Source: an uncultured Sulfurovum sp. (GTDB lineage: Bacteria > Campylobacterota > Campylobacteria > Campylobacterales > Sulfurovaceae). From it: a stretch of 64,000 nt of DNA. Each line of letters begins with the position of its first letter. Position 1 is the first letter of the stretch. Shown one piece after another: positions 1-64,000 of the stretch. Made by a program: the position numbers and the translations under genes. The notes below the pieces were generated by a model that was not told where the DNA came from, did not search any database, and saw nothing but the letters and a program-made list of their open reading frames with translations. Where the stretch lies: contig CACVAP010000053.1 in assembly GCA_902727895.1 (NCBI GenBank), positions 1 to 64,000 of the forward strand, written 5' to 3'.

Positions 1-88
1 TAGCTTTTCCCATTAAATAACCTATAATCCAACCTAATAGTGCTGCCAAAATAAGGCAGATGATAATTTGTGATGCAACTTCCAACAT
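1..88 (-). CDS. partial small membrane protein, N-terminus MLEVASQIIICLILAALLGWIIGYLMGKA; continues beyond window start
   Basis: Reverse-strand reading from CAT at 86-88 gives an open hydrophobic N-terminus; RBS-like AGGAG upstream. Confidence 0.6.
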   Translation of the reverse strand, partial: MLEVASQIIICLILAALLGWIIGYLMGKA

Positions 89-89
89 G

Positions 90-1127
90 TTATTCTCCTA
101 GTATTTTAAATTCAACACGACGGTTTTTACGTCTGTTCTCTTCGGTATCATTAGATACAAGTGGTTTAGTTTCTCCGTAACCTATGGCTTTAATTCTATT
201 TGCTGAAACTTCCATCGCTACAAGTCTTTCTTTTACCATATCAACACGTGATTGTGACAGCGTTAGGTTGTAGGTTTCATCTCCTGAACCATCAGTATGC
301 CCTTCAATTTCAACATGCACATTTTGATGTTCTTTTAATACAGTAGCAATTTGACGAAGGGTGTTGATACTTTTTTCAGTGAGTGTTGCTTTATTTAGTT
401 CAAAATTTATATCTTCAAAGGCAATAATCTTTTTTATTTTTATTTCTATAGCTTGCACTACTTGTTCTTTTTGCTCTTCGTTTTTTTGTGCTTCGGCTAA
501 TTCTTTAGCCTCTTGTATTGCTTTTTCATCAGCTAAGAGTTTAGCTTTTTTGGCTTCTTCTACTTTTATTGCTTGAAGTTTAGCTTCCTCTTCTGCTTGA
601 ATCGCTGCAATTTCTTCAACTGTAGGTTCTGATGGAACAATAATTGTATTGTTCTTTGAGGGAACTTTTGAGTTAGCAAGTAAAGTACCTAAGGCATATT
701 TGTCTGCTTGTGTAGATACGATACCATCTATAATAAGTTGATTATTTTCATAGAGGATAGAACCTGTCTCATATTTTTCATAAAATAAGGGGAGTAGGGT
801 TTGAGTAAGTGCTAGAACATCATCTTTAGGAATTAAGTTTTCATCTATGATACTTGAGTTGTCTAACTCATTGATACCCAGTGCTGAATGTATCTTTTCC
901 ACTTCTTGTTGATTAGAAAAGCTTCCTTGTAATTCAAATACATTTTTATTCTTTTGTAAATAAAAATTGATGGGTTCAGCGTTAAGTATGTTGCTACTTG
1001 AGTGTATCATCTCACTTGAGGATATTGCTCGTTTTTTAACTATTTTACCTGTATGACACCATGTACATAATATGATTAACAGTAGTAGTAAAAATAGTAA
1101 AATCGGAATCAATTTGTTCCTATTCAT
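90..1127 (-). CDS. OmpA-family outer membrane/peptidoglycan-associated protein
   Basis: N-terminal TM, coiled-coil Ala/Glu/Lys-rich middle, C-terminal OmpA motif (VEGHTDGSGDETYNLTLSQSRVDMVKERL...NRRVEF). Confidence 0.9.
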   Translation of the reverse strand: MNRNKLIPILLFLLLLLIILCTWCHTGKIVKKRAISSSEMIHSSSNILNAEPINFYLQKNKNVFELQGSFSNQQEVEKIHSALGINELDNSSIIDENLIPKDDVLALTQTLLPLFYEKYETGSILYENNQLIIDGIVSTQADKYALGTLLANSKVPSKNNTIIVPSEPTVEEIAAIQAEEEAKLQAIKVEEAKKAKLLADEKAIQEAKELAEAQKNEEQKEQVVQAIEIKIKKIIAFEDINFELNKATLTEKSINTLRQIATVLKEHQNVHVEIEGHTDGSGDETYNLTLSQSRVDMVKERLVAMEVSANRIKAIGYGETKPLVSNDTEENRRKNRRVEFKILGE

Positions 1128-1306
1128 TGTCTCTCCTTTTATACGAAAAAATATGATTTTTATACTAAAATCATATCTATTATATATTTTTATGGATTAA
1201 CTAAGCTTAAAATAATATTTTTTTATATTTTTTTTAAATAAATAAATCTAGAAATAATAATTTAAATTGTTAATATTTGTTAAGTAAAAAAGGGAAGAGG
1301 AATAAG

Positions 1307-1330
1307 ACACCTTAGTAGAAACTAAGGTGT
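1307..1330 (-). terminator. Terminator hairpin downstream of rnj
   Basis: Perfect inverted repeat ACACCTTAGT-AGAA-ACTAAGGTGT just after the rnj stop. Confidence 0.7.
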
Positions 1331-1335
1331 TAAGT

Positions 1336-3480
1336 TTACGCCATAAATATTACAGGTGTAATAATTGGATAACGTTTTTTGGTTCTAACTACAAATTTAC
1401 GTACAATACTTGCAATATTTTCTTGAATAACTTTAGGACTAGCTGTTTGTTTTTCTTCTGCATTGATTAAGAAAGTATCAATGATATTTTCGATTTCATG
1501 TGCAAAACGTTTGCCCTCTTTTTCTGGAACAAGTCCTGAAGATGAGATAACTGCTTTACCAATAAGTTTTTTTGTCTCTTTATTCACTTGCATCGCAATG
1601 TTTACAATACCATCTGATGCTAGTTTTTGTCTGTCTTCAACAACATCAGCTTTGATTTCTTTGTTATTTTGGTTATCAATATAGCTTTTACCTGTTTTAA
1701 CAGTTTTCACTTTTTTAAGATACTTAGTTGCTATCTCAATTTGATCACCATCACTCATAAGTAAGATATTTCTAGGGTCAACACCACAATCAATAGCTGT
1801 TCTTGAATGCTTATAGATATGGTTGTACTCACCATGAACAGGCAAGAAGAATTTAGGCTGGATTAATCTTAAAATTAATTGCTGTTCACCTTTTGAAGCA
1901 TGACCTGAAACGTGAATGTTTTCAAAGTCTTTATAACGTACTGTTACGCCAGCTTTTACAAGTTTGTTCATAAGTGAAGATACTGAACCTTCATTCCCTG
2001 GAATAGCATGAGCAGAAATGATGATAGTATCAGAAGGCTTTAGCTTTACATGTCTATGTTCATTGGCTGCCATTCTTGAAAGTGCTGCCATAGCCTCACC
2101 TTGTGAACCAGTGGTTACAATCAGTACTTGCTCTTCTGCATACTTTTGTACTTCATGTGCTTCAATGAAATGTTTATCAGGTAAATCAACATAGCCAAGT
2201 CTTCTTGTCGTTTCAATGTTACGCTCCATAGAACGTCCAATAACACAAATCTTTCTACCAGCTGCAATTCCTCTTTCCATTGCTTGGTAAACACGGTGTG
2301 TATTTGAAGAGAAAGTAGACATGATAACACGTCCTTTTGCTAAACTAAAGAGGGTGTCAAATGTTTTACCAACAACAGCTTCAGACTTTGTATACCCTGG
2401 GTTATGAGAGTTAGTACTGTCAGAGAAAAGACACAATACTCCTTTTGAACCATAATGAGCAAAACGTTGTAAGTCCATTGTTTGGTTATCAATAGGTGTA
2501 TGATCCACTTTAAAGTCAGCCGTGTGAATAAACGTTCCTACTTTAGACTCAATTGCCAATGAACAAGCATCAATAATAGAGTGCGTGTTATGCATCCACT
2601 CTAATTTAAAAGTACCAATGTCATATTGAGTTCTTTTTGTTACATAGTTAAAAAGTTTTACATTTTCCATAAGACCATGTTCTTGAAATTTGTTCTCAAT
2701 CATTGCCAATGCTAGAGGTGTTCCCCAGATTGGAAATTGAAGTTCTTTATATAGGTAAGGAACTGCACCAATATGATCTTCATGAGCATGCGTAATAATT
2801 ACAGCAACAATTTTGTCTTTAATAGCATGTAAGTAAGAAAAGTCTGGCACTAAAATATCAACACCATGCATGGTTTCATCTGGGAATGACATACCAACAT
2901 CAATAACAAAGGCACATTCATCATCTTCCATAACAGCCATGTTTCCACCAATTTCACCAAGACCACCCAGTGGGGTAAATCTTACTTTGTTGTTGTTGTC
3001 CATATTGATTTGTTTCCATGGATTCATTCTTGCATCATTCATCGCAACGTTTTCAGCAATAGAAGTTTTCATTTCTTCAGACATTGGTCCTGGTACAAAT
3101 TTCTTAGGACGTCTTCCACCTCCACCACTGTTTTTATTATTATTTGGTTTCTTAGCATTTGGATTATTATGCTGAGGCTTTTTAGCATTTGGGTTTGGCT
3201 TGTTATGTTGAGGTTTTTTAGGTTGTGAAGTTTTTTGGTTTGGATTAGGTTTAACTATTTGTTTATTACCATTAACTTCTTTATTAGGTTTCTCAACATT
3301 ACCATTTACTTTATGCTCTGGCTGAGGCTTATTTCCATCTACAGCTTGATTATTATTTTGTTGTCTTCTATGAGGGTTTCCAGCTCTCTTAGGTCTTTCT
3401 GGACGGTCTCTTCTTGGTTTTTTTTCTTCAGAAGTATTTTGGGGTGTTTTATTCTCATTGTTTTCATTATTATTTTCCAT
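1336..3480 (-). CDS. rnj: Ribonuclease J with long low-complexity N-terminal extension
   Basis: Metallo-beta-lactamase/beta-CASP motifs (ITHAHEDHIGAVPYL, HTADFKVD, SGHASKGEQ, HGEYNH); Asn/Lys/Pro-rich N-terminal ~130 aa. Confidence 0.93.
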   Translation of the reverse strand: MENNNENNENKTPQNTSEEKKPRRDRPERPKRAGNPHRRQQNNNQAVDGNKPQPEHKVNGNVEKPNKEVNGNKQIVKPNPNQKTSQPKKPQHNKPNPNAKKPQHNNPNAKKPNNNKNSGGGGRRPKKFVPGPMSEEMKTSIAENVAMNDARMNPWKQINMDNNNKVRFTPLGGLGEIGGNMAVMEDDECAFVIDVGMSFPDETMHGVDILVPDFSYLHAIKDKIVAVIITHAHEDHIGAVPYLYKELQFPIWGTPLALAMIENKFQEHGLMENVKLFNYVTKRTQYDIGTFKLEWMHNTHSIIDACSLAIESKVGTFIHTADFKVDHTPIDNQTMDLQRFAHYGSKGVLCLFSDSTNSHNPGYTKSEAVVGKTFDTLFSLAKGRVIMSTFSSNTHRVYQAMERGIAAGRKICVIGRSMERNIETTRRLGYVDLPDKHFIEAHEVQKYAEEQVLIVTTGSQGEAMAALSRMAANEHRHVKLKPSDTIIISAHAIPGNEGSVSSLMNKLVKAGVTVRYKDFENIHVSGHASKGEQQLILRLIQPKFFLPVHGEYNHIYKHSRTAIDCGVDPRNILLMSDGDQIEIATKYLKKVKTVKTGKSYIDNQNNKEIKADVVEDRQKLASDGIVNIAMQVNKETKKLIGKAVISSSGLVPEKEGKRFAHEIENIIDTFLINAEEKQTASPKVIQENIASIVRKFVVRTKKRYPIITPVIFMA

Positions 3481-4279
3481 CTATATTATCCTTGTTTAAT
3501 TCATTATATAAGTGATGATACATAGATGTCTCAGCTTCATGAGGTCGAATAGTTAGACTTATTCCCAGCTCTGTGAGTAGAGCTTCAATTTTATCTTTAG
3601 GGTAGTGGGTACTCAAGTTTTTAGAAAGTTTCTTTCTTGGTTGCTTAAATGCGACCTTTAAAAAATCTTCAAAATCTTTATTGTCTTCACTACGATTTTT
3701 ACATATTAAAAGAATGGCAGAAGTTATTTTTGGTGGTGGAACAAAGTTTTCTGCTCCAACATCAAAGAGAAGCTCTCCAAAACCTACTGTTTGTGTTAAA
3801 ACAGAAAGTCCTGAAAAAGCTTTTTCCCCTGGTTGTGCTGAAAATTTTTCAGCTACTTCTTTTTGAACCATAACCAATACCGATTGGCAGTGTTCATCTT
3901 TTAATGCTTTCAAAATAATATTGGTGGCAATATAGTAGGGTAAATTGGCTACTAAATGATAATCTTCATTTAGTAACGAACCTTCTTCCCAATGTTTTAG
4001 CACATCTCCACAATTTATTTTTAGCTTGTCCGTGTGGATGGCATCGCTAAAAGTATTTTGTAGATGTACACATAATCTTTTATCAACCTCAAATGCTGTG
4101 ACATTTCGAGTCAGAATTAACTCTTTGGTTAAATCACCTAAGCCAGGCCCAATTTCTGCAACCTTCAAGTTGTCGTTGGGAATCGATTGGATGATTCGTT
4201 TAATTATTGCGTCATTTTTTAAAAAGTTTTGACCGTATCTTTTGTTTGCAAATTCTGATAAGTTTTCAATTTTATTCAT
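3470..4279 (-). CDS. rsmA: 16S rRNA (adenine1518-N6/adenine1519-N6)-dimethyltransferase
   Basis: KsgA motifs RYGQNFLKND, EIGPGLGDLT, NLPYYIA; overlaps rnj start by 11 nt. Confidence 0.93.
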   Translation of the reverse strand: MNKIENLSEFANKRYGQNFLKNDAIIKRIIQSIPNDNLKVAEIGPGLGDLTKELILTRNVTAFEVDKRLCVHLQNTFSDAIHTDKLKINCGDVLKHWEEGSLLNEDYHLVANLPYYIATNIILKALKDEHCQSVLVMVQKEVAEKFSAQPGEKAFSGLSVLTQTVGFGELLFDVGAENFVPPPKITSAILLICKNRSEDNKDFEDFLKVAFKQPRKKLSKNLSTHYPKDKIEALLTELGISLTIRPHEAETSMYHHLYNELNKDNIDGK

Positions 4280-4314
4280 TCTACACCATTCTTACTTAAT
4301 ATATAGTTATCTAT

Positions 4315-4336
4315 TTTGACTATTTGGCTATAATTT
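4315..4336 (+). promoter_or_regulatory. Putative sigma70 -10 region for hisF
   Basis: TTGACTATTTGGCTATAATTTT, TATAAT at 4329-4334. Confidence 0.45.
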
Positions 4337-4380
4337 TAGCATAATTAATGTAGGTAAACACTGCTTAAGTAAGGAAAAGA

Positions 4381-5145
4381 ATGGAATATTTTGCAAAACG
4401 CATAATACCTTGTCTCGATGTGGACAATGGACGCGTAGTAAAAGGTGTAAACTTTGTAGGGCTAAGAGATGCTGGTGACCCTGTAGAAGTAGCGAAACGT
4501 TATAACATAGAAGGTGCAGATGAAATTACTTTTTTAGACATTGGTGCAACCCATGAAGGTAGAGCTACCATTGTGGATGTGGTCAGAGAAGTAGCCAAAG
4601 AAGTTTTTATACCTTTAACTGTTGGTGGTGGTATTCGAGAACTCAATGACATTTATAAACTTTTAAATGTTGGTTGTGACAAAGTGAGCATTAACTCAGC
4701 AGCCATTAAAAGACCAGAGTTTATTAATGAAGGGGCAAAGCGTTTTGGTTCTCAATGTATTGTGGTTGCCATAGATGCAAAAAAAGTTTCTGAAAACAAA
4801 TGGAACATCTTTACACATGGTGGAAGAAATGACACGGGCATAGATGCTATTGAATGGGCGAAAGAATCTTATGAACGAGGAGCTGGTGAGTTGCTTATTA
4901 CTTCTATGGATTCAGATGGAACCAAAGCTGGTTTTGCGAATGATTTAAATTCACGTATTGCAGAAATCGTAAATATTCCTATTATTGCTTCAGGTGGTGC
5001 TGGTACGATGGAACACATGAAAGAGGCTTTTACAAAAGGAAATGCAGATGCAGCTTTAGCAGCTTCTATTTTTCACTTTAGAGAAATAGATATTATGGAT
5101 TTAAAACATTACTTACGTGATGAAAAAATTCCAGTGAGGATATAA
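4381..5145 (+). CDS. hisF: Imidazole glycerol phosphate synthase cyclase subunit
   Basis: [31 protein letters not shown] and full-length HisF. Confidence 0.97.
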
Positions 5146-5146
5146 G

Positions 5147-5731
5147 ATGTTTATTTGCGCAGGTGAAATCGAAACTTTTGATTTTGCAAAACCTATGGGA
5201 ATAGGGATGATTGATATGAGTATTAACTTAACAAAGTTATGCGCTTCGAATCCTCCTCCTTTTATATTTTTTGTAGGAACGGCTGGTTCATATGGTAATC
5301 ATGATATTTTTGATATTGTAGAATCTAAAACGGCAGCGAACATTGAGAATGGTTTTTTTAATGCTAAGGCTTACACCCCACTTGACAATGTTGTGTCAAC
5401 AGCCCAAGATGTTTCACGTGAAACAATCATAAACTCATCTAACTACATTACAACAGATGAAAGTTTAGGTAAGCACTATCTATCAAATAATATTCAACTT
5501 GAAAATATGGAATTTTTTGCTGTACTTAAAGTTGCCAAAGCATTTAATATTCCTGTGGCTGGTGCATTTATAGTAACGAACTATTGTAATGCAAAAGCAC
5601 ATCAAACTTTTCTTGATAATCATAAAGAAGCCCTATTGCGTTTGACAAAGCATATGCACAGTTCAAAAAGTATTTCTCCTGTAGCTATACAAGAGAATAA
5701 TAATGACTTCCCTGAATATCAATTTCCATAA
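5147..5731 (+). CDS. Phosphorylase superfamily protein (purine-nucleoside phosphorylase-like)
   Basis: PNP/UDP-like pattern: FVGTAGSYG, NMEFFAVLKVAKAFNIPVAGAFIVTNYC. Confidence 0.7.
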   Translation: MFICAGEIETFDFAKPMGIGMIDMSINLTKLCASNPPPFIFFVGTAGSYGNHDIFDIVESKTAANIENGFFNAKAYTPLDNVVSTAQDVSRETIINSSNYITTDESLGKHYLSNNIQLENMEFFAVLKVAKAFNIPVAGAFIVTNYCNAKAHQTFLDNHKEALLRLTKHMHSSKSISPVAIQENNNDFPEYQFP

Positions 5732-5761
5732 GAGACAAGAAATAATAAAAAAAGAGACAGT

Positions 5762-6844
5762 ATGAGAACAGAAAAAAAACCATGTATCCAAGACTACACA
5801 AGAGAAGAGTTGAGTGAAATTATAAAACCTTCTTTTCGTGCCAAACAAGTTTACTCTTGGCTTTATCATAAATATGTAAACTCTTTTGAAGAGATGAAAA
5901 ATCTACCAAAAGCTTTACAAGATGAGCTGGCTAGTAAGTACCGAATTGAGCCTTTAAGACTTGCGAAAAAAGAGCAGAGTAAAGACGGAAGTATCAAGTA
6001 TCTTTTCCAACTAGAAGATGGCAATACCGTTGAAACAGTTTTACTCCTCATGAAGAAAAAACTTTTTAATGAAGACGGATCAGTAAAGCAACAAGAAAAG
6101 TATACTGTTTGTATTTCTTGTCAGGTTGGTTGTAAAGTTGGTTGTGCATTTTGTTTAACAGCCAAGAGTGGTTTCATTGCAAACTTGACAGCTGGTGAAA
6201 TTGTAGAGCAGATTCGTTACATCAAAAAAGACAATGACATTGATGCTAACAGAAGACTCAATATTGTTTACATGGGTATGGGTGAACCTCTTGATAATCT
6301 CGTGCCAGTGGCTCAAAGTTCAAGAGTATTTGCTGATCCAGATGGTATGGCAATTGCACCTCATAGACAAACCATTTCAACTTCTGGTTTATCAACCAAA
6401 ATTACTAAATTGGGTAAATTAGAGTTAGGTGTTAACCTTGCCATTTCTTTACATGCTGTTGACGATGAGCTAAGAGAACAGTTGATGCCAATTAACAAAG
6501 CTTATAACATTCAGTCAATCATAGATGCTGTAAAAGATTTCCCTATCAATGATAGAAAGAGGGTAATGTTTGAGTACCTTGTGATTAAAGATGTAAATGA
6601 TTCTATGGAAGCTGCTAAAAAGCTCTTGTCATTACTTAATGGAATCAAATCAAAAGTAAACCTTATTTACTTTAACCCATATGGTGGAACTGAGTTTAAA
6701 AGACCAGAAGAAAAAGACATGAAAGCGTTTCAAGAGTATTTAACCCATCATGGTTTACACTGCACCATCAGAGAATCAAAAGGTCTTGACATCTCTGCTG
6801 CATGTGGACAACTACGTGACAATGAATTAGAAAAGGAGGTTTAG
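5762..6844 (+). CDS. rlmN: Dual-specificity 23S rRNA/tRNA adenine-C2 methyltransferase
   Basis: Radical SAM CQVGCKVGCAFC, MGMGEPLDN, ISLHAVDDELREQLMPINK. Confidence 0.96.
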   Translation: MRTEKKPCIQDYTREELSEIIKPSFRAKQVYSWLYHKYVNSFEEMKNLPKALQDELASKYRIEPLRLAKKEQSKDGSIKYLFQLEDGNTVETVLLLMKKKLFNEDGSVKQQEKYTVCISCQVGCKVGCAFCLTAKSGFIANLTAGEIVEQIRYIKKDNDIDANRRLNIVYMGMGEPLDNLVPVAQSSRVFADPDGMAIAPHRQTISTSGLSTKITKLGKLELGVNLAISLHAVDDELREQLMPINKAYNIQSIIDAVKDFPINDRKRVMFEYLVIKDVNDSMEAAKKLLSLLNGIKSKVNLIYFNPYGGTEFKRPEEKDMKAFQEYLTHHGLHCTIRESKGLDISAACGQLRDNELEKEV

Positions 6845-6845
6845 C

Positions 6846-6941
6846 ATGTCAGCAATGGATATTTCATTTGTTGTATTTTTAGCTTTGGTTGTGGTTGGTT
6901 CAGCTTATGGTGTTTACAAAGCCATGACGGAAGACGACTAA
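6846..6941 (+). CDS. 31-aa predicted single-TM microprotein (MSAMDISFVVFLALVVVGSAYGVYKAMTEDD)
   Basis: Not in supplied ORF track; ATG immediately after rlmN stop with rlmN 3' AAAAGGAGG as a strong RBS; ends with TAA. Confidence 0.6.
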   Translation: MSAMDISFVVFLALVVVGSAYGVYKAMTEDD

Positions 6942-6953
6942 CTTCTGACTTTA

Positions 6954-6988
6954 ACTTTGACAAGCTCAGTAAATGAACTTGTCAAAGT
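6954..6988. terminator. Bidirectional terminator between convergent genes
   Basis: Perfect 11-bp inverted repeat ACTTTGACAAG / CTTGTCAAAGT, 13-nt loop. Confidence 0.7.
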
Positions 6989-7942
6989 CTATTCTTCTTC
7001 GATTTTGGAACCTGTTGAAGTAAAAAACTTCCGTTTCTCTTTTGCACAAATCTCTTTCTTGGCTTCTAAAAAATCAACCCTTGTAAATATACTATATTGA
7101 TTTCCATAAGGAAAATGTAAAGCATGTGCATGTAGGAGTAGGCGAGTAGCACCTGTCTCTATGGAACGCTCTTCATCACTTATGTTCATGTCAAGATACT
7201 TGTCAGAAGCTTCAAATGATGTTCCATAAATTGGGTCACCTAGTATAGGATGTTTCACGTGAAACAAATGAATACGTATCTGATGTAGTCTTCCTGTATG
7301 AGGTTTACACTCTACTAAGGTAGTATCTAATTCTTCATCGTACTCTAGGGGTATGAAATCTGTAGTCGCCTTCTTACCCTTCTCGCAAATCTCTACTTTA
7401 TGCTTTTTAGTGGTGTAGTCATTACGTACACAGATAGAAGCTTCTACGGTAAAAGGTTCTGTCAATTTTCCTGTTACCCATGCTAAGTATTGTTTCTTAA
7501 TGGTCTTCTTCTCAAAAGAACCTTTTAAAAAACGTTCTGCATCTTTATGACGTGAGGCAAGAAAAAGACCAGAAGTTTCCATGTCTATTCTATGTGTACC
7601 ATTGGCATTTTGTCCAGAGTGTGTTCTGACTTCATCAAGCATTGAGTATTCAGTTGCCATTGTATTTGGATGGACGAGTACGCCAGAAGGTTTGTCAAAA
7701 ACTAAAAAGTCCTTGTTGACAAAGATAGGTTTTGCTCCTCGGCTCTTTGGCTCAAAGTAAACGACTTCAATATCACCTTCTATAATGGCACCTGTATCAA
7801 AAATAGATTCACCATTAATTATCACACGACCTCTAGCAATAAGTCGTTGTGATTCTCCTTGGGTAAAGTTGAATTTATGCATAATATATAGAAATGCTTT
7901 AATAGGTTTTTCTACATGGAAAGGACGTTTTACGAATGGCAT
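6989..7942 (-). CDS. RluA-family pseudouridine synthase
   Basis: S4-like N-terminus; GTHRIDMETSGLFLASR and PHTGRLHQIRIHLFHVKHPILGDPIYG. Confidence 0.92.
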   Translation of the reverse strand: MPFVKRPFHVEKPIKAFLYIMHKFNFTQGESQRLIARGRVIINGESIFDTGAIIEGDIEVVYFEPKSRGAKPIFVNKDFLVFDKPSGVLVHPNTMATEYSMLDEVRTHSGQNANGTHRIDMETSGLFLASRHKDAERFLKGSFEKKTIKKQYLAWVTGKLTEPFTVEASICVRNDYTTKKHKVEICEKGKKATTDFIPLEYDEELDTTLVECKPHTGRLHQIRIHLFHVKHPILGDPIYGTSFEASDKYLDMNISDEERSIETGATRLLLHAHALHFPYGNQYSIFTRVDFLEAKKEICAKEKRKFFTSTGSKIEEE

Positions 7943-8019
7943 ATTTTTACCTCTTTTTTAGTCGAATTGGATAGAATTCTATCATAAAAATCTAACACTC
8001 TATGTGCAAGGAATGAGAA

Positions 8020-9348
8020 ATGGTAGAACGATACGCAAGACCCGAGATGGAAGAAAAGTGGACACAACATGCAAGATACGCAGCATGGCTTGAAGTTGAA
8101 AAAGCAGCTGTAAAAGCTTGGGCGAGACTTGGAAAGATTCCTCAAGACGATGCAGACAAAATTGTTAAAAATGCTACTTTCTCAGTTGAGCGAATCGAAG
8201 AGATTGAAGCGATTACTAGACATGACTTAATTGCTTTTAATACTTCTGTTTCAGAATCATTGGGTGAAGAGTCAAGATGGTTCCACTATGGTATGACATC
8301 TTCGGATGCAGTTGATACTGGTGTAGCACTTCAGATGAAAGCTTCATTAGAAATTATTATTGCTGATACAAAGATGCTAATGGAGTCAATTAAAAAACGT
8401 GCCCTTGAACATAAGATGACACTTATGGTAGGTAGATCTCATGGTATTCATGGAGAGCCTATTACTTTTGGTTTGACACTGGCTGTTTGGTATGATGAAA
8501 TGGCAAGACATTTATTAAACTTAGAGCAGACTATGGATGTTATTGCAGTAGGTCAAATCTCTGGTGCTATGGGTAATTTTGCACATGCACCACTTGAGCT
8601 TGAAGAATATGCGATGGAAGAGTTAGGGTTAAAACCTGAGCCTTGTTCAAACCAAGTTGTTCATAGAGATAGATATGCAAGACTTGCAACAGCATTAGCA
8701 ACCATGGCTTCTTCTATTGAAAAGTTTGCCGTACAAGTTAGACACTTACAAAGAACAGAAGTATATGAAGCAGAAGAGTTCTTTGCCAAAGGTCAAAAAG
8801 GTTCATCTGCAATGCCTCATAAAAGAAATCCAATTCTTACAGAGAACATTACAGGACTTGCAAGAATGATTAGAGCTTACGCAGCACCTGCTATGGAAAA
8901 TGTTGCGTTATGGCATGAGAGAGATATTTCTCATTCATCTACAGAAAGATTCTGGTTACCAGATGCATTCATTACAACTAACTTTATGATGCACCGTATG
9001 AACAATGTTATTGCTAACTTAACGGTAATGCCAGAGAATATGATGAAGAACTTGAACCTAACAGGTGGATTGGTATTCTCTCAAAGAGTATTACTTGAGT
9101 TACCTCTTCAAGGTGTATCAAGAGAAGATGCTTATAGAATTGTTCAAAGAAATGCCATGAAAGTTTGGGAAGAGATTCAACAAGGTAAAGCAAGTACCAA
9201 TGAAAAAGGGGAATCACTTTACCTTTTACACTTACTAGCAGATGAAGAACTTGCTGAGTCATTAAGTGAAGAGCATATTAGAGAGTGTTTCAATTTTGAT
9301 TATTACACTAAAAATGTAGATGCAATTTTCAAAAGAGTTTTTAAATAA
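8020..9348 (+). CDS. purB: Adenylosuccinate lyase
   Basis: GSSAMPHKRNPI signature, full-length PurB. Confidence 0.97.
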   Translation: MVERYARPEMEEKWTQHARYAAWLEVEKAAVKAWARLGKIPQDDADKIVKNATFSVERIEEIEAITRHDLIAFNTSVSESLGEESRWFHYGMTSSDAVDTGVALQMKASLEIIIADTKMLMESIKKRALEHKMTLMVGRSHGIHGEPITFGLTLAVWYDEMARHLLNLEQTMDVIAVGQISGAMGNFAHAPLELEEYAMEELGLKPEPCSNQVVHRDRYARLATALATMASSIEKFAVQVRHLQRTEVYEAEEFFAKGQKGSSAMPHKRNPILTENITGLARMIRAYAAPAMENVALWHERDISHSSTERFWLPDAFITTNFMMHRMNNVIANLTVMPENMMKNLNLTGGLVFSQRVLLELPLQGVSREDAYRIVQRNAMKVWEEIQQGKASTNEKGESLYLLHLLADEELAESLSEEHIRECFNFDYYTKNVDAIFKRVFK

Positions 9349-9357
9349 AATATATTA

Positions 9358-9436
9358 TGTCGGCTAAAACCGATTCCTATTAGGTAGTTAATTTTAATAT
9401 AATTTGAAGTTCGTAGGGTTGGCTTTAGCCAACGTT
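9358..9436. repeat. Inverted pair of REP-like palindromes (BIME-like)
   Basis: Copy 2 CGTAGGGTTGGCTTTAGCCAACGTT (9412-9436) with GTAG foot; copy 1 (9358-9384) is its imperfect reverse complement ATGTCGGCTAAAACCGATTCCTATTAG. Confidence 0.6.
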
Positions 9437-9540
9437 ATTAAATATAGATAAATAATTTAAATAAATAATAGATAATAATTTTTAACAAATTACAAAGTAA
9501 ATTTTAAGTAATATAATAGATATAATCAAGGAGAAGTTAC

Positions 9541-11928
9541 ATGATAAGAGTTGTAAAAAGAAATGGTCGTGTTGAGACTTTAGACATCACAAAAATTCAA
9601 AAAAATACTTCATCTTCAGTAGAAGGTTTAGAAGGCGTAAGTCAAAGTGAACTTGAAGTTGACGCTAATTTACAGTTTCAAGACATGATGACTTCTGAAA
9701 ACATTCAACAGACACTTATTAAGACAGCTGTTGATAAGATAGACATCGACAAGCCTAACTGGACGTTTGTGGCCTCTAGGCTCTTCTTGTATGATTTATA
9801 TCATACAGTAGGACGTAATGTAGGTGGAACTAAAGGAGAAGCTTACTTCCATTTAACGAAGTACTTTGAACGTGGAGAAGCAGAAGGAAGAATTCTTCTT
9901 GGTTTAAAAGACAAGTATGACCTTGATGATTTAAATGACTATTTACAACCTGAACGTGATTTACAGTTTAACTACCTTGGTATTAGAACACTTTACGACC
10001 GTTATTTACTTAAAGACAAAAATGGCGTTCCCATGGAACTTCCTCAACAACTCTTTATGGGGGTTGCGATGTTCTTGGCACAAAATGAATTTGATTGTCA
10101 AACATGGGCAAAAAAGTTTTATGACATTTTGTCAAAGTTTGAAGTTATGGCTGCAACACCAACCTTGTCAAATGCACGTACACCTAGACACCAGTTGTCA
10201 TCATGTTACATTGGTTCAAGTCCAGACAACATTGAAGGTATTTTCGATGTTTACAAAGAGATGGCACTGCTTTCTAAATTTGGTGGTGGAATTGGTTGGG
10301 ACTGGTCACAGGTTCGTGGTATGGGTTCATTTATTGATGGACATAAACATGCAGCAGGTGGAATTGTACCGTTCTTAAAGATTGCCAACGACGTTGCCAT
10401 TGCAGTTGACCAACTTGGAACACGTAAAGGTGCTATTGCTGTTTACATTGAACCTTGGCACATTGATGTACGTGATTTCCTTGATCTTAAAAAGAACTCG
10501 GGTGAAGAGCGAAGAAGAGCACATGATCTTTTCCCTGCTTTATGGTTAAATGACTTGTTTATGCAACGTGTTGAAGAAGATGGACGTTGGACACTTTTTG
10601 ACCCGTATGAAGTTAGAGAGTTAACAGACATGTATGGAAAAGAGTTTGAAGCACGTTACCTAGAGCTAGAAGCTGGGACAGATGATATTGCTAGAGAGAC
10701 CATTTCGGCTAAAGGGTTATGGAAAGAAATTTTACGTTCATACTTTGAAACAGGTAACCCATTCTTAACTTTTAAAGATACAGCAAACAAGTCAAACCCT
10801 AACAAACATGCAGGAATTATCCGTTCTTCAAATCTTTGTACAGAGATTTTCCAGAACACAGCACCAAATCACTATAAGATTAAATTGACTTACAGTGATG
10901 GAACAGTTGACGTTTTTGAAGAAGAAGAAATGTTAACCGTAGACAATGGTATGACAAAGCCAGCTAAGAAAGTGACAGCACTTGATGGTTTAAATGGTAA
11001 ACAAGTTTGGATGGTAGACAAAGAGTTAACTGATGGCGATACAGCTGTTTGTAACCTAGCATCAATCAACCTTTCTAAAATCCATACAAATGAAGACATA
11101 GCGAGAGTTGTACCAACAGCCATTAGAATGCTTGACAATGTTATTGACTTAAACTTTTATCCATTGGCAAAAGTTAAAAAGACAAATGAGAAGTCACGTT
11201 CTATTGGTCTGGGTGTTATGGGTGAGGCACAGATGTTGGCTGAAGAAAAAATTGTTTGGGGTTCAAACGAGCATTTCTTTAAAATCGATGAAGTGATGGA
11301 ATCAGTCTCTTACCACGCTATTAAATCTTCATCTGACTTGGCAATTGAAAAAGGACAGTATCCTACTTTTGAAGGTTCAGACTGGTCAAAAGGAATTTTC
11401 CCAATTGATAATGCGAACGAAGAAGCCTGTAAACTTGTTGAACGTGGTGGACTTTTTGGGTATACCCATGATTGGGCAAAATTGAAAGAGAAAGTAAAAA
11501 CAGATGGAATGCGTAATGGTTACTTAATGGCTGTTGCTCCAACTTCATCAATCTCTATTTTGACAGGAACAACACAAGCGATTGAACCAGTTTACAAACG
11601 TAAATGGTTTGAAGAAAACTTGTCAGGACTTATTCCTGTATGTGCACCAAAATTGTCAGCAGACACTTGGGGTTACTATACACCTGCTTATGATCTTGAT
11701 CAAAATGTGTTGGTTAAAGCTGGAGCTATTAGACAAAAATGGATTGACCAAGGTCAGTCGCTTAATATTTTCATTACACTTGATAAAGCATCAGGTAAGT
11801 ACTTAAATGAGATTTACATGAATGCATGGAAGTTTGGGTTAAAGTCAACTTACTACCTAAGAAGTCAATCGCCTGAAACTTCTGATGATGTTGAAGACCG
11901 TTCTCAAGAATGTGTTGGATGTCAATAA
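9541..11928 (+). CDS. nrdA: Ribonucleoside-diphosphate reductase, alpha subunit
   Basis: ATP-cone N-terminus (IRVVKRNGRVETLD), NLCTEI, CNLASINL, C-terminal CVGCQ. Confidence 0.96.
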   Translation: MIRVVKRNGRVETLDITKIQKNTSSSVEGLEGVSQSELEVDANLQFQDMMTSENIQQTLIKTAVDKIDIDKPNWTFVASRLFLYDLYHTVGRNVGGTKGEAYFHLTKYFERGEAEGRILLGLKDKYDLDDLNDYLQPERDLQFNYLGIRTLYDRYLLKDKNGVPMELPQQLFMGVAMFLAQNEFDCQTWAKKFYDILSKFEVMAATPTLSNARTPRHQLSSCYIGSSPDNIEGIFDVYKEMALLSKFGGGIGWDWSQVRGMGSFIDGHKHAAGGIVPFLKIANDVAIAVDQLGTRKGAIAVYIEPWHIDVRDFLDLKKNSGEERRRAHDLFPALWLNDLFMQRVEEDGRWTLFDPYEVRELTDMYGKEFEARYLELEAGTDDIARETISAKGLWKEILRSYFETGNPFLTFKDTANKSNPNKHAGIIRSSNLCTEIFQNTAPNHYKIKLTYSDGTVDVFEEEEMLTVDNGMTKPAKKVTALDGLNGKQVWMVDKELTDGDTAVCNLASINLSKIHTNEDIARVVPTAIRMLDNVIDLNFYPLAKVKKTNEKSRSIGLGVMGEAQMLAEEKIVWGSNEHFFKIDEVMESVSYHAIKSSSDLAIEKGQYPTFEGSDWSKGIFPIDNANEEACKLVERGGLFGYTHDWAKLKEKVKTDGMRNGYLMAVAPTSSISILTGTTQAIEPVYKRKWFEENLSGLIPVCAPKLSADTWGYYTPAYDLDQNVLVKAGAIRQKWIDQGQSLNIFITLDKASGKYLNEIYMNAWKFGLKSTYYLRSQSPETSDDVEDRSQECVGCQ

Positions 11929-11943
11929 TATTTTGATTATTTG

Positions 11944-11967
11944 AGGGTGTAATTTACATTACACCCT
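11944..11967. terminator. Terminator downstream of nrdA (convergent intergenic)
   Basis: Perfect inverted repeat AGGGTGTAAT-TTAC-ATTACACCCT. Confidence 0.65.
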
Positions 11968-12081
11968 GTAAATTTAAAGATTTAACCTAAAACCTTGATA
12001 AACCCCTCTAAATCCATCATTAATCCATTTTACTATCTTTTTTAACCTTTGGTATTAAAAAAATAAAATAAACGCTTATTT

Positions 12082-13146
12082 TTACTGAAGATAAAACCTT
12101 GCTTTTTCCATCCCATTAAACTCAGTCATCTTTACCATGGTGTAAGGCATCATGTCTTCAAATACAATTGTGTCTCCTATCTGTAAAGGCTCTGTAAAAT
12201 AGTATTTACCAATGAGGTCACCTTGTAGACAAGAATTTCCACTAAGTTCATAGAAGTAGGGTGTCACTTTTTTCTGAGTATTTTTTACTTGGAGTGATTG
12301 ATTGACTATGGCGACATCAAGTAAATGGGTTTCAATAGAAGTGTCAAGAATAGCAACCTCAATATCTTCTGTAACGACAATGTCTAAGACAGTTGTCATA
12401 AAGTCTCCACAGCCCTTAGTTACCGTTTCTCCTGGTTCAAAATAAAGTTTTATATTTGGGTATTTTGTCTGGAAATTATCAAGTAGTTTTACAAAGTTAT
12501 TCACATCATAATTGGCATCTGTAAAGTTATGTCCTCCACCAAGATTAATCCATTTTAGTTGTGGTAAAACTTTTTGATAGTATTTTACAATGTGTTCAAG
12601 AAGTAAACTAAGACCTTCTGTTTTATCTTGAAATAGTGCATGAAAGTGTAAGCCTTCTAGTTCTTCAAATTGACTTTTATTGTCATGGTATATGTCTAAA
12701 AAATCAACAAAATCAACACCCAATCTTGAAGAATTTAGATTAGGATTACAATGGGTTGGAATGGCTAAAGAGAGTTTAGGATTAATACGTAATCCTTTAG
12801 AAACAGGAAGTGACAAGAACTTTTGCCATTGTGTCAAAGAGTTTAAAGAAAGGGTTGAAATATTTGGAATCATCTCTTTTAAAACTTCTTCTTTAAAAGC
12901 AGGAGCATAGAGGTGAACTTTTTTAGCATTGGCTTTTTTAGCTATGTCTAACTCTTTAGGACTGGTGACACTCATGCCTGAGAGTTTAGCGCTTATTATG
13001 GGTAAGACAGTGTCTTGATTAAAACTTTTTACTGTATGCAAGATGTGAATATTTGCTTTTTCTTCTAACTCATTTAATTTTTTGAGGTTATGTATGAGCT
13101 TTTTTTCATACATCACAAAGTAAGGGGTTTGTATGGTGTTACTCAT
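12082..13146 (-). CDS. nspC: NspC-like carboxynorspermidine/carboxyspermidine decarboxylase (ORF track start 13179; start at 13146 preferred)
   Basis: Type III PLP-barrel decarboxylase; HTVKSF, NLGGGH, EPGE, YELSGNSCLQGD; 8-nt ATGAGTAA overlap with the upstream gene. Confidence 0.85.
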   Translation of the reverse strand: MSNTIQTPYFVMYEKKLIHNLKKLNELEEKANIHILHTVKSFNQDTVLPIISAKLSGMSVTSPKELDIAKKANAKKVHLYAPAFKEEVLKEMIPNISTLSLNSLTQWQKFLSLPVSKGLRINPKLSLAIPTHCNPNLNSSRLGVDFVDFLDIYHDNKSQFEELEGLHFHALFQDKTEGLSLLLEHIVKYYQKVLPQLKWINLGGGHNFTDANYDVNNFVKLLDNFQTKYPNIKLYFEPGETVTKGCGDFMTTVLDIVVTEDIEVAILDTSIETHLLDVAIVNQSLQVKNTQKKVTPYFYELSGNSCLQGDLIGKYYFTEPLQIGDTIVFEDMMPYTMVKMTEFNGMEKARFYLQ

Positions 13147-14659
13147 ACCAAACATCCCATCCTTCGTTATAGTATTCAATGAGCTTGTGGTTACTAAGTT
13201 TGTTAGGTTCTACCTCAACTTGGGCAATGTCTTTTTCAAAAATTTCCATACGCGTTAGAACATCTTTATTGAGATATTTTAAGTCGTCTCTTGGTGTGTA
13301 CTTTTCAAAGTGAATAGGAAATTTAGAAGCCATCACGAAACCCCATTCTCCAAAACTTGGTACATAAGTATGGTAGCCCTTTGTTTCAAGTCCTGTACTT
13401 GCCATGGTTTCTTTTATACTCCAAAAAGCTTTTGGGGTAAACATGGGTGAAGATGCTTGGGTTACCATGACTCCAGAACGGGAAAGGTTTGTGGCTAAGA
13501 TTTTATAAAAAACTTGAGAGTATAGACGTGAAAGAGAAATGTTGTTTGGATCGGGTAAATCTAATATAATCACGTCGTAAAGTGTCTGAGATGTTTCCAT
13601 AAACTTCCATGCATCTTGATTGATAACGGTTACCTTACTACTCTCATAAGCATTGTCATTAAGTTTACTTAGTGTTTTGTTTTCTTTGAAAATTTTGGTC
13701 ATCATAGGATCTAAGTCTACTAAGGTAATATTTTCTACGTCATCATACTTTAGTACTTCACGTAGCGCCATACCATCTCCTCCACCAATGATGAGTATGT
13801 TTTCATGTTTAGGACTGTGGAGCATAGCAGGGTGAACTAAAGACTCATGATATCGGTGTTCATCAATACTATCAAACTGAATGGCTCCGTTAATATAACA
13901 TTGAAAACGACCATTGTTCCCTGTAATCACTATCTTTTGATAAGGTGTTTGTGTTGCGTAAATAATGTTGTTTTTATAGAGCTTATTCTCCAATAAAGTA
14001 GTTAGTTTACTCGATTGCCAAAAACCTAACACTAAGATGACAAAAACTGTCAAGAGGTAGAGAATGTATTTTTTTCCAAGTAGCTCACGAAAAATATACC
14101 AAGACATGGTCGCTACAAAAAGGTTGAGTAATCCAAAAAGAAAAGAAGTTTGCATAAGACCCAGTTGTGGTACTAAAACCAAAGGAAAAAGCAAAGAGGC
14201 AAAGAGTGCACCTATATAATCTACTGTAAAAACGTTAGAGATATTTGTTTTAAGTGAAAAACTCTCTTTGAGTATACGAATAATAAGAGGAATCTCTATT
14301 CCTAACATTGAACCTAGAAAAACGGTAACTAGATAAAGAAAAGGGTCATAGTTATTTATGTAGGCAAAAGCAAAAAACAAAATAAAGGCAGAAAAACCAC
14401 CTAAAAGGGCAATACTAAGTTGAAGTTGTACAAAAGCACGTTCTAAATGATTCTCTATAAAACGTGAAAGCCAAGCACCAATACCCATAGAAGACATAAA
14501 CAGCCCGATTACCAACGAAAAGTGGTAAATAGAGTCTCCTAGTAAGTAAGAAGAGAGCGTTCCTTCTAAGAGCTGGTAAACAAGTCCTGAGATAGCAATA
14601 AGAAAAGTACCAAAGAGTAGGGCTACTTCTTTGCTTTTACTGTCTATAGATGTTGACAT
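13139..14659 (-). CDS. Membrane-anchored spermidine synthase-like aminopropyltransferase
   Basis: Several N-terminal TM segments then SpeE fold (YQKIVITGNNGRFQCYINGAIQFDSIDEHRYHESLVHPAM, IIGGGDGMALREVLKYD, DLPDP). Confidence 0.9.
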   Translation of the reverse strand: MSTSIDSKSKEVALLFGTFLIAISGLVYQLLEGTLSSYLLGDSIYHFSLVIGLFMSSMGIGAWLSRFIENHLERAFVQLQLSIALLGGFSAFILFFAFAYINNYDPFLYLVTVFLGSMLGIEIPLIIRILKESFSLKTNISNVFTVDYIGALFASLLFPLVLVPQLGLMQTSFLFGLLNLFVATMSWYIFRELLGKKYILYLLTVFVILVLGFWQSSKLTTLLENKLYKNNIIYATQTPYQKIVITGNNGRFQCYINGAIQFDSIDEHRYHESLVHPAMLHSPKHENILIIGGGDGMALREVLKYDDVENITLVDLDPMMTKIFKENKTLSKLNDNAYESSKVTVINQDAWKFMETSQTLYDVIILDLPDPNNISLSRLYSQVFYKILATNLSRSGVMVTQASSPMFTPKAFWSIKETMASTGLETKGYHTYVPSFGEWGFVMASKFPIHFEKYTPRDDLKYLNKDVLTRMEIFEKDIAQVEVEPNKLSNHKLIEYYNEGWDVWYE

Positions 14660-14872
14660 TTAACGAATGGCTGCTGAGATAATCATACCAAGGGCAATAA
14701 TCATTGAACCCAATACAATTGCTAAGGCAATGTTGCCATCATCTGCAATTTTTCGGTTAATAGAGTATTTGGTTGCTACTTCTACGAGTAAGAGTACCAA
14801 TGCAAAAACTGCGATACCTAGACCAGCATAGATGAGTACAGAGAATAGACCTGAGATGTGAGATGTTTCCAT
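14660..14872 (-). CDS. DUF350 (YjfL-type) small membrane protein
   Basis: 70 aa, two TM segments; typical DUF350 length and NRKIADDGNIALAIVLGSMIIALGMIIS pattern. Confidence 0.75.
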   Translation of the reverse strand: METSHISGLFSVLIYAGLGIAVFALVLLLVEVATKYSINRKIADDGNIALAIVLGSMIIALGMIISAAIR

Positions 14873-14899
14873 TATATTATTTCCTTGTAATTTAGTGTA

Positions 14900-15130
14900 T
14901 TATTTTCCATAGCTGTAACCTCCAGAATTGTAAGAGGAACCACCACTCCAACCAGAAGAGTTACCAGTACGGTAAGAGTTTGAACGCACACTTGAGCTAG
15001 AAGAACTACCTGTACGGTGTATATTCTCTTTTTCTAAGGTCTCAAGACGTTCTTGCCCTGCACCTGTGTAGGTGAAGTAGCTAACAGCTCCACCAGTAAT
15101 TAAGAAAAAGAGTATTATAAATTTTGCCAT
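14900..15130 (-). CDS. Small single-TM protein with Ser/Gly/Tyr-rich tail
   Basis: N-terminal hydrophobic segment, tail SSSSSVRSNSYRTGNSSGWSGGSSYNSGGYSYGK. Confidence 0.6.
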   Translation of the reverse strand: MAKFIILFFLITGGAVSYFTYTGAGQERLETLEKENIHRTGSSSSSSVRSNSYRTGNSSGWSGGSSYNSGGYSYGK

Positions 15131-15139
15131 AAGAACTCC

Positions 15140-16480
15140 TTAGTTACCAAAAGCTATGATTATAGCTATGGCAATGATTATAAGAACAATCGTGATTATT
15201 CCACTTTTTGTATTATGTTCTAAATCTTCATTTTCTATATCAATACCTCGTTCATAGGCAAGTTTTCGTTTGTAACGCCATTGGTAAAACTTGTAAAGTA
15301 TCCATAGTATAAAGGTAAAAGCAAAGAACCAGCCAAGGTAGTTAAGCCTTGAAGAAGCTTCATTAATACGTATAAAGAGTGTAGACTTGATGCTTGGATT
15401 AATAGGTTTAATACTTAGATGGTAGGTACCAAGTTCTTCTAGGTTTAATGATACTCGAACTTTTTTACTATCTTTGTCCCAAGGGTGTAGTTTCTTTTCT
15501 ATATGATTGGTCTTGCTGTTAAATATATAAGCAGACTGTGGGGTAAGTGAAAAAATAATGTTCTTGTCTTTATGGATTTGTAAGTTAAAGTTGTTGAGTT
15601 CCTTAGCTTTAGAGGCGCGTAGTTCCAAGTCAACCAAGTATTTACTACTATTTACAGTAAAGTCAGTACTCTTTACAGCCTGATTGTCAGCAGAAATACT
15701 TTTAATGAGTTTTCCTGAACCATCTACATTGCCAACCAGAGCAAATAAGGCAATAATAAAAAGAACGAAAAAAGCAATGTAAGAGAGTGACTTTAAAAAT
15801 GGACGTTTAAAAGGTTTTAAGACATTAAATGTTTTAGCTTCATCTTCTGCTTCAATGTTGAAAGCATCGTAGACAGTTGTACTGTCAAGGTACTCAGACT
15901 TATAGTACTCAATTTCTGAGTTTGTTTTTTCAGCACTGATGCCAAAAGGTGGGTTAATAAGGTCAACAAAGTAAGTTTTGTCATTACGTTTGGCTAACCA
16001 TGTAAGTTCACCTTCTATGTAAACGATTTTTGCTTCATAGTGGTCAAATGGTGTGAAGTCTTTTCGGTCAACACCTATGCTAGAGTGTTGTGTTAACTCT
16101 GACCAAGTTACATTTGGAAAGGTTCGGTTACGTTTGGAGTAGATAAGGTGACCATCTTCATAGGTTAAGTAGGCATAACCATAGAGAGGAGAAAATAGTA
16201 AGAAGTCTGTCCATTCTCCATGTGGGTACTCTCTTGCAGCATAGGTTACACGACCTATAATCGTATAGTCAATATCTTTAATTCGACCAACCATTCCGAT
16301 TGCAAAAGGCAGTTTTTGTGATTCTTTAACATTTTTAAAATTACTGAGTACTTTGTAATTGTCATTTAAGTCAAGCACAGATTTACAGTATGAACAAGTG
16401 ATACTTTCAACACGTCCCCCACCAATGAGGCTAAGAGGTGCTGCACAGTTGGTACATTTTATGCTTTTTACTTGGCTCAT
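15140..16480 (-). CDS. Zinc-ribbon, DUF4178-like, C-terminal membrane-anchored protein
   Basis: IKCTNCAAPL...ITCSYCKS zinc ribbon; GEWTDFLLFSPLYGYAYL DUF4178-like core; TM segments. Confidence 0.75.
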   Translation of the reverse strand: MSQVKSIKCTNCAAPLSLIGGGRVESITCSYCKSVLDLNDNYKVLSNFKNVKESQKLPFAIGMVGRIKDIDYTIIGRVTYAAREYPHGEWTDFLLFSPLYGYAYLTYEDGHLIYSKRNRTFPNVTWSELTQHSSIGVDRKDFTPFDHYEAKIVYIEGELTWLAKRNDKTYFVDLINPPFGISAEKTNSEIEYYKSEYLDSTTVYDAFNIEAEDEAKTFNVLKPFKRPFLKSLSYIAFFVLFIIALFALVGNVDGSGKLIKSISADNQAVKSTDFTVNSSKYLVDLELRASKAKELNNFNLQIHKDKNIIFSLTPQSAYIFNSKTNHIEKKLHPWDKDSKKVRVSLNLEELGTYHLSIKPINPSIKSTLFIRINEASSRLNYLGWFFAFTFILWILYKFYQWRYKRKLAYERGIDIENEDLEHNTKSGIITIVLIIIAIAIIIAFGN

Positions 16481-17094
16481 TAGTTTAGGACCTCAATATC
16501 CAGTGGATCAATCCATTTACCTTTAAAGGTTTGGCTTGAGTTCTTTGTAAACTCAAGTGTTACTAGATGTCCACCTCCTTCACTAAGGTGAATGTATTGA
16601 TGCTTCTCATCTATGTTAATGTTTTCAGGAAGTTCACCTTCAAAACCAATGCAAGTACCTTCACCTTTTTCGGTGACAATGTATTTACCATGACGAGATC
16701 CAACTTTAAATTTAGAAAAGTCTTTAAAGGGAAGAGATAGTTTATTTTTTTCTTCTAAAACAAAATCACCCTCATCAATACTTAGCCAAAATTCTTGATT
16801 TTTTTCATCTCTTAAGAACCACTCTTCCCAAAATCCACGACCATAACCATAACGTATTTTCCCCAGTGCTGTAAAAGTTTTATTTTGTAATTTGAACATT
16901 TTATGTAGTTCAATAAGTGAGGGTTCAGGACTTAAAGTAGAACCTTCTCCAATAAGTCGAACACTTTTATCTTCTAGAAAAATAGCTGAGCTACAAGATT
17001 GGCATTTGATAAGTTTTGAATACTTAAAAAAGATGTTTAGTTTATCTCCACATTGTGGACAATTATAGGTAAGGTTATCATTTTGGTAGAGCAT
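16480..17094 (-). CDS. Zinc-ribbon DUF4178-like protein
   Basis: YNCPQCGDKL...IKCQSCSS zinc ribbon; GRGFWEEWFLRDEKNQEFWLSIDEG. Confidence 0.75.
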   Translation of the reverse strand: MLYQNDNLTYNCPQCGDKLNIFFKYSKLIKCQSCSSAIFLEDKSVRLIGEGSTLSPEPSLIELHKMFKLQNKTFTALGKIRYGYGRGFWEEWFLRDEKNQEFWLSIDEGDFVLEEKNKLSLPFKDFSKFKVGSRHGKYIVTEKGEGTCIGFEGELPENINIDEKHQYIHLSEGGGHLVTLEFTKNSSQTFKGKWIDPLDIEVLN

Positions 17095-17134
17095 AGTAGT
17101 AAGAAGCTCCTATTATAAGCTATGGTTTTTAAAG

Positions 17135-17310
17135 TTATTTGTATAAGCTATATTACTACACGTAATATACACGTGAAAAATGTATAATTCCACCATGACT
17201 AACATAGCTAAAAATATAAGCTAACTAAGCTTATATCAATTTCATTATGATTTCCCTAAAATTAATGATTTTCTTCTTTCCTTTTATTATCTATGTTAGG
17301 ATTTAATCCC
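17135..17310. repeat. Copy 1 of tandem ~180-bp structured noncoding element
   Basis: Head TTATTTGTATAAGCTATATTACTACACGTAATATACAC; stem CTAACATAG/CTATGTTAG; inner hairpin ATATAAGCT-AACTA-AGCTTATAT. Confidence 0.65.
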
Positions 17311-17358
17311 AAGTTGGATTGATATTACCCTTAAAGTTATAATCCCTTATTTTAATAA

Positions 17359-17543
17359 TTATTTGTATAAACTATATTACTACACATAATGTACACAGAA
17401 AGTTAGTATACTACATGAAGCCTAACACGAGAAGGTGTTTTTTTAAGCTAGTGAAGTTCACTAGGCTTATGATGTAAATAATACTCCCTGTATACATTAT
17501 ATTCTTCCCTCCCCTTTTACTTCTTGTGTTAGGACTAAATTCC
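17359..17543. repeat. Copy 2 of tandem ~180-bp structured noncoding element
   Basis: Head 35/38 identical to copy 1; stem CCTAACACGAGAAG/CTTCTTGTGTTAGG; inner hairpin AAGCTAGTGAA/TTCACTAGGCTT. Confidence 0.65.
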
Positions 17544-17983
17544 TAACCTTGTGTATTTATCATCATGATTGAGAAACCATTAATATAATTCCAAAAACTT
17601 TGTAAGTCTTCGTCTTTAACAGATGATTCTAATGGCTTGAGTGCTTGTTCAAAACAAGTAAGCCAATGTAACCTTCCCTCAGCAGTAATGGTAAAAGGCA
17701 TATGTCTCCCACGCATTCTTGGCATTCCATGTCTTTGATTAAAATAAGCAGGACCACCACAAATTTGAATGAAAAAATCAGCAGAAGTTTGCGCAGCTAT
17801 TTCCATACCTTCAGCATCTTCAGGAGGAAAAATAGAGCGAATGGCACTTTTGTCTAAGCAGGCATAAAATCTAGAGAGTAAATCACGGATTCCTTGTTCT
17901 CCAACTTGAGGAAAAAATGTTAAGTTTGGTTTCTGTACAGGTGGGATGTAGTTTGCATTGTGTGCAATAATTGAATAGTTCAT
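17543..17983 (-). CDS. Truncated hemoglobin-family (bacterial globin) protein
   Basis: GGPAYFNQRHGMPRMRGRHMPFTITAEGRLHWLTCFEQAL globin E/F-G helix pattern. Confidence 0.85.
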   Translation of the reverse strand: MNYSIIAHNANYIPPVQKPNLTFFPQVGEQGIRDLLSRFYACLDKSAIRSIFPPEDAEGMEIAAQTSADFFIQICGGPAYFNQRHGMPRMRGRHMPFTITAEGRLHWLTCFEQALKPLESSVKDEDLQSFWNYINGFSIMMINTQG

Positions 17984-18119
17984 TATTAACCTTATATTGT
18001 ATAGGGCTATTTATAGTGGAAAATAACTTAATACTTAATAAATAAAATTGACTAAATATTCTTATTATAGAATTATATATATTCGATATAATGTAACATA
18101 AAAAAATAAGGAAAAACAA

Positions 18120-18623
18120 ATGCTAACACTATATTCAGAGGGAAGTTCTTTCAAAAAGAAAGTAACAGTAGTTGTTATTTGGTTAGTAGCGTTGGCGTTG
18201 AGCTTCTTGTTACTAGAACTTATTCGGTATGAGGGAAGTTCACTTTTAATGAAGGCTTTCCCTAGCCTAATAGGTCTTTTTATGATTGCTGGAATATTAT
18301 TGCGTTGTAAGTTTGCGAGAGCATTTACACTCATAACCATTTATATAATTGCTTTGTTTCCCATTGTCGCAAACTTTTTAGTAGATGGTTCAATTCTTCT
18401 TTTTTCGATGGATACAGAAGCATTATTTACGACTACAGAAATATTAATGACGAATATAATTTGGGCTTTACTCTTTATTGTACCCATTTACTTTTTGTCT
18501 AATAATAAGTCTATGGATATCTTTTTTATTGAATCTAACCCTATCGAACATCTCTTTTTTGTAGCTGTTGCAATAGGGCTGATATTTGCCTATACTAATT
18601 ACTATACATTAGCATTGTTGTAG
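18120..18623 (+). CDS. Hypothetical multi-TM membrane protein
   Basis: 167 aa, about five hydrophobic segments; RBS AAGGAAA. Confidence 0.55.
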   Translation: MLTLYSEGSSFKKKVTVVVIWLVALALSFLLLELIRYEGSSLLMKAFPSLIGLFMIAGILLRCKFARAFTLITIYIIALFPIVANFLVDGSILLFSMDTEALFTTTEILMTNIIWALLFIVPIYFLSNNKSMDIFFIESNPIEHLFFVAVAIGLIFAYTNYYTLALL

Positions 18624-18626
18624 ATT

Positions 18627-19514
18627 TTAGTCTATCAGATGATTTAACTTTTCATATTCATTAAGTTCTTCAATCCAAGAAGGCTTAATGGCTTCAAATC
18701 CATATCTTGCACCAAGAATCATCCCTGCTATCATCCCACGTGCTGCTGAGTCACCACCTGCTAATACATTTGCTTTTAAGAGTGCTTCAAAGTCATCATA
18801 ATAATTTATAAGTAAATAAATTGTTGAAGCCAAAGCATCTTTGATATCACAGGTACGACCTAAGGCTCTAATGGCTTCATTGGTAGGTATGTCTTTGGCT
18901 TCAAATGCAGCATTAACAGCTGTGTTAACAGTTTCGCCATAAAATGCTGCACGTTCTTTTATTGTTGTTACAACATCTAAGTTGTGAATCATGGCTAAGG
19001 TAACTTCTGTAATGTATTTACTAGCATCTATCATGTCTTTACTCATGTGGGTTAAACAGGTATGAAATTTCACTGATTCTATGATATCATCAACATTCTC
19101 AATACTAAAAATAATAGCAGCATGTCTTCCTACAATAGAAAGATCTTGAGAATCTGAACCAGCAGCTAAAAATGAAGTTCCTGCGTTCATATTAGCTAAA
19201 CTGGTAGTTGTAGCACCATCTTTATAGCCCGTATACTCAGTCATTTTGTCTTGCCAAATCTTTCCAAAAGCAAATGGATCGTAGATTTCAGCATCGTTCA
19301 TATACTCTAAAAGCCATTGACTTTGGTCACCATAATGTGTTAAATCACCAGCTTTTTTTGTAGGATGGTAAGGACATAAAGGGTCATTTAATCCAGAGAA
19401 GTTAAGCATTGAACTTTCTAATTCTCTTTGGTCATAAAGCCAATGACCACCCAAGCTATAAGCATCTGCGAGTAATGAACCCCAAATGAGTCCTTTTAAT
19501 TTGTCTTTTTTCAT
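18627..19514 (-). CDS. ADP-ribosylglycohydrolase family protein
   Basis: GLIWGSLLADAYSLGGHW...; ANVLAGGDSAARGMIAGMILGARYG. Confidence 0.88.
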   Translation of the reverse strand: MKKDKLKGLIWGSLLADAYSLGGHWLYDQRELESSMLNFSGLNDPLCPYHPTKKAGDLTHYGDQSQWLLEYMNDAEIYDPFAFGKIWQDKMTEYTGYKDGATTTSLANMNAGTSFLAAGSDSQDLSIVGRHAAIIFSIENVDDIIESVKFHTCLTHMSKDMIDASKYITEVTLAMIHNLDVVTTIKERAAFYGETVNTAVNAAFEAKDIPTNEAIRALGRTCDIKDALASTIYLLINYYDDFEALLKANVLAGGDSAARGMIAGMILGARYGFEAIKPSWIEELNEYEKLNHLID

Positions 19515-19784
19515 AAGTCGTCCTATTGTCGAATTAAAACTACTTTAGCCAAATGATGCTTAATCTTTATCAAAGCATGTTTTTCCTTGTGTATAAGGAG
19601 CTTAAGCAATAAAAAAGTGAGTGATAAAGAGTGAGTATTTTATAAGATATAGATAGAATAGTTAATATTAGAGTATATTATGCGACTCTTTCACGATTTT
19701 ACTTTGTTATGATGAATGTAGGACTAATGTTGAAACAGTAAAATGGGCGAGACGGAAGTGTAAACAAAATAAAAAGGATCAATA

Positions 19785-21077
19785 GTGGAAAATCAAAATA
19801 AGGCAACCATCATACTTGACATAGATGGGGAAAAAAAAGAATATACTTATGATATTTTAAAAGGTACCAAAGGCCCAGATGTTGTGGACATTCGTTCTTT
19901 TTATAAAGATACGGGACTCTTTACTTATGATGTGGGCTTAACTTCTACAGCTTCATGTACTTCTTCAATTACATTTATTGATGGAGAAAAAGGGGAACTA
20001 AGTTATCAAGGAATTGATATCGAAACCTTAGCTACTAAACATAGCTACCTTGAGACATGTTTCCTTTTATTACATGGAAGTTTACCAACTGAAGATGAGT
20101 TGATTGACTTTGACTTAGAGCTTCGTCACCGATCTTTCTTAAATGATGGACTCACTAACCTTTTTAAAGCATTTCCTGATGGTGCACATCCTATGTCATC
20201 ACTCTCATCAGCTGTTACTGCATTGGCATCATTCCACTTTGAACACCTTGACCTTAATCATCAAGAAGATTATGATGAGATGGCATACCGTATCTTAGGA
20301 AAAATACCAACCATTGCTGCCATGTCGTATCGTCATTACATTGGGTACCCTTCAGTTCAGCCTGATGTAAATTTAAGTTTTACAGAAAACTTTTTATTTA
20401 TGATGCGTGCTTACCCTCATCAACGTATGAAAATGACAAAAGAAGGTCCAGCACTTATTAAAGAAGTTGAAGTACGTGCTTTAGATAGTATCTTTACACT
20501 TCATGCTGACCATGAACAGAATGCTTCAACTACGGTTGTAAGAGGCGTAGCTTCAACAGGAGCGCACCCTTATGTGGCTATCTCTTCAGGAATTAATGCA
20601 TTATGGGGAAGAGCACATGGTGGTGCGAATGAGTCGGTAATTGCACAGCTTGAAATGATTGGTTCTGTAGACAATGTTGATGAATACATTGCTAAAGCAA
20701 AAGATCCAAATGATTCATTTAAACTTATGGGATTCGGACATAGAGTTTACAAAAACTTTGATCCACGTGCAAGAGTTTTAAAAGGGCTACAAGACGAACT
20801 TAAAGTGGAACTCAAACTAGATTCTCACTTAATGGAAATTGCTTCTAAAATTGAAGAAATTGCGTTATCGGATGAATATTTTGTAAAAAGAAACCTATAT
20901 CCAAATATTGACTTCTATTCAGGAGTTATTTTAACAGCACTGAAAATTCCAAAAGAGATGTTTACAGCAATCTTTGTAATTGGAAGAACAATTGGATGGA
21001 TTAGTCAATGGATTGAATCAATAGAAGATAAACAGTCAAAAATTGTAAGACCAAGACAACTTTATAAAGGGATGTAA
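19785..21077 (+). CDS. gltA: Citrate synthase
   Basis: ELSYQGIDIETLA, WGRAHGGANESV, GFGHRVYKNFDPRA. Confidence 0.97.
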   Translation: MENQNKATIILDIDGEKKEYTYDILKGTKGPDVVDIRSFYKDTGLFTYDVGLTSTASCTSSITFIDGEKGELSYQGIDIETLATKHSYLETCFLLLHGSLPTEDELIDFDLELRHRSFLNDGLTNLFKAFPDGAHPMSSLSSAVTALASFHFEHLDLNHQEDYDEMAYRILGKIPTIAAMSYRHYIGYPSVQPDVNLSFTENFLFMMRAYPHQRMKMTKEGPALIKEVEVRALDSIFTLHADHEQNASTTVVRGVASTGAHPYVAISSGINALWGRAHGGANESVIAQLEMIGSVDNVDEYIAKAKDPNDSFKLMGFGHRVYKNFDPRARVLKGLQDELKVELKLDSHLMEIASKIEEIALSDEYFVKRNLYPNIDFYSGVILTALKIPKEMFTAIFVIGRTIGWISQWIESIEDKQSKIVRPRQLYKGM

Positions 21078-21082
21078 TCAAA

Positions 21083-22441
21083 ATGAATGAAAATGATACT
21101 TATGAAGTAATTATTGTTGGGGGTGGTGTGTCTGGTGCAGCTTTGTTCTATGAACTAAGTTATTACACAGATGTTAGTAAAATTGCCCTACTTGAAAAAT
21201 ATGCAGAGGTTGCGACATTAAACTCAAATGCCAGAGCCAATTCTCAAACCATCCACTGTGGAGACATTGAAACAAACTATACCTTGGAAAAAGCCAAAAA
21301 AGTAAAGCGTACAGCTAAAATGGTTGAGAAGTATTGTTTACAGTATGGCTACCAAGATAGTGTTATGTTCAAACATCAAAAGATGGCAATTGGTATTGGG
21401 TACAGCGAATGTCGTTTTATCAAAAACCGTTATAAAGAGTTTAAATCTCTTTATCCATATCTTGAACTTTATGACAAAGCCAAGCTTGAAGAGATTGAGC
21501 CAAAATTGGTAATTGATGAACATGGTAATGGTCGTAACGAAGAGATTGTTGGTATGGGTGCGCAAGATGAATATACAACGGTAAACTTTAAATTACTAAG
21601 TGATACTTTTATAGAAAATGCTAAAAAGAACACAGAGATTCAAACGGATATTTTTTACAATTCTCAAGTAGATGATATTAAAAAAATAGACGATGTTTTC
21701 CATGTTACTACAACGGATGGCAAGGTTTACAAGTCAAAAATGGTAGTGGTAGATGCTGGTGCACACAGTCTTTTCTTAGCTCATAAAATGGGACACGGTT
21801 TAAATTACGGACAATTACCTATGGCAGGAAGCTTTTATAAGACAGATAGAGCTATCCTTAAGGGGAAAGTTTATATGGTACAGAACCCTAAACTTCCTTT
21901 TGCTGCTTTACATGGTGACCCGGATGTAACTTTAGATGGTGCAACACGTTTTGGACCTACAGCATTGGTTATACCAAAATTAGAGCGTTTTAAACCAGGT
22001 ACTTACATAGACTTCTTTAAGACCTTAAAACTAGATACTAATGTTGTGAAAATATTTTATGACCTATTTAAAGATGGTGAAATTCGTAGTTATATTTTAC
22101 GAAATTATCTTTTTGAAATACCGTATTTTGGTAAGAGAGCCTTCTTAAGAGATGCTCAAAAGATTATACCTTCACTAAAAGTGTCAGACATACAATATGC
22201 CAAAAATTTTGGTGGTGTTCGTGGGCAGATTCTAGATAAAGAGAATCAAAAGTTGATGTTGGGTGAAGCGACTATTAATACAGGAGATGGAATCATTTTC
22301 AATATGACACCTTCTCCAGGTGCTACTTCATGTTTAGGAAATGCCCAGAGAGATGTAGAGTTAATCTGTGAATTCTTAGGGAAAAAATTTGATGAAGATG
22401 CTTTCAATAAAGATTTAGTAGAGGAGAATAACAATGAATAA
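21083..22441 (+). CDS. mqo: Malate:quinone oxidoreductase-like FAD-dependent enzyme
   Basis: IIVGGGVSGAALFYEL...NSNARANSQTIHCGDIETNYTLEKA; adjacent to gltA. Confidence 0.85.
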   Translation: MNENDTYEVIIVGGGVSGAALFYELSYYTDVSKIALLEKYAEVATLNSNARANSQTIHCGDIETNYTLEKAKKVKRTAKMVEKYCLQYGYQDSVMFKHQKMAIGIGYSECRFIKNRYKEFKSLYPYLELYDKAKLEEIEPKLVIDEHGNGRNEEIVGMGAQDEYTTVNFKLLSDTFIENAKKNTEIQTDIFYNSQVDDIKKIDDVFHVTTTDGKVYKSKMVVVDAGAHSLFLAHKMGHGLNYGQLPMAGSFYKTDRAILKGKVYMVQNPKLPFAALHGDPDVTLDGATRFGPTALVIPKLERFKPGTYIDFFKTLKLDTNVVKIFYDLFKDGEIRSYILRNYLFEIPYFGKRAFLRDAQKIIPSLKVSDIQYAKNFGGVRGQILDKENQKLMLGEATINTGDGIIFNMTPSPGATSCLGNAQRDVELICEFLGKKFDEDAFNKDLVEENNNE

Positions 22442-23570
22442 AATGCTTTTTATAACTGATCAAGAACAATACAGCTCTAATGGAACAATTACTACCTTAT
22501 TTGATAAATATTTAAAAGAGTATTGGGAAGTTGATATTGTGTACATTACCAGCTATAAACATACGTATCAAAGAATAGGAAATGAATTAATTGTTCCTAA
22601 AAAATATCAGAATGAGATTATTGAATATCTTAGTACGGGTAATGACTTAACACAGTATGACTTTATTTTTGTACGTAATAAAAAAGAGGTACTTGAAAAT
22701 GTTCTTAAGCATAAAGAAGAGTATAACTATAAAGTAGGGTATAGAGTTTCTTATCCTAAACAACATCATGCCTTAGAGTTGAGTCAGTCATTTACCCCTT
22801 CAGGAATTTTTAACCGTGTTAAATATACGATGAAGATTAAAAAGAGAGATGAATTAGCAAACCATTGTGATCTCTTTTTACCTCCTTCTCCTGAAGCACA
22901 CCAAGCATTTTTCCCAAATATCCAGGTTAAAAGCTTCCCTCTATTTATTGGACTAGATCCTGAGAAATTAACTGAACATAAGTCAACTGAGAGTGATGTT
23001 GTTCGCTTTATTAATGTTGGAACAATGGATCAGTTAAGAGAGTTTGATGTTGTTCTTGATGCATTTGAGAAAATAGAATTGACAAACTGGCACTTAGAGA
23101 TAGTAGTTTCAGAAAAAGGTTATATCCGTGCACTTTTATCAAGTTATCCAAAGCTTAGTGATAAGATCACGCTACACGAAGGTATAGATACCTTAGAAAA
23201 ACTGAGAAATGTTATTAGTAAAAATGATGTAGGTATCGCACTTTTACCATCAAATGTTTTCCATAACACTGTTATTGCGAACAAAGTAATTCATTATGCG
23301 AGTTGTGGTCTACCATCGTTAATGATAGATAATGACAAAAACCGTTCTGTCTTTAATGAAGATGAGACGTATTTTAGTAGTTTTGATGTGGACAGTATTG
23401 CTGACACACTTAACAAAACACTTTCTTCTTCTAAAGAAGAACTTCTAAAAACAGGAAGGGCTAGTCAAGAAAAACTACTTGCAGTAGGAAGAAACTATCA
23501 AGACTTAGCCAGAGACTTAGCTAAAACAATGGATGACATCGTTAATGATGAAACTCCAGCGTCAGTATAG
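22434..23570 (+). CDS. Glycosyltransferase (GT-B, group 1-like)
   Basis: FINVGTMDQLREFDVVLDAFEKI...DVGIALLPSNVFHNTVIANKVIHYASCGLPSLM; 8-nt overlap with mqo. Confidence 0.75.
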   Translation: MNKMLFITDQEQYSSNGTITTLFDKYLKEYWEVDIVYITSYKHTYQRIGNELIVPKKYQNEIIEYLSTGNDLTQYDFIFVRNKKEVLENVLKHKEEYNYKVGYRVSYPKQHHALELSQSFTPSGIFNRVKYTMKIKKRDELANHCDLFLPPSPEAHQAFFPNIQVKSFPLFIGLDPEKLTEHKSTESDVVRFINVGTMDQLREFDVVLDAFEKIELTNWHLEIVVSEKGYIRALLSSYPKLSDKITLHEGIDTLEKLRNVISKNDVGIALLPSNVFHNTVIANKVIHYASCGLPSLMIDNDKNRSVFNEDETYFSSFDVDSIADTLNKTLSSSKEELLKTGRASQEKLLAVGRNYQDLARDLAKTMDDIVNDETPASV

Positions 23571-23593
23571 TTAAGAAGATTTATAATAACACT

Positions 23594-23619
23594 AAAAGGT
23601 ACCATTACTGGTATCTTTT
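23594..23619 (+). terminator. Rho-independent-like terminator after gltA-mqo-GT
   Basis: AAAAGGTACC-ATTACT-GGTATCTTTT. Confidence 0.7.
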
Positions 23620-23766
23620 AACCTTCATCTTTCATTCACCCTTCCAGTACTAATTAAAATACACTCACTTAAATAACTAATTATGATTAAAATTTAATCA
23701 ATTTTTTATATATATTATGAACTAATATTAATTATAATATTTTATTAAAAATATTAGGAGTAAATT

Positions 23767-24291
23767 ATGACAAGGTTTAAAGTAAATAGGATGGTGACTC
23801 AGAGTCAGAATTTTTTAGAGATGGCTAAAGAACGATTAATGTTAGAAGAGTTTTTAGTTGAGAATGTAGATATCAACGCTCGTGATACTGATGGACAAAA
23901 TGCTCTTTTTTGGGCAATTAGAACATCACATAAACATAATATTGATTTACTTTTAAGTCATAACATTAGCCTTATGGTTAAACCTACTTATCATGCTCTT
24001 TTTCATGCCATTCAAAGTAATAATTTAGAGACTTTTTCTTTACTTCTAGAGTTAGTTAAAGATATTAAGATGAGAAATGACAAGGGTCAAACACTCTTAA
24101 TGACAGCAATTGAACAGGAGAATACCATTATGGTACAATATCTCCTTAATCATGGTATTAACCTCTACGCTAAAGATATGAATGGGTTAACAGCGCTAGA
24201 CTATATTAAAAAAGTTAAAAACCGTATGATTTATGACTTAGTTTACTATAAGAGTATATATCAAAAAGAGCAACTTAAAAAGGTCGCTTAG
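23767..24291 (+). CDS. Ankyrin repeat protein
   Basis: NARDTDGQNALFWAIRTSHKHNIDLLLSH; NDKGQTLLMTAIEQENTIMVQYLLNHGINLYAKDMNGLTALDYI. Confidence 0.9.
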   Translation: MTRFKVNRMVTQSQNFLEMAKERLMLEEFLVENVDINARDTDGQNALFWAIRTSHKHNIDLLLSHNISLMVKPTYHALFHAIQSNNLETFSLLLELVKDIKMRNDKGQTLLMTAIEQENTIMVQYLLNHGINLYAKDMNGLTALDYIKKVKNRMIYDLVYYKSIYQKEQLKKVA

Positions 24292-24725
24292 TGATTCTCT
24301 TGACAATGATCACATACGCCTCTAAGGGTCATATTAATGCTGTTGACTTTATGTTGTTTTGCCATGTTGGAGAAATAAAGGGCATCCTCAAATTTTAATT
24401 CACCCAAACAGAAAACTTGATGACATGTTTCACATTCGAAATGAGGATGAGATTTTGCTCCTTGGTGAATGTACTCATATTGGGCTACTCCATCACTGCC
24501 TAAAAACTCTTGGACAATATCTTTCTCATTAAACTGTCGTAGTGATCGGTAGACTGTTGCAAGGTTTACAGAGGTCATTTTTGAACATGCTTCATAGAGT
24601 GTATTCACATCTTTAGGCGCGTGACTGCTTTTTAAAATATGGAGTAAAATACTTTTAGCTTTAGTATTTTTAATCCCTTTTAGATTGAGTTCTTCTTTAA
24701 TTTCATTACTATTCATGTAAGCCAT
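24288..24725 (-). CDS. Fur-family regulator (candidate Zur)
   Basis: VNLATVYRSLRQFNEKDIV; HFECETCHQVF, VCDHCQ Zn sites; operonic with znuA/cobW. Confidence 0.88.
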   Translation of the reverse strand: MAYMNSNEIKEELNLKGIKNTKAKSILLHILKSSHAPKDVNTLYEACSKMTSVNLATVYRSLRQFNEKDIVQEFLGSDGVAQYEYIHQGAKSHPHFECETCHQVFCLGELKFEDALYFSNMAKQHKVNSINMTLRGVCDHCQENH

Positions 24726-24761
24726 TGTAGGTGAATCTCCTTGAAACTATGCTTTATAGAA

Positions 24762-26053
24762 TTAGTTGTTATTGGCAATTGCTTTTGCTTTTTTAATTAA
24801 ATTTTCTGACCAATCTTTGGCTAACGGAGTCTCTTTGATAACTTTTATGTTTAATGCATGAGCAATGGTTTTGGCACTTTTATCTGAAAACTCTTGTTGT
24901 GTAAATATTGCTTTTATACCTTGTTGTCGCGCTTCTTTTATAATTCTTTGTAACATTTTTGGCTTGGGTTCTTTTCCATCTACTTCAACAGAGAGTTGGG
25001 TTAGTCCATACTCTTTAGCAAAGTATCCCCACGATGGATGAAATACCATAAACTGAGAGCCTAGTGGTAGTGCTGTAAGAATTTCTTTTATTGTTTTATC
25101 TGTTTGCTCAATTTCTTCTAGAAAGTTCTCATAGTTTTCTTTGTAATAGCTAGCGTTTTCAGTATCAAGTTTAACGAAGGTATTATAAATATTTTTTGCC
25201 ATAATTTTGACATTTGAGGGTGCTGTCCAAGTATGAGGATCTACTCCTCCATGATGGTGGTGATGAGTGCCATCCTTGGGATCTGACACTATGGGTTCAA
25301 TATCTTTATATGTCAAATCTTTTAGAAAATGCTCTTTATCTTCAAATTCAAAAGGCATATGTTCTGTAAAAAAAGATAATTTCCACTCTGTTTAATATCA
25401 AGTGTAAAAATTGTTTGATCTTTTGTTTCATCAAAAGTTAATTCATAGAAACTTTGCTGAGCATTTAAGATGTCACCATCTCTTACTATACTTGCTTCAG
25501 TTGAATAGAATAGGGCTTCGGCACTTTTTTTGTATTTGACTATTTCTTCGTTATTTTTTCCTGTAACTTGTAGCATTAAAAATTTCATTTTTGGATCAGC
25601 ATATTTTCCTGAAACTTTTGCAAAACTCCAATGGTATGTTCCTTTTTTTAATTTAAAGATACCTGCCCATTCATAAAGTATGTTTTGTGTACTTTTCTTT
25701 TTTTCAAAAGAGTAACTGGGTTTTGCTAATGGTATAAAGTTGACTCCTTTTGTCATATCAGAAATTTTCATCGTTTGATTATGATAAGCAAACTTGTCCA
25801 GCCAAGCATTTTCAAACTCAACCTTGATGGGAAAGTAGACATCTGCTTTAGAGAGTGCTACCATTTGAGAGGGTTTGGGTGAATAAGTATGTGGGTCACT
25901 TCCTGGTTTAACCATGGTGGTGACATGGACTTGGTCTCCACCAATTTTCTCAACAAAGGTTTGTTGTGGCAAAATACTTACGACAGCATTGATATTCGCA
26001 TAGAGAAAGCCATTTAGCCCAATCATGCTACTAAAAACTATTTTCTTGAACAT
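24762..26053 (-). pseudogene. znuA: ZnuA-like zinc/manganese ABC substrate-binding protein, split by a -1 frameshift at a T7 run (ORFs 25322-26053 and 24762-25358)
   Basis: 5' ORF MFKKIVFSS...VSILPQQTFVEKIGGDQVHVTTMVKPGSDPHTYSPKPSQM; 3' ORF HHHHHGGVDPHTWTAPSNVKIMAKN. Adding one T at + strand A-run 25368-25374 joins them as ...SGNYLFFTEHMPFEFEDKEHFLKD. Confidence 0.85.
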
Positions 26054-26068
26054 ATAAAACCTATCTTT

Positions 26069-27100
26069 TTAGTCATGCTGATGCTCATGTGTGTGACTAT
26101 GGTCATGATGATGGTGTTCATGATCGTGGTCTTCGTGTTCATGTGTCTCTTGAATAATGGTTAAATAGTCAAATTTACTAGACAATAACTCTAAATCCCT
26201 ATGCGTATCTTCTCCAATAAAAACAAGAGCAGACTCTCCAGTGTAATCACTTAACTCTTCAAAAGATACATTTCCAAAAGCGTAATTCACAATAAGTGGT
26301 GTTGGAACATCCTCTACTTTGACCATCCCTTTAACACGATAAATATTTTTTGGGAGTGCTTTTAAAAGTAAATCTAGATCATTAAAGTCAATCTTTTTAT
26401 TAAACTTCCCAACTTTTCTGTCTATGGCATCATGATGATGGTCGTGTTCCTGACCATCAGTGACCAGACCTATAATCTCATCAATTTGGTACACGCCTTC
26501 AAAGACATCCTTAGGAAGAACACCTTGTTCTGCATGATGAAGAAAATAGTTGTTGAAAACTTTTTTACCTGTCATAGTATTCTTAATGTCATGTCTCTCT
26601 TTATAGGTGATAATATCTATTTGTGCTTGGTTAAGCTCTTCTTCCGTAACCAAGTCAGTTTTATTAAGAACAATAATATTTGAACCACCTACTTGGTATT
26701 TGGCTGTAGGGTTATGCATATATGAATCATAGTTTTTGGCATCAACAACACAAATAACACCTTCAACAGATATTCCAAGGTTTTGAAGTGAAAGAAAGAC
26801 AGGGAAAGGTTCTGCTGCTCCAGAAGTCTCTACAAAGAGAATGTCAGGCTTGTACTTGTTAGTAATCTCAATGACACCACCTTCAAACTCTTGGGACATT
26901 TCACAACAAATACACCCTTCTGAAATCTCTATGACATCACTATGAACATTTTTTAAAATGTTTTGGTCAACACCTATTTCACCAAATTCGTTAACAATGA
27001 TGGCGACTTTTTTATCTGTAAAATGGTTTTTGATTGTATTGGTCAGCATACTACTTTTACCGACACCTAAAAATCCTGTAATAATGAATGAATGAATCAT
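26069..27100 (-). CDS. CobW/COG0523-family GTPase (putative zinc chaperone) with His-rich C-terminus
   Basis: ITGFLGVGKSSML, EGCICCEMS, VLNKTDLV, HEHEDHDHEHHHHDHSHTHEHQHD. Confidence 0.93.
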   Translation of the reverse strand: MIHSFIITGFLGVGKSSMLTNTIKNHFTDKKVAIIVNEFGEIGVDQNILKNVHSDVIEISEGCICCEMSQEFEGGVIEITNKYKPDILFVETSGAAEPFPVFLSLQNLGISVEGVICVVDAKNYDSYMHNPTAKYQVGGSNIIVLNKTDLVTEEELNQAQIDIITYKERHDIKNTMTGKKVFNNYFLHHAEQGVLPKDVFEGVYQIDEIIGLVTDGQEHDHHHDAIDRKVGKFNKKIDFNDLDLLLKALPKNIYRVKGMVKVEDVPTPLIVNYAFGNVSFEELSDYTGESALVFIGEDTHRDLELLSSKFDYLTIIQETHEHEDHDHEHHHHDHSHTHEHQHD

Positions 27101-27139
27101 GACTATCCTTTATGGTTCTTTTTTTAATTTTTGGATTGT

Positions 27140-27170
27140 ATCATAAATGCGATTAATTTGCATTTATGAT
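27140..27170. promoter_or_regulatory. Candidate metalloregulator operator in divergent cobW/ribA-like promoter
   Basis: Perfect 11-bp inverted repeat ATCATAAATGC-N9-GCATTTATGAT. Confidence 0.65.
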
Positions 27171-27213
27171 ATGGAGTGATATACTTTTAAAATTCATCAT
27201 GAAGGAACAAAAA

Positions 27214-27798
27214 ATGAATATTTTTAAAAAAATAAATAATTACGTTGATACAAAAAACGAAATAATACATTCTGAGATGGCAACTGTCTTTACAAAATAT
27301 GGTAAGTTTCAGATGAAAGCCTATAAGGATGACCATCAGGAATATATTGCAATTATGAATCAAAAGTTTTTTGATTTGGAGAGACCAGTTGTTTATATTC
27401 ACTTTGATGTACAGCATTCTGAGATGGATCACGATATGCACTGTTACTGTGCCAATCAAGTTGAATTGGCTTTAAAGATGATACAGAAATCAGGGGGCTT
27501 AGTGATTTATTCTTCTCGTGAAGATGCAAGTATTGATAATCTCTTAGAAGACATAAATACACGAAGACTTGATGAAGGTAATGCTATTAGAGGTAAGAGT
27601 AAAATAAAGTTTTCTGTAAAAGAAACAATAGTTTATCCTTCTTTGGCTTTTATATTAAGTGACTTAAAACTGTCAAATGTTAATTTAATTACTAATGATG
27701 AAAAAGTTATTGATATTGTGGAGTTATTGGGTATTAATATTTTAAGGATAGAACCTAATATCTCTTTTGACTATGGTAATAAAAAAGTAGCAAATTAA
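27214..27798 (+). CDS. Diverged RibA (GTP cyclohydrolase II)-like protein (track start 27166; RBS-supported start 27214)
   Basis: YIHFDVQHSEMDHDMHCYCANQVELALKMIQKSGGLVIYSSRED...VNLITNDEKVIDIVELLGINI resembles the RibA core HSECLTGD..RCDCG. Confidence 0.65.
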   Translation: MNIFKKINNYVDTKNEIIHSEMATVFTKYGKFQMKAYKDDHQEYIAIMNQKFFDLERPVVYIHFDVQHSEMDHDMHCYCANQVELALKMIQKSGGLVIYSSREDASIDNLLEDINTRRLDEGNAIRGKSKIKFSVKETIVYPSLAFILSDLKLSNVNLITNDEKVIDIVELLGINILRIEPNISFDYGNKKVAN

Positions 27799-27822
27799 AT
27801 GCAAAATATTCGCATTTAATTT
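27792..27822. promoter_or_regulatory. Second TAAATGC-N9-GCATTTA palindrome (operator or convergent terminator)
   Basis: AAATTAAATGC-AAAATATTC-GCATTTAATTT, overlaps the ribA-like stop codon. Confidence 0.5.
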
Positions 27823-27832
27823 TTAAAAATGT

Positions 27833-29245
27833 TTAGCCTGCCAAAAGTAATACGAAACCAAGCCCAAAAATAAAGAGCAGACTTCCATAGTCTAAAACTT
27901 TGCGTAGTTTGTTATTGTTTAAAGTATTTTTTCTTACTTTTAAAGAGAGATAAGCAGCAATGAAAATAATAAGACTCATCCCAATACTCATAAAAATAGC
28001 AGAGAGTAACCCCACCCAATAAACTCCTAAACTAAGTGTAAATATAAAGATGGTTACAGTTCCTGGACAAGGGATGATACCAGCAGAGAGAATAACTCCA
28101 ATGTCTGTTGACTGGCTTTGACATGCACCACAGCCACAACTGTGTTCATGGGGTATGTCAGGTTTGTTTTGTGACCAAGGAGAGAGTTGTGGTTTTACTT
28201 TAGGTCGTTTAGGAATACGTTTATAGAGTAAATAAAGTGCAATTATGATGATAACGACAGCACTCACTTTGGTGGTCATGGTTTCAATGTTACTAAAATA
28301 ATTCTCCATGTAGGTGTTTAACAGATAATAAATCGTAAAGGTTAAAAGAAAGGCAGAGAAAGTATGCACCACACCAATGAGAGCAGAGACAGAAAAAGCT
28401 TTGGCTACAGAGCGATTGTTCCCTAGAAAATAAGCAGCAACCAGACTTTTCCCATGTCCTGGTCCTATGGCATGGATGACTCCATAGAGTAGCGAAAAGA
28501 AGAGCAACCAAAAGTAAGAGCTAGGACTTTGATTTTCTTTAATGTCTTCTAGAAGCACCACCACTTTCTCTTTAGTCTGTGTGAGTTGTTGACTGAGCCA
28601 TCCTAAAGCACCTTTTAATTCAGTTACTTTTGGATTTTGAGTACCAAGAGACTCTAATGAGCTTAACGGTGTTTGTTGATTAGGTGTGAGTGCAAAAGAA
28701 GCACTGTTTTCTAAGAGGGCTGTGCTGTTTTTATCTTGTTCTAAAGCGTGTATGACTTTATCTATTTTAAAAGAGAAAAAAGAGGCTTTATCATAAAAAG
28801 TTAAATAGAGTAGGTGCTCTTCTGTAGGTGTTAGATTGGTATCTAAAGTATAGGAGAAGTGTAATACATTGTTTGTAAAAGCAGTTTTTTCATTACTTGG
28901 CTTATACTTTAAATAGTCTATATCTTGATATTCTTTGTTAGAAGGGACATATTTTATGTAGCTTAGATGCTGTTCTATTTCAAGATACTCCATAATCATT
29001 TGATGGATATTTTCTAACTCATTTGGGTCTAAGGTTTTATTGCCATTTGTATCATGATCTAAGAGTGCTTCAGCACTAAACTTTTTGCTAAAGTCCCAAT
29101 TGATATCCAAGGTCATTATATCGTTGGTATGTGATTCATGAACAGAGACTTTAATGAACTGTGTAGCGTCTCCACAGAGTGTACAAGCATGGAGCCAACT
29201 GAAACTACTAATGATTAAAGCTAAGGTTATATAGAGTTTTTTCAT
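27833..29245 (-). CDS. NicO/RcnA-family metal transporter with N-terminal DUF1007-like/EF-hand-like region
   Basis: HAIGPGHGKSLVAAYFLG and GIIPCPGTVTIFIFTLSLG motifs; DHDTNGNKTLDPNEL. Confidence 0.85.
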   Translation of the reverse strand: MKKLYITLALIISSFSWLHACTLCGDATQFIKVSVHESHTNDIMTLDINWDFSKKFSAEALLDHDTNGNKTLDPNELENIHQMIMEYLEIEQHLSYIKYVPSNKEYQDIDYLKYKPSNEKTAFTNNVLHFSYTLDTNLTPTEEHLLYLTFYDKASFFSFKIDKVIHALEQDKNSTALLENSASFALTPNQQTPLSSLESLGTQNPKVTELKGALGWLSQQLTQTKEKVVVLLEDIKENQSPSSYFWLLFFSLLYGVIHAIGPGHGKSLVAAYFLGNNRSVAKAFSVSALIGVVHTFSAFLLTFTIYYLLNTYMENYFSNIETMTTKVSAVVIIIIALYLLYKRIPKRPKVKPQLSPWSQNKPDIPHEHSCGCGACQSQSTDIGVILSAGIIPCPGTVTIFIFTLSLGVYWVGLLSAIFMSIGMSLIIFIAAYLSLKVRKNTLNNNKLRKVLDYGSLLFIFGLGFVLLLAG

Positions 29246-29332
29246 TTTATATCTTCTTCCTATTTTGTTATGCTCAAGTTAAAGATGAATTATATAGTTT
29301 TAGAACTATAAAGTTGTTTTTTCACCATACTT

Positions 29333-29351
29333 TAAAACGATTATCATTATA
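29333..29351. promoter_or_regulatory. Candidate Fur box
   Basis: Reverse complement TATAATGATAATCGTTTTA versus GATAATGATAATCATTATC: 15/19 by eye. Confidence 0.55.
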
Positions 29352-29383
29352 ATTATTACTTAAAAACAAAGAAAGGATACTCA

Positions 29384-29494
29384 ATGCGTCAACTATTTTT
29401 AGCTCTTTTGCTTCTTAGCTCTTTCTCATTTGCTGGTGAACATTCTCACGATGATAAATGTGATGATAAGAAAAAATGTTCTAGTGAAAAGTAA
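29384..29494 (+). CDS. 36-aa predicted exported His/Cys/Asp mini-protein (MRQLFLALLLLSSFSFAGEHSHDDKCDDKKKCSSEK)
   Basis: Not in ORF track; AAGGA RBS, signal-peptide-like N-terminus, Fur-like box upstream, strong hairpin downstream. Confidence 0.65.
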   Translation: MRQLFLALLLLSSFSFAGEHSHDDKCDDKKKCSSEK

Positions 29495-29504
29495 GTACTA
29501 GATG

Positions 29505-29520
29505 GGGGGCAGTTGCCCCC
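29505..29520. terminator. GC-rich hairpin between the mini-protein and the TonB receptor
   Basis: GGGGGC-AGTT-GCCCCC. Confidence 0.65.
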
Positions 29521-29538
29521 AAACGCTAAAAATATAAA

Positions 29539-31650
29539 TTAATATTGGTATTCAACACCAGCAATAATTGCTCGACCAGGTAAAGGTGCCGTTTCTTTTA
29601 GGAATGATATATGATTTCTAGCAATATCATCGGTTAGATTTTCACCTTTAAGCCAGTAGTTTAGTTTGCTTTTTCCAATTTTTTGTTCGTAGTTCATGGA
29701 CGCGTTTAGGAATTTATATCCATTTGTTTCTGTCTCATTGACTGCTGTCTTACGGGCTTTGTCAACCCATTTGTAACTTACTTTATTGGTTAAGTTTTTG
29801 TATTGGTGTTCAACACTTGCTGTCGCATTATAAGGAGCCATACGTGGAATGTTTCCACCTCCATTGAGTTCACCTCTTAGCATGTTGAGTTGTAAGGTAT
29901 TGGTAAATTTATGTTTACCAAGTGTTGCTTTATAGCTCTCTTCAATTCCTAATCCATAAATCTTAGCACTCACACCACTCATTTTCCATACAGGACTTAA
30001 ATGAAATGGATCAATAACAGCCACACCATTTTGTGCTAACGGTGATTGATAGATATAATTATAAAAGTTGTAATAATAAGCACTAAGTTTAGAGTTAAAG
30101 TTTTCATTGTGAGCATAAAGCATATTCATATCGAGGTTCACTGAACGTTCTTTCTCTAAGTTCCTGTCTCCTAAAATATAACTCTCGGTTGCATGGTGAA
30201 AACCATTCCAGAGTAACTCTTGAGATGAAGGAAGACGTTCCATATAAGCCAATGAAGCTTGTGTTGTAAATTTTTCACTCCATGTATGCCACCAACCCAG
30301 TGAAAGACTAAGTGCAATGTCATTTTCATCACTGTAGTAATCAGCATCAATGGCTGTAGGCATTAGCCATGTCTCTTGAATATTTGAGCTGTCAGGGCTT
30401 AACTTTCGTACGACTGTGTTAACAGCAAGGCTAAGTTCATCTTCATCATAATAACGTTTGAGATTCACACCCATTTGAAGTTTTTGTTCTTTGGTATTGG
30501 GCATTGGGTGACCATGAGAGTAGGCAATGCCTCTGTCGTTGTAGTAGTTTTGTGTTGAAAAACCATCTTCTGCACTCGTTCTAGCAGGAGTTGTAAATTC
30601 ACTACATCCACCATGTTCATGACAGACTTTGAGTTCATTTTCAAGAAGTTCTGCACGAAAGTTTCCATCCATCTCATTAACAGTAAAGTCAAAAGCTGTA
30701 CTTAAACTTTGTTGTTGTTGATCAAAGGCACCATCGTATCTTAAACCTTCTCTTTCAAAGTGTTTGTAGTCACTAAGCTGATATTCGGTTTGAACATTTT
30801 TGAGTTTACCCAGTTCTTTATTATGGATGACAATCCCATAACGTTTTTGTTCCATTACGATGTCAGTTCGTTCAGTGGTGCTATTGGGAATACCATAATT
30901 TTTATCCATGGTATCAGCATAGACTTTTACCACAGTATTGTCTGTGGCTTGCCATCCTAGAACACCATGAAGTTGTTCACTAGAAGTGTCTGAGTTTTGA
31001 ATTTCTTGACCATCACTAGAGTAATTTCCTGCTTCATTTTTATAGTAGTTTAGGTAGCCTAAGTATTTATCATTTCCATATTCTGCTTTGAGGTTGGCTG
31101 TTCCTTTCCCTGTGTCAGAGTTAGTTGAAAGAGAAGCATTTGCACCAAAGCCCTTAGGAAGTTTTGCTTCATGCTCTTCACCTAGAGTACGAACAACACC
31201 ACCACTGTATGAACCATAGAGTAAAGAAGCTGGTCCTTTGACAAGTTCCAAGTGTTCAGCTACTTTAGCATTTAGTCCAACGGCGTGATCTTGACTCATT
31301 GCTGAAAGGTCATTGAGCATAATTCCACCTTGAGCAATACCAACACGGTAGCCTTCCATTCCATTTACGGTTGGTCGTCCAACAGCTGAACCATAAGTTG
31401 CACTTTCTACACCCAGTTCACCTGAGAGATAGTCTCCCAGTGTTTCCCCAGCACCTTTACGTTTACTAAGGGCCTTAACATTGTGAATGTAGCAATAAGA
31501 GAGCGATTCTTCTTGTTTACTTGCATCGTCTTCTATGGTAATGTCTCCAAGTAGTTCCTCTGCATAGAGGGAACTACTTACTAATAATAGAAGGGTAAGT
31601 AGACTAAGTTTAGTCATGGTCATGATCGTCTTCATCATCCGATTCACCAA
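29539..31650 (-). CDS. TonB-dependent outer membrane receptor (ZnuD-like)
   Basis: Plug domain GETLGDYLSGELGVESATYGSAVGRPTVNGMEGYRVGI, GPASLLYGSYSGGVV; C-terminal beta-barrel ending YQY. Confidence 0.88.
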   Translation of the reverse strand: MVNRMMKTIMTMTKLSLLTLLLLVSSSLYAEELLGDITIEDDASKQEESLSYCYIHNVKALSKRKGAGETLGDYLSGELGVESATYGSAVGRPTVNGMEGYRVGIAQGGIMLNDLSAMSQDHAVGLNAKVAEHLELVKGPASLLYGSYSGGVVRTLGEEHEAKLPKGFGANASLSTNSDTGKGTANLKAEYGNDKYLGYLNYYKNEAGNYSSDGQEIQNSDTSSEQLHGVLGWQATDNTVVKVYADTMDKNYGIPNSTTERTDIVMEQKRYGIVIHNKELGKLKNVQTEYQLSDYKHFEREGLRYDGAFDQQQQSLSTAFDFTVNEMDGNFRAELLENELKVCHEHGGCSEFTTPARTSAEDGFSTQNYYNDRGIAYSHGHPMPNTKEQKLQMGVNLKRYYDEDELSLAVNTVVRKLSPDSSNIQETWLMPTAIDADYYSDENDIALSLSLGWWHTWSEKFTTQASLAYMERLPSSQELLWNGFHHATESYILGDRNLEKERSVNLDMNMLYAHNENFNSKLSAYYYNFYNYIYQSPLAQNGVAVIDPFHLSPVWKMSGVSAKIYGLGIEESYKATLGKHKFTNTLQLNMLRGELNGGGNIPRMAPYNATASVEHQYKNLTNKVSYKWVDKARKTAVNETETNGYKFLNASMNYEQKIGKSKLNYWLKGENLTDDIARNHISFLKETAPLPGRAIIAGVEYQY

Positions 31651-32548
31651 TACCTACGAATTCTGTTGGGCTAAAGTTTGTTGGTAAAAACTTGCTTCCT
31701 GTCCATTTACTATGTTGGTGGAAATCTTCACCATGAGAATCAACTAAATAGAGTGTTTGTGATTCTGCAGAAAAGATATATACTCCATAGTCACTTGCTT
31801 TAACAATTGAACTTCTGTCTTCTTCACATGTTGAAACACCTTCAAGTGCAAAAGCTGTTCCCTCTTGTTTGAGTGCTTCTTCTCCTTCTTCTTCATGGTA
31901 AACATAAACTTTTCCAGACTTTGTTAATGCAATGTGTGCTGCTTCTTCATGTTCCTCTTCTGTTGTACTTTCCTCTTCATGAGCATGCTCAAATACATAG
32001 AAGTTACATAGCTCTTCAGTACTTGGAAGTGCTTCGGCAATTTCTTCTCTAACCTCTTCTTGTTCCTTAAGATGTGTATTTAGTGAAACCAATGCAGCTT
32101 TTTTACCATCACTTGATACTTCTGGGTCAAATTCCTCGTTAGAGTGTGAAGCAAAAGTATTTACGTTGTCTTCTTCATGAAAATGACCTAAGTACTGAAA
32201 GTCATTGTAAGTTAAGTCACCATTATTGATATCAAAGTCATAATTTAACATTACAATCTTTTGGTCAACACCAGCTGCTGTTTCATGATCCCATCGAATT
32301 AGTTTTCCAGTTTTACCTGTCATGTTATAAGTTGCATTGTCATCATTATTCATATCTGTGTTTGTATCGCTTGTGGTATTATAAAGATACTGGTCTGAAC
32401 TTTCATTGTCAAAAAAGATGAATGTTTTTTCATCTGGTAAGTCAAGAGAACTTGTTAAGTCAACTGATGTAGATGTGCTAGAACTGCTTCCACAACCTAC
32501 TAGAAGAAGTGTTGTAAGTGATGCTACTGCGAAGTTTGATAATTTCAT
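31610..32548 (-). CDS. Acidic/His-rich lipoprotein (track start 32605; RBS-supported start 32548)
   Basis: Lipobox TTLLLVGCGSSSS; HAHEEESTTEEEHEEAAH and DHDHD stretches; 41-nt overlap with the receptor ORF start. Confidence 0.75.
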   Translation of the reverse strand: MKLSNFAVASLTTLLLVGCGSSSSTSTSVDLTSSLDLPDEKTFIFFDNESSDQYLYNTTSDTNTDMNNDDNATYNMTGKTGKLIRWDHETAAGVDQKIVMLNYDFDINNGDLTYNDFQYLGHFHEEDNVNTFASHSNEEFDPEVSSDGKKAALVSLNTHLKEQEEVREEIAEALPSTEELCNFYVFEHAHEEESTTEEEHEEAAHIALTKSGKVYVYHEEEGEEALKQEGTAFALEGVSTCEEDRSSIVKASDYGVYIFSAESQTLYLVDSHGEDFHQHSKWTGSKFLPTNFSPTEFVGIGESDDEDDHDHD

Positions 32549-32596
32549 ATTTTTCCTTTGTTTTAATGAATTAGCGAATAATATAGAGATTTTATT

Positions 32597-32619
32597 TAAA
32601 TGCAACTTAGTCGCATAAC
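32597..32619. promoter_or_regulatory. Third half-site pair TAAATGC-N9-GCATAAC in divergent lipoprotein/Fur-like promoter
   Basis: TAAATGC-AACTTAGTC-GCATAAC. Confidence 0.5.
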
Positions 32620-32652
32620 TTCAAGTAAGTCTAGATAGTGTATAATCAATCT

Positions 32653-33018
32653 ATGAAATTAGAAGAACTTATTAAGAATAAAAAACTAAAATTCACACCT
32701 GCTCGTCAAATGCTTTTAGAGATTTTTTCTAAGGCATCACAGCCTTTGGCATATGAAGATATTAAGTCTCAGATAACCATGGACAAAGCTACGTTTTATA
32801 GGAATGTTACAACGTTTGAGGCATCAGGAATTTTGAATGGTTTTGAGTCTAATGACAAGAAAAGATACTATGAAATGACAGACAAGCAACATGCTCATTT
32901 TATCTGTTCAGAATGTCATAATGTGGAGTGTCTTGATGAGGAACTTCAGTTTACGTTGAAAGATTATAAAGTTGATAATATTATTGTTTATGGTGTCTGC
33001 AAAAAGTGTTGTGCTTAG
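32653..33018 (+). CDS. Fur-family regulator (track start GTG 32638; ATG 32653 preferred)
   Basis: KATFYRNVTTFEASGIL; HFICSECHNVECL...VCKKCC. Confidence 0.85.
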   Translation: MKLEELIKNKKLKFTPARQMLLEIFSKASQPLAYEDIKSQITMDKATFYRNVTTFEASGILNGFESNDKKRYYEMTDKQHAHFICSECHNVECLDEELQFTLKDYKVDNIIVYGVCKKCCA

Positions 33019-33040
33019 TCTTTATAGGGAAAGAGAAGAT

Positions 33041-33073
33041 GAGAATAGAGCGTAAAATACGTCTCTATATCTC
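33041..33073. terminator. Bidirectional terminator between the Fur-like gene and nuoN
   Basis: ATAGAG-CGTA-AAA-TACG-T-CTCTAT with outer GAGA/TCTC. Confidence 0.6.
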
Positions 33074-33094
33074 ATTTAAAGTGTTCTGTAGGTA

Positions 33095-34591
33095 TTAGAT
33101 AAAAAGTGAAGCAATGGCTGTTTGTGTCACCACTAAAATCTCATCAATACTTGGAATAGGTACAAAGAATACAACAATACTTCCGATACCACCCCAGATT
33201 GTTAATAGTCCTAATGCACCAATTGCATAGGTGCTAATACGTTTATCATCAAAGGTTTGAAGAGGTATCTCTTTGTCACTTGAGTAAAAGTACATCATGG
33301 CTATGAGCTTGAAATAGTAGTAAATTGATATCATTGTAGCCAAAATAGCCAAGGTAGCTAAGAGTGTATATCCAGCACTAATCGCTTCTGTAAATACATA
33401 AAATTTCCCCATAAAACCAATTGTTGATGGAATACCAGCTAAGGACAGAAGGAAAATTGTCATCATGGCAGCAAGGTATGGACGTTCATGTGCCAAGCCT
33501 TTAAAGTCATCATAGGTAATCTTCACTTTTGTTTGTGCAATAATATGAGAAACCAACCCAAATGCTCCAATGGCTGATAGAAGATAAGCAATCAAGTAAA
33601 AGATAATCGCATAAGAACCAGCACCACCTTCACCCAACGCTAAAAACGCTAAGATAAGGTAACCAGTATGAACAATAGAAGACGCTGCTAGCATACTCTT
33701 AATGACTGTTTGATTCAATGCCATCCATGTACCAATAAGTAATGTTAATAGGGTAAGCGTTTCAAAAATAGGTTCCCATAATTCATGAATCATTGAAAAT
33801 TCTTGGATATAAAGACGTAAGAAAAGAGCAAAAATAGCAATTTTAAAAACAGACGCCATATACGCAGTAATTAATACAGGTGAACCTCTATAAACATCGA
33901 GTACCCATGATTGGAAAGGGAAGGCAGCGATTTTAAATAAGAAGGTAAAGAGTATCATGGTTAAACCAATATACAAAAGAGCGATGTTTTCTTGACTTTT
34001 TTGCATGAATTCTGCAATTTCTGTTAGGTTAGTTGTCCCTGTCGCACCATAAATAAGTGCTGTTCCTAAAAGGAAAAAGACACCAATAAAAGATCCTAAA
34101 ACCAAGTATTTAAACATTGCTTCAACACGTCTACCATCTTCACTGTTGAATCCTACCATGATGTAAACTGAGAAAGAGGCAATTTCAAAAGCAATATACG
34201 CCGTAATCAGTTCATTCGCATGGGCTAAAAGTAGCATCCCAAAGAGAGAGAAAAGCATAATGCTGTAAAACTCACCTTTAAGATAGGTTTTCTTATTGGC
34301 ATAACTTTCCCCAACAAGAATAATAAAGATAGTACCCACAAGAAGTAAAATACTAAAGAGGTTAGCGTAGGAGTCAAATACAATTCTGTCTCCAAGTATA
34401 ACAGGAAAGAGACTTTCACTGTAGAGGTCTCCAAAGTTACCCATCGAAAAGATGACTGCAATAACCAGTGCAATGACACTCACAGTAATAAAATGACGTA
34501 TTTTAAACGTGTCATACATACTCATAAACATTAAAACAAGTGCACCTATAAGTACACTTATCATAGGTAAGATTAATAGTATAGAATTCAT
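33095..34591 (-). CDS. nuoN: NADH-quinone oxidoreductase subunit N
   Basis: Proton-pumping subunit family, operon position. Confidence 0.95.
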
Positions 34592-36078
34592 TTAGTCGCT
34601 CCCGATGGTAATATATCCGAAATATAATGAAGTACACTCGGTTCAAATTTATCAATGAAATAATCTGGGTAAAGTCCCATAACAAAGATTAAAACAACCC
34701 ATGGAATTAAACCTAATATCTCTTTGATTTTTAAATCTCTCATAGGTAAGTCTTTACCATTGTCAGTTTCTCTGTCTTGTAAAATAGCCCGTTGAAACAT
34801 CCATAACATAAATGAAGCAGCAATCAGTACCGTAAGTCCTGAAATGTATCCTAAGACAGGATGAAATTCATAAAGACCAAAGATGATTAAAAGCTCTGAG
34901 GTAAAACCACTTGTTCCAGGAAGTCCTACATTTGAGAAAAGGAAAATAGCAAAAATAACGGTAAAGATAGGGGCTTGTTTCGCAATACCTCCTAAGTTAC
35001 TAATGGTTTTAAATCCTGTTTCACGATGAAGTATTCCAATCAATAAGAACAGTCCACCCGTTGCAATAGCATGGGCAATAATAAGGTAAAGTGCACCACT
35101 CATTCCATAAGCATTGAGTGAAAAAACACCAGCCGTAATGAAACTTAAGTGAGAAGCTGAAGCATAAGCGAACATTCTTTTAATGTCATTTTGCATAAGC
35201 GCAGCAATACCAAAGTAGATAAGACCAAAAATACCAATACATACAAAGAAGATTGAGAAGTCACTGTAAATCTCTGGGAAAATAGGAATTAAAAATCTTA
35301 CAATTGCATAAACCCCAAGTTTCGCCATAATTGCAGAAAGTATAAATACAGCACCTGTTGGTGCATTAGTATAGGTGTCTGTAATCCATGTATGGAAAGG
35401 GAACAGAGGAATTTTAATGGCAAATGCTGTTGCAAATGCTAAAAAGAGCCAAAGTTTTGCGTCATAACTAAGGGTGCTAATTTGGGTAAAACTATCAATG
35501 GCAAAAGACCATGTTCCAAATTCAGCATAATAAGCTGTACCCAAATACATAATTGCAATCAACATAAGTAGAGAACCAGCAATGGTATAAACGGTTACTT
35601 TAATGGTAGAAAAAATCTTGTTTCCTGTACCAAACATACCCATAATCAAGAAGATTGGTAACAGCATGGTTTCCCAGAAAAAGTAAAAAAGTACCATATC
35701 TAATGAAAGTAAAGCACCTGTAATTCCTGTTTGAACCAAGAGCATGTTAATCCAATACCCTTTGGTTCTACCTTCCCATAAAAGGAGGTAGGCAGGAGAA
35801 ATAAGTAAGGCAATTAGCATAAGAATGGTTAATGAAAAACCATCTACCCCAATATAATAATTAATTCCATATTGTTCAATCCATACATTGTTGGTTACAA
35901 ATTGTATACCAGCTTCTGGATCAAAACTAAGATAGAGTTTTAAAACCAGTCCAAAAATAATGATGGTGGTAACAAAAGCAATATTTCGTACCGTGTTGGC
36001 ATCTTTGGTGGTAATCATCAATATAAATGCCACAATTGCTGGCAAAAATATAATAAATGATAAAATATCTGCACTCAT
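34588..36078 (-). CDS. nuoM: NADH-quinone oxidoreductase subunit M
   Basis: Nuo M family sequence and operon position. Confidence 0.95.
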
Positions 36079-36079
36079 C

Positions 36080-37972
36080 TTAAACTCCTTGCAGTTTCAT
36101 ATAGACATAATATGAGATAGCACTCATACCTATAAGCATGTAAAATGCGTAATATCGAACATTCGCATTTTGTAAAAATGTTAATCCTCGTCCAAAGGCA
36201 ACAAAGCCTTTAGAGAGTCCCATAAGTGAGGCATCAATTATTTTATTGTCGACAACATCACTAAAGAAGGTTGAGAGTCTTTGTGCGCTTTTAACAAAAA
36301 TAGTATTATAAACTTCATCTACATAGAATTTATTGTAAATCAATCCTTCTTCCGTCTCACGTTTAGAGAGGTCATAGTTTGCATAACGTTTGTATGCCAC
36401 ATAGATTCCTGAAGCAGCTACGGCAATACTTAAAATAATCAGTACGTACTCAGCAGCATGTGACAAGTCAAGAGGGGTACTATTTAACTGTGCCAACCAT
36501 GTATCTACATTATGATTTCCACCCAATACTTCTGGTAAGTTAATAAATCCTGCAAAGACAGCACCGATAGCCAGTACAAAAAGTGGGATACCAATGCTCC
36601 ATGGTGTCTTATGTGTCTCCATTTTACTTTGTTCATTTGGTGCAACAAATAAAATGAAGTAAAGTCTAAACATATAGAATGCTGTTAAAAATGCTGTAAA
36701 GAGTCCAATCAACCAAATAAGGTAATGTCCTCCTGAAAAAGCACCCGTTAAAATGGCATCTTTAGAGAAGAAACCAGCAAATGGTGGGATTCCTGAAATG
36801 GCAATAACCCCAATGAGGAAAGTAACACTAATAATTGGTAACTTTTTACGTTGTTTCCCCAGTTCAAATATATCTTGTTCATGATGAATGGCTAAGATTA
36901 ATCCACCAGCTCCCATAAATAGCATTGCTTTAAAGAATGCATGGGTAAACACATGGAAAAGTCCTGAACTGTAAAGTCCCAGTCCAACAGCGATAAACAT
37001 ATATCCCAGTTGACTCATGGTCGAGTACGCCAAGATTTTTTTAATGTCTGTCTGTCTAGTGGCAATAATCGCAGCAAAAAGGGCTGAGAAAGCACCAACA
37101 TAGGCAATAAACAGTCCTACACCAGGAATGGCATCATAGAGGAAATGGAATCTCGCAACCATGTAAACACCAGCTGTAACCATCGTTGCAGCATGAATAA
37201 GTGCCGAGATGGGTGTGGGCCCGAGCATCGCATCAGGTAACCAAGTATAAAGTGGAATCTGTGCAGATTTACCCATAGCACCTATAAAGAGTAGCACACC
37301 TGAAAGTATCAGTAACGGTTGAGATGCTAGCGTGATATTTTCTTGCATAGAAGAAAAACTAATTCCTGTTTCATTGAGTGCGAAAAAGAGGGTAATTACC
37401 CCTAAAAGGAATCCCAAGTCTCCAACTCTGTTTACAAGAAATGCTTTATTCCCTGCAACAACGTTTTCTTTGGTTTTATAGTAAAAAGAGATAAGTAAGT
37501 AAGAACATACCCCTACACCTTCCCAACCAATGAAAAGAATAATCGGATTATCAGCCAATACAAGTAATAGCATAGAAGCTAAGAAAAGGTTGAAGTAAGC
37601 AAAGAACTTACCAAACCCTTCATCATCTTTCATATACGCTACAGCATAGAGATGAATAAGTGTACCAACAAAAGTAACAAATAGAGACATAAAAATAGAA
37701 AGGTTGTCTCCTAAAAGTTGCATTGGAATGGTAAGCTTATCAATGTCTAGCCACATGAAAAGGTGCTGTGAATAAACCGAACCGTGTTCATTCATATCCA
37801 AAAAGAGGATAAGTGTAAAAACAAAAGCTAATAACGGAAATACTGTCCCAATAATGGCAAAGAGTAATTCAGGAATCTTCTGAATTTTTATGTGATAGAG
37901 ATAAAACCCTCCGTTGAGTAAACCACCCAACAAAGGAAATAATATAATCCATATTAAAAGAGAAGTATTCAT
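36080..37972 (-). CDS. nuoL: NADH-quinone oxidoreductase subunit L
   Basis: GWEGVGVCSYLLISFYY, ALIHAATMVTAGVY. Confidence 0.96.
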   Translation of the reverse strand: MNTSLLIWIILFPLLGGLLNGGFYLYHIKIQKIPELLFAIIGTVFPLLAFVFTLILFLDMNEHGSVYSQHLFMWLDIDKLTIPMQLLGDNLSIFMSLFVTFVGTLIHLYAVAYMKDDEGFGKFFAYFNLFLASMLLLVLADNPIILFIGWEGVGVCSYLLISFYYKTKENVVAGNKAFLVNRVGDLGFLLGVITLFFALNETGISFSSMQENITLASQPLLILSGVLLFIGAMGKSAQIPLYTWLPDAMLGPTPISALIHAATMVTAGVYMVARFHFLYDAIPGVGLFIAYVGAFSALFAAIIATRQTDIKKILAYSTMSQLGYMFIAVGLGLYSSGLFHVFTHAFFKAMLFMGAGGLILAIHHEQDIFELGKQRKKLPIISVTFLIGVIAISGIPPFAGFFSKDAILTGAFSGGHYLIWLIGLFTAFLTAFYMFRLYFILFVAPNEQSKMETHKTPWSIGIPLFVLAIGAVFAGFINLPEVLGGNHNVDTWLAQLNSTPLDLSHAAEYVLIILSIAVAASGIYVAYKRYANYDLSKRETEEGLIYNKFYVDEVYNTIFVKSAQRLSTFFSDVVDNKIIDASLMGLSKGFVAFGRGLTFLQNANVRYYAFYMLIGMSAISYYVYMKLQGV

Positions 37973-38283
37973 CTGTTAATCTCCGGTTTAAGTTTAATAA
38001 ATAAGTCACTATCAAGTGAGCCTTTTGATCTAAAAAGAAGAATCATAACAGTTAAAAAGATTGCTGCTTCAGCTGCTGCAATGGCAATAATCATCATGGC
38101 AATAATCTGTCCGTCCATATCTTGATGTAGTTTTGAAAAGACCACAAGCAATAAGTTTACTGCGTTGAGCATTAACTCAATAGACATATACATTACAAAG
38201 ATATTTCTTCTGGCAACGACACCAATCACCCCTATTGAAAAGAGTATGATTGCAATGGTTCCATATCCTAAAAGTGTTGTCAT
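37969..38283 (-). CDS. nuoK: NADH-quinone oxidoreductase subunit K
   Basis: MSIELMLNAVNLLLV. Confidence 0.96.
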   Translation of the reverse strand: MTTLLGYGTIAIILFSIGVIGVVARRNIFVMYMSIELMLNAVNLLLVVFSKLHQDMDGQIIAMMIIAIAAAEAAIFLTVMILLFRSKGSLDSDLFIKLKPEINR

Positions 38284-38798
38284 TGTTTAATCTCCTTTTT
38301 TGATTTTTGTTTAGCTAGTACGATTACACCAATAAGGGCAACCAGAAGTAAAACAGAGATAAGCTCAAAGGGAAGTAACCATTCTGTGTACAGTTGCATT
38401 CCCAGTGCTTTGATTGTTCCAAAATCTGACTCTACTAACACCATGTCGATGTTAGGAAGGGTAGAAAGTGCTTTAAAAATTAACATGTTAATCGGAATCA
38501 TTAATACAGCACCTAAAGTGATTAACATATATTTTTTAGGCTCATGAGGTAAGTCCTCTTTCTTAATGTTAAGAAACATGAGTAAAAATAAGAACAGTGT
38601 TAATACGGCTCCTGCATAAACAATAATCTGAACCATAAATAAGAATGAAGCATTTAAAAGTGCAAAGAATCCACCTACCGATAAGATAGAAATCAAGAGT
38701 CCTAAAGTAGCGTACATAGGTTCTTCTGCTGTTATCATGGTAATTGCACCACCGATAGCTAAAATAGCAAATAGTATAAAGAAAATATCAATCATCAC
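38280..38798 (-). CDS. nuoJ: NADH-quinone oxidoreductase subunit J
   Basis: MVQIIVYAGAVLTLFLFLLMFL. Confidence 0.95.
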   Translation of the reverse strand: MMIDIFFILFAILAIGGAITMITAEEPMYATLGLLISILSVGGFFALLNASFLFMVQIIVYAGAVLTLFLFLLMFLNIKKEDLPHEPKKYMLITLGAVLMIPINMLIFKALSTLPNIDMVLVESDFGTIKALGMQLYTEWLLPFELISVLLLVALIGVIVLAKQKSKKEIKQ

Positions 38799-39294
38799 TA
38801 AAATCCTTTGATCGAGTATTCGCTAGAAGTGCTTCTTTGGAAAGTATGAAGTCTTTTCTTTGGTCAGCAACAAAAGAGAAGATACCTGTGTCCATACGAA
38901 TCGCATCACAAGGACAAGCTTCAACACAGTATCCACAGAAAACACACTCAAGTAAATCAATGTTAAACACGGCAGGCATTTTTTCGTCTACCCCGTCTGT
39001 TCTCTCTGTAGCTTCAATAAACATACAGTCAGCAGGACATGCTGTTGCACACATATAACAGGCAACACAGCTTATACTGTCGTCTTCTCTTTTAGTTAGC
39101 CTGTGAACACCTCTGTACCTATCTGTAATGTCTGTAGGTTGTACCTCAGGATAAGACTTTGTAATCAAATTAGAATTGTCTTTAATGTTTGTAACAAAAT
39201 GACGCATGGTTGTTTTCATTCCTGAAACAATTGCAGGAATATAGAGTTTATCTCTTAACGTATCACCATGTCTTTTAACAGTTTTTATACCCAT
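38788..39294 (-). CDS. nuoI: NADH-quinone oxidoreductase subunit I
   Basis: Two 4Fe-4S motifs CVACYMCATACP and CVFCGYCVEACP. Confidence 0.96.
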   Translation of the reverse strand: MGIKTVKRHGDTLRDKLYIPAIVSGMKTTMRHFVTNIKDNSNLITKSYPEVQPTDITDRYRGVHRLTKREDDSISCVACYMCATACPADCMFIEATERTDGVDEKMPAVFNIDLLECVFCGYCVEACPCDAIRMDTGIFSFVADQRKDFILSKEALLANTRSKDFSDD

Positions 39295-39295
39295 T

Positions 39296-40579
39296 TTAAG
39301 CTCCTAACACAAGCACGTAGGTGGCTGTGATAACTATGTTTAACAACGCCAAAGGAAGAAGAACTTTCCATCCAAGTAGTTGTAATTGATCGTAACGGAA
39401 TCGTAAGAGTGTCCAACGAATCCATACAAAGAAGAAGTTTATTAAGAAAAATTTCAGTAAGAAAGTCGATACTTGTATCATCGCTGTAGCAATGTTTGTA
39501 CCATTCGTACCCAATCCAAAAAGAAGCAGTAATGCTAATATAACAACAACAGCAATGGCAATCCCTTTAAAGATTTTAATCAAGATCTTTGACTCTTTAG
39601 CTCTTGGATCATTTTCATCTACCCAAGTGTTGTTTTTCTTAATCCATTGTGTAAAGAAGTAAATGGTTGCTGGTAAAATAATCATCATCGCAAATAAGAC
39701 AATGTTAATGTTCTCTTGCAGTGCTTGAGTATTTAACCAAGGAACTTGGTATCCTCCAAAGAACATCGTAACAATTAATGCACTCGCAGCACTCATGGCT
39801 GCAAATTCACTTACTTGGAAAAGACCAAATCTCATTGCCGAATACTCAGTATGGTATCCTGCAACAAGTTCACTTTCACCCTCGGCTAAGTCAAATGGTG
39901 CTCTGTTTGTCTCTGCAAATGCAGCAACAATAAAGATAAGTGCAGCCAAAGGTTGCATGATAATACCCCAAGCAGGAATAAATCCAAAGAGTAATCCACC
40001 TTGATATTCAGCAATATCACTTAAGTTCACAGAACCATAAACGATAAGCATAGAGATAATAGCAAGACCCATTGAAGCTTCATAAGAAATAACCTGTGCA
40101 ATGGCACGAATAGAACTTAAAATACCAAATTTACTGGTACTTGCATATCCACCCAAAACAATTCCGTAAACACTTAGTCCTGCAAAAGCTAAAAACCATA
40201 AGATACCTAAATCAATAGGCAGTGCTTGCATGGTATAAGTTACCCCATCAATTACCAGCCTATCAGCAAAAGGAATAACTCCTACCGTTAAAAATGAACA
40301 GATGAACATGATAACTGGTGCCATGATAAAGAACATTTTATGCTTAATAAACGCAGGAATAAAATCTTCTTTAAAAGCCAGTTTAATCATGTCAGCAACT
40401 GACTGAACCAATCCACCTAAACGAATTCCTCCAATGTGTGCACGGTTAGGACCAGATCTACCTTGCATAAATCCAGAAACCCTACGTTCCCACCACACCA
40501 TAATAGGCGTGGTTCCAACAGCTAAATTAACAGCAAGGAGAATATTAATAAATATAATAACTACAGCAGCAAATTCCAT
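39296..40579 (-). CDS. nuoH: NADH-quinone oxidoreductase subunit H
   Basis: NRAPFDLAEGESELVAGYHTEYSAM. Confidence 0.96.
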   Translation of the reverse strand: MEFAAVVIIFINILLAVNLAVGTTPIMVWWERRVSGFMQGRSGPNRAHIGGIRLGGLVQSVADMIKLAFKEDFIPAFIKHKMFFIMAPVIMFICSFLTVGVIPFADRLVIDGVTYTMQALPIDLGILWFLAFAGLSVYGIVLGGYASTSKFGILSSIRAIAQVISYEASMGLAIISMLIVYGSVNLSDIAEYQGGLLFGFIPAWGIIMQPLAALIFIVAAFAETNRAPFDLAEGESELVAGYHTEYSAMRFGLFQVSEFAAMSAASALIVTMFFGGYQVPWLNTQALQENINIVLFAMMIILPATIYFFTQWIKKNNTWVDENDPRAKESKILIKIFKGIAIAVVVILALLLLFGLGTNGTNIATAMIQVSTFLLKFFLINFFFVWIRWTLLRFRYDQLQLLGWKVLLPLALLNIVITATYVLVLGA

Positions 40580-42015
40580 TATGCCTTCTCCTTAGATAGG
40601 GACTCTATCGCTTTCCAAAGTGAAGTGAGTGTTCCTACAGGAGCATTTTTTCGTATACCACTTTTGATGTGTTGTGTTACACTCTCGCTATTGGTATAAC
40701 TTCCATCTTTTTCTAAAAATGAAGCAACAGGCAGAACGGTATTGGCAAACTCTTTTACCTTAGTGTCTTTTGAGCTAAATAAGATTACTTTTTTGTCTTT
40801 AAAAAGTTCTGCTTTGTCTTCAAAGTAACTGTTTTCAATAACAACAATCACCTTTTTCTGAGAAAGTAACTCGTTAAAGTCTTTTTCATTTTCATTGATA
40901 CGCAACGCCATCATTCCTGCACGGTTAGGTGATCTGTCAGAAGTACGTAACATATCATCAGCAAAGCTCTCATCATAGTATTGAGGTGAGTATCCAGAAA
41001 GTGTTGTACCATTATTGAGCGTATACTCTTTAATCAGTGCTAACTCTTCATTCGATAAGAAAGGAGAAACAAGTAAAAGCGTGTCATTTGGATTTGCAGT
41101 AAGTACGTCTGCTATGTTTGTGAGTGCTTCTTTAGTAGAAACAGTCTCTTGATTGATGCTCGCATCATTGAGTCGGTTGTCATTCTCATCTTTGTAGCTT
41201 AGTCTTCCATCATCACAAATAAAGTAACCATTTACATCATGGTCTTCACGTGGTCTAAATCTAAAGATTTGATCATCTTTGTATTTCTCTTTTTTGTGAT
41301 CAACATGGATGCTACACCCTTTTGAACAACCACTACAGATTGCTTCAAAGCTTTCTAAGAACCATACCCGTTGATTAAATCTAAAGTCTTTACTCGTTAA
41401 GGCACCAACAGGACAAAGGTCAACAATATTCATAGAATAGTCACTCTCAAGTTCTTGTCCTGGAAAAGTACTAATCACAGAATGGTCAGCTCTTGAAAAA
41501 ATACCCAGTTCATTCGTGTGTGTAATTTCATCGGTAAAACGGGTACAACGTGTACATAAAACACAACGTTCTTGGTCAAGCATTACATTTTTACCAAGGT
41601 CTACGGCTTTCTTCGCTTTTACTTTACTCTCAGCTTCTAAACGACTTTCGTAGAATCCACCAGCCATGTAATAGTCTTGAAGTTTACACTCTCCAGCTTG
41701 GTCACAAGTTGGACAATCAACAGGGTGGTTAATAAGTTCTAACTCTAAGATATCACGACGTACTTGCTCAATGTTTTCACCTTGAGTACGTACTACCATT
41801 CCTTCTTTTACAGGGGTGTCACAAGAAATTTGAGGACGTTTAGAACCTTCAATCTCTACCATACACATTCTACAGTTCCCATCTGTCCCCAAAGCAGGGT
41901 GATAACAGAAATGAGGAATGTCAATGTCTTGTTTAAATAAATAATCTATTAGTACAGCACCTTTTTCAGCTTCAACTTCTTTGCCATCTATGACTATATT
42001 CACTATATTACTCAT
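40579..42015 (-). CDS. nuoG: NADH-quinone oxidoreductase subunit G (short, 478 aa)
   Basis: 2Fe-2S N-terminus GNCRMC, HPVDCPTCDQAGECKLQDY, CVLCTRC. Confidence 0.94.
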   Translation of the reverse strand: MSNIVNIVIDGKEVEAEKGAVLIDYLFKQDIDIPHFCYHPALGTDGNCRMCMVEIEGSKRPQISCDTPVKEGMVVRTQGENIEQVRRDILELELINHPVDCPTCDQAGECKLQDYYMAGGFYESRLEAESKVKAKKAVDLGKNVMLDQERCVLCTRCTRFTDEITHTNELGIFSRADHSVISTFPGQELESDYSMNIVDLCPVGALTSKDFRFNQRVWFLESFEAICSGCSKGCSIHVDHKKEKYKDDQIFRFRPREDHDVNGYFICDDGRLSYKDENDNRLNDASINQETVSTKEALTNIADVLTANPNDTLLLVSPFLSNEELALIKEYTLNNGTTLSGYSPQYYDESFADDMLRTSDRSPNRAGMMALRINENEKDFNELLSQKKVIVVIENSYFEDKAELFKDKKVILFSSKDTKVKEFANTVLPVASFLEKDGSYTNSESVTQHIKSGIRKNAPVGTLTSLWKAIESLSKEKA

Positions 42016-43282
42016 GTTCAGCTCCTTGATTGTTCAATATATATGTTTCAAATTCATCTCTAAATTTCACAACAATGCTTCCAATAATATCAGCAACAGC
42101 AGGGGCGAAAACACAAATGGTTTTACCATTTAGCGTGCCACAAACATCTGATATATTGTCAATATCACTTAGTTTACCTTGCTGATGAATGACTTTATGA
42201 AGAATGGTGTCAATCCAACCTGTTCCTTCACGACAAGGCGTACACTGTCCACATGACTCATGGTGATAAAACTCAATAATGTTTTTCGCCACTTCAACCA
42301 TACAAGCATCTTCATCAATAATAACCATTCCACCCGTACCTAAAGTAGAACCGATATCCCACATTGATTCATAATCAAGGACAGCTTTGTTAACTTCATC
42401 AGCAGTTAAGATAGGACAAGAAACACCTCCAGGAATAACAGCTTTAAGTTTTTTCCCGTCTTTCATTCCTCCACCTAAAGTGTTAATCACATCAATCATT
42501 TTGTGACCAAAAGCTAATTCATACACCCCTGGGTTTTTAACTGGTCCACTCAATGCAAAGAGCATGGTTCCTGGTGACTTTGGAGTTCCGTGTTTGGTGT
42601 AGGCTTCATAGCCAAACTCAACAATCTCAGGCACCGAAGCAATGGTTTCAACATTGTTCACGGTTGCAGGATCACCAAAGTACCACTCACACTCTTTTTG
42701 ATGTGGCTTTAAACGTGGATGACCACGTTTTCCTTCAAGTGACTCAATCAATGCAGACTTTTCACCACAAATATAAGCGCCAGCTCCACGATGCACGACA
42801 ATGTCCAGTTTAAAGTCACAAGCACCATTCATCAATGTCTCACCAATAATTCCAGCTTCATATGCTTCATCAATCGCCGTATTCAATCTATCAGCAAGCC
42901 ATTTGTACTCACCTCTAATATAGATGTAGGCTGTGTGAATGTTCATGGCATACGAAGAACAGATAATCCCCTCAATAAGTAAGTGTGGGTCTTTGTCCAT
43001 AACTTCTCTGTCTTTAAAAGTTCCGGGTTCACTCTCATCAGCATTGACAATTAGGTAGGCAGGTCGTGGGTCATTGAGTGGCATGTAACGCCATTTTTGA
43101 CCACAAGATGCACCTCCTCCACCTTTTCCTCTTAGGTTGGACTTCTCAACAGCTGTAATTACTTCATCGGGTGTCATAGTAAAGAGTTTCTCTAACGAAC
43201 CATAAACACCATGTTTTTTAGCAACTTCGAGTTTATATGACTCTGGAATATGAAATCTTTTACTTACAATTTTAGTTTCCAT
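42008..43282 (-). CDS. nuoF: NADH-quinone oxidoreductase subunit F
   Basis: GRGGGGASCGQKW-type NADH/FMN motif, ESCGQCTPCREG. Confidence 0.96.
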   Translation of the reverse strand: METKIVSKRFHIPESYKLEVAKKHGVYGSLEKLFTMTPDEVITAVEKSNLRGKGGGGASCGQKWRYMPLNDPRPAYLIVNADESEPGTFKDREVMDKDPHLLIEGIICSSYAMNIHTAYIYIRGEYKWLADRLNTAIDEAYEAGIIGETLMNGACDFKLDIVVHRGAGAYICGEKSALIESLEGKRGHPRLKPHQKECEWYFGDPATVNNVETIASVPEIVEFGYEAYTKHGTPKSPGTMLFALSGPVKNPGVYELAFGHKMIDVINTLGGGMKDGKKLKAVIPGGVSCPILTADEVNKAVLDYESMWDIGSTLGTGGMVIIDEDACMVEVAKNIIEFYHHESCGQCTPCREGTGWIDTILHKVIHQQGKLSDIDNISDVCGTLNGKTICVFAPAVADIIGSIVVKFRDEFETYILNNQGAEHE

Positions 43283-43757
43283 TTGAAGACTCCTTCAGTA
43301 AGGTTTTTACTTTGTCAACGGTAAGGTTTTCCACATAGTCACCGTTAAAGGCTAACATTGGTGCACCCCCACATGAACCTAGACACTCAACTACTGAAAG
43401 CGTAAACTGCCCATCAGCACTGGTTTCACCCGGTTTAATCTCCAGAGTCTCTTCAAGGTAAGCAATAATTTCTTTGCTTCCACAGAGCATACAAGAGGTT
43501 GTTTTACAAACTTCAATATGGTGTGTACCTGTAGGTTTTGTGTTGTACATGGTGTAGAAAGTTACGACTTCATAAACACGTATAGGTGTTGTATTCAGTA
43601 GTTCAGAGACAGTTATCATCGCCTCTGGGCTAATCCATCCCTCTTGTTCTTGTACCAACCATAAAGTTGGCAACATCATAGAGTCAATTTTAGGATAACG
43701 CTTTGAAATTTTTTCAAATTTCTCTTGGTTTTCAGGTGTTAGTGTAAAATTTTTCAT
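43272..43757 (-). CDS. nuoE: NADH-quinone oxidoreductase subunit E
   Basis: CKTTSCMLCGS...CLGSCGGAP thioredoxin-like 2Fe-2S. Confidence 0.95.
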   Translation of the reverse strand: MKNFTLTPENQEKFEKISKRYPKIDSMMLPTLWLVQEQEGWISPEAMITVSELLNTTPIRVYEVVTFYTMYNTKPTGTHHIEVCKTTSCMLCGSKEIIAYLEETLEIKPGETSADGQFTLSVVECLGSCGGAPMLAFNGDYVENLTVDKVKTLLKESSNGN

Positions 43758-45382
43758 TATCTGTCAAACTCCCCTGCAATAAAGTTCATACTAGCCATGG
43801 TAACTACGGCATCTGCGAGCATAGTGTTTTCAATAATTTTTGAATAAGCACCTAAAGCATAGTAACAAGGTGGTCTACATTTTACTTTATGAGGTGTACC
43901 TGAACCATCACTAACTACGTAGAATCCAAGTTCTCCGTTAGCAGCTTCTGTGGAAGAGTAGTATTCACCTTTAGGTACTTTCACCCCTTCAAAAACCAAT
44001 TTAAACTGATTCATCATTCCTTCAATAGATCCATAAACTTGATCTTTTGGAGGCAGAGCAACTGCTCTATTATCTGTAATAATAGAACCATCAGGTATTT
44101 GTTTAATCGCTTGTCTAATAATTCTAATACTTTGAATCATTTCTTCAAAACGTACCATCATTCGGTCATAAACATCACCATGACTTCCTACAACCACATC
44201 AAAATCAAAACTGTCATAATGATAATATGGTTTGTCTTGTCTCATGTCACGAGGGCTACCTGTAGAACGAAGGTTTGGTCCTGTGATACCAGCACTAATG
44301 GCAAATTCTTCTGTGATTATCCCAACATCTTGTGTTCGGTCTAAGAAAATCTTATTACGAGCAATTAATGAAAGTGCATCATCAATAGATTTTTCTGTTG
44401 AACGCAGTACAGATTCAACTTCTTCTGCAAAACCGTCATACAAGTCATAACTTAATCCACCAATACGCGTGTAAGAGTTCGTAAGCCTAGCACCTGTAAG
44501 TTTTGAGAGTACTTCATAGGCTTCATCTCTTGGATTAAAGATGTACCAAAAGTTGGTTAATCCACCCAAGTCGACACAGTTGGCTGCATTACAAACAGCA
44601 TGATCCATAATACGGCTAAGTTCTCCAACAATCACACGAATAAATTTAGCACGTTCAGGTATTTCAATGTCCATCATGTCTTCAATACTTTTACAGTATC
44701 CGATGTTATTTAAAATAGCAGAACAGTAATTTAGTCTGTCAGTATAAGGGATAATTTGACTGTAAGTATGTGTTTCACAAGCTTTTTCAAAACCTCTGTG
44801 TAGGTAACCAATCTCTGTAGTTGCTGCTACAATTGATTCCCCTTCCATTGCCAAAAGATTTCGAATGGTTCCATGCGTAGCAGGGTGAGAAGGTCCTACA
44901 TTTAGAAGCATTACTTCATCTTCTTCATAACCTTTTTGTTTTAGAAGAGGACGCATCTCATCCATTAAATCTTCTGTTTCCGTACAGATTTGTCCATCGG
45001 TAATAACATAATCTTTTCTTAGAGGATGACCCACAAACTGATGGTGGTTCAATACTCTTTTTAGATTAGGATGACCTTCAAAAATAATTCCATACTGATC
45101 AAATACTTCTCTCTCACCCCAATTAGCTGCATAATAAATATCACTAATTGTGAGTAAAGTCAAAGTCTCATCATCAACCATGGTTTTTATGATAACTTCA
45201 TTTTTGAAAGTGCTGTCACGTAAAATATAAACCACAGCAAATCGCTCTGCTTTATGACCAGGATAATTTAGGTAATCAGTAGCTGTAACATCCAGTAATA
45301 AAGTAAAGTCTTCATTTTCTTTAAGGTTTAAAATGGTTTCTCTTACTTTTTCGTGAGATACTTCATATACTTTGTTATGCAT
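43757..45382 (-). CDS. nuoCD: NADH-quinone oxidoreductase fused subunits C/D
   Basis: N-terminal NuoC ([21 protein letters not shown]) fused to NuoD ([22 protein letters not shown]). Confidence 0.95.
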
Positions 45383-45905
45383 CTAAGAACCCTTTAAAAT
45401 CACGATCATGTTGACGATCTTTTTCCAGAATTGATTCTCTATTCGACTTCTCTTGAATTCTAATAAGTGAATCAAAAAAAGCTTCTGGTCTAGGAGGACA
45501 TCCTGCAATGTATTCATCAACAGGAATAATCTGATCTATACCTTGAACGGTTGTGTAGTTGTCATAAAAACCACCACTACAAGCACAAGCACCCATGGAG
45601 ATAACCCATTTAGGTTCAGGCATTTGATCGTAGATTTTTTTAAGGATTGGTGCTTGTTTATAACTGATGGTTCCAGCTACTACTAAGAGGTCTGCTTGTC
45701 GTGGAGAAAAACGAACAACTTCAGCCCCAAATCTTGATATATCGTGCTTTGACGCAGCAACGGACATAAACTCAATACCACAACATGCTGTTCCAAATAC
45801 CATTGGCCACATTGAATATGATCTTGCCCAGTTAACAGCTGTATCTAATTTGGTAACAAGTACTGAGTCACCAAGTGAGAGATCTTCCTCTTTTTTTAGT
45901 TCCAT
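45375..45905 (-). CDS. nuoB: NADH-quinone oxidoreductase subunit B
   Basis: [33 protein letters not shown]. Confidence 0.97.
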
Positions 45906-46258
45906 AATAAAGCCTTTTTCTTATAGATATAAATTAAACCTGCAGAAAGAAGAGCCATAAATGTAAACATCTCTCCCAAACCTAGATAGCCCAATTCTCG
46001 TACATTTACGGCCCACGGAAACATAAAGATGATTTCCACATCAAAAATTACAAAGAGAATAGCAACAATATAAAATTTAATACTAAATTTTATATTGGTA
46101 CCACCTACAGGTTTACTAATACCACTCTCATAGACAGTATTTTTGTTAGCACCTTTTTTTCGTGAGGGTCCTAAGTATGTTGTTAGCATAAACACTGCTG
46201 ATAAAAGAATACCTATGAGTACAAATACAGAAGATGCTAATAGCAGTTCATTTGACAT
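45896..46258 (-). CDS. nuoA: NADH-quinone oxidoreductase subunit A
   Basis: YESGI...FSIKFYIVAILFVIFDVEIIFMFPWA. Confidence 0.96.
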   Translation of the reverse strand: MSNELLLASSVFVLIGILLSAVFMLTTYLGPSRKKGANKNTVYESGISKPVGGTNIKFSIKFYIVAILFVIFDVEIIFMFPWAVNVRELGYLGLGEMFTFMALLSAGLIYIYKKKALLWN

Positions 46259-46470
46259 GAAAATTCCTTAAAGTTTTATAATTATCTTTTCTTATGAAGA
46301 AAGATAATTTATTACTTTAAATATATAGTAAACTATTCGCATATCAATCGTTTTATGCGATATGATTCAGTTAATATTTAAGAATTTATGCTTAGAAAAT
46401 CGCATAATAATCGCGTTATTGAACGGTTTATTATTTAAATAGATTTCAGCCATGAAGAAAGTTCAGCTTT

Positions 46471-46724
46471 ATGAGGAGTTGGGTTATGGAGTTTTTGAAT
46501 TTGAATTTATCAAGAGAGTTTTACCTATACTATATACGAGTAGATGAAGTAAATTATAATCTAGCTAAAGATATTTTAGCCAAGTTAGGACTTAACTATT
46601 CACAAGCCATAAGTGTTTTTAACAATATGGTAGTGATGAACCAAGGTCTTCCTTTTGATGTAAAAATTCCGACTAAAGAGACTGAAAAAGCCTTAAAAAT
46701 GTAGATGATTTATTTAAAAATTTG
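46471..46724 (+). pseudogene. Orphan RelB/DinJ-like antitoxin, frameshifted near its C-terminus (intact part 46471-46704)
   Basis: DILAKLGLNYSQAISVFNNMVVMNQGLPFDVKIPTKETEKAL; one extra A in the A5 run would give ...ALKNVDDLFKNLDN*. Confidence 0.65.
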
Positions 46725-46831
46725 GATAACTAAATGTATGAAATAGGGTTACCACATCAAGAGTTTATGGATTGAATATTTGCTATAAATAAAAAATGAT
46801 ATAATCAAAATAAACGAGAAAGGTTTATAAA

Positions 46832-47134
46832 ATGATGCAACTACAAATTAGTAACCCTAAAATGCAAAAGATTTTTGAAACACAATTTCACTCTAACACA
46901 GATAAATTTATGGAATTTATTGTTAACTTTGTTAAAGATAATAGTAAAGTTGTAGATAGTTACATTCACAACACTACTACTCCTAAAAAGTTTTCATATC
47001 AAAAACTAGACCCAATGGAAAACTTTTATACATTAGATAAAGATGATAACCATATAGAAATGACAAACCCATTTGAAGATGTTCAAGATTCAGTTACATT
47101 TGCTAAACAACTTAGAGAAGATTCCTATAGATGA
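46832..47134 (+). CDS. Putative antitoxin partner of PIN toxin
   Basis: Overlaps PIN gene by 4 nt (ATGA), small size. Confidence 0.6.
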   Translation: MMQLQISNPKMQKIFETQFHSNTDKFMEFIVNFVKDNSKVVDSYIHNTTTPKKFSYQKLDPMENFYTLDKDDNHIEMTNPFEDVQDSVTFAKQLREDSYR

Positions 47135-47499
47135 TATTTCTTGATACCAATATTTTGATTGAATATCTTAAGGGAAATAAATCTATTACTGCTCAATATT
47201 CACCAAATGAACTGTTTATCAATGATATCGTGGTTATGGAACTTTATCAAGGTGCAAAAAGCAAAAATGATTTAAGATTTATTGTCAATGAGATTTCTAA
47301 TTTTAAAATATTAAAGACAAATGATGAAATTATTAAGTTAGCTACTCAATTGCTTAAAGAGTACAATTTATCACATAATATGAAGATGATGGATGCAATT
47401 ATAGTATCTACGGTGATGATTTATGATATCCCTTTAATGACTTTAAACTTGAAAGATTTTAGATATTTAGATGGGGTTAAGTTGGTAGATATAAGATAA
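47131..47499 (+). CDS. PIN-domain (VapC-type) ribonuclease toxin
   Basis: MIFLDTNILIEYLKGN...NDIVVMELYQGAK...MMDAIIVSTVMIYDIPLMTLNLKDF. Confidence 0.9.
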   Translation: MIFLDTNILIEYLKGNKSITAQYSPNELFINDIVVMELYQGAKSKNDLRFIVNEISNFKILKTNDEIIKLATQLLKEYNLSHNMKMMDAIIVSTVMIYDIPLMTLNLKDFRYLDGVKLVDIR

Positions 47500-47733
47500 A
47501 AAAGCAAAGATTCTAGGTTAAAATATGAATCTAAAAGAAGATAGAAGTTATAACCATCAACTAATTTGAGATGCTTGACCAAATATTTATTAAAAATTAG
47601 AGAAAAGACTATTCTAGGAAAATTTAAAGAGATATGGTTAGTTGTCGATGCTGAAAAATTGTATAGAATACATTAATTTTTTAAAAGTAGTTTATAAAAG
47701 TCAAAGAATCTGACTCCAAATAATATTATTTTA

Positions 47734-47823
47734 CTCGTTGTCAATCTCTTTTTTTCTGATGAGGGAGTAGAGACTATTAGAATAATATCGGCAAGAAAAG
47801 CAAATAGTTATGAAAAATGTTAG
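47734..47823 (+). pseudogene. BrnT-like toxin C-terminal remnant
   Basis: LVVNLFFSDEGVETIRIISARKANSYEKC* resembles the BrnT IRIISARKA motif; no intact ORF upstream. Confidence 0.5.
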
Positions 47824-47857
47824 TTCATTTTATAAAAGGATTGAAGGAGAAAGAAGA

Positions 47858-47886
47858 AACAGCATAAAATAAAATTTTATGCTGTT
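47858..47886 (-). terminator. Terminator of aldehyde dehydrogenase transcription unit
   Basis: AACAGCATAAAAT-AAA-ATTTTATGCTGTT perfect 13-bp stem. Confidence 0.75.
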
Positions 47887-47910
47887 TTGAGTCGCTTAGT
47901 TAAGCGTTTT

Positions 47911-49302
47911 TTAGAGTGATGGAGATTTAATAACCATCAGTTTTTCATTTGTCATTTCTTCCATAGAGTGACCAATACCACCTAGACCAAGTCCAGATGC
48001 TTTTGCTCCACCAAATGGCATCCAGTCAACTCTGAATGCTGTATGATCATTAACCATAACAGCTGTACCATTAAGTCTTTTAACACCTTTAAGTGCTGTG
48101 TCAATGTTCTTTGTAAAGATAGCAGCTTGGAATGAAACTTCCAAAGAGTTTGCACGGTCAAATGCATCTTCAATGTCACTGTAGCTGTAAACACAAACTA
48201 CTGGTCCAAATACTTCATGCGTAGAAACTTGAATGTCATCTTTAGGGTTTAATAAAACCGTTGGTTCATAACATGAATCAGAGATACGTTTACCACCAGT
48301 TAAAACTTTGGCTCCTGTATCAACAGCTTCTTGTACCCATTCTTCAATTCTGTTTACTTCATTATGATTAATCAGTGGACCAACATCTGTTTTTGGATCA
48401 AGTTGGTCACCAACTACTAGTTTAGAAGCATAGTCAGCAAGTCTAGTACTTACTTCATCTACAATACTCTCATGTACATAAACACGTTGAACTGATACAC
48501 ATACTTGACCAGCGTGGTAGAAACCACCTTTACCAATAGAAGGAATCAAATCATCAATATCAGCATCTGGCTCAATAATAACTGGTGCAACACCACCATG
48601 CTCAAGAGCAACACGTGTTCCATCGGCTACTTTTGAGTTTAAGTACCAACCAACAAAACCTGAACCAATAAAAGTTAAGAAATTAATCTTAGGAGAAGTT
48701 GCTAGAAGTTCTCCTCCTTTTCTGTCACAAACTACAGCTTGCGCCCAACCTTTAGGAAGACCAGCCTCTTCAAGGATTTCTACAAGTTTAACAGCAGACA
48801 TTGGTGTTTGTGTCGCTGGTTTAATAATTACAGAACATCCTGCAGCCAATGCAGGAATTACTTGGTGTACTGCAAGGTTAAACGGGTGGTTAAAAGCTGA
48901 AATAGCAGCTACAACACCAATTGGTTCTTTTAGTGTGTATGCCATACGGTTTGCTGAAGAAAGAGTATGCCCCATCGCAATCTCTTTCCCTTCAGATTTA
49001 CCTATCTCTTCAATGGCAATTTTAATACCATTAATAGCACGTACAATTTCTACTTTAGAATCTACGTAAGGTTTTCCACCTTCACTTGCACAAAGAATTG
49101 TAAGTTCTTCAATTTGTGAAGACATAATCTCCATTGTTTTTTCTAAAATTTCTACACGTCTATATTTAGGAAGATGACTTTTATGATCATTAAAAGTATC
49201 TTGAGCAAGAGTTAGTGCTTCCTCTACTTCTTCAACTGAGCTAAATGGTACAGTTCCTACTACTTTTCCATCAAATGGGGTGGTTACTTCTATTGTTGTC
49301 AT
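47911..49302 (-). CDS. NAD(P)-dependent aldehyde dehydrogenase
   Basis: ALEHGGVAP, GQVCVSVQRVYVH, EVFGPVVCVY. Confidence 0.93.
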   Translation of the reverse strand: MTTIEVTTPFDGKVVGTVPFSSVEEVEEALTLAQDTFNDHKSHLPKYRRVEILEKTMEIMSSQIEELTILCASEGGKPYVDSKVEIVRAINGIKIAIEEIGKSEGKEIAMGHTLSSANRMAYTLKEPIGVVAAISAFNHPFNLAVHQVIPALAAGCSVIIKPATQTPMSAVKLVEILEEAGLPKGWAQAVVCDRKGGELLATSPKINFLTFIGSGFVGWYLNSKVADGTRVALEHGGVAPVIIEPDADIDDLIPSIGKGGFYHAGQVCVSVQRVYVHESIVDEVSTRLADYASKLVVGDQLDPKTDVGPLINHNEVNRIEEWVQEAVDTGAKVLTGGKRISDSCYEPTVLLNPKDDIQVSTHEVFGPVVCVYSYSDIEDAFDRANSLEVSFQAAIFTKNIDTALKGVKRLNGTAVMVNDHTAFRVDWMPFGGAKASGLGLGGIGHSMEEMTNEKLMVIKSPSL

Positions 49303-49330
49303 TATTAATCCTTAATTTTATTTGTTTAGT

Positions 49331-50977
49331 TTATTGTATTTTTACTCTATCATGTAATAGTTCATTTAAAATAGAATGATTTAACGAATAGTCAACGGCT
49401 AAATCAATCAGATGAACACCTTTTGAATTGACACAATGTTCTAAGGTCTTTTCAAAGTCTTCACAAGAATCAGGTCTGTATCCATTTGCACCATACGATT
49501 CTGCGTATTTTACAAAGTCAGGGTTTTCTAAATCTAGTCCATAGTTATCGAAGCCCATACCTTCTTGTTTCCACTTAATCATTCCATAAGAGTTATCGTT
49601 TAATATGATTACTGTAATATCGAGTCCTAGTCTTACTGATGTCTCTAATTCTTGAGAGTTCATCATGAATCCACCATCACCACATACGGTAACAACTTTT
49701 TTGTCAGGATGTACCATTTTAGCAGCCATAGCAGAAGGAAGTCCTGCACCCATTGTTGCCAAAGCGTTATCAAGTAAAAGCGTGTTCGACTCAGCACAAC
49801 GATAATTTCTTGCAAACCAAATCTTATAAACACCATTGTCCAGTGTAAGGATATCAGAAGCACCCAAAGTATTTCGAATACTTTTAACAGCTCTTTGAGG
49901 TAATATAGGGAAACGTGCATCTTCGAAATATTTAGAAAGTTTGTCTTTTACCAGACCAATTACTTCCATGTCTACTTTAAAGTCCCAGTGATCTTGTTTT
50001 GAAATAGCTGAAGTAATTGAAGACATATTTGTCGCAATATCACCAATAACATCCAGTTGTGGGAAATAAGTATCATCTACTTCTGAAGGTAAGAAGTTAA
50101 TGTGAATTACTTTTGTCGCATCTGGTTCATTACTCATAAAGAATGGTGGCTTTTCAATTACATCATGTCCAACATTAATAATTAAGTCGGCTTTATCAAT
50201 AGCATCATGAATAAAGTCATCCATAGAAAGTGCTGCCGTTGAAAGACAAAGTTTATGATTTTCATCAACCACACCTTTACCCATTTGTGTTGAGAAGAAA
50301 GGAATACCTGTTTCATTAACAAAGTCAGTTAGTACATGACCAATACGGTTTCTGTTTGCACCTGCTCCAATTAATAATAAAGGAGATTTCGCAGTCTCAA
50401 TCATTTTTACAGCTTCATTCACAAGTTGTTTACATGCCATAGGATAACGTACACTTTTCACTGGGTAAACATTATCTTCTACTTCTTCAGCAGCAATGTC
50501 TTCAGGAAGTTCAATATGCACAGCACCGGGACGTTCTGTTGTTGCTATTTTGAAAGCATCTCTTACCATACCTGGAATATTATTACCATTTACTACTTGT
50601 TTTGCATACTTAGTCATAGGTTTCATCATACCAACAATGTCAATAATCTGGAATCTACCTTGTTTTGATTTTTTAATAGGTTTTTGACCTGTAATCATCA
50701 TCATTGGCATTGCACCTAATTGTGCATAAGCTGCTGCTGTTGCGAAGTTAGTAGCACCGGGTCCAAGTGTCGAAATACAAACACCAACTTTACCTGTTAA
50801 ACGTCCATAAGTTGCTGCCATAAATCCTGCAGCTTGTTCGTGACGTGTTAAAATCAATTTTATGTCTGACTTTCTTAATGACTCTAAAAAGTCTAAATTC
50901 TCTTCTCCGGGGATACCAAAGATATATTCTACACCCTCATTTTCTAATACTTTTACCAATAAATCAGAAGCTTTCAT
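49331..50977 (-). CDS. Acetolactate synthase large subunit-like TPP-dependent enzyme
   Basis: GIPGEENLDFLESL, GPGATNFATAAAYAQLGAMPMMMITGQ, TPP motif GDGGFMMNSQELETSVRLGLDITVIILNDNSYG. Confidence 0.9.
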   Translation of the reverse strand: MKASDLLVKVLENEGVEYIFGIPGEENLDFLESLRKSDIKLILTRHEQAAGFMAATYGRLTGKVGVCISTLGPGATNFATAAAYAQLGAMPMMMITGQKPIKKSKQGRFQIIDIVGMMKPMTKYAKQVVNGNNIPGMVRDAFKIATTERPGAVHIELPEDIAAEEVEDNVYPVKSVRYPMACKQLVNEAVKMIETAKSPLLLIGAGANRNRIGHVLTDFVNETGIPFFSTQMGKGVVDENHKLCLSTAALSMDDFIHDAIDKADLIINVGHDVIEKPPFFMSNEPDATKVIHINFLPSEVDDTYFPQLDVIGDIATNMSSITSAISKQDHWDFKVDMEVIGLVKDKLSKYFEDARFPILPQRAVKSIRNTLGASDILTLDNGVYKIWFARNYRCAESNTLLLDNALATMGAGLPSAMAAKMVHPDKKVVTVCGDGGFMMNSQELETSVRLGLDITVIILNDNSYGMIKWKQEGMGFDNYGLDLENPDFVKYAESYGANGYRPDSCEDFEKTLEHCVNSKGVHLIDLAVDYSLNHSILNELLHDRVKIQ

Positions 50978-50986
50978 GTTTGTCCT

Positions 50987-52984
50987 TTATGTAATTTTTG
51001 CAATAGCCGTTAAGGCACTTATTTTATCTCGAATAACGTTTTGTCTTTTTCCTATATAGTCCATGTTGTCTTTGTATATCCGTCGATTTGTATCCTTTAA
51101 GTGATGTAGTTTTATCTGTATATCATGTTTTAATGATGCATCATGATTGGCGTCAAAGACTTCCTTGACAAGCATTGATATCTCATCTTTTTTAGGAAAA
51201 TAGATGGGAAACTTTGTGGGTTCTTTCTGATGTAAAAGTACCGAATTTTCTATCTTATTTTCTAAAGTGTTAAGGCTTGTTCTAAATGCTACAATCAGTT
51301 CGTATTTAAATTTGCTATTGTGTTTCTCAAATTGTAAGGATATGCTGTTTCTCGTTTTATAAAGTTCCTCCTTATATTGTTTCATAATGTTTTCATCAAT
51401 TTGCGCAGCGAAAAGTCGTAAATGTGAAAACTCCATTCCCGAGGCAATATCACGCTTCTTCTTAATCAACATATAACTCATCTGCCATTTTTTGACAGAA
51501 GAATATAGCTTTTTAAAAAGTTGTTTATTCCCACTTTCTATCTGAGACTCTATTAGTTTCATGTTGTCAACATGAACAAGAAGTCTGTGATTCAGTGGAC
51601 TCTCTTTTGCCAAGAGTTCTTTGTCTAACTTTTCTTTGTCTATGGTTGGATGTGAATAACTTTTTTTCTCATAAAGCCCCTTATGCATAAAGCCTTCCTT
51701 CTCAACATAGAGAGCTTGTTCTTTTTTCTGAATATGACCATAAAGTAGGTAAGAGAGATCCTCTATAATCTCATTGTAATCCTCTTCAATATTTGAAAGA
51801 TCTGAAGTACTTGTATCTACCAAATCTTTAAATGCTGTGTGAGATGCCTCTTCTGTATTTTCTAAAATCAAAAGAAGTTGATTGTAAACTTCTATGATTG
51901 ATTCATATTGTTCAATAAGTGCAGCAATCATATTTTGTAATGTGTATATAATTGCAAGCTTTTTCTTCTCTTTTGCAGAGGGAAGAATGTCTTCTTTAAT
52001 AAACTTAAGTACTTCATTAATATTAGAGGCTTTCAGTTTTTCATCTTCCAAACTGTAGTCTTTACTATTAACCTCTACAATATTTTTTTGATGTTCATTA
52101 AAAAGGTTTAGGTAATTGTCTTTATTTTCACCATTACGTCGAATAAATTGCTCTAATAACTCTAAGAAATTTTGTTTCTCTTTCTCTAGAAGTTTCTCTT
52201 TACGATGCGCTCTTCCTTCTAAGGCAAGTTTTGCTGATATAGGCGTTACTTGTGTAAAGTAGTGACTGAATTTTTCTTCAACATAAGCTTTTGTCTGGGC
52301 AATCTGTTCAGGGCTATATTTGTCTTTTTGATTGAGTAAACAAATGGTTTTCTCTTTAAAAGATTTCATATACTCTTCTAAAGTAATAGCCTCAGAATGT
52401 TTTCCAGCATTGTCAATCAGTGAAAGCCAAATAATTCCTCCTACGTGTTGTAGAACCCTATTGGTTGTTTCTGTATCACTTTGAGATTGAGAGTTTAGTC
52501 CAGGAGTATCAACCAAAGAGATACTTCTAAGCAAGTCAAGTGGCGCGTATAAAGTAAGATATTTTATGTCTTTAATTGTACTTTTTCTTTGGTCTAAATA
52601 ACTCTCCATCTCTGTAATGGGTAAAAAAACTGATTTACCTGACACATAAGTTACTTTCATTTCATAACGTTCACCAAAATTGATGTAGGTAACCTTTGAA
52701 GTAACAGGGGTAATACCCGTTGGCAAAATATCTTTTGAAAGTAGGGCATTTAGAAAAGTTGATTTTCCTGATGAAAATTGTCCTACAATGGCTATTTCAA
52801 TAGGGTACTCAACACGGCGTATCTGTTTATTTAATGCTGTTCTTAACTCTTGAGAGGGAAGAAACTTTTCATCTAACAAAGCATTAGCAACACGTTTAAC
52901 ATCACCTAGAAAACCTAACTCAAAATGTTGTTCTTCTTTTTGATTTTGTTTGAATTCATTAACGAATTTTTCTAAAACTTTCAT
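50987..52984 (-). CDS. Bacterial dynamin-like GTPase (DLP)
   Basis: GQFSSGKSTFLNALL, DTPGLNSQSQ, NQKDKYS; overlaps partner by 4 nt. Confidence 0.9.
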   Translation of the reverse strand: MKVLEKFVNEFKQNQKEEQHFELGFLGDVKRVANALLDEKFLPSQELRTALNKQIRRVEYPIEIAIVGQFSSGKSTFLNALLSKDILPTGITPVTSKVTYINFGERYEMKVTYVSGKSVFLPITEMESYLDQRKSTIKDIKYLTLYAPLDLLRSISLVDTPGLNSQSQSDTETTNRVLQHVGGIIWLSLIDNAGKHSEAITLEEYMKSFKEKTICLLNQKDKYSPEQIAQTKAYVEEKFSHYFTQVTPISAKLALEGRAHRKEKLLEKEKQNFLELLEQFIRRNGENKDNYLNLFNEHQKNIVEVNSKDYSLEDEKLKASNINEVLKFIKEDILPSAKEKKKLAIIYTLQNMIAALIEQYESIIEVYNQLLLILENTEEASHTAFKDLVDTSTSDLSNIEEDYNEIIEDLSYLLYGHIQKKEQALYVEKEGFMHKGLYEKKSYSHPTIDKEKLDKELLAKESPLNHRLLVHVDNMKLIESQIESGNKQLFKKLYSSVKKWQMSYMLIKKKRDIASGMEFSHLRLFAAQIDENIMKQYKEELYKTRNSISLQFEKHNSKFKYELIVAFRTSLNTLENKIENSVLLHQKEPTKFPIYFPKKDEISMLVKEVFDANHDASLKHDIQIKLHHLKDTNRRIYKDNMDYIGKRQNVIRDKISALTAIAKIT

Positions 52985-55236
52985 GCTTCTAGCCTCTGTA
53001 AAATAAGGCTTAATTTCTCTTTACGAGAAAGAAGTGAAGAGATGCTATCTTCTAAAGAGTCATCTCTATGCTCGAATTGTCTTATACTTTCTTCAAGCAT
53101 TTTTTCTTCATTTTTTTCTTCTTTTTCAATATGCTCAATGTGCGTATAAAAAAGTTGAAAGAATGCTTCAATACGTGCTAAAGATTTATCATGTGCTTTG
53201 GTCTTAATTTGTTCAACGTCCATTTTCTCTGAGATGGTTTCATTTAAATTCACATGTAAAAGGTCAAACTCTTTAGGTTTGTTTTTCGCAATGAGTTGAA
53301 GTACATCCTGCGTGACCTCTTCAGTTGAAAAAGTTAAAAATCCTTTATAAAAAGGTTCAGAGAAAAGCCTCTCAAATTCTGTTTTCAAAAAGTTTAATTG
53401 GCTATTTTTTAAAATTTCAAAACGTTTCTGACAACCTCCAATGAGTTGTTCACAACGTTTATGTAATTTATAACCACAATCCCTTGTAATCTCTAAAACA
53501 CCATCTTTAATGGTTGTGGCAATAATGATTTTGATACGATTTTCATCTGGTTTCTTTTTAGATTTTTGATAAGTGTATTGTACATCTGAAAAAATACGTT
53601 GTGTTAAAAGTACTTTTAAATCTATAAACTCTTCATCTAAGAAAACATCTAATCGTTCAACATAATCAGAGGTTGTTTTTTGTAGGTTTTTAATGTCATT
53701 TCTTAATGCGTTAATGGCACGTTGGCTTTTGGCTTGATGGCTTACTAAACTCTCTTCAAGCTCTTCTTTGTTTTGTGAAAAAAGAGAGAGTTGATAACTG
53801 TCTTTGGCTTGTTGCTCTTCTATGAAATAACGTAGCTTTTCTTTAGATTTGTGTAAAACTAATTCTGCTTTCAAGGCATCTTTACCATAAAGTAATTGTT
53901 CTAAATGCGCTTCAATTGCTAAAATACCTGTTGCTTTAATTTGCTCTTTTTGTACGTCTTTTTGAGTTCGGTACGCCAAGGCTGCTTTTGCTGAAACAGG
54001 AAGAAAATGGATATTCTGAAGTATAAAAGAAAGATGTGATGACTTTCCTAAGGCTTCAAGCTGTGACGAAATAGAAGATTTAGTATAAGCAATAACTTCT
54101 TCCATTTCTGTTGTAGTGACGGTATCTGCATGACTCAAAACTATTAGAAGATGAGATATTTTTTGATACAAAAGTGCATCAATAATAAATTCTACATCTT
54201 TTTGTGTGGCACTTTGATTGACATTCATTAAATGAATCATGGCATCACACTGACTTAAGTACTCTTTACTTATTTCTTCTCTAAGAATCACAGGGTCATC
54301 TAAACCAGGGGTATCAACTATCTCTACACCTGCCGATAAAAAAGGAGCTTCTTGATAAAGTTCAACGGCTTTAACAAGCTTATAATGATTGTCTTTAGAA
54401 GCTGTTGCAGAAGTAAATTCACGCATCTTTTCAATGCTAATATTTTGTTGATAAGATTCTTTATGAATATACTGCTCAACTAAAGAAGTGTTTTCCATTC
54501 TGTTCGTTGTGGTAGCAGAAATCTTTTCCCATTCTTTTTCATTCCAGTAAGAAACATGTGCTGAGGGTTTACCCTCTTTAATGATGGTAAGGTTTGCTGT
54601 TTCTGGCACCATGGAATTACCTAAAATTTCTTTACCAAGTAGAGAATTAATAAGAGTAGATTTTCCTGCATTGATAACCCCTGTTATCCCCACAGAAAAG
54701 CGTTGAGATAAAAGGTAATCTTCAATTTCTAGCAATGATGTTTTATCATTGTTAGATACAAATAGTGTAGAGAGTTCTTTAATGGTCTCTTGAAAGGCTA
54801 TTTTACTGTCTAAAAATGAGTTCTCTTCAACTTTACTTTCTATTTTTCTAGTTGGTTTCCGTGCTTTATGAAATAGAGAAAGAAGTTTTTGATAATTAAC
54901 TTTACTAATAATCTCTTCTTCTCGTAAATATTCTATGTCTTCAAGTACCTGTTTATAATCATAACTAGAGTCTTCACTGGCAAGAAGGGCTAAAATACTG
55001 TTTTTTAAAGGGAGGAGGTCTGAAATATTTGAAACAGGAGGGTGTTCCATTTTTTCTAGAAGCTCTTGAAAACTATTCATATCAATCATTTTTGAAATGT
55101 AATTTTTACTAATTGAAAGAACAAGAGAATAGATACTATATTCGTCTTGATTTAACTCTTTGAATTTTGCAAAAGTTATATCCTGACTGTTTCTAGAATG
55201 AAACAGCAGAAAATAGTTTTTAGAGACCTCTGTCAT
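52981..55236 (-). CDS. Bacterial dynamin-like GTPase (DLP), paired
   Basis: GVINAGKSTLINSLLGKEILG, DTPGLDDPV. Confidence 0.9.
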   Translation of the reverse strand: MTEVSKNYFLLFHSRNSQDITFAKFKELNQDEYSIYSLVLSISKNYISKMIDMNSFQELLEKMEHPPVSNISDLLPLKNSILALLASEDSSYDYKQVLEDIEYLREEEIISKVNYQKLLSLFHKARKPTRKIESKVEENSFLDSKIAFQETIKELSTLFVSNNDKTSLLEIEDYLLSQRFSVGITGVINAGKSTLINSLLGKEILGNSMVPETANLTIIKEGKPSAHVSYWNEKEWEKISATTTNRMENTSLVEQYIHKESYQQNISIEKMREFTSATASKDNHYKLVKAVELYQEAPFLSAGVEIVDTPGLDDPVILREEISKEYLSQCDAMIHLMNVNQSATQKDVEFIIDALLYQKISHLLIVLSHADTVTTTEMEEVIAYTKSSISSQLEALGKSSHLSFILQNIHFLPVSAKAALAYRTQKDVQKEQIKATGILAIEAHLEQLLYGKDALKAELVLHKSKEKLRYFIEEQQAKDSYQLSLFSQNKEELEESLVSHQAKSQRAINALRNDIKNLQKTTSDYVERLDVFLDEEFIDLKVLLTQRIFSDVQYTYQKSKKKPDENRIKIIIATTIKDGVLEITRDCGYKLHKRCEQLIGGCQKRFEILKNSQLNFLKTEFERLFSEPFYKGFLTFSTEEVTQDVLQLIAKNKPKEFDLLHVNLNETISEKMDVEQIKTKAHDKSLARIEAFFQLFYTHIEHIEKEEKNEEKMLEESIRQFEHRDDSLEDSISSLLSRKEKLSLILQRLEA

Positions 55237-55242
55237 AACGAT

Positions 55243-55971
55243 TTATTTTACCGAGACCATTTTTCGTCTCATGTAAGCAATTTTATTTTGTAACGGTAAG
55301 TTTTTTGGACAGTGATCTTCACAACCAAGTAAAGACATACATCCAAATACACCATCATCATCACCAATAAGCTCATAAAAGTCTTCATCCGTTCGTTGAT
55401 CATGTGGATCCATTTGAAATCTTGCTACTCTATTTAAACCAACAGCTCCTACAAAGTTAGGACGCATGAGTTTTGTCGCACATGAAGCAAGACAAAGCCC
55501 ACACTCAATACATCTATCAAGTTCAAAAACTTCTTCTGCAACTTTAGGTTCAACTTTTGCTTCAACTTTTGAGATATCAGTCTCTTCATTGGTAACAATC
55601 CATGACTCTACACGTTTTGACATCTCATCCATCCATTTACCTGTGTTAACCGATAAATCTTTAATAAGTTCAAATGCTGGCATAGGAAGTAGGGTAATTA
55701 CACCCTCTGGATAAGTACTGGTAAGTGTTCTACAAGCAAGTACTGGTTTTCCATTAACAACCATTCCACAAGACCCACAGATACCTGCACGACAAACAAA
55801 ATCGTAAGAGAGATCTGCATCTTGGTTTGAACGGATGCTGTTAAGTGCAATAAAAAGTGTCATCCCAGGAGTTTCTTCCAGTTTGTAGTCTACAAATCTT
55901 GGTTCAACAGTTTTATCTTGAGGGTCATACTTTAAGATGGATATTGTTATTTCTCTGTTTGCCTGACTCAT
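55243..55971 (-). CDS. frdB: Fumarate reductase/succinate dehydrogenase iron-sulfur subunit
   Basis: [44 protein letters not shown]. Confidence 0.94.
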
Positions 55972-55973
55972 AA

Positions 55974-57956
55974 TTAATCACCTACTCTTTCATTTTTCTG
56001 TTTGTAGTTCATTGGTAAGTCAAAGTCCATGAGTGCCTCTTGGATTTCATGTCTGTCTTTACCTGCTGCTTGCATTTCTTTTGTTAAGTTGTCAACTTCT
56101 GCTTGACGTACACTCGCATCTTCATGCTCAATGGTCATACCTTTTGCTCCATATCCTCTAAAGGCTGGAGGCATTTCCATGGTCTTAATGTCTATGTCTT
56201 CATAAGTAATGGTTGGTTCTAAATCTTCATCACTTTTCCATGAAGTAAGGGTACGTTTTAACCAGTTTTCATCATCTCTTTTAAGGAAATCTTCACGATA
56301 GTGAGCTCCTCTTGATTCTGTTCTTTCTCTTGCACCTTTAGCCACACAAAGTGCTAGTTTTAACATTTTAGGAACACGGTATGCTTCTTCAAGTTCAGGG
56401 TTGTTATGCATTTTAGTAGAAGCAATTTTGAGCTTTTTACTTCTTTCAAGAAGCTCTTTTAATTCCTCTACGGCATCTGCTAGATTTTTTCCATCTCTGA
56501 AAATACCTACTTTGTCATCCATGATTTCTTGCATACGTTCTTTAATCTTAAAGACATTTTCTGTACCTTGTCCTTTTACCAGACCTTCAAGATATGTTTG
56601 TTGCTCTTCAAGCTTTTTACTAATAGTAGCTGTTGAGATTTCAACATCATTGTTTGCACAGAAGTCGGCAAAATAGTTACCAATAATCATTCCAGCAACA
56701 ACGGTTTCTGAAACGGAGTTTCCACCTAGACGGTTGAACCCATGTAAATCCCAACATGCTGATTCTCCACAAGAGAATAAACCTGCCATGTTTTGTGATT
56801 CACCTGTTGGGTTAATTCTTATTCCACCCATTGAGTAGTGTTGCATTGGACGTACTGGCATCCAACCTTTTTCACCTTCAACAGCAGGATCAATTCCGTT
56901 AAATACTTGGCTAATCTCTTGTACATCACGAAGGTTTTTCTCAATATGCTCACGACCTAAAATAGAAATGTCTAACCATAAGTGGTCACCATATGGAGAA
57001 GGTACTCCTTTACCATTTCTAATGTGTTCCATCATTCTACGTGAAACAACATCTCTTGATGCTAACTCTTTTTTCTCTGGCTCATAGTCTGGCATAAAAC
57101 GGTGTCCATCAACATCACGTAAAAGACCACCATCACCACGACAACCCTCAGTTAAAAGGATTCCAGAAGGAACAATAGGAGTAGGGTGAAACTGTACAGC
57201 TTCCATATTTCCTAAAGTTGCAACACCAGTTTCTAAGGCTAAGGCTGCTCCAATTCCTTCACAGATTACTGCATTGGTAGTAGACTTATAAAGTCTTCCA
57301 TAACCACCCGTTGCAATACAAGTTCCTTTTGAAACATAAGCTTCAAGTTCTCCTGTAATTAAATCTCTTACAATCGCTCCATAACAACGGTTGTTTTCGT
57401 GAATAAGTGAAATCGCTTCTTTTCTATCACGAACATCTACATCATGTTTTAACGCTTCGTTTGCCACAGAGAAAAGCATGGTGTGACCTGTTGCATCAGC
57501 TGTGTAACATGTTCTCCATTTTTTAGTTCCACCAAAGTCACGAGACATAATCAGTCCATGACGGTCTTGATCTTCTGTAATCGTTGTTTGTTTCGCATTA
57601 ATAATAGCTGTTCTTGCACCTTCTTGAACACGCGTCCAAGGGACACCCCAAGCAGCTAATTCTCTAATTGCTTTTGGTGCAGTATGTACGAACATTCTTG
57701 CTACTTTTTGATCACAACCCCAGTCAGAACCTTTAACAGTATCTGCAAAGTGTAAATCTTCATTATCACCCTCAGACATCTTTGAGTTTCCTAAAGAAGC
57801 TTGCATTCCCCCTTGTGCTGCTGCACTATGAGAACGTTTTACAGGTACTAACGAAAGTACGATGGTATTTAAACCTTTTTTTTGTGCTGCCACACTCGCA
57901 CGTAAACCTGCTAAACCACCACCAATAACCAATGCATCACAATAATGTACTTTCAT
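55974..57956 (-). CDS. frdA: Fumarate reductase/succinate dehydrogenase flavoprotein subunit
   Basis: [52 protein letters not shown]. Confidence 0.95.
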
Positions 57957-58726
57957 TATGCCACCTCCACTTTATCTATTTGGTACACCATGGCAGTGCT
58001 TGGCACATAGCGTTCTCCGACATTATGTCTATGGTCGTATCCAATTTTCATGTAAGCACCCAGTGTTGTGAATCCTAAAATCAAGAAGAACCATGTCAAA
58101 TAATTTTTTACTTTTTTCAATGTTTTTCTTGTTTTTCTTGGATCTTCACCATCAAACCATCCCCACTTCACACATAATCTGTAAAGACCAATGGTTCCAT
58201 GAAATTCAACAGCCAATAAAAGTAAAATAAATAGAGGCCACATCCATCCAGACCAAATTCTGTCTGCACTTGCGTATGGTCCAATCTGATCAGGGTTGGT
58301 CATAATGATGTAAATATGAATCGACCCTAAGAAGAACATCGCAAACCCTGTAAAGGCTTGAATAAACCAAAGTTTTGTATCTTCATGATTTAAAGTACTA
58401 GATGTTTCTTTGATAACTTTGTATTGTTTATAGTTAGCTGGTAGCTTACGCATACCCAAGAAAGCATGTACTATAAATACAACAAAAATAAAGAAAGCGA
58501 AACCCGAAACTAAAATAGGGGCACCACCTTCAAATAAAAAGCTTCCTTCAAAAAATTTAGTGACTGAATACATAAAGTCTTTACTGACCAAAATAGAGGA
58601 GACCATAAGCATATGCCCCCACATGAAAAGACCCAGTATTAGTCCTGAACCACTTTGAAAGTAATCCAATCTCGCTGGCATCCGACTTTTTTTCATACCC
58701 ATGTTGCTGCTCTTTGTAGTATTCAT
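57956..58726 (-). CDS. frdC: Fumarate reductase cytochrome b subunit
   Basis: di-heme cytochrome b FrdC family; operon with frdAB. Confidence 0.92.
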
Positions 58727-58935
58727 AATCTTCCTCGTACAGTAATTTTATATTTATTATCTTACCCCTAAATAATCGTACAATAGTCGCAATTTTATAA
58801 ATATTTAGCGATTCTTTTGTTGTAATATATTTTATTTAAATAATGTACAGCTATAAATTAAGATTTATTTAATCTTTTTAATTCTCTTTTTCTCTATTTT
58901 TAATAAACAGTGACCCTTATATGGGCTATATGAAA

Positions 58936-58972
58936 TTTGAATAAATGTATAATAAATTTTAATTTATTCAAA
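58936..58972. promoter_or_regulatory. Inverted-repeat operator embracing a -10 box upstream of a two-component system
   Basis: TTTGAATAAA-N17-TTTATTCAAA; TATAAT at 58948-58953 inside spacer. Confidence 0.55.
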
Positions 58973-58989
58973 TAAATAAGGTTAATAAC

Positions 58990-60054
58990 ATGGAAAAAGA
59001 AGTTTTTCTTGAAGACCAGCAATCTATCATCTTTAAAGAGGCATTAGATCATTCTCCAGAAGGAGCATATTGGTTTAATGAAGATGGGAAATTTGTTTAT
59101 GTAAATAAAGCCATTTGTACCATGAGTGGCTACACTCCTGAAGAATTTGAAAACATGTATCTTTCAGACCTTGACACAAGTATTCCTAAAGTAGAACTTC
59201 CATATTTAATGAATAAAATTTTCACTACTGATGATTGGTCTGCTGAAACAATCTATCAAAGAAAAAATGGAACGAGTTATCCCATTGAAGTACTTGGAAA
59301 TGGTTTTATTTATAATGGCAAAAAAGTTATTTGTGCTTTTGCCAGAGATATCACTCAGCGAACAATATTTAGAGAAAAATATTTAGATACTACCAGAGAA
59401 TTAAAAAAATCACTTAAAGAAAAAGAAGTACTTATTAAAGAGATACATCATCGTGTTAAGAATAACATGCAGATTATTTCTGCATTACTTGACATGCAAA
59501 GTAGAAGAAGTGATGATACTGTACTTAAAAATGCATTGCAAGAGAGTAGAAGCCGTATTCATACCATGGCTTTGGTACATGAACTACTTTATCTTGGAGA
59601 TAACCTTGCTTACATAGACCTTCCTACCTATATTAATAAACTGGTGTATGATATTAAGGAGTCTTGTACTTCAAATAGCAATCCAGTTAATTTTAAAATT
59701 GATATTGAACCCGTTTCTTTCTCTTCTAATAAGTGTATTCAGGTTGGAATGATTATTCATGAACTCGCCGTAAATGCATTTAAATATGCCTTTACGAGTA
59801 AAGATAATAATATTTTTCTAATGAAGCTTTCAGTTGTGGAAGAAGAGTATTGTGACTTTATAGAGCTTTATATTAAAGATAATGGAGATGGCTTTAGCCC
59901 TGTTAAAAAGCCCATGGAAAATAACTCTATAGGGATGACCTTGGTACATTCTATTGTAGAGGATCAATTAGATGGTTCAATTACTTATAGTACAGGTGCT
60001 GATGGCGTAGAATACAAAATAATTTTCCCGTATTTGGAGAGTATACATGACTAA
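58990..60054 (+). CDS. PAS-domain sensor histidine kinase (HisKA_2 type)
   Basis: PAS (GAYWFNEDGKFVYVNKAICTMSGYTPEEF), EIHHRVKNNMQIISALLDMQSRR, HATPase. Confidence 0.93.
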   Translation: MEKEVFLEDQQSIIFKEALDHSPEGAYWFNEDGKFVYVNKAICTMSGYTPEEFENMYLSDLDTSIPKVELPYLMNKIFTTDDWSAETIYQRKNGTSYPIEVLGNGFIYNGKKVICAFARDITQRTIFREKYLDTTRELKKSLKEKEVLIKEIHHRVKNNMQIISALLDMQSRRSDDTVLKNALQESRSRIHTMALVHELLYLGDNLAYIDLPTYINKLVYDIKESCTSNSNPVNFKIDIEPVSFSSNKCIQVGMIIHELAVNAFKYAFTSKDNNIFLMKLSVVEEEYCDFIELYIKDNGDGFSPVKKPMENNSIGMTLVHSIVEDQLDGSITYSTGADGVEYKIIFPYLESIHD

Positions 60055-60826
60055 GAAAAAGATACTAATTATTGAAGATGAATCAGTTATTGCACTAAAT
60101 TTAAAAGAAGTACTTATTGATTTAGGATACGAACCCTGTGGAATTGCACCAAGTAGATACAAGACTTTAGCACTTTTAGAAAAAGGAATTAAACCTGATT
60201 TAATACTGATGGATATTTATCTTAAAGGTACAGTGACGGGTATAGAATTGGCGAAAGAGTTAAAAAATATTATTCCTGATATACCGGTTATATTTTTGAC
60301 AGCAAATTCAGAAATCTCTACGATTAAACAAGCAACTTCTTGTTATGCCTATGGGTATTTAATTAAACCTGTCAAAGAGAGAGAACTTCAGGCTAACATT
60401 GAGTTAGCACTTCAAAAATCTAGCTTAGATGTTAAAACAAAAGAAGAGCTCAAGAGTATGGAAAATGTAGCAAAAATATTGGAACATACCTTAGAGGAAA
60501 GTGGTAATGAAAAGTCGACACTTATTACGTTGAAGTACGGATATGTATTTTGTATAGAGACAAAAATACTCTATTTAAAAGAAGAGATGGTGAATCTTAC
60601 CGTTAAAGAAAGAGACCTTGTGGCACTTCTTTGCCAACAAAAAGGTAGCTATGTATCACGTGAACAAATAGAACATAGTATCTGGGTGAATGAACCAGCT
60701 GGAGAAGCTGCCTTTAGATCACTAATGTTTCGTGTTAGAAATAAGCTTCATAAAGATTTGATTGTTAACAGAAATAATATTGGGTATAAAATAGCGAGGA
60801 ACCCTAGCTCTTCGAGAGATAGTTAA
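60047..60826 (+). CDS. Response regulator with receiver and winged-helix (Trans_reg_C) domains
   Basis: ILIIEDESVIALNLKEVL...LILMDIYLKG...KPVKEREL; LTVKERDLVALLCQQKGSYVSREQIEHSIW. Confidence 0.93.
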   Translation: MTKKKILIIEDESVIALNLKEVLIDLGYEPCGIAPSRYKTLALLEKGIKPDLILMDIYLKGTVTGIELAKELKNIIPDIPVIFLTANSEISTIKQATSCYAYGYLIKPVKERELQANIELALQKSSLDVKTKEELKSMENVAKILEHTLEESGNEKSTLITLKYGYVFCIETKILYLKEEMVNLTVKERDLVALLCQQKGSYVSREQIEHSIWVNEPAGEAAFRSLMFRVRNKLHKDLIVNRNNIGYKIARNPSSSRDS

Positions 60827-60835
60827 GAAGAAAGC

Positions 60836-60873
60836 GTAGATAAGAAGGTTACGCTATGTTCCTTCTTATCTAC
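60836..60873. terminator. Bidirectional terminator
   Basis: GTAGATAAGAAGG-N12-CCTTCTTATCTAC perfect 13-bp stem. Confidence 0.75.
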
Positions 60874-60885
60874 CATAAACAATTT

Positions 60886-61290
60886 TTATAATTGTTCTCT
60901 GATATAGTCAGCAATATCATCACGTAATACTTCTCTTACATTACGAGGCTTTTTATTTTCATCAACAATTACAAAAGTAAAGGTGGCATTGGTAACAGAA
61001 TATTCGTCATGTGTTTCTCTACATTTTATTTGTACATCGACAGCTACTTTCACTGAACTGTTTCCAACTTTTACTATTTCTGTATAAATGGTAAAAATAG
61101 CACCACTGTAAACAGGACGTAAAAAGTTCATGTCACTAACTGCTGCTGTAACAGCAGGTGATATAAGTATGTCTTCTATGGCAATTGATGCTGCTTTATC
61201 CATTTGTCCCATAAGCCAGCCACCAAAAACTGTCCCAGCATGGTTTAAATCTGTGGGGAAGACGCGTCCTCTTATTGATATTACTTTCAT
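60886..61290 (-). CDS. Acyl-CoA thioesterase (hotdog fold)
   Basis: NHAGTVFGGWLMGQMDKAASIA. Confidence 0.9.
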   Translation of the reverse strand: MKVISIRGRVFPTDLNHAGTVFGGWLMGQMDKAASIAIEDILISPAVTAAVSDMNFLRPVYSGAIFTIYTEIVKVGNSSVKVAVDVQIKCRETHDEYSVTNATFTFVIVDENKKPRNVREVLRDDIADYIREQL

Positions 61291-61371
61291 ATTTACCTCT
61301 TTCGTTGTTTAAAAATTATGATAACAAGGTGAATGAATTCCTTGTTTACAGCAGGCTGAGTTCAATTATTA

Positions 61372-61839
61372 TTAAATGTTTCCTAATCTAGGAAGTACAA
61401 TTAATTCAGTGACAGAACAGATATTAGATAAGTATTCTTCACTACTTTGTACTTTTAAAAGCCCCTTCTCCTTGTAGAAGGATTGGATTTCTTTTAAATT
61501 CTTTTTATCTAATTCATCTTCTGCTTTTACTAGGGTGTGTTCCATACGCTCTTCTCTTATTTCGTCTTTGGCTTCTAAGTTGAGTACCAAAGTTAATTCT
61601 ATATCTTCTTCTTCTTTTAATTTTCCATCTAAGGCATACATCTCTTCAGTTGTTCGAGGATAACCATCAAGCAAGACACCTTTTGTGTTAAAACCTTCTA
61701 CTTCCTTAAAAATAGTATCAATGGATTTCCCCTCAGTAGAGTAATAAGTTAAACACTCTGAGTGTCTATCACATAAATAACGCGCATTTTTGGTACGTCC
61801 TGTACCCTCCAGTCCTGTGATTAAAAATAATTTTTTCAT
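61372..61839 (-). CDS. Adenylate kinase-like P-loop protein (track start 61896; likely ATG 61839)
   Basis: LFLITGLEGTGRTKNARYL degenerate P-loop; VLLDGYPRTTEEMYAL Adk-like NMP motif. Confidence 0.6.
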   Translation of the reverse strand: MKKLFLITGLEGTGRTKNARYLCDRHSECLTYYSTEGKSIDTIFKEVEGFNTKGVLLDGYPRTTEEMYALDGKLKEEEDIELTLVLNLEAKDEIREERMEHTLVKAEDELDKKNLKEIQSFYKEKGLLKVQSSEEYLSNICSVTELIVLPRLGNI

Positions 61840-61889
61840 GAAATCAACCTTTTTTTTTGATTTTATATAATTAATAGTAGCTGAAGATG

Positions 61890-61922
61890 TTCGCAAAGTA
61901 TTCGCAAATTATTCGCGAATAA
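61890..61922. repeat. Three direct 11-bp repeats upstream of the Adk-like gene
   Basis: TTCGCAAAGTA TTCGCAAATTA TTCGCGAATAA. Confidence 0.65.
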
Positions 61923-62076
61923 GAAATATCTTTATAATTAGAATTAATAATTAAATAAAACATTAACTGTTTATTGGGTAATTAGAGGGAAGTAATTGCT
62001 TAAATTTAAAGGATTATAGATTAGCGATAAACTTGTTGAAGATAGGTTATTGTGGATGATTATGAAAATAATAGAG

Positions 62077-62134
62077 TAGCTTTCACCCTGACCAAATAAA
62101 GTCGGGTGGGAAAGAAAATATAAAGTAAAAGCTA
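62077..62134. other. Nested inverted repeats in a 355-bp gene-free region
   Basis: TAGCTTT...AAAGCTA enclosing CACCC(t)GAC-CAAATAAA-GTCGGGTG. Confidence 0.4.
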
Positions 62135-62251
62135 ATTAATAAGAGTCTAAAAATAATTTAAGTGAGGGAAAAACGATATGAACGACTCTCATAACAGCAT
62201 TATAGTATCAAGTTGTGTTCTAATTGTGAAAATTTAGAAATTTGTTATAAT

Positions 62252-63028
62252 TTATGAATGTTTAAATTTGTACATCATGATTGAGGCTGCTACGGCGACG
62301 TTAAAACTCTTAATATTTTCTTCCATCTCTATGTGAACTACCTCGGAACATAAATCTAAAATTTCTTGGGAGATACCATGTCCCTCATGACCCATAAGTA
62401 AAACCCATTTATCTGAAACCTTTATGTCTGAGAGGGCTGTAGAGTCTTTTGTTATTTCAGCTGCATAAATGGTATAACCTTGCTCTTTTAGTGCTTCTAG
62501 AGTTACTTTAATGTCATCATAGAGATGTGTTTTTAAACGGCTTGTATGTCCCATAGAAACTCTTAAGGCACGTCTACCAAAAGGATGAGGTCCTTGCTTG
62601 GGGAGTAAATAGGAGTTTATGCCCAGTGCAGCAGCAGAACGGGCTATGGAACCTACATTTTCACTAGAGGTAATGTTGTCAAGCATGACAATGTTTTTGT
62701 CAAGTTTTTCAAGTGCTATCTGACTAGGGCGAATACCATGTAACATGACATTGTGGTGGACTTTATGCCCCACAATTTTTTGCATAAGTTCTTTTGTGGC
62801 AACATAGAGTTTAGCAATATTTTTCTTTTCTATAAGTGTTGTAAACTCATCATAGTATTCTTGAGTAGCAAAGATACTTTTGATTTCTATGTTAGTTTCT
62901 AAAATAAGATTAACAACTTTAGAAGAGTCAGCAATGAATGAGTTGTCTTCTGTAAAGGCATTATCACGAAGTTGTTGATAAATAAGTAGTTCTGGAATAT
63001 TAGGATTGTCTATGGTGATTAAATTCAT
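62252..63028 (-). CDS. TrmH/SpoU-family RNA methyltransferase
   Basis: LDNITSSENVGSIARSAAALGI, LMGHEGHGIS, FNVAVAASIMMYKF. Confidence 0.92.
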   Translation of the reverse strand: MNLITIDNPNIPELLIYQQLRDNAFTEDNSFIADSSKVVNLILETNIEIKSIFATQEYYDEFTTLIEKKNIAKLYVATKELMQKIVGHKVHHNVMLHGIRPSQIALEKLDKNIVMLDNITSSENVGSIARSAAALGINSYLLPKQGPHPFGRRALRVSMGHTSRLKTHLYDDIKVTLEALKEQGYTIYAAEITKDSTALSDIKVSDKWVLLMGHEGHGISQEILDLCSEVVHIEMEENIKSFNVAVAASIMMYKFKHS

Positions 63029-63039
63029 ACAGAATTATA

Positions 63040-64000
63040 TCAGTATTCGTTCTGTATATCCAAAGTTAAATGGTGTTTACCAATTCTTAATGTTTGTTTT
63101 CTTTGTACGCTAGAAAGTGCAGTAAGTTTAATGGTGTTTTTGTCAATAAACTCAATGTCCACATTAGAAGGGTAGGCAATGTCTCTTAACAAGTCTACTT
63201 TTGAACTTGGAGGAAAGTAAAAAATATGAGAGTCTGCTTCATTCATTTTAAAAACAGTATCATTGTTTTTAACTATATGTAGAGGCATTTGAAACTTTTG
63301 TGTTTGAAAGCTCCACTCTTTAGAAACAACTTCTTTATCAACAATAGCTAAAAACTTTACATGGTATTGGTTATTCCATTCAAGTCTTTTTAAAGGGAAC
63401 AGTACAAAGTCAAGTTTCTCTAAACGTTTATTTGGATCAGTCTTATGATCAAACTTTAGGGTATTGGTTATTTCAACATTGTTACTGTCAAAAAGTTGAA
63501 AGTTTAGCAGTTTTGCTTCTTTATGATACATTGAATTAAAAGAAATACTAATAGGAAAACCACTAACTCTATGTTCAGGAAGAGGATCTGGTAGCTCATC
63601 AAAAAATGCTGGTGGTACTTCTTTTTGAGTGTCAAAAGGGTAGATAATTACATTTTTATTACGCTTTTTATTAGCGTTTAGTGCCTGTTCTAGTTGTGAA
63701 CTGTTAACTTTCTCATTCTCTTTATAGAGTGTTTCAAGTGCATTTGAACTCATGTTGTAGACAAATGCTGTTTGTGTCTTTGTATTTTTGTTTTGACTTA
63801 TACCAATACCAACAGCATCTGAACGAAAGTCTAAGAAAGCAAAACGGTGATAAATGGCAGCAAAGAGTCCATCAATAGATGACTTATAGTTTTGGTTGTG
63901 TGTTGAAACATTTTCTATGACCTGAGGTGTAGCATAACCAGCATGGGTAACCCGAGCAGAAGCAAATTCTCCTGTAAAGTCTTGGTGGCTTTTATCTTGT
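63040..64000 (-). CDS. CAP (SCP/PR1-like) domain protein, 5' end beyond window (ORF track lists only 63040-63753)
   Basis: Open frame continues upstream to window edge: QDKSHQDFTGEFASARVTHAGYATPQ...SSIDGLFAAIYHRFAFLDF...NM-SSNALE. Confidence 0.75.
   Translation of the reverse strand, partial: QDKSHQDFTGEFASARVTHAGYATPQVIENVSTHNQNYKSSIDGLFAAIYHRFAFLDFRSDAVGIGISQNKNTKTQTAFVYNMSSNALETLYKENEKVNSSQLEQALNANKKRNKNVIIYPFDTQKEVPPAFFDELPDPLPEHRVSGFPISISFNSMYHKEAKLLNFQLFDSNNVEITNTLKFDHKTDPNKRLEKLDFVLFPLKRLEWNNQYHVKFLAIVDKEVVSKEWSFQTQKFQMPLHIVKNNDTVFKMNEADSHIFYFPPSSKVDLLRDIAYPSNVDIEFIDKNTIKLTALSSVQRKQTLRIGKHHLTLDIQNEY

Follow-up and report, generated by a model that had tools for sequence, protein, structure and literature searches.

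A divergent NspC paralogue may take the place of SpeD in a membrane aminopropyltransferase operon of Sulfurovum and other Campylobacterota

An operon of an uncultured Sulfurovum sp., lying in the 64,000-nucleotide stretch of DNA that we analyzed (the window), places a gene for an NspC-type decarboxylase behind that for a membrane aminopropyltransferase. We suggest that the operon may be a membrane-anchored aminopropylation module with an exchanged decarboxylase. In other phyla, the aminopropyltransferase (SpeEm) would transfer an aminopropyl group from dcSAM made by SpeD; the module would have reached the Campylobacterota without SpeD, and a duplicate of NspC (NspCp) would have taken over the decarboxylation. 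The source genome (G000) comprises 2.96 Mb in 105 contigs, and its closest relatives are Sulfurovum MAGs.

Six genes, separated by short gaps or overlapping, occupy positions 12082 to 17094 of the minus strand in the order DUF4178a, DUF4178b, small S/G-rich protein, DUF350, SpeEm, and NspCp (Table 1); an earlier note had proposed these genes, their order, strand, and coordinates, all of which agree with the open reading frames and with the Pfam and NCBIfam assignments. Both DUF4178 proteins have two CxxC pairs at the N terminus, which reads as a zinc ribbon in sequence, the profile matches there being weak and below cut-off. The 76-residue protein has no family match in Pfam or NCBIfam, and a small S/G-rich gene occupies the same slot in many loci. 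NCBIfam assigns SpeEm to the PRK03612 polyamine aminopropyltransferases (NF002956; 629 bits against a cut-off of 472), and the Spermine_synth domain, the GGGDG and DxxD motifs of the SpeE family, and the N-terminal membrane domain are all present, in keeping with the multispan aminopropyltransferase described earlier. NspCp matches the Pfam Orn/DAP/Arg decarboxylase domains (E 1e-8).

Table 1. Features of the operon and its upstream region (positions in the window)
Feature	Position	Strand	Description
Upstream repeat copy 2	17337..17396	-	60 nt like copy 1, 224 nt apart
Upstream repeat copy 1	17113..17172	-	Putative regulatory region of operon; 82% identical to copy 2
DUF4178a	16480..17094	-	Zinc ribbon + DUF4178, 204 aa; first gene of operon; PF13785 E 5.9e-13
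DUF4178b	15140..16480	-	Zinc ribbon + DUF4178, hydrophobic C-terminal segments, 446 aa; PF13785 E 1.9e-13; conserved
Small S/G-rich protein	14900..15130	-	76 aa; single N-terminal hydrophobic segment
DUF350 half-length protein	14660..14872	-	70 aa; PF03994 E 3.1e-11, first half of profile
SpeEm, membrane aminopropyltransferase	13139..14659	-	506 aa; N-terminal helical membrane domain + Spermine_synth; PF01564 E 2e-40
NspCp, divergent NspC paralogue, predicted PLP decarboxylase	12082..13146	-	354 aa; start inside end of SpeEm

The repeat upstream of the operon is A+T-rich and perhaps represents a duplicated promoter or regulator site; its only two copies in the genome are both local, which excludes a dispersed element. 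Genes for a truncated globin, a 167-residue membrane protein, and an ADP-ribosylglycohydrolase precede the operon (17543-19514), and the same three are found in L059. At the other end, SpeEm and NspCp overlap by 8 nt, ATGAGTAA, with the NspCp ATG at 13146 and the SpeEm stop codon TAA at 13139-13141. This ATG is probably the true start, since it fits the alignment, rather than the listed TTG at 13179, which gives too long an open reading frame. Most NspCp-linked loci have such an overlap, of 8 or 11 nt, between the NspCp start and the SpeEm stop. The overlap noted earlier is real, but taken by itself it gives only slight grounds for the coupling of the last two genes deduced from it, because the ATG is formed by the codons of the conserved C-terminal Trp-Tyr-Glu of SpeEm and is thus partly forced.

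The best 80 SpeEm loci were taken from 84,980 species genomes scanned. The order DUF4178a-DUF4178b-small gene-DUF350-SpeEm recurred, among the matches listed, in Campylobacterota, Thiotrichales and other Gammaproteobacteria, Rhodobacterales, and an Elusimicrobia MAG, and the same core order is annotated on Novosphingobium plasmid p1. DUF4178a is the conserved first gene in the Campylobacterota, Thiotrichales, and Rhodobacterales loci. Such conservation is far above chance, and the genes are not scattered in relatives; SpeEm itself is patchy across the family. The statement in the earlier note that DUF350, DUF4178, and spermidine synthase-like proteins recur together is supported by these neighborhoods and by what we have drawn from Ravi et al. 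2024 (PMC11237479). Variants were also seen: a 266-residue protein precedes DUF350 where DUF4178 genes are expected in L018:5324-6124 and L065:2274-3074, with a serine-rich tail in L065; the DUF4178 pair lies downstream of NspCp in L069; and in L021:6778-9666 and L072, SpeEm occurs without the rest of the operon and is followed by genes for a 241-residue protein and a response-regulator-like protein.

NspCp is not the housekeeping enzyme. It scores 300.7 bits against TIGR01047 (nspC), below the curated cut-off of 409, and a canonical NspC (529 bits) is encoded elsewhere in the genome, at G000:C83:42941-44065, as is, on contig C38, a carboxyspermidine dehydrogenase (E 2e-157 to structure 8deb) that is the single match of its kind, with no second copy. 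The double set of canonical NspC and NspCp is present in the NspCp genomes searched, G068 excepted. The 18 NspCp proteins all group as one clade (98/88) in a 53-sequence tree, outside every canonical NspC sampled; within that clade, the Helicobacteraceae proteins L075 and L076 (419 and 375 bits) are the earliest to branch off and have diverged least. Judged by sequence, NspCp is an additional, divergent NspC paralogue. Among 249 Campylobacterota genomes, only G000 (582 bits) and G004 (495 bits) score as NspCp, the others reaching at most 399, and both carry SpeEm. A search for plasmid-borne NspCp returned only ordinary NspC, at identities of 35% or less. The earlier note had assigned the NspC-type enzyme to the module and had named chance adjacency of a housekeeping NspC as the case against; with the housekeeping copy on C83, that case fails. 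Separate housekeeping genes for NspC and the dehydrogenase lead us to reject a housekeeping spermidine operon. Although the database names, aminopropyltransferase and carboxynorspermidine decarboxylase, suggest an ordinary spermidine operon, there is no SpeD, and SpeEm is membrane-bound and patchy in the family; we find that explanation very hard to credit.

The association of NspCp with SpeEm is close. Among the matches listed, NspCp adjoins or closely trails SpeEm in 18 of the 24 evaluable Campylobacterota SpeEm loci, every NspCp found is SpeEm-linked (18/18), and none lies near SpeEm in 57 loci of other phyla. The gap between the two genes appears to be an insertion hot spot. In L060 a DNA cytosine methyltransferase gene and an HNH-type gene (7807-9986), and in L061 an ATP-binding regulator-like gene (3447-4901), are inserted there, and NspCp is retained in both. 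These observations bear on the explanation that NspCp is a bystander or a moonlighting NspC duplicate that hitchhikes with the operon for reasons of regulation or assembly. In its favor, NspCp is missing from six Campylobacterota genomes that have SpeEm, and its sequence changes faster than that of SpeEm or of canonical NspC; against this stand the linkage in 18 loci, the fact that NspCp stayed in place despite the insertions in L060 and L061, the invariance of its catalytic residues, and the parallel divergence of NspCp and SpeEm (r = 0.90 between pairwise identities over 18 protein pairs, to which common descent contributes). On balance, we regard a mere passenger as improbable.

No match to SpeD (PF02675) was found in 23 Campylobacterota SpeEm genomes (12 + 11, among the matches listed) or in eight relatives. 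The profile of class 2 AdoMet decarboxylase (PF01536), considered as a hidden source of the activity, matched nothing in the 23 genomes but nothing in the control genomes either, so that its silence is uninformative. One exception, G068 (L073), is a Desulfurellales MAG that has SpeD plus a short contig carrying a Sulfurovum-like SpeEm and NspCp; this SpeEm contig groups with Sulfurovum, the MAG has no canonical NspC, and the combination is probably a binning error, or else a transfer. In other phyla, SpeD is present in 35 of the 38 SpeEm genomes searched (among the matches listed), G086, G090, and G103 having no match. In 11 Rhodobacterales loci it adjoins SpeEm directly on the 3' side (ten convergent pairs, plus L128 with both genes on one strand). 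It lies within a few genes of SpeEm in L136, L137, and L138 (on the same strand in the latter two) and follows SpeEm directly in the Alteromonas annotation; in Novosphingobium, the annotated order is DUF4178-DUF4178-small-DUF350-SpeEm-FAD amine-oxidase-like-speD. The variant with an FAD amine-oxidase-like gene and speD also occurs in L138:1245-5801, L136, and L264; the FAD protein of L138 has a Tat-like N terminus, and the Novosphingobium operon additionally has SPFH and rhodanese genes. In G082 and G101, SpeEm is the sole Spermine_synth protein and the adjacent SpeD the sole AdoMet decarboxylase, and an NspC-type gene is present besides (418 bits, over the cut-off, and 398, just under it). 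SpeD and SpeEm there appear to form a self-contained pair, apart from spermidine synthesis, which makes dcSAM the likely donor of SpeEm.

The earlier note had remarked that no PspA, SpeD, or carboxyspermidine dehydrogenase lies in the window and that the composition is therefore an unusual variant. For PspA and SpeD, the absence extends to the whole assembled genome; the dehydrogenase exists elsewhere in it. PspA (PF04012) had no match in G000 or in 12 related Campylobacterota genomes, so that a PspA partner elsewhere in the genome is excluded and the module does not need PspA in these Campylobacterota. The composition is indeed unusual, but that account had missed both the separate NspCp clade and the significance of the genome-wide absence of SpeD, which is informative because SpeD partners SpeEm in other lineages; together, they turn an unusual composition into a specific substitution hypothesis.

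If the decarboxylase was exchanged, SpeEm itself shows no sign of it. The donor-pocket residues Q261, H271, D295, D315, D349, D367, and D370 are invariant in 81 sequences, and the pocket is identical in NspCp-linked, NspCp-less, and SpeD-group SpeEm; the few fixed differences are conservative and located elsewhere, so that a donor switch visible in the SpeEm sequence is ruled out. The active-site check proposed earlier thus finds both the DxxD motif and the donor pocket kept. The plant counterpart of D295, Asp103 of spermidine synthase, holds the dcSAM amino group and is believed to repel the SAM carboxylate (PMC3725402). In a midpoint-rooted SpeEm tree, the Campylobacterota form one group (96/93) with Thiotrichales as neighbors. 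The simplest reading, in which the direction of change is suggestive only because of the midpoint rooting, would be that the operon was transferred into a SpeD-less lineage, that NspCp was recruited early, and that about three losses of NspCp came later.

The changes lie in NspCp. All 18 proteins keep Lys40, His169, Glu237, Asp277, Cys306, Asp310, and Tyr335, and with them the catalytic PLP Lys, the stacking His, and the Glu, Cys, and Tyr of the NspC family; retained, too, is the Asp that coordinates the terminal amine of the substrate in carboxyspermidine decarboxylase (PMC11866407). Common to the 18 are changes in the flap (Tyr140 to Cys, in Cl numbering, and Cys143 to Asn or Ser) and in the specificity helix (Pro275 to Leu or Thr), together with Thr305 to Ser and Pro349 to Ala. 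Both the flap and the specificity helix bear on which substrate is chosen, and in three of the changes the side chain becomes smaller; the substrate has therefore likely changed and is possibly bulkier, under either of the chemical orders considered below. The structure models (mean pLDDT 88 for NspCp and 83 for SpeEm) confirm the folds only.

We judge the odds to lean slightly toward NspCp having taken over the decarboxylation by SpeD for the SpeEm module, a substitution that is well supported by comparative genomics and hypothetical as biochemistry. Two orders of reaction would give the same aminopropylated product, on an acceptor that we infer to be a polyamine or a membrane component. In order A, SpeEm would transfer the 3-amino-3-carboxypropyl group of SAM to the acceptor and NspCp would then decarboxylate the product, which is normal NspC-family chemistry; in order B, which we slightly favor, NspCp would be a PLP-dependent AdoMet decarboxylase that supplies an unchanged SpeEm with dcSAM. 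SAM and carboxyspermidine have in common a 3-amino-3-carboxypropyl head beside a positive center. The preference for order B follows from the unchanged donor pocket and from D295, whose plant counterpart would repel the SAM carboxylate; both suggest that SpeEm still uses dcSAM. The retained amine-binding Asp, for its part, suits a carboxy-amine substrate, as in order A, at least as well as SAM. That NspCp is a PLP-dependent AdoMet decarboxylase, a nonhomologous replacement of SpeD dedicated to a membrane aminopropyltransferase, we put forward tentatively, the chances being against it. Any role for DUF4178 and DUF350 in the module, such as the sensory or scaffold one offered in the earlier note, is conjectural.

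The same residues would also suit an additional decarboxylase of carboxy(nor)spermidine or carboxyspermine that draws on the shared dehydrogenase and makes the polyamine acceptor of SpeEm or a special polyamine, with SpeEm using another donor or reaction. NspCp retains every catalytic residue as well as the amine-binding Asp, the genome has a carboxyspermidine dehydrogenase, and a bacterial dehydrogenase/decarboxylase pair can make spermine and thermospermine (PMC11999265). This explanation, however, leaves SpeEm, with its unchanged pocket, without dcSAM; moreover, which product is formed depends mainly on the dehydrogenase rather than on the decarboxylase (PMC11999265), so that a dedicated decarboxylase copy would be unnecessary, and G000, with no second dehydrogenase, has no enzyme set aside for supplying NspCp with another carboxy-amine. 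We consider it unlikely. The main evidence against the exchange itself comes from the six Campylobacterota SpeEm genomes with neither NspCp nor SpeD (G025, G051/L072, G058/L077, G010, G029/L082, and L071), of which L077 and L071 retain the greater part of the operon; a strict need for NspCp is thus contradicted. The exchange is also essentially one event in one phylum, so that the complementarity of SpeD and NspCp is phylogenetically confounded and the co-occurrence counts are not independent.

If NspCp does replace SpeD, then either dcSAM is the product of a PLP enzyme or SAM itself serves as donor for an enzyme of the SpeE type. To our knowledge, all characterized AdoMet decarboxylases are pyruvoyl enzymes and all characterized aminopropyltransferases use dcSAM, and one of these two universals would then fail. 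Either outcome would provide a genetic handle on a widespread DUF4178/DUF350 membrane operon, and would mark the module as a device for aminopropylation that does not depend on spermidine synthesis. E. coli speD-deletion strains for such complementation already exist (PMC11999265 and PMC10407285).

In comparison with known systems, NspCp shares its fold (TM about 0.9 to 3n29 and 9eaf) and catalytic residues with the NspC/CASDC family (TIGR01047), from which it differs in its score below the family cut-off, its changed flap and specificity helix, and its separate clade. The catalytic domain of SpeEm, with its GGG[D/E]G and DxxDP motifs, best matches thermospermine synthase and the Thermus triamine/agmatine aminopropyltransferase, which are soluble and lack the membrane domain that SpeEm has. 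In the parts of PMC11237479 available to us, a related operon unites PspA, DUF4178, DUF350, and an aminopropyltransferase-like (spermidine synthase) domain fused to a 7TM domain, and AdoMet decarboxylase appears in related variants, with no description of NspC there; the operon in the window likewise brings together DUF4178, DUF350, and a membrane-fused Spermine_synth domain, but it has two DUF4178 genes and an NspC paralogue in last place, and its genome lacks PspA, which sets it apart from the CesT/Tir-PspA form. The SpeD-linked operons of Novosphingobium p1, Alteromonas pAMCP48-600, Rhodobacterales, Chloroflexi, and Acidobacteriota have the same SpeEm and, where the window has NspCp, carry SpeD with or without the FAD amine-oxidase-like gene. 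By its gene content, the operon can be classed as the Campylobacterota (Sulfurovum-type) form of a membrane operon of known type, whose new element, the rest being already known, is a clade-specific NspCp decarboxylase gene in the place of SpeD.

Follow-up and report, generated by a model that had tools for sequence, protein, structure and literature searches.

Two tandem members of a predicted small-RNA family, new to Rfam, in an uncultured Sulfurovum

Introduction

Bacterial small RNAs (sRNAs) may occur as tandem siblings that carry motifs complementary to ribosome-binding sites. NmsRA and NmsRB of Neisseria meningitidis are tandem sRNAs of near-identical structure that lie in one intergenic region with 70% identity; each has its own start and two predicted anti-Shine-Dalgarno motifs, and they act in trans on mRNAs (PMC5362039). 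In the alpha-r14 (NfeR1) and cuckoo/CcsR sRNAs of Alphaproteobacteria the anti-Shine-Dalgarno motif CCUCCUCCC stays unpaired while the stems change, with CcsR1-4 forming an array of related RNAs and NfeR1 being wired to the NtrBC two-component system (PMC10746234, PMC10253847). In Campylobacter jejuni, the 98-nt RNA CJnc230 is RpoN/FlgRS-dependent and has two stem-loops flanking 12 nt with CCUU (PMC11187230). A literature search, with subscription journals mostly outside its coverage, found no sRNA study of Sulfurovum, a vent genus that is mostly uncultured.

In this work we analyze a pair of diverged noncoding elements in a 64,000-nucleotide stretch of DNA from an uncultured Sulfurovum (hereafter, the window). 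An earlier note had proposed that both elements conserve RNA structure, and had left the choice between twin sRNAs on the plus strand and a minus-strand leader. Our results indicate that both copies are members of a predicted small-RNA family that is new to Rfam, providing Sulfurovum with a covariation-supported family of putative regulatory RNAs. The duplicated pair constitutes a natural experiment, in which sibling, presumably anti-Shine-Dalgarno, sRNAs diverge in their seeds and keep their fold.

The Sulfurovum pair resembles NmsRA/NmsRB in its tandem arrangement, its paired anti-Shine-Dalgarno motifs and the separate start predicted for each copy. The Neisseria RNAs differ in sequence and phylum and are RelA-dependent, in place of a two-component-type operator; a long closing stem comparable to that of the Sulfurovum RNA is not described in the available text of that report (PMC5362039). 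As in alpha-r14 and cuckoo, a CCUCC-type motif is kept unpaired while stems change. However, alpha-r14 has three hairpins with the same motif in each, whereas the Sulfurovum RNA combines two different C-rich motifs with one long closing stem; likewise, CcsR RNAs are processed from an RpoHI/RpoHII-driven precursor with ccaF1, whereas each Sulfurovum copy has its own promoter. In place of the identical CCUCCUCCC repeated in the hairpin loops of cuckoo/alpha-r14 members, we find a CUCC(C/U) loop and a CUUCCUCCC tract. CJnc230, the expression of which is two-component-dependent, shares with the Sulfurovum RNA its origin in the Campylobacterota and a putative single-stranded anti-Shine-Dalgarno motif (PMC11187230). 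With sequence homology compared via Rfam only, the likeness to these three systems appears to be one in way of working, not membership.

Results and discussion

Organization of the two window copies

The heads of the two copies (17135-17172 and 17359-17396) are identical at 35 of 38 positions, as previously noted; their similarity reaches 60 nt at 82%, and a second similar block (17280-17310 and 17513-17543) shows 74% identity. Copy 1 (17135-17306, plus strand) is organized as a complete predicted sRNA gene, with operator, promoter and RNA body. The direct repeat CTACAC-N5-ATACAC (17156-17172), an operator found at 19 of 19 loci, is followed at exactly 10 nt by the -10 box TATAAT (17183-17188) and then by the RNA, with a covariance-model extent of 17194-17306 and ends deduced from promoter and fold. 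Folding and covariation define its closing stem P1, formed by CTAACATAG (17199-17207) and CTATGTTAG (17291-17299), while folding places hairpin P2 at 17214-17236, hairpin P3, with TTTCCCT in its loop, at 17242-17268, and the open pyrimidine tract TTTCTTCTTTCCTTTT at 17270-17285.

Copy 2 (17359-17547, plus strand) is likewise organized as a complete predicted sRNA gene, with an additional 3' hairpin. Its operator CTACAC-N5-GTACAC (17380-17396) lies exactly 10 nt from the -10 box TATACT (17407-17412), and the covariance-model extent of the RNA is 17417-17539. Covariation and folding again support P1, pairing CCTAACACGAGAAG (17421-17434) with CTTCTTGTGTTAGG (17520-17533) through one G:U on the plus strand, and folding yields P2 (17446-17467), P3 (17468-17501, with CTCCC at 17484-17488 in the loop) and the open anti-Shine-Dalgarno tract CTTCCCTCCCC (17504-17514). 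The long-range stems and inner (P2) hairpins are those that the earlier note had described. The interleaved pairing it had proposed for copy 2 (TAATGTACACAG/CTGTATACATTA) spans the promoter operator, so that its 5' arm falls outside the RNA.

A terminator-like hairpin in copy 2, GTTAGGACTAAATTCCTAAC (17528-17547, plus strand), overlaps the P1 3' arm and the opposing globin stop codon. The search for such hairpins returned 1, against 0.2 in shuffles; the T run behind it is weak and the 3' end of the RNA is uncertain. Because this hairpin uses the P1 3' arm, the two pairings are mutually exclusive. In one relative (G014, L037) one and the same G/C swap is present in both arms of P1 and in the downstream arm, which hints at a switch or at a link between folding and termination.

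Distribution of the RNA family

Covariance-model searches place the family at 19 loci, distributed over 18 of 34 Sulfurovum genomes, many of the genomes compared being drafts; a nucleotide search also found clear relatives within the genus. Besides the two window copies there are 17 loci, with 16 accepted by score and one weak match accepted by eye. An alignment of eleven sequences gave a consensus. At E <= 2e-9 the covariance model R1 recovers 18 loci, spread over 17 genomes of the genus, scoring copy 1 at 79 bits (E 3.8e-12) and copy 2 at 98.4 bits (E 3.6e-16). The remaining locus, in G008, is a weak R1 match (E 0.22) kept by eye, with promoter and stem as in the other loci. Only the window genome has two copies; every other carrier has one.

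Among 299 genomes of the order R1 gave no credible match, and the matches of a second model (18 sequences) in 120 genomes of the family were confined to the genus of the window. Weak matches in other genera (L066, L067) and in the same genus (L054-L056, L062), devoid of both promoter and C-rich core, were discarded as noise. The element reaches the gathering cut-off of no family in Rfam 15, a result that covers alpha-r14 and 6S if Rfam includes them; its best sub-threshold matches are to implausible viral or eukaryotic families, and Rfam scans of the element and of a second RNA discussed below (RNA2) returned, above threshold, only nearby tRNAs. Both searches had been suggested in the earlier note: no family emerged at gathering level, and the covariance model uncovered homologs with covariation at the 19 loci.

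A constant promoter with a predicted operator

All 19 loci share a plus-strand plan in which the direct repeat NTACAC-N5-NTACAC is followed at exactly 10 nt by a TAT..T -10 box and the RNA, with the first conserved RNA bases 3-5 nt after the hexamer. One locus has TAAAC in the second half of the repeat, and the promoter of G008, missed by the script pattern, was matched by eye. This layout is constant at 19 of 19 loci while the neighboring genes vary, as befits an sRNA unit with its own promoter, and a promoter for each copy is well supported at the sequence level. The conserved ATTTGTATAA of the head had been read as an extended -10; the -10 boxes instead lie downstream (17183-17188 and 17407-17412), and the head is mainly a predicted regulator operator. 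Activators of the OmpR/PhoB type use direct repeats of 11-bp period that immediately precede the -10 box. The repeat observed here has a period of about 11 bp, adjoins the -10 box and is common to other promoters, in agreement with an OmpR/PhoB-type regulon.

Covariation supports a conserved RNA structure

The RNA plan common to the 19 loci comprises the closing stem P1, a variable hairpin P2, hairpin P3 with a CUCC(C/U) loop motif, the open pyrimidine tract CUUCCUCCC and, last, the 3' arm of P1. Two-sided changes affect 6 of 12 pairs of the outer stem both in an early alignment of eleven sequences and in a MAFFT alignment of 19, where P1 shows 95% standard pairs. Doubly changed cells number 17 in the whole structure, every one of them within P1, and 4.0 +- 1.5 in shuffles; such counts are inflated by the kinship of the sequences. 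When the partner is shifted by one to three columns, pairing falls from 93% to 31-44%, and the P1 co-changes are plain by eye (CCTAAGATAG/CTATCTTAGG, CCTAACACAAG/CTTGTGTTAGG, CCTAACATGA/TCATGTTAGG). P3 is conserved in the alignment, not covarying, and both window copies keep the hairpin despite changed arms. Compared with dinucleotide shuffles, the window copies fold with z-scores of -2.8 and -3.3 on the plus strand and of -1.9 and -1.3 on the minus strand. The selection on RNA structure proposed from the two copies is hence confirmed by P1 covariation over 19 homologs.

Unpaired C-rich motifs and the proposed function

The best-conserved part of the alignment is the C-rich core, not a stem. 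Both C-rich motifs are predicted to be unpaired, with probabilities of 0.92 and 0.95 versus 0.47 over all positions. AGGA is found in 48% of the start regions in the window and GGAG in 30%, the corresponding values for a control region being 2% and 0%, so that CUCC and UUCCUCC complement ribosome-binding sites in use. Since these accessible seeds are unpaired and complementary to the host Shine-Dalgarno sequence, we infer that the sRNA acts in trans through short seeds and represses translation. Apart from RNA2 and matches of the sRNA to itself, long-complement searches (AGGGAGGAAGAATATAATGAA, TTTAGGGAGGTTTCATT) yielded no start region recurring across genomes, and in one of these searches the backwards control was about equally frequent; the absence of a long conserved mRNA complement fits short seeds.

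The interpretation that we consider probable is that the copies encode regulator-controlled sibling sRNAs that would block translation through Shine-Dalgarno pairing. Each copy would be a complete small-RNA gene transcribed from the plus strand, with an OmpR-type response regulator presumably binding NTACAC-N5-NTACAC beside the -10 box and switching transcription on. The resulting RNA of about 115-130 nt would be closed by P1 into a rod in which two C-rich stretches stay single-stranded, the P3 loop carrying CUCCC and the segment ahead of the P1 3' arm carrying CUUCC(C)UCCC. These stretches, complementary to the Shine-Dalgarno AGGAG, would most likely pair in trans with several mRNAs at their ribosome-binding sites, reducing their translation under the condition that the regulator senses. 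This condition is probably an envelope, thiol-redox or metal stress, given that the operator is also found ahead of dsbD and of Cus-like efflux genes. In the window genome this system would comprise two diverged siblings. Copy 1 (17269-17285) has lost most of its C-rich tract (TTTCTTCTTTCC), with promoter and fold kept, so the sibling RNAs probably differ in their targets.

The plus-strand RNA might instead bind a protein or ligand, not mRNAs, through P3 and the pyrimidine tract. The strong conservation of the core would suit such a role, as would the lack of a conserved long mRNA complement in our searches, but the conserved residues are exactly the unpaired Shine-Dalgarno complements and no known protein motif was recognized; we deem this explanation unlikely.

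A second structured RNA beside rodA

The complement search also brought to light RNA2, a second conserved, GGA-rich structured noncoding RNA beside rodA (G000:C31:37799-37934, minus strand; L139, L112; relatives L140-L164), recognizable in over 20 of the 34 genus genomes. Its closing stem is AUCUUAAGUA(G)/(C)UACUUAAGAU; one loop bears GGAG, and AAAAGGAGGA forms a conserved tract. The presence of GGA in loops recalls CsrA-binding RNAs.

RNA2 could be conceived as the partner of the sRNA, which would act as its sponge or target through CUUCCUCCUUUU, complementary to AAAAGGAGGAAG. RNA2 ranks first among the non-self complements in four of the RNA-bearing genomes, the duplexes of G010 (-28.2 kcal/mol) and window copy 1 (-24.7 kcal/mol) reach z-scores of -4.8 and -2.9 against shuffled RNA2, and AUGAUUUUCUUC in copy 1 exactly complements the RNA2 of the window genome. 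Yet 12 of 16 pairs, with z-scores between -1.8 and +0.6, perform no better than composition explains, and the GGAGG core of RNA2 is retained where the sRNA is absent, which argues for another role of RNA2. As a general mechanism, the pairing was set aside for its weakness in most genomes. We thus treat RNA2 as a separate finding with a possible partner role, a partnership being improbable as an account of the sRNA. Slightly less probable still is a composite scheme, in which an anti-Shine-Dalgarno sRNA of vent Sulfurovum, controlled by a two-component system, would be buffered by a purine-rich RNA of similar closed-rod plan, with GGA both in a loop and in an open tract, the duplicated copy 1 of the window genome having been retuned to this partner.

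Strand of the element

Our preferred interpretation as regulator-controlled sRNAs requires the plus strand. Read on this strand, P1 cells contain 12 G:U versus 5 C:A, or 10 versus 2 without row G025, the 3' arm of which is aligned one base off. The mean folding z-score across homologs is -4.4 on the plus strand and -2.3 on the minus strand; reverse-strand R1 matches were excluded as strand evidence, the model having been built from plus-strand sequences. The constancy of the promoter, the excess of G:U over C:A and the folding strength uphold the earlier suggestion of twin sRNAs on the plus strand, as regards their predicted transcription.

The opposite reading takes the element for a 5' leader, or an attenuator, on the minus strand of the DUF4178/aminopropyltransferase operon, and draws on its position between the globin gene and this operon in the window and several relatives. 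Instead of a constant position 5' of one gene, however, we find a different downstream gene in G001, G003, G008, G012, G013, G024, G030, G032 and G033. Because the neighboring genes vary between genomes we reject the leader, which we rate as very unlikely: promoter, G:U asymmetry and fold all favor the plus strand, and the possible small minus-strand reading frames differ or are broken between homologs. A minus-strand small peptide (MNLGRFH in some homologs) was discarded, with neither frame nor neighbors conserved, and nothing in the analysis points to polyamines. A miniature mobile element with terminal stems (MITE) would account for the inverted-repeat ends and the two tandem copies, but is hardly credible given a single place in the window genome with no dispersed copies, one copy per genome elsewhere, and conservation that resides in promoter and interior.

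Regulon and candidate regulators

Allowing one mismatch, the operator occurs at few sites per genome, usually the sRNA and, in eight genomes, the dsbD promoter (G000:C48:24350-24366, minus strand, L093 and L126; L082, L084, L087, L088 and L090). The latter suggests a putative thiol-redox or metal branch of the regulon. In G015 and G028 the operator lies between or beside two-component genes and a Cus-like YtkA/TolC/RND efflux operon. OmpR-type two-component genes adjoin a YtkA/TolC/membrane-fusion/RND efflux operon in L124 (G028), L125 (G015) and L215 (window genome, where the cluster was typed by Pfam), with the operator inside the two-component/efflux cluster in G028 and G015. With the operator fixed, direct tests become feasible for the regulator, the signal it senses and the predicted regulon of sRNA, dsbD and metal-efflux genes.

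The regulator of the Cus-like operon is missing from six RNA-positive genomes and was rejected as sole regulator. Another OmpR-type regulator, related to this one and accompanied by its kinase, is present in 16 of 18 RNA-positive and 0 of 16 RNA-negative genomes (76-100% identity), the RNA occurring without it in the drafts G003 and G030. This association reflects mostly shared ancestry at the clade level, since two changes on a RodA tree of 24 genomes explain the presence of the RNA. Inside the positive clade, G011 and G022 lack both RNA and regulator, amounting to the one independent agreement; in G003, which belongs to that subclade, the RNA is present and the regulator absent. Synteny and co-occurrence designate L214:4944-5597 (plus strand) and L215:5824-6477 (minus strand) as the candidate regulators.
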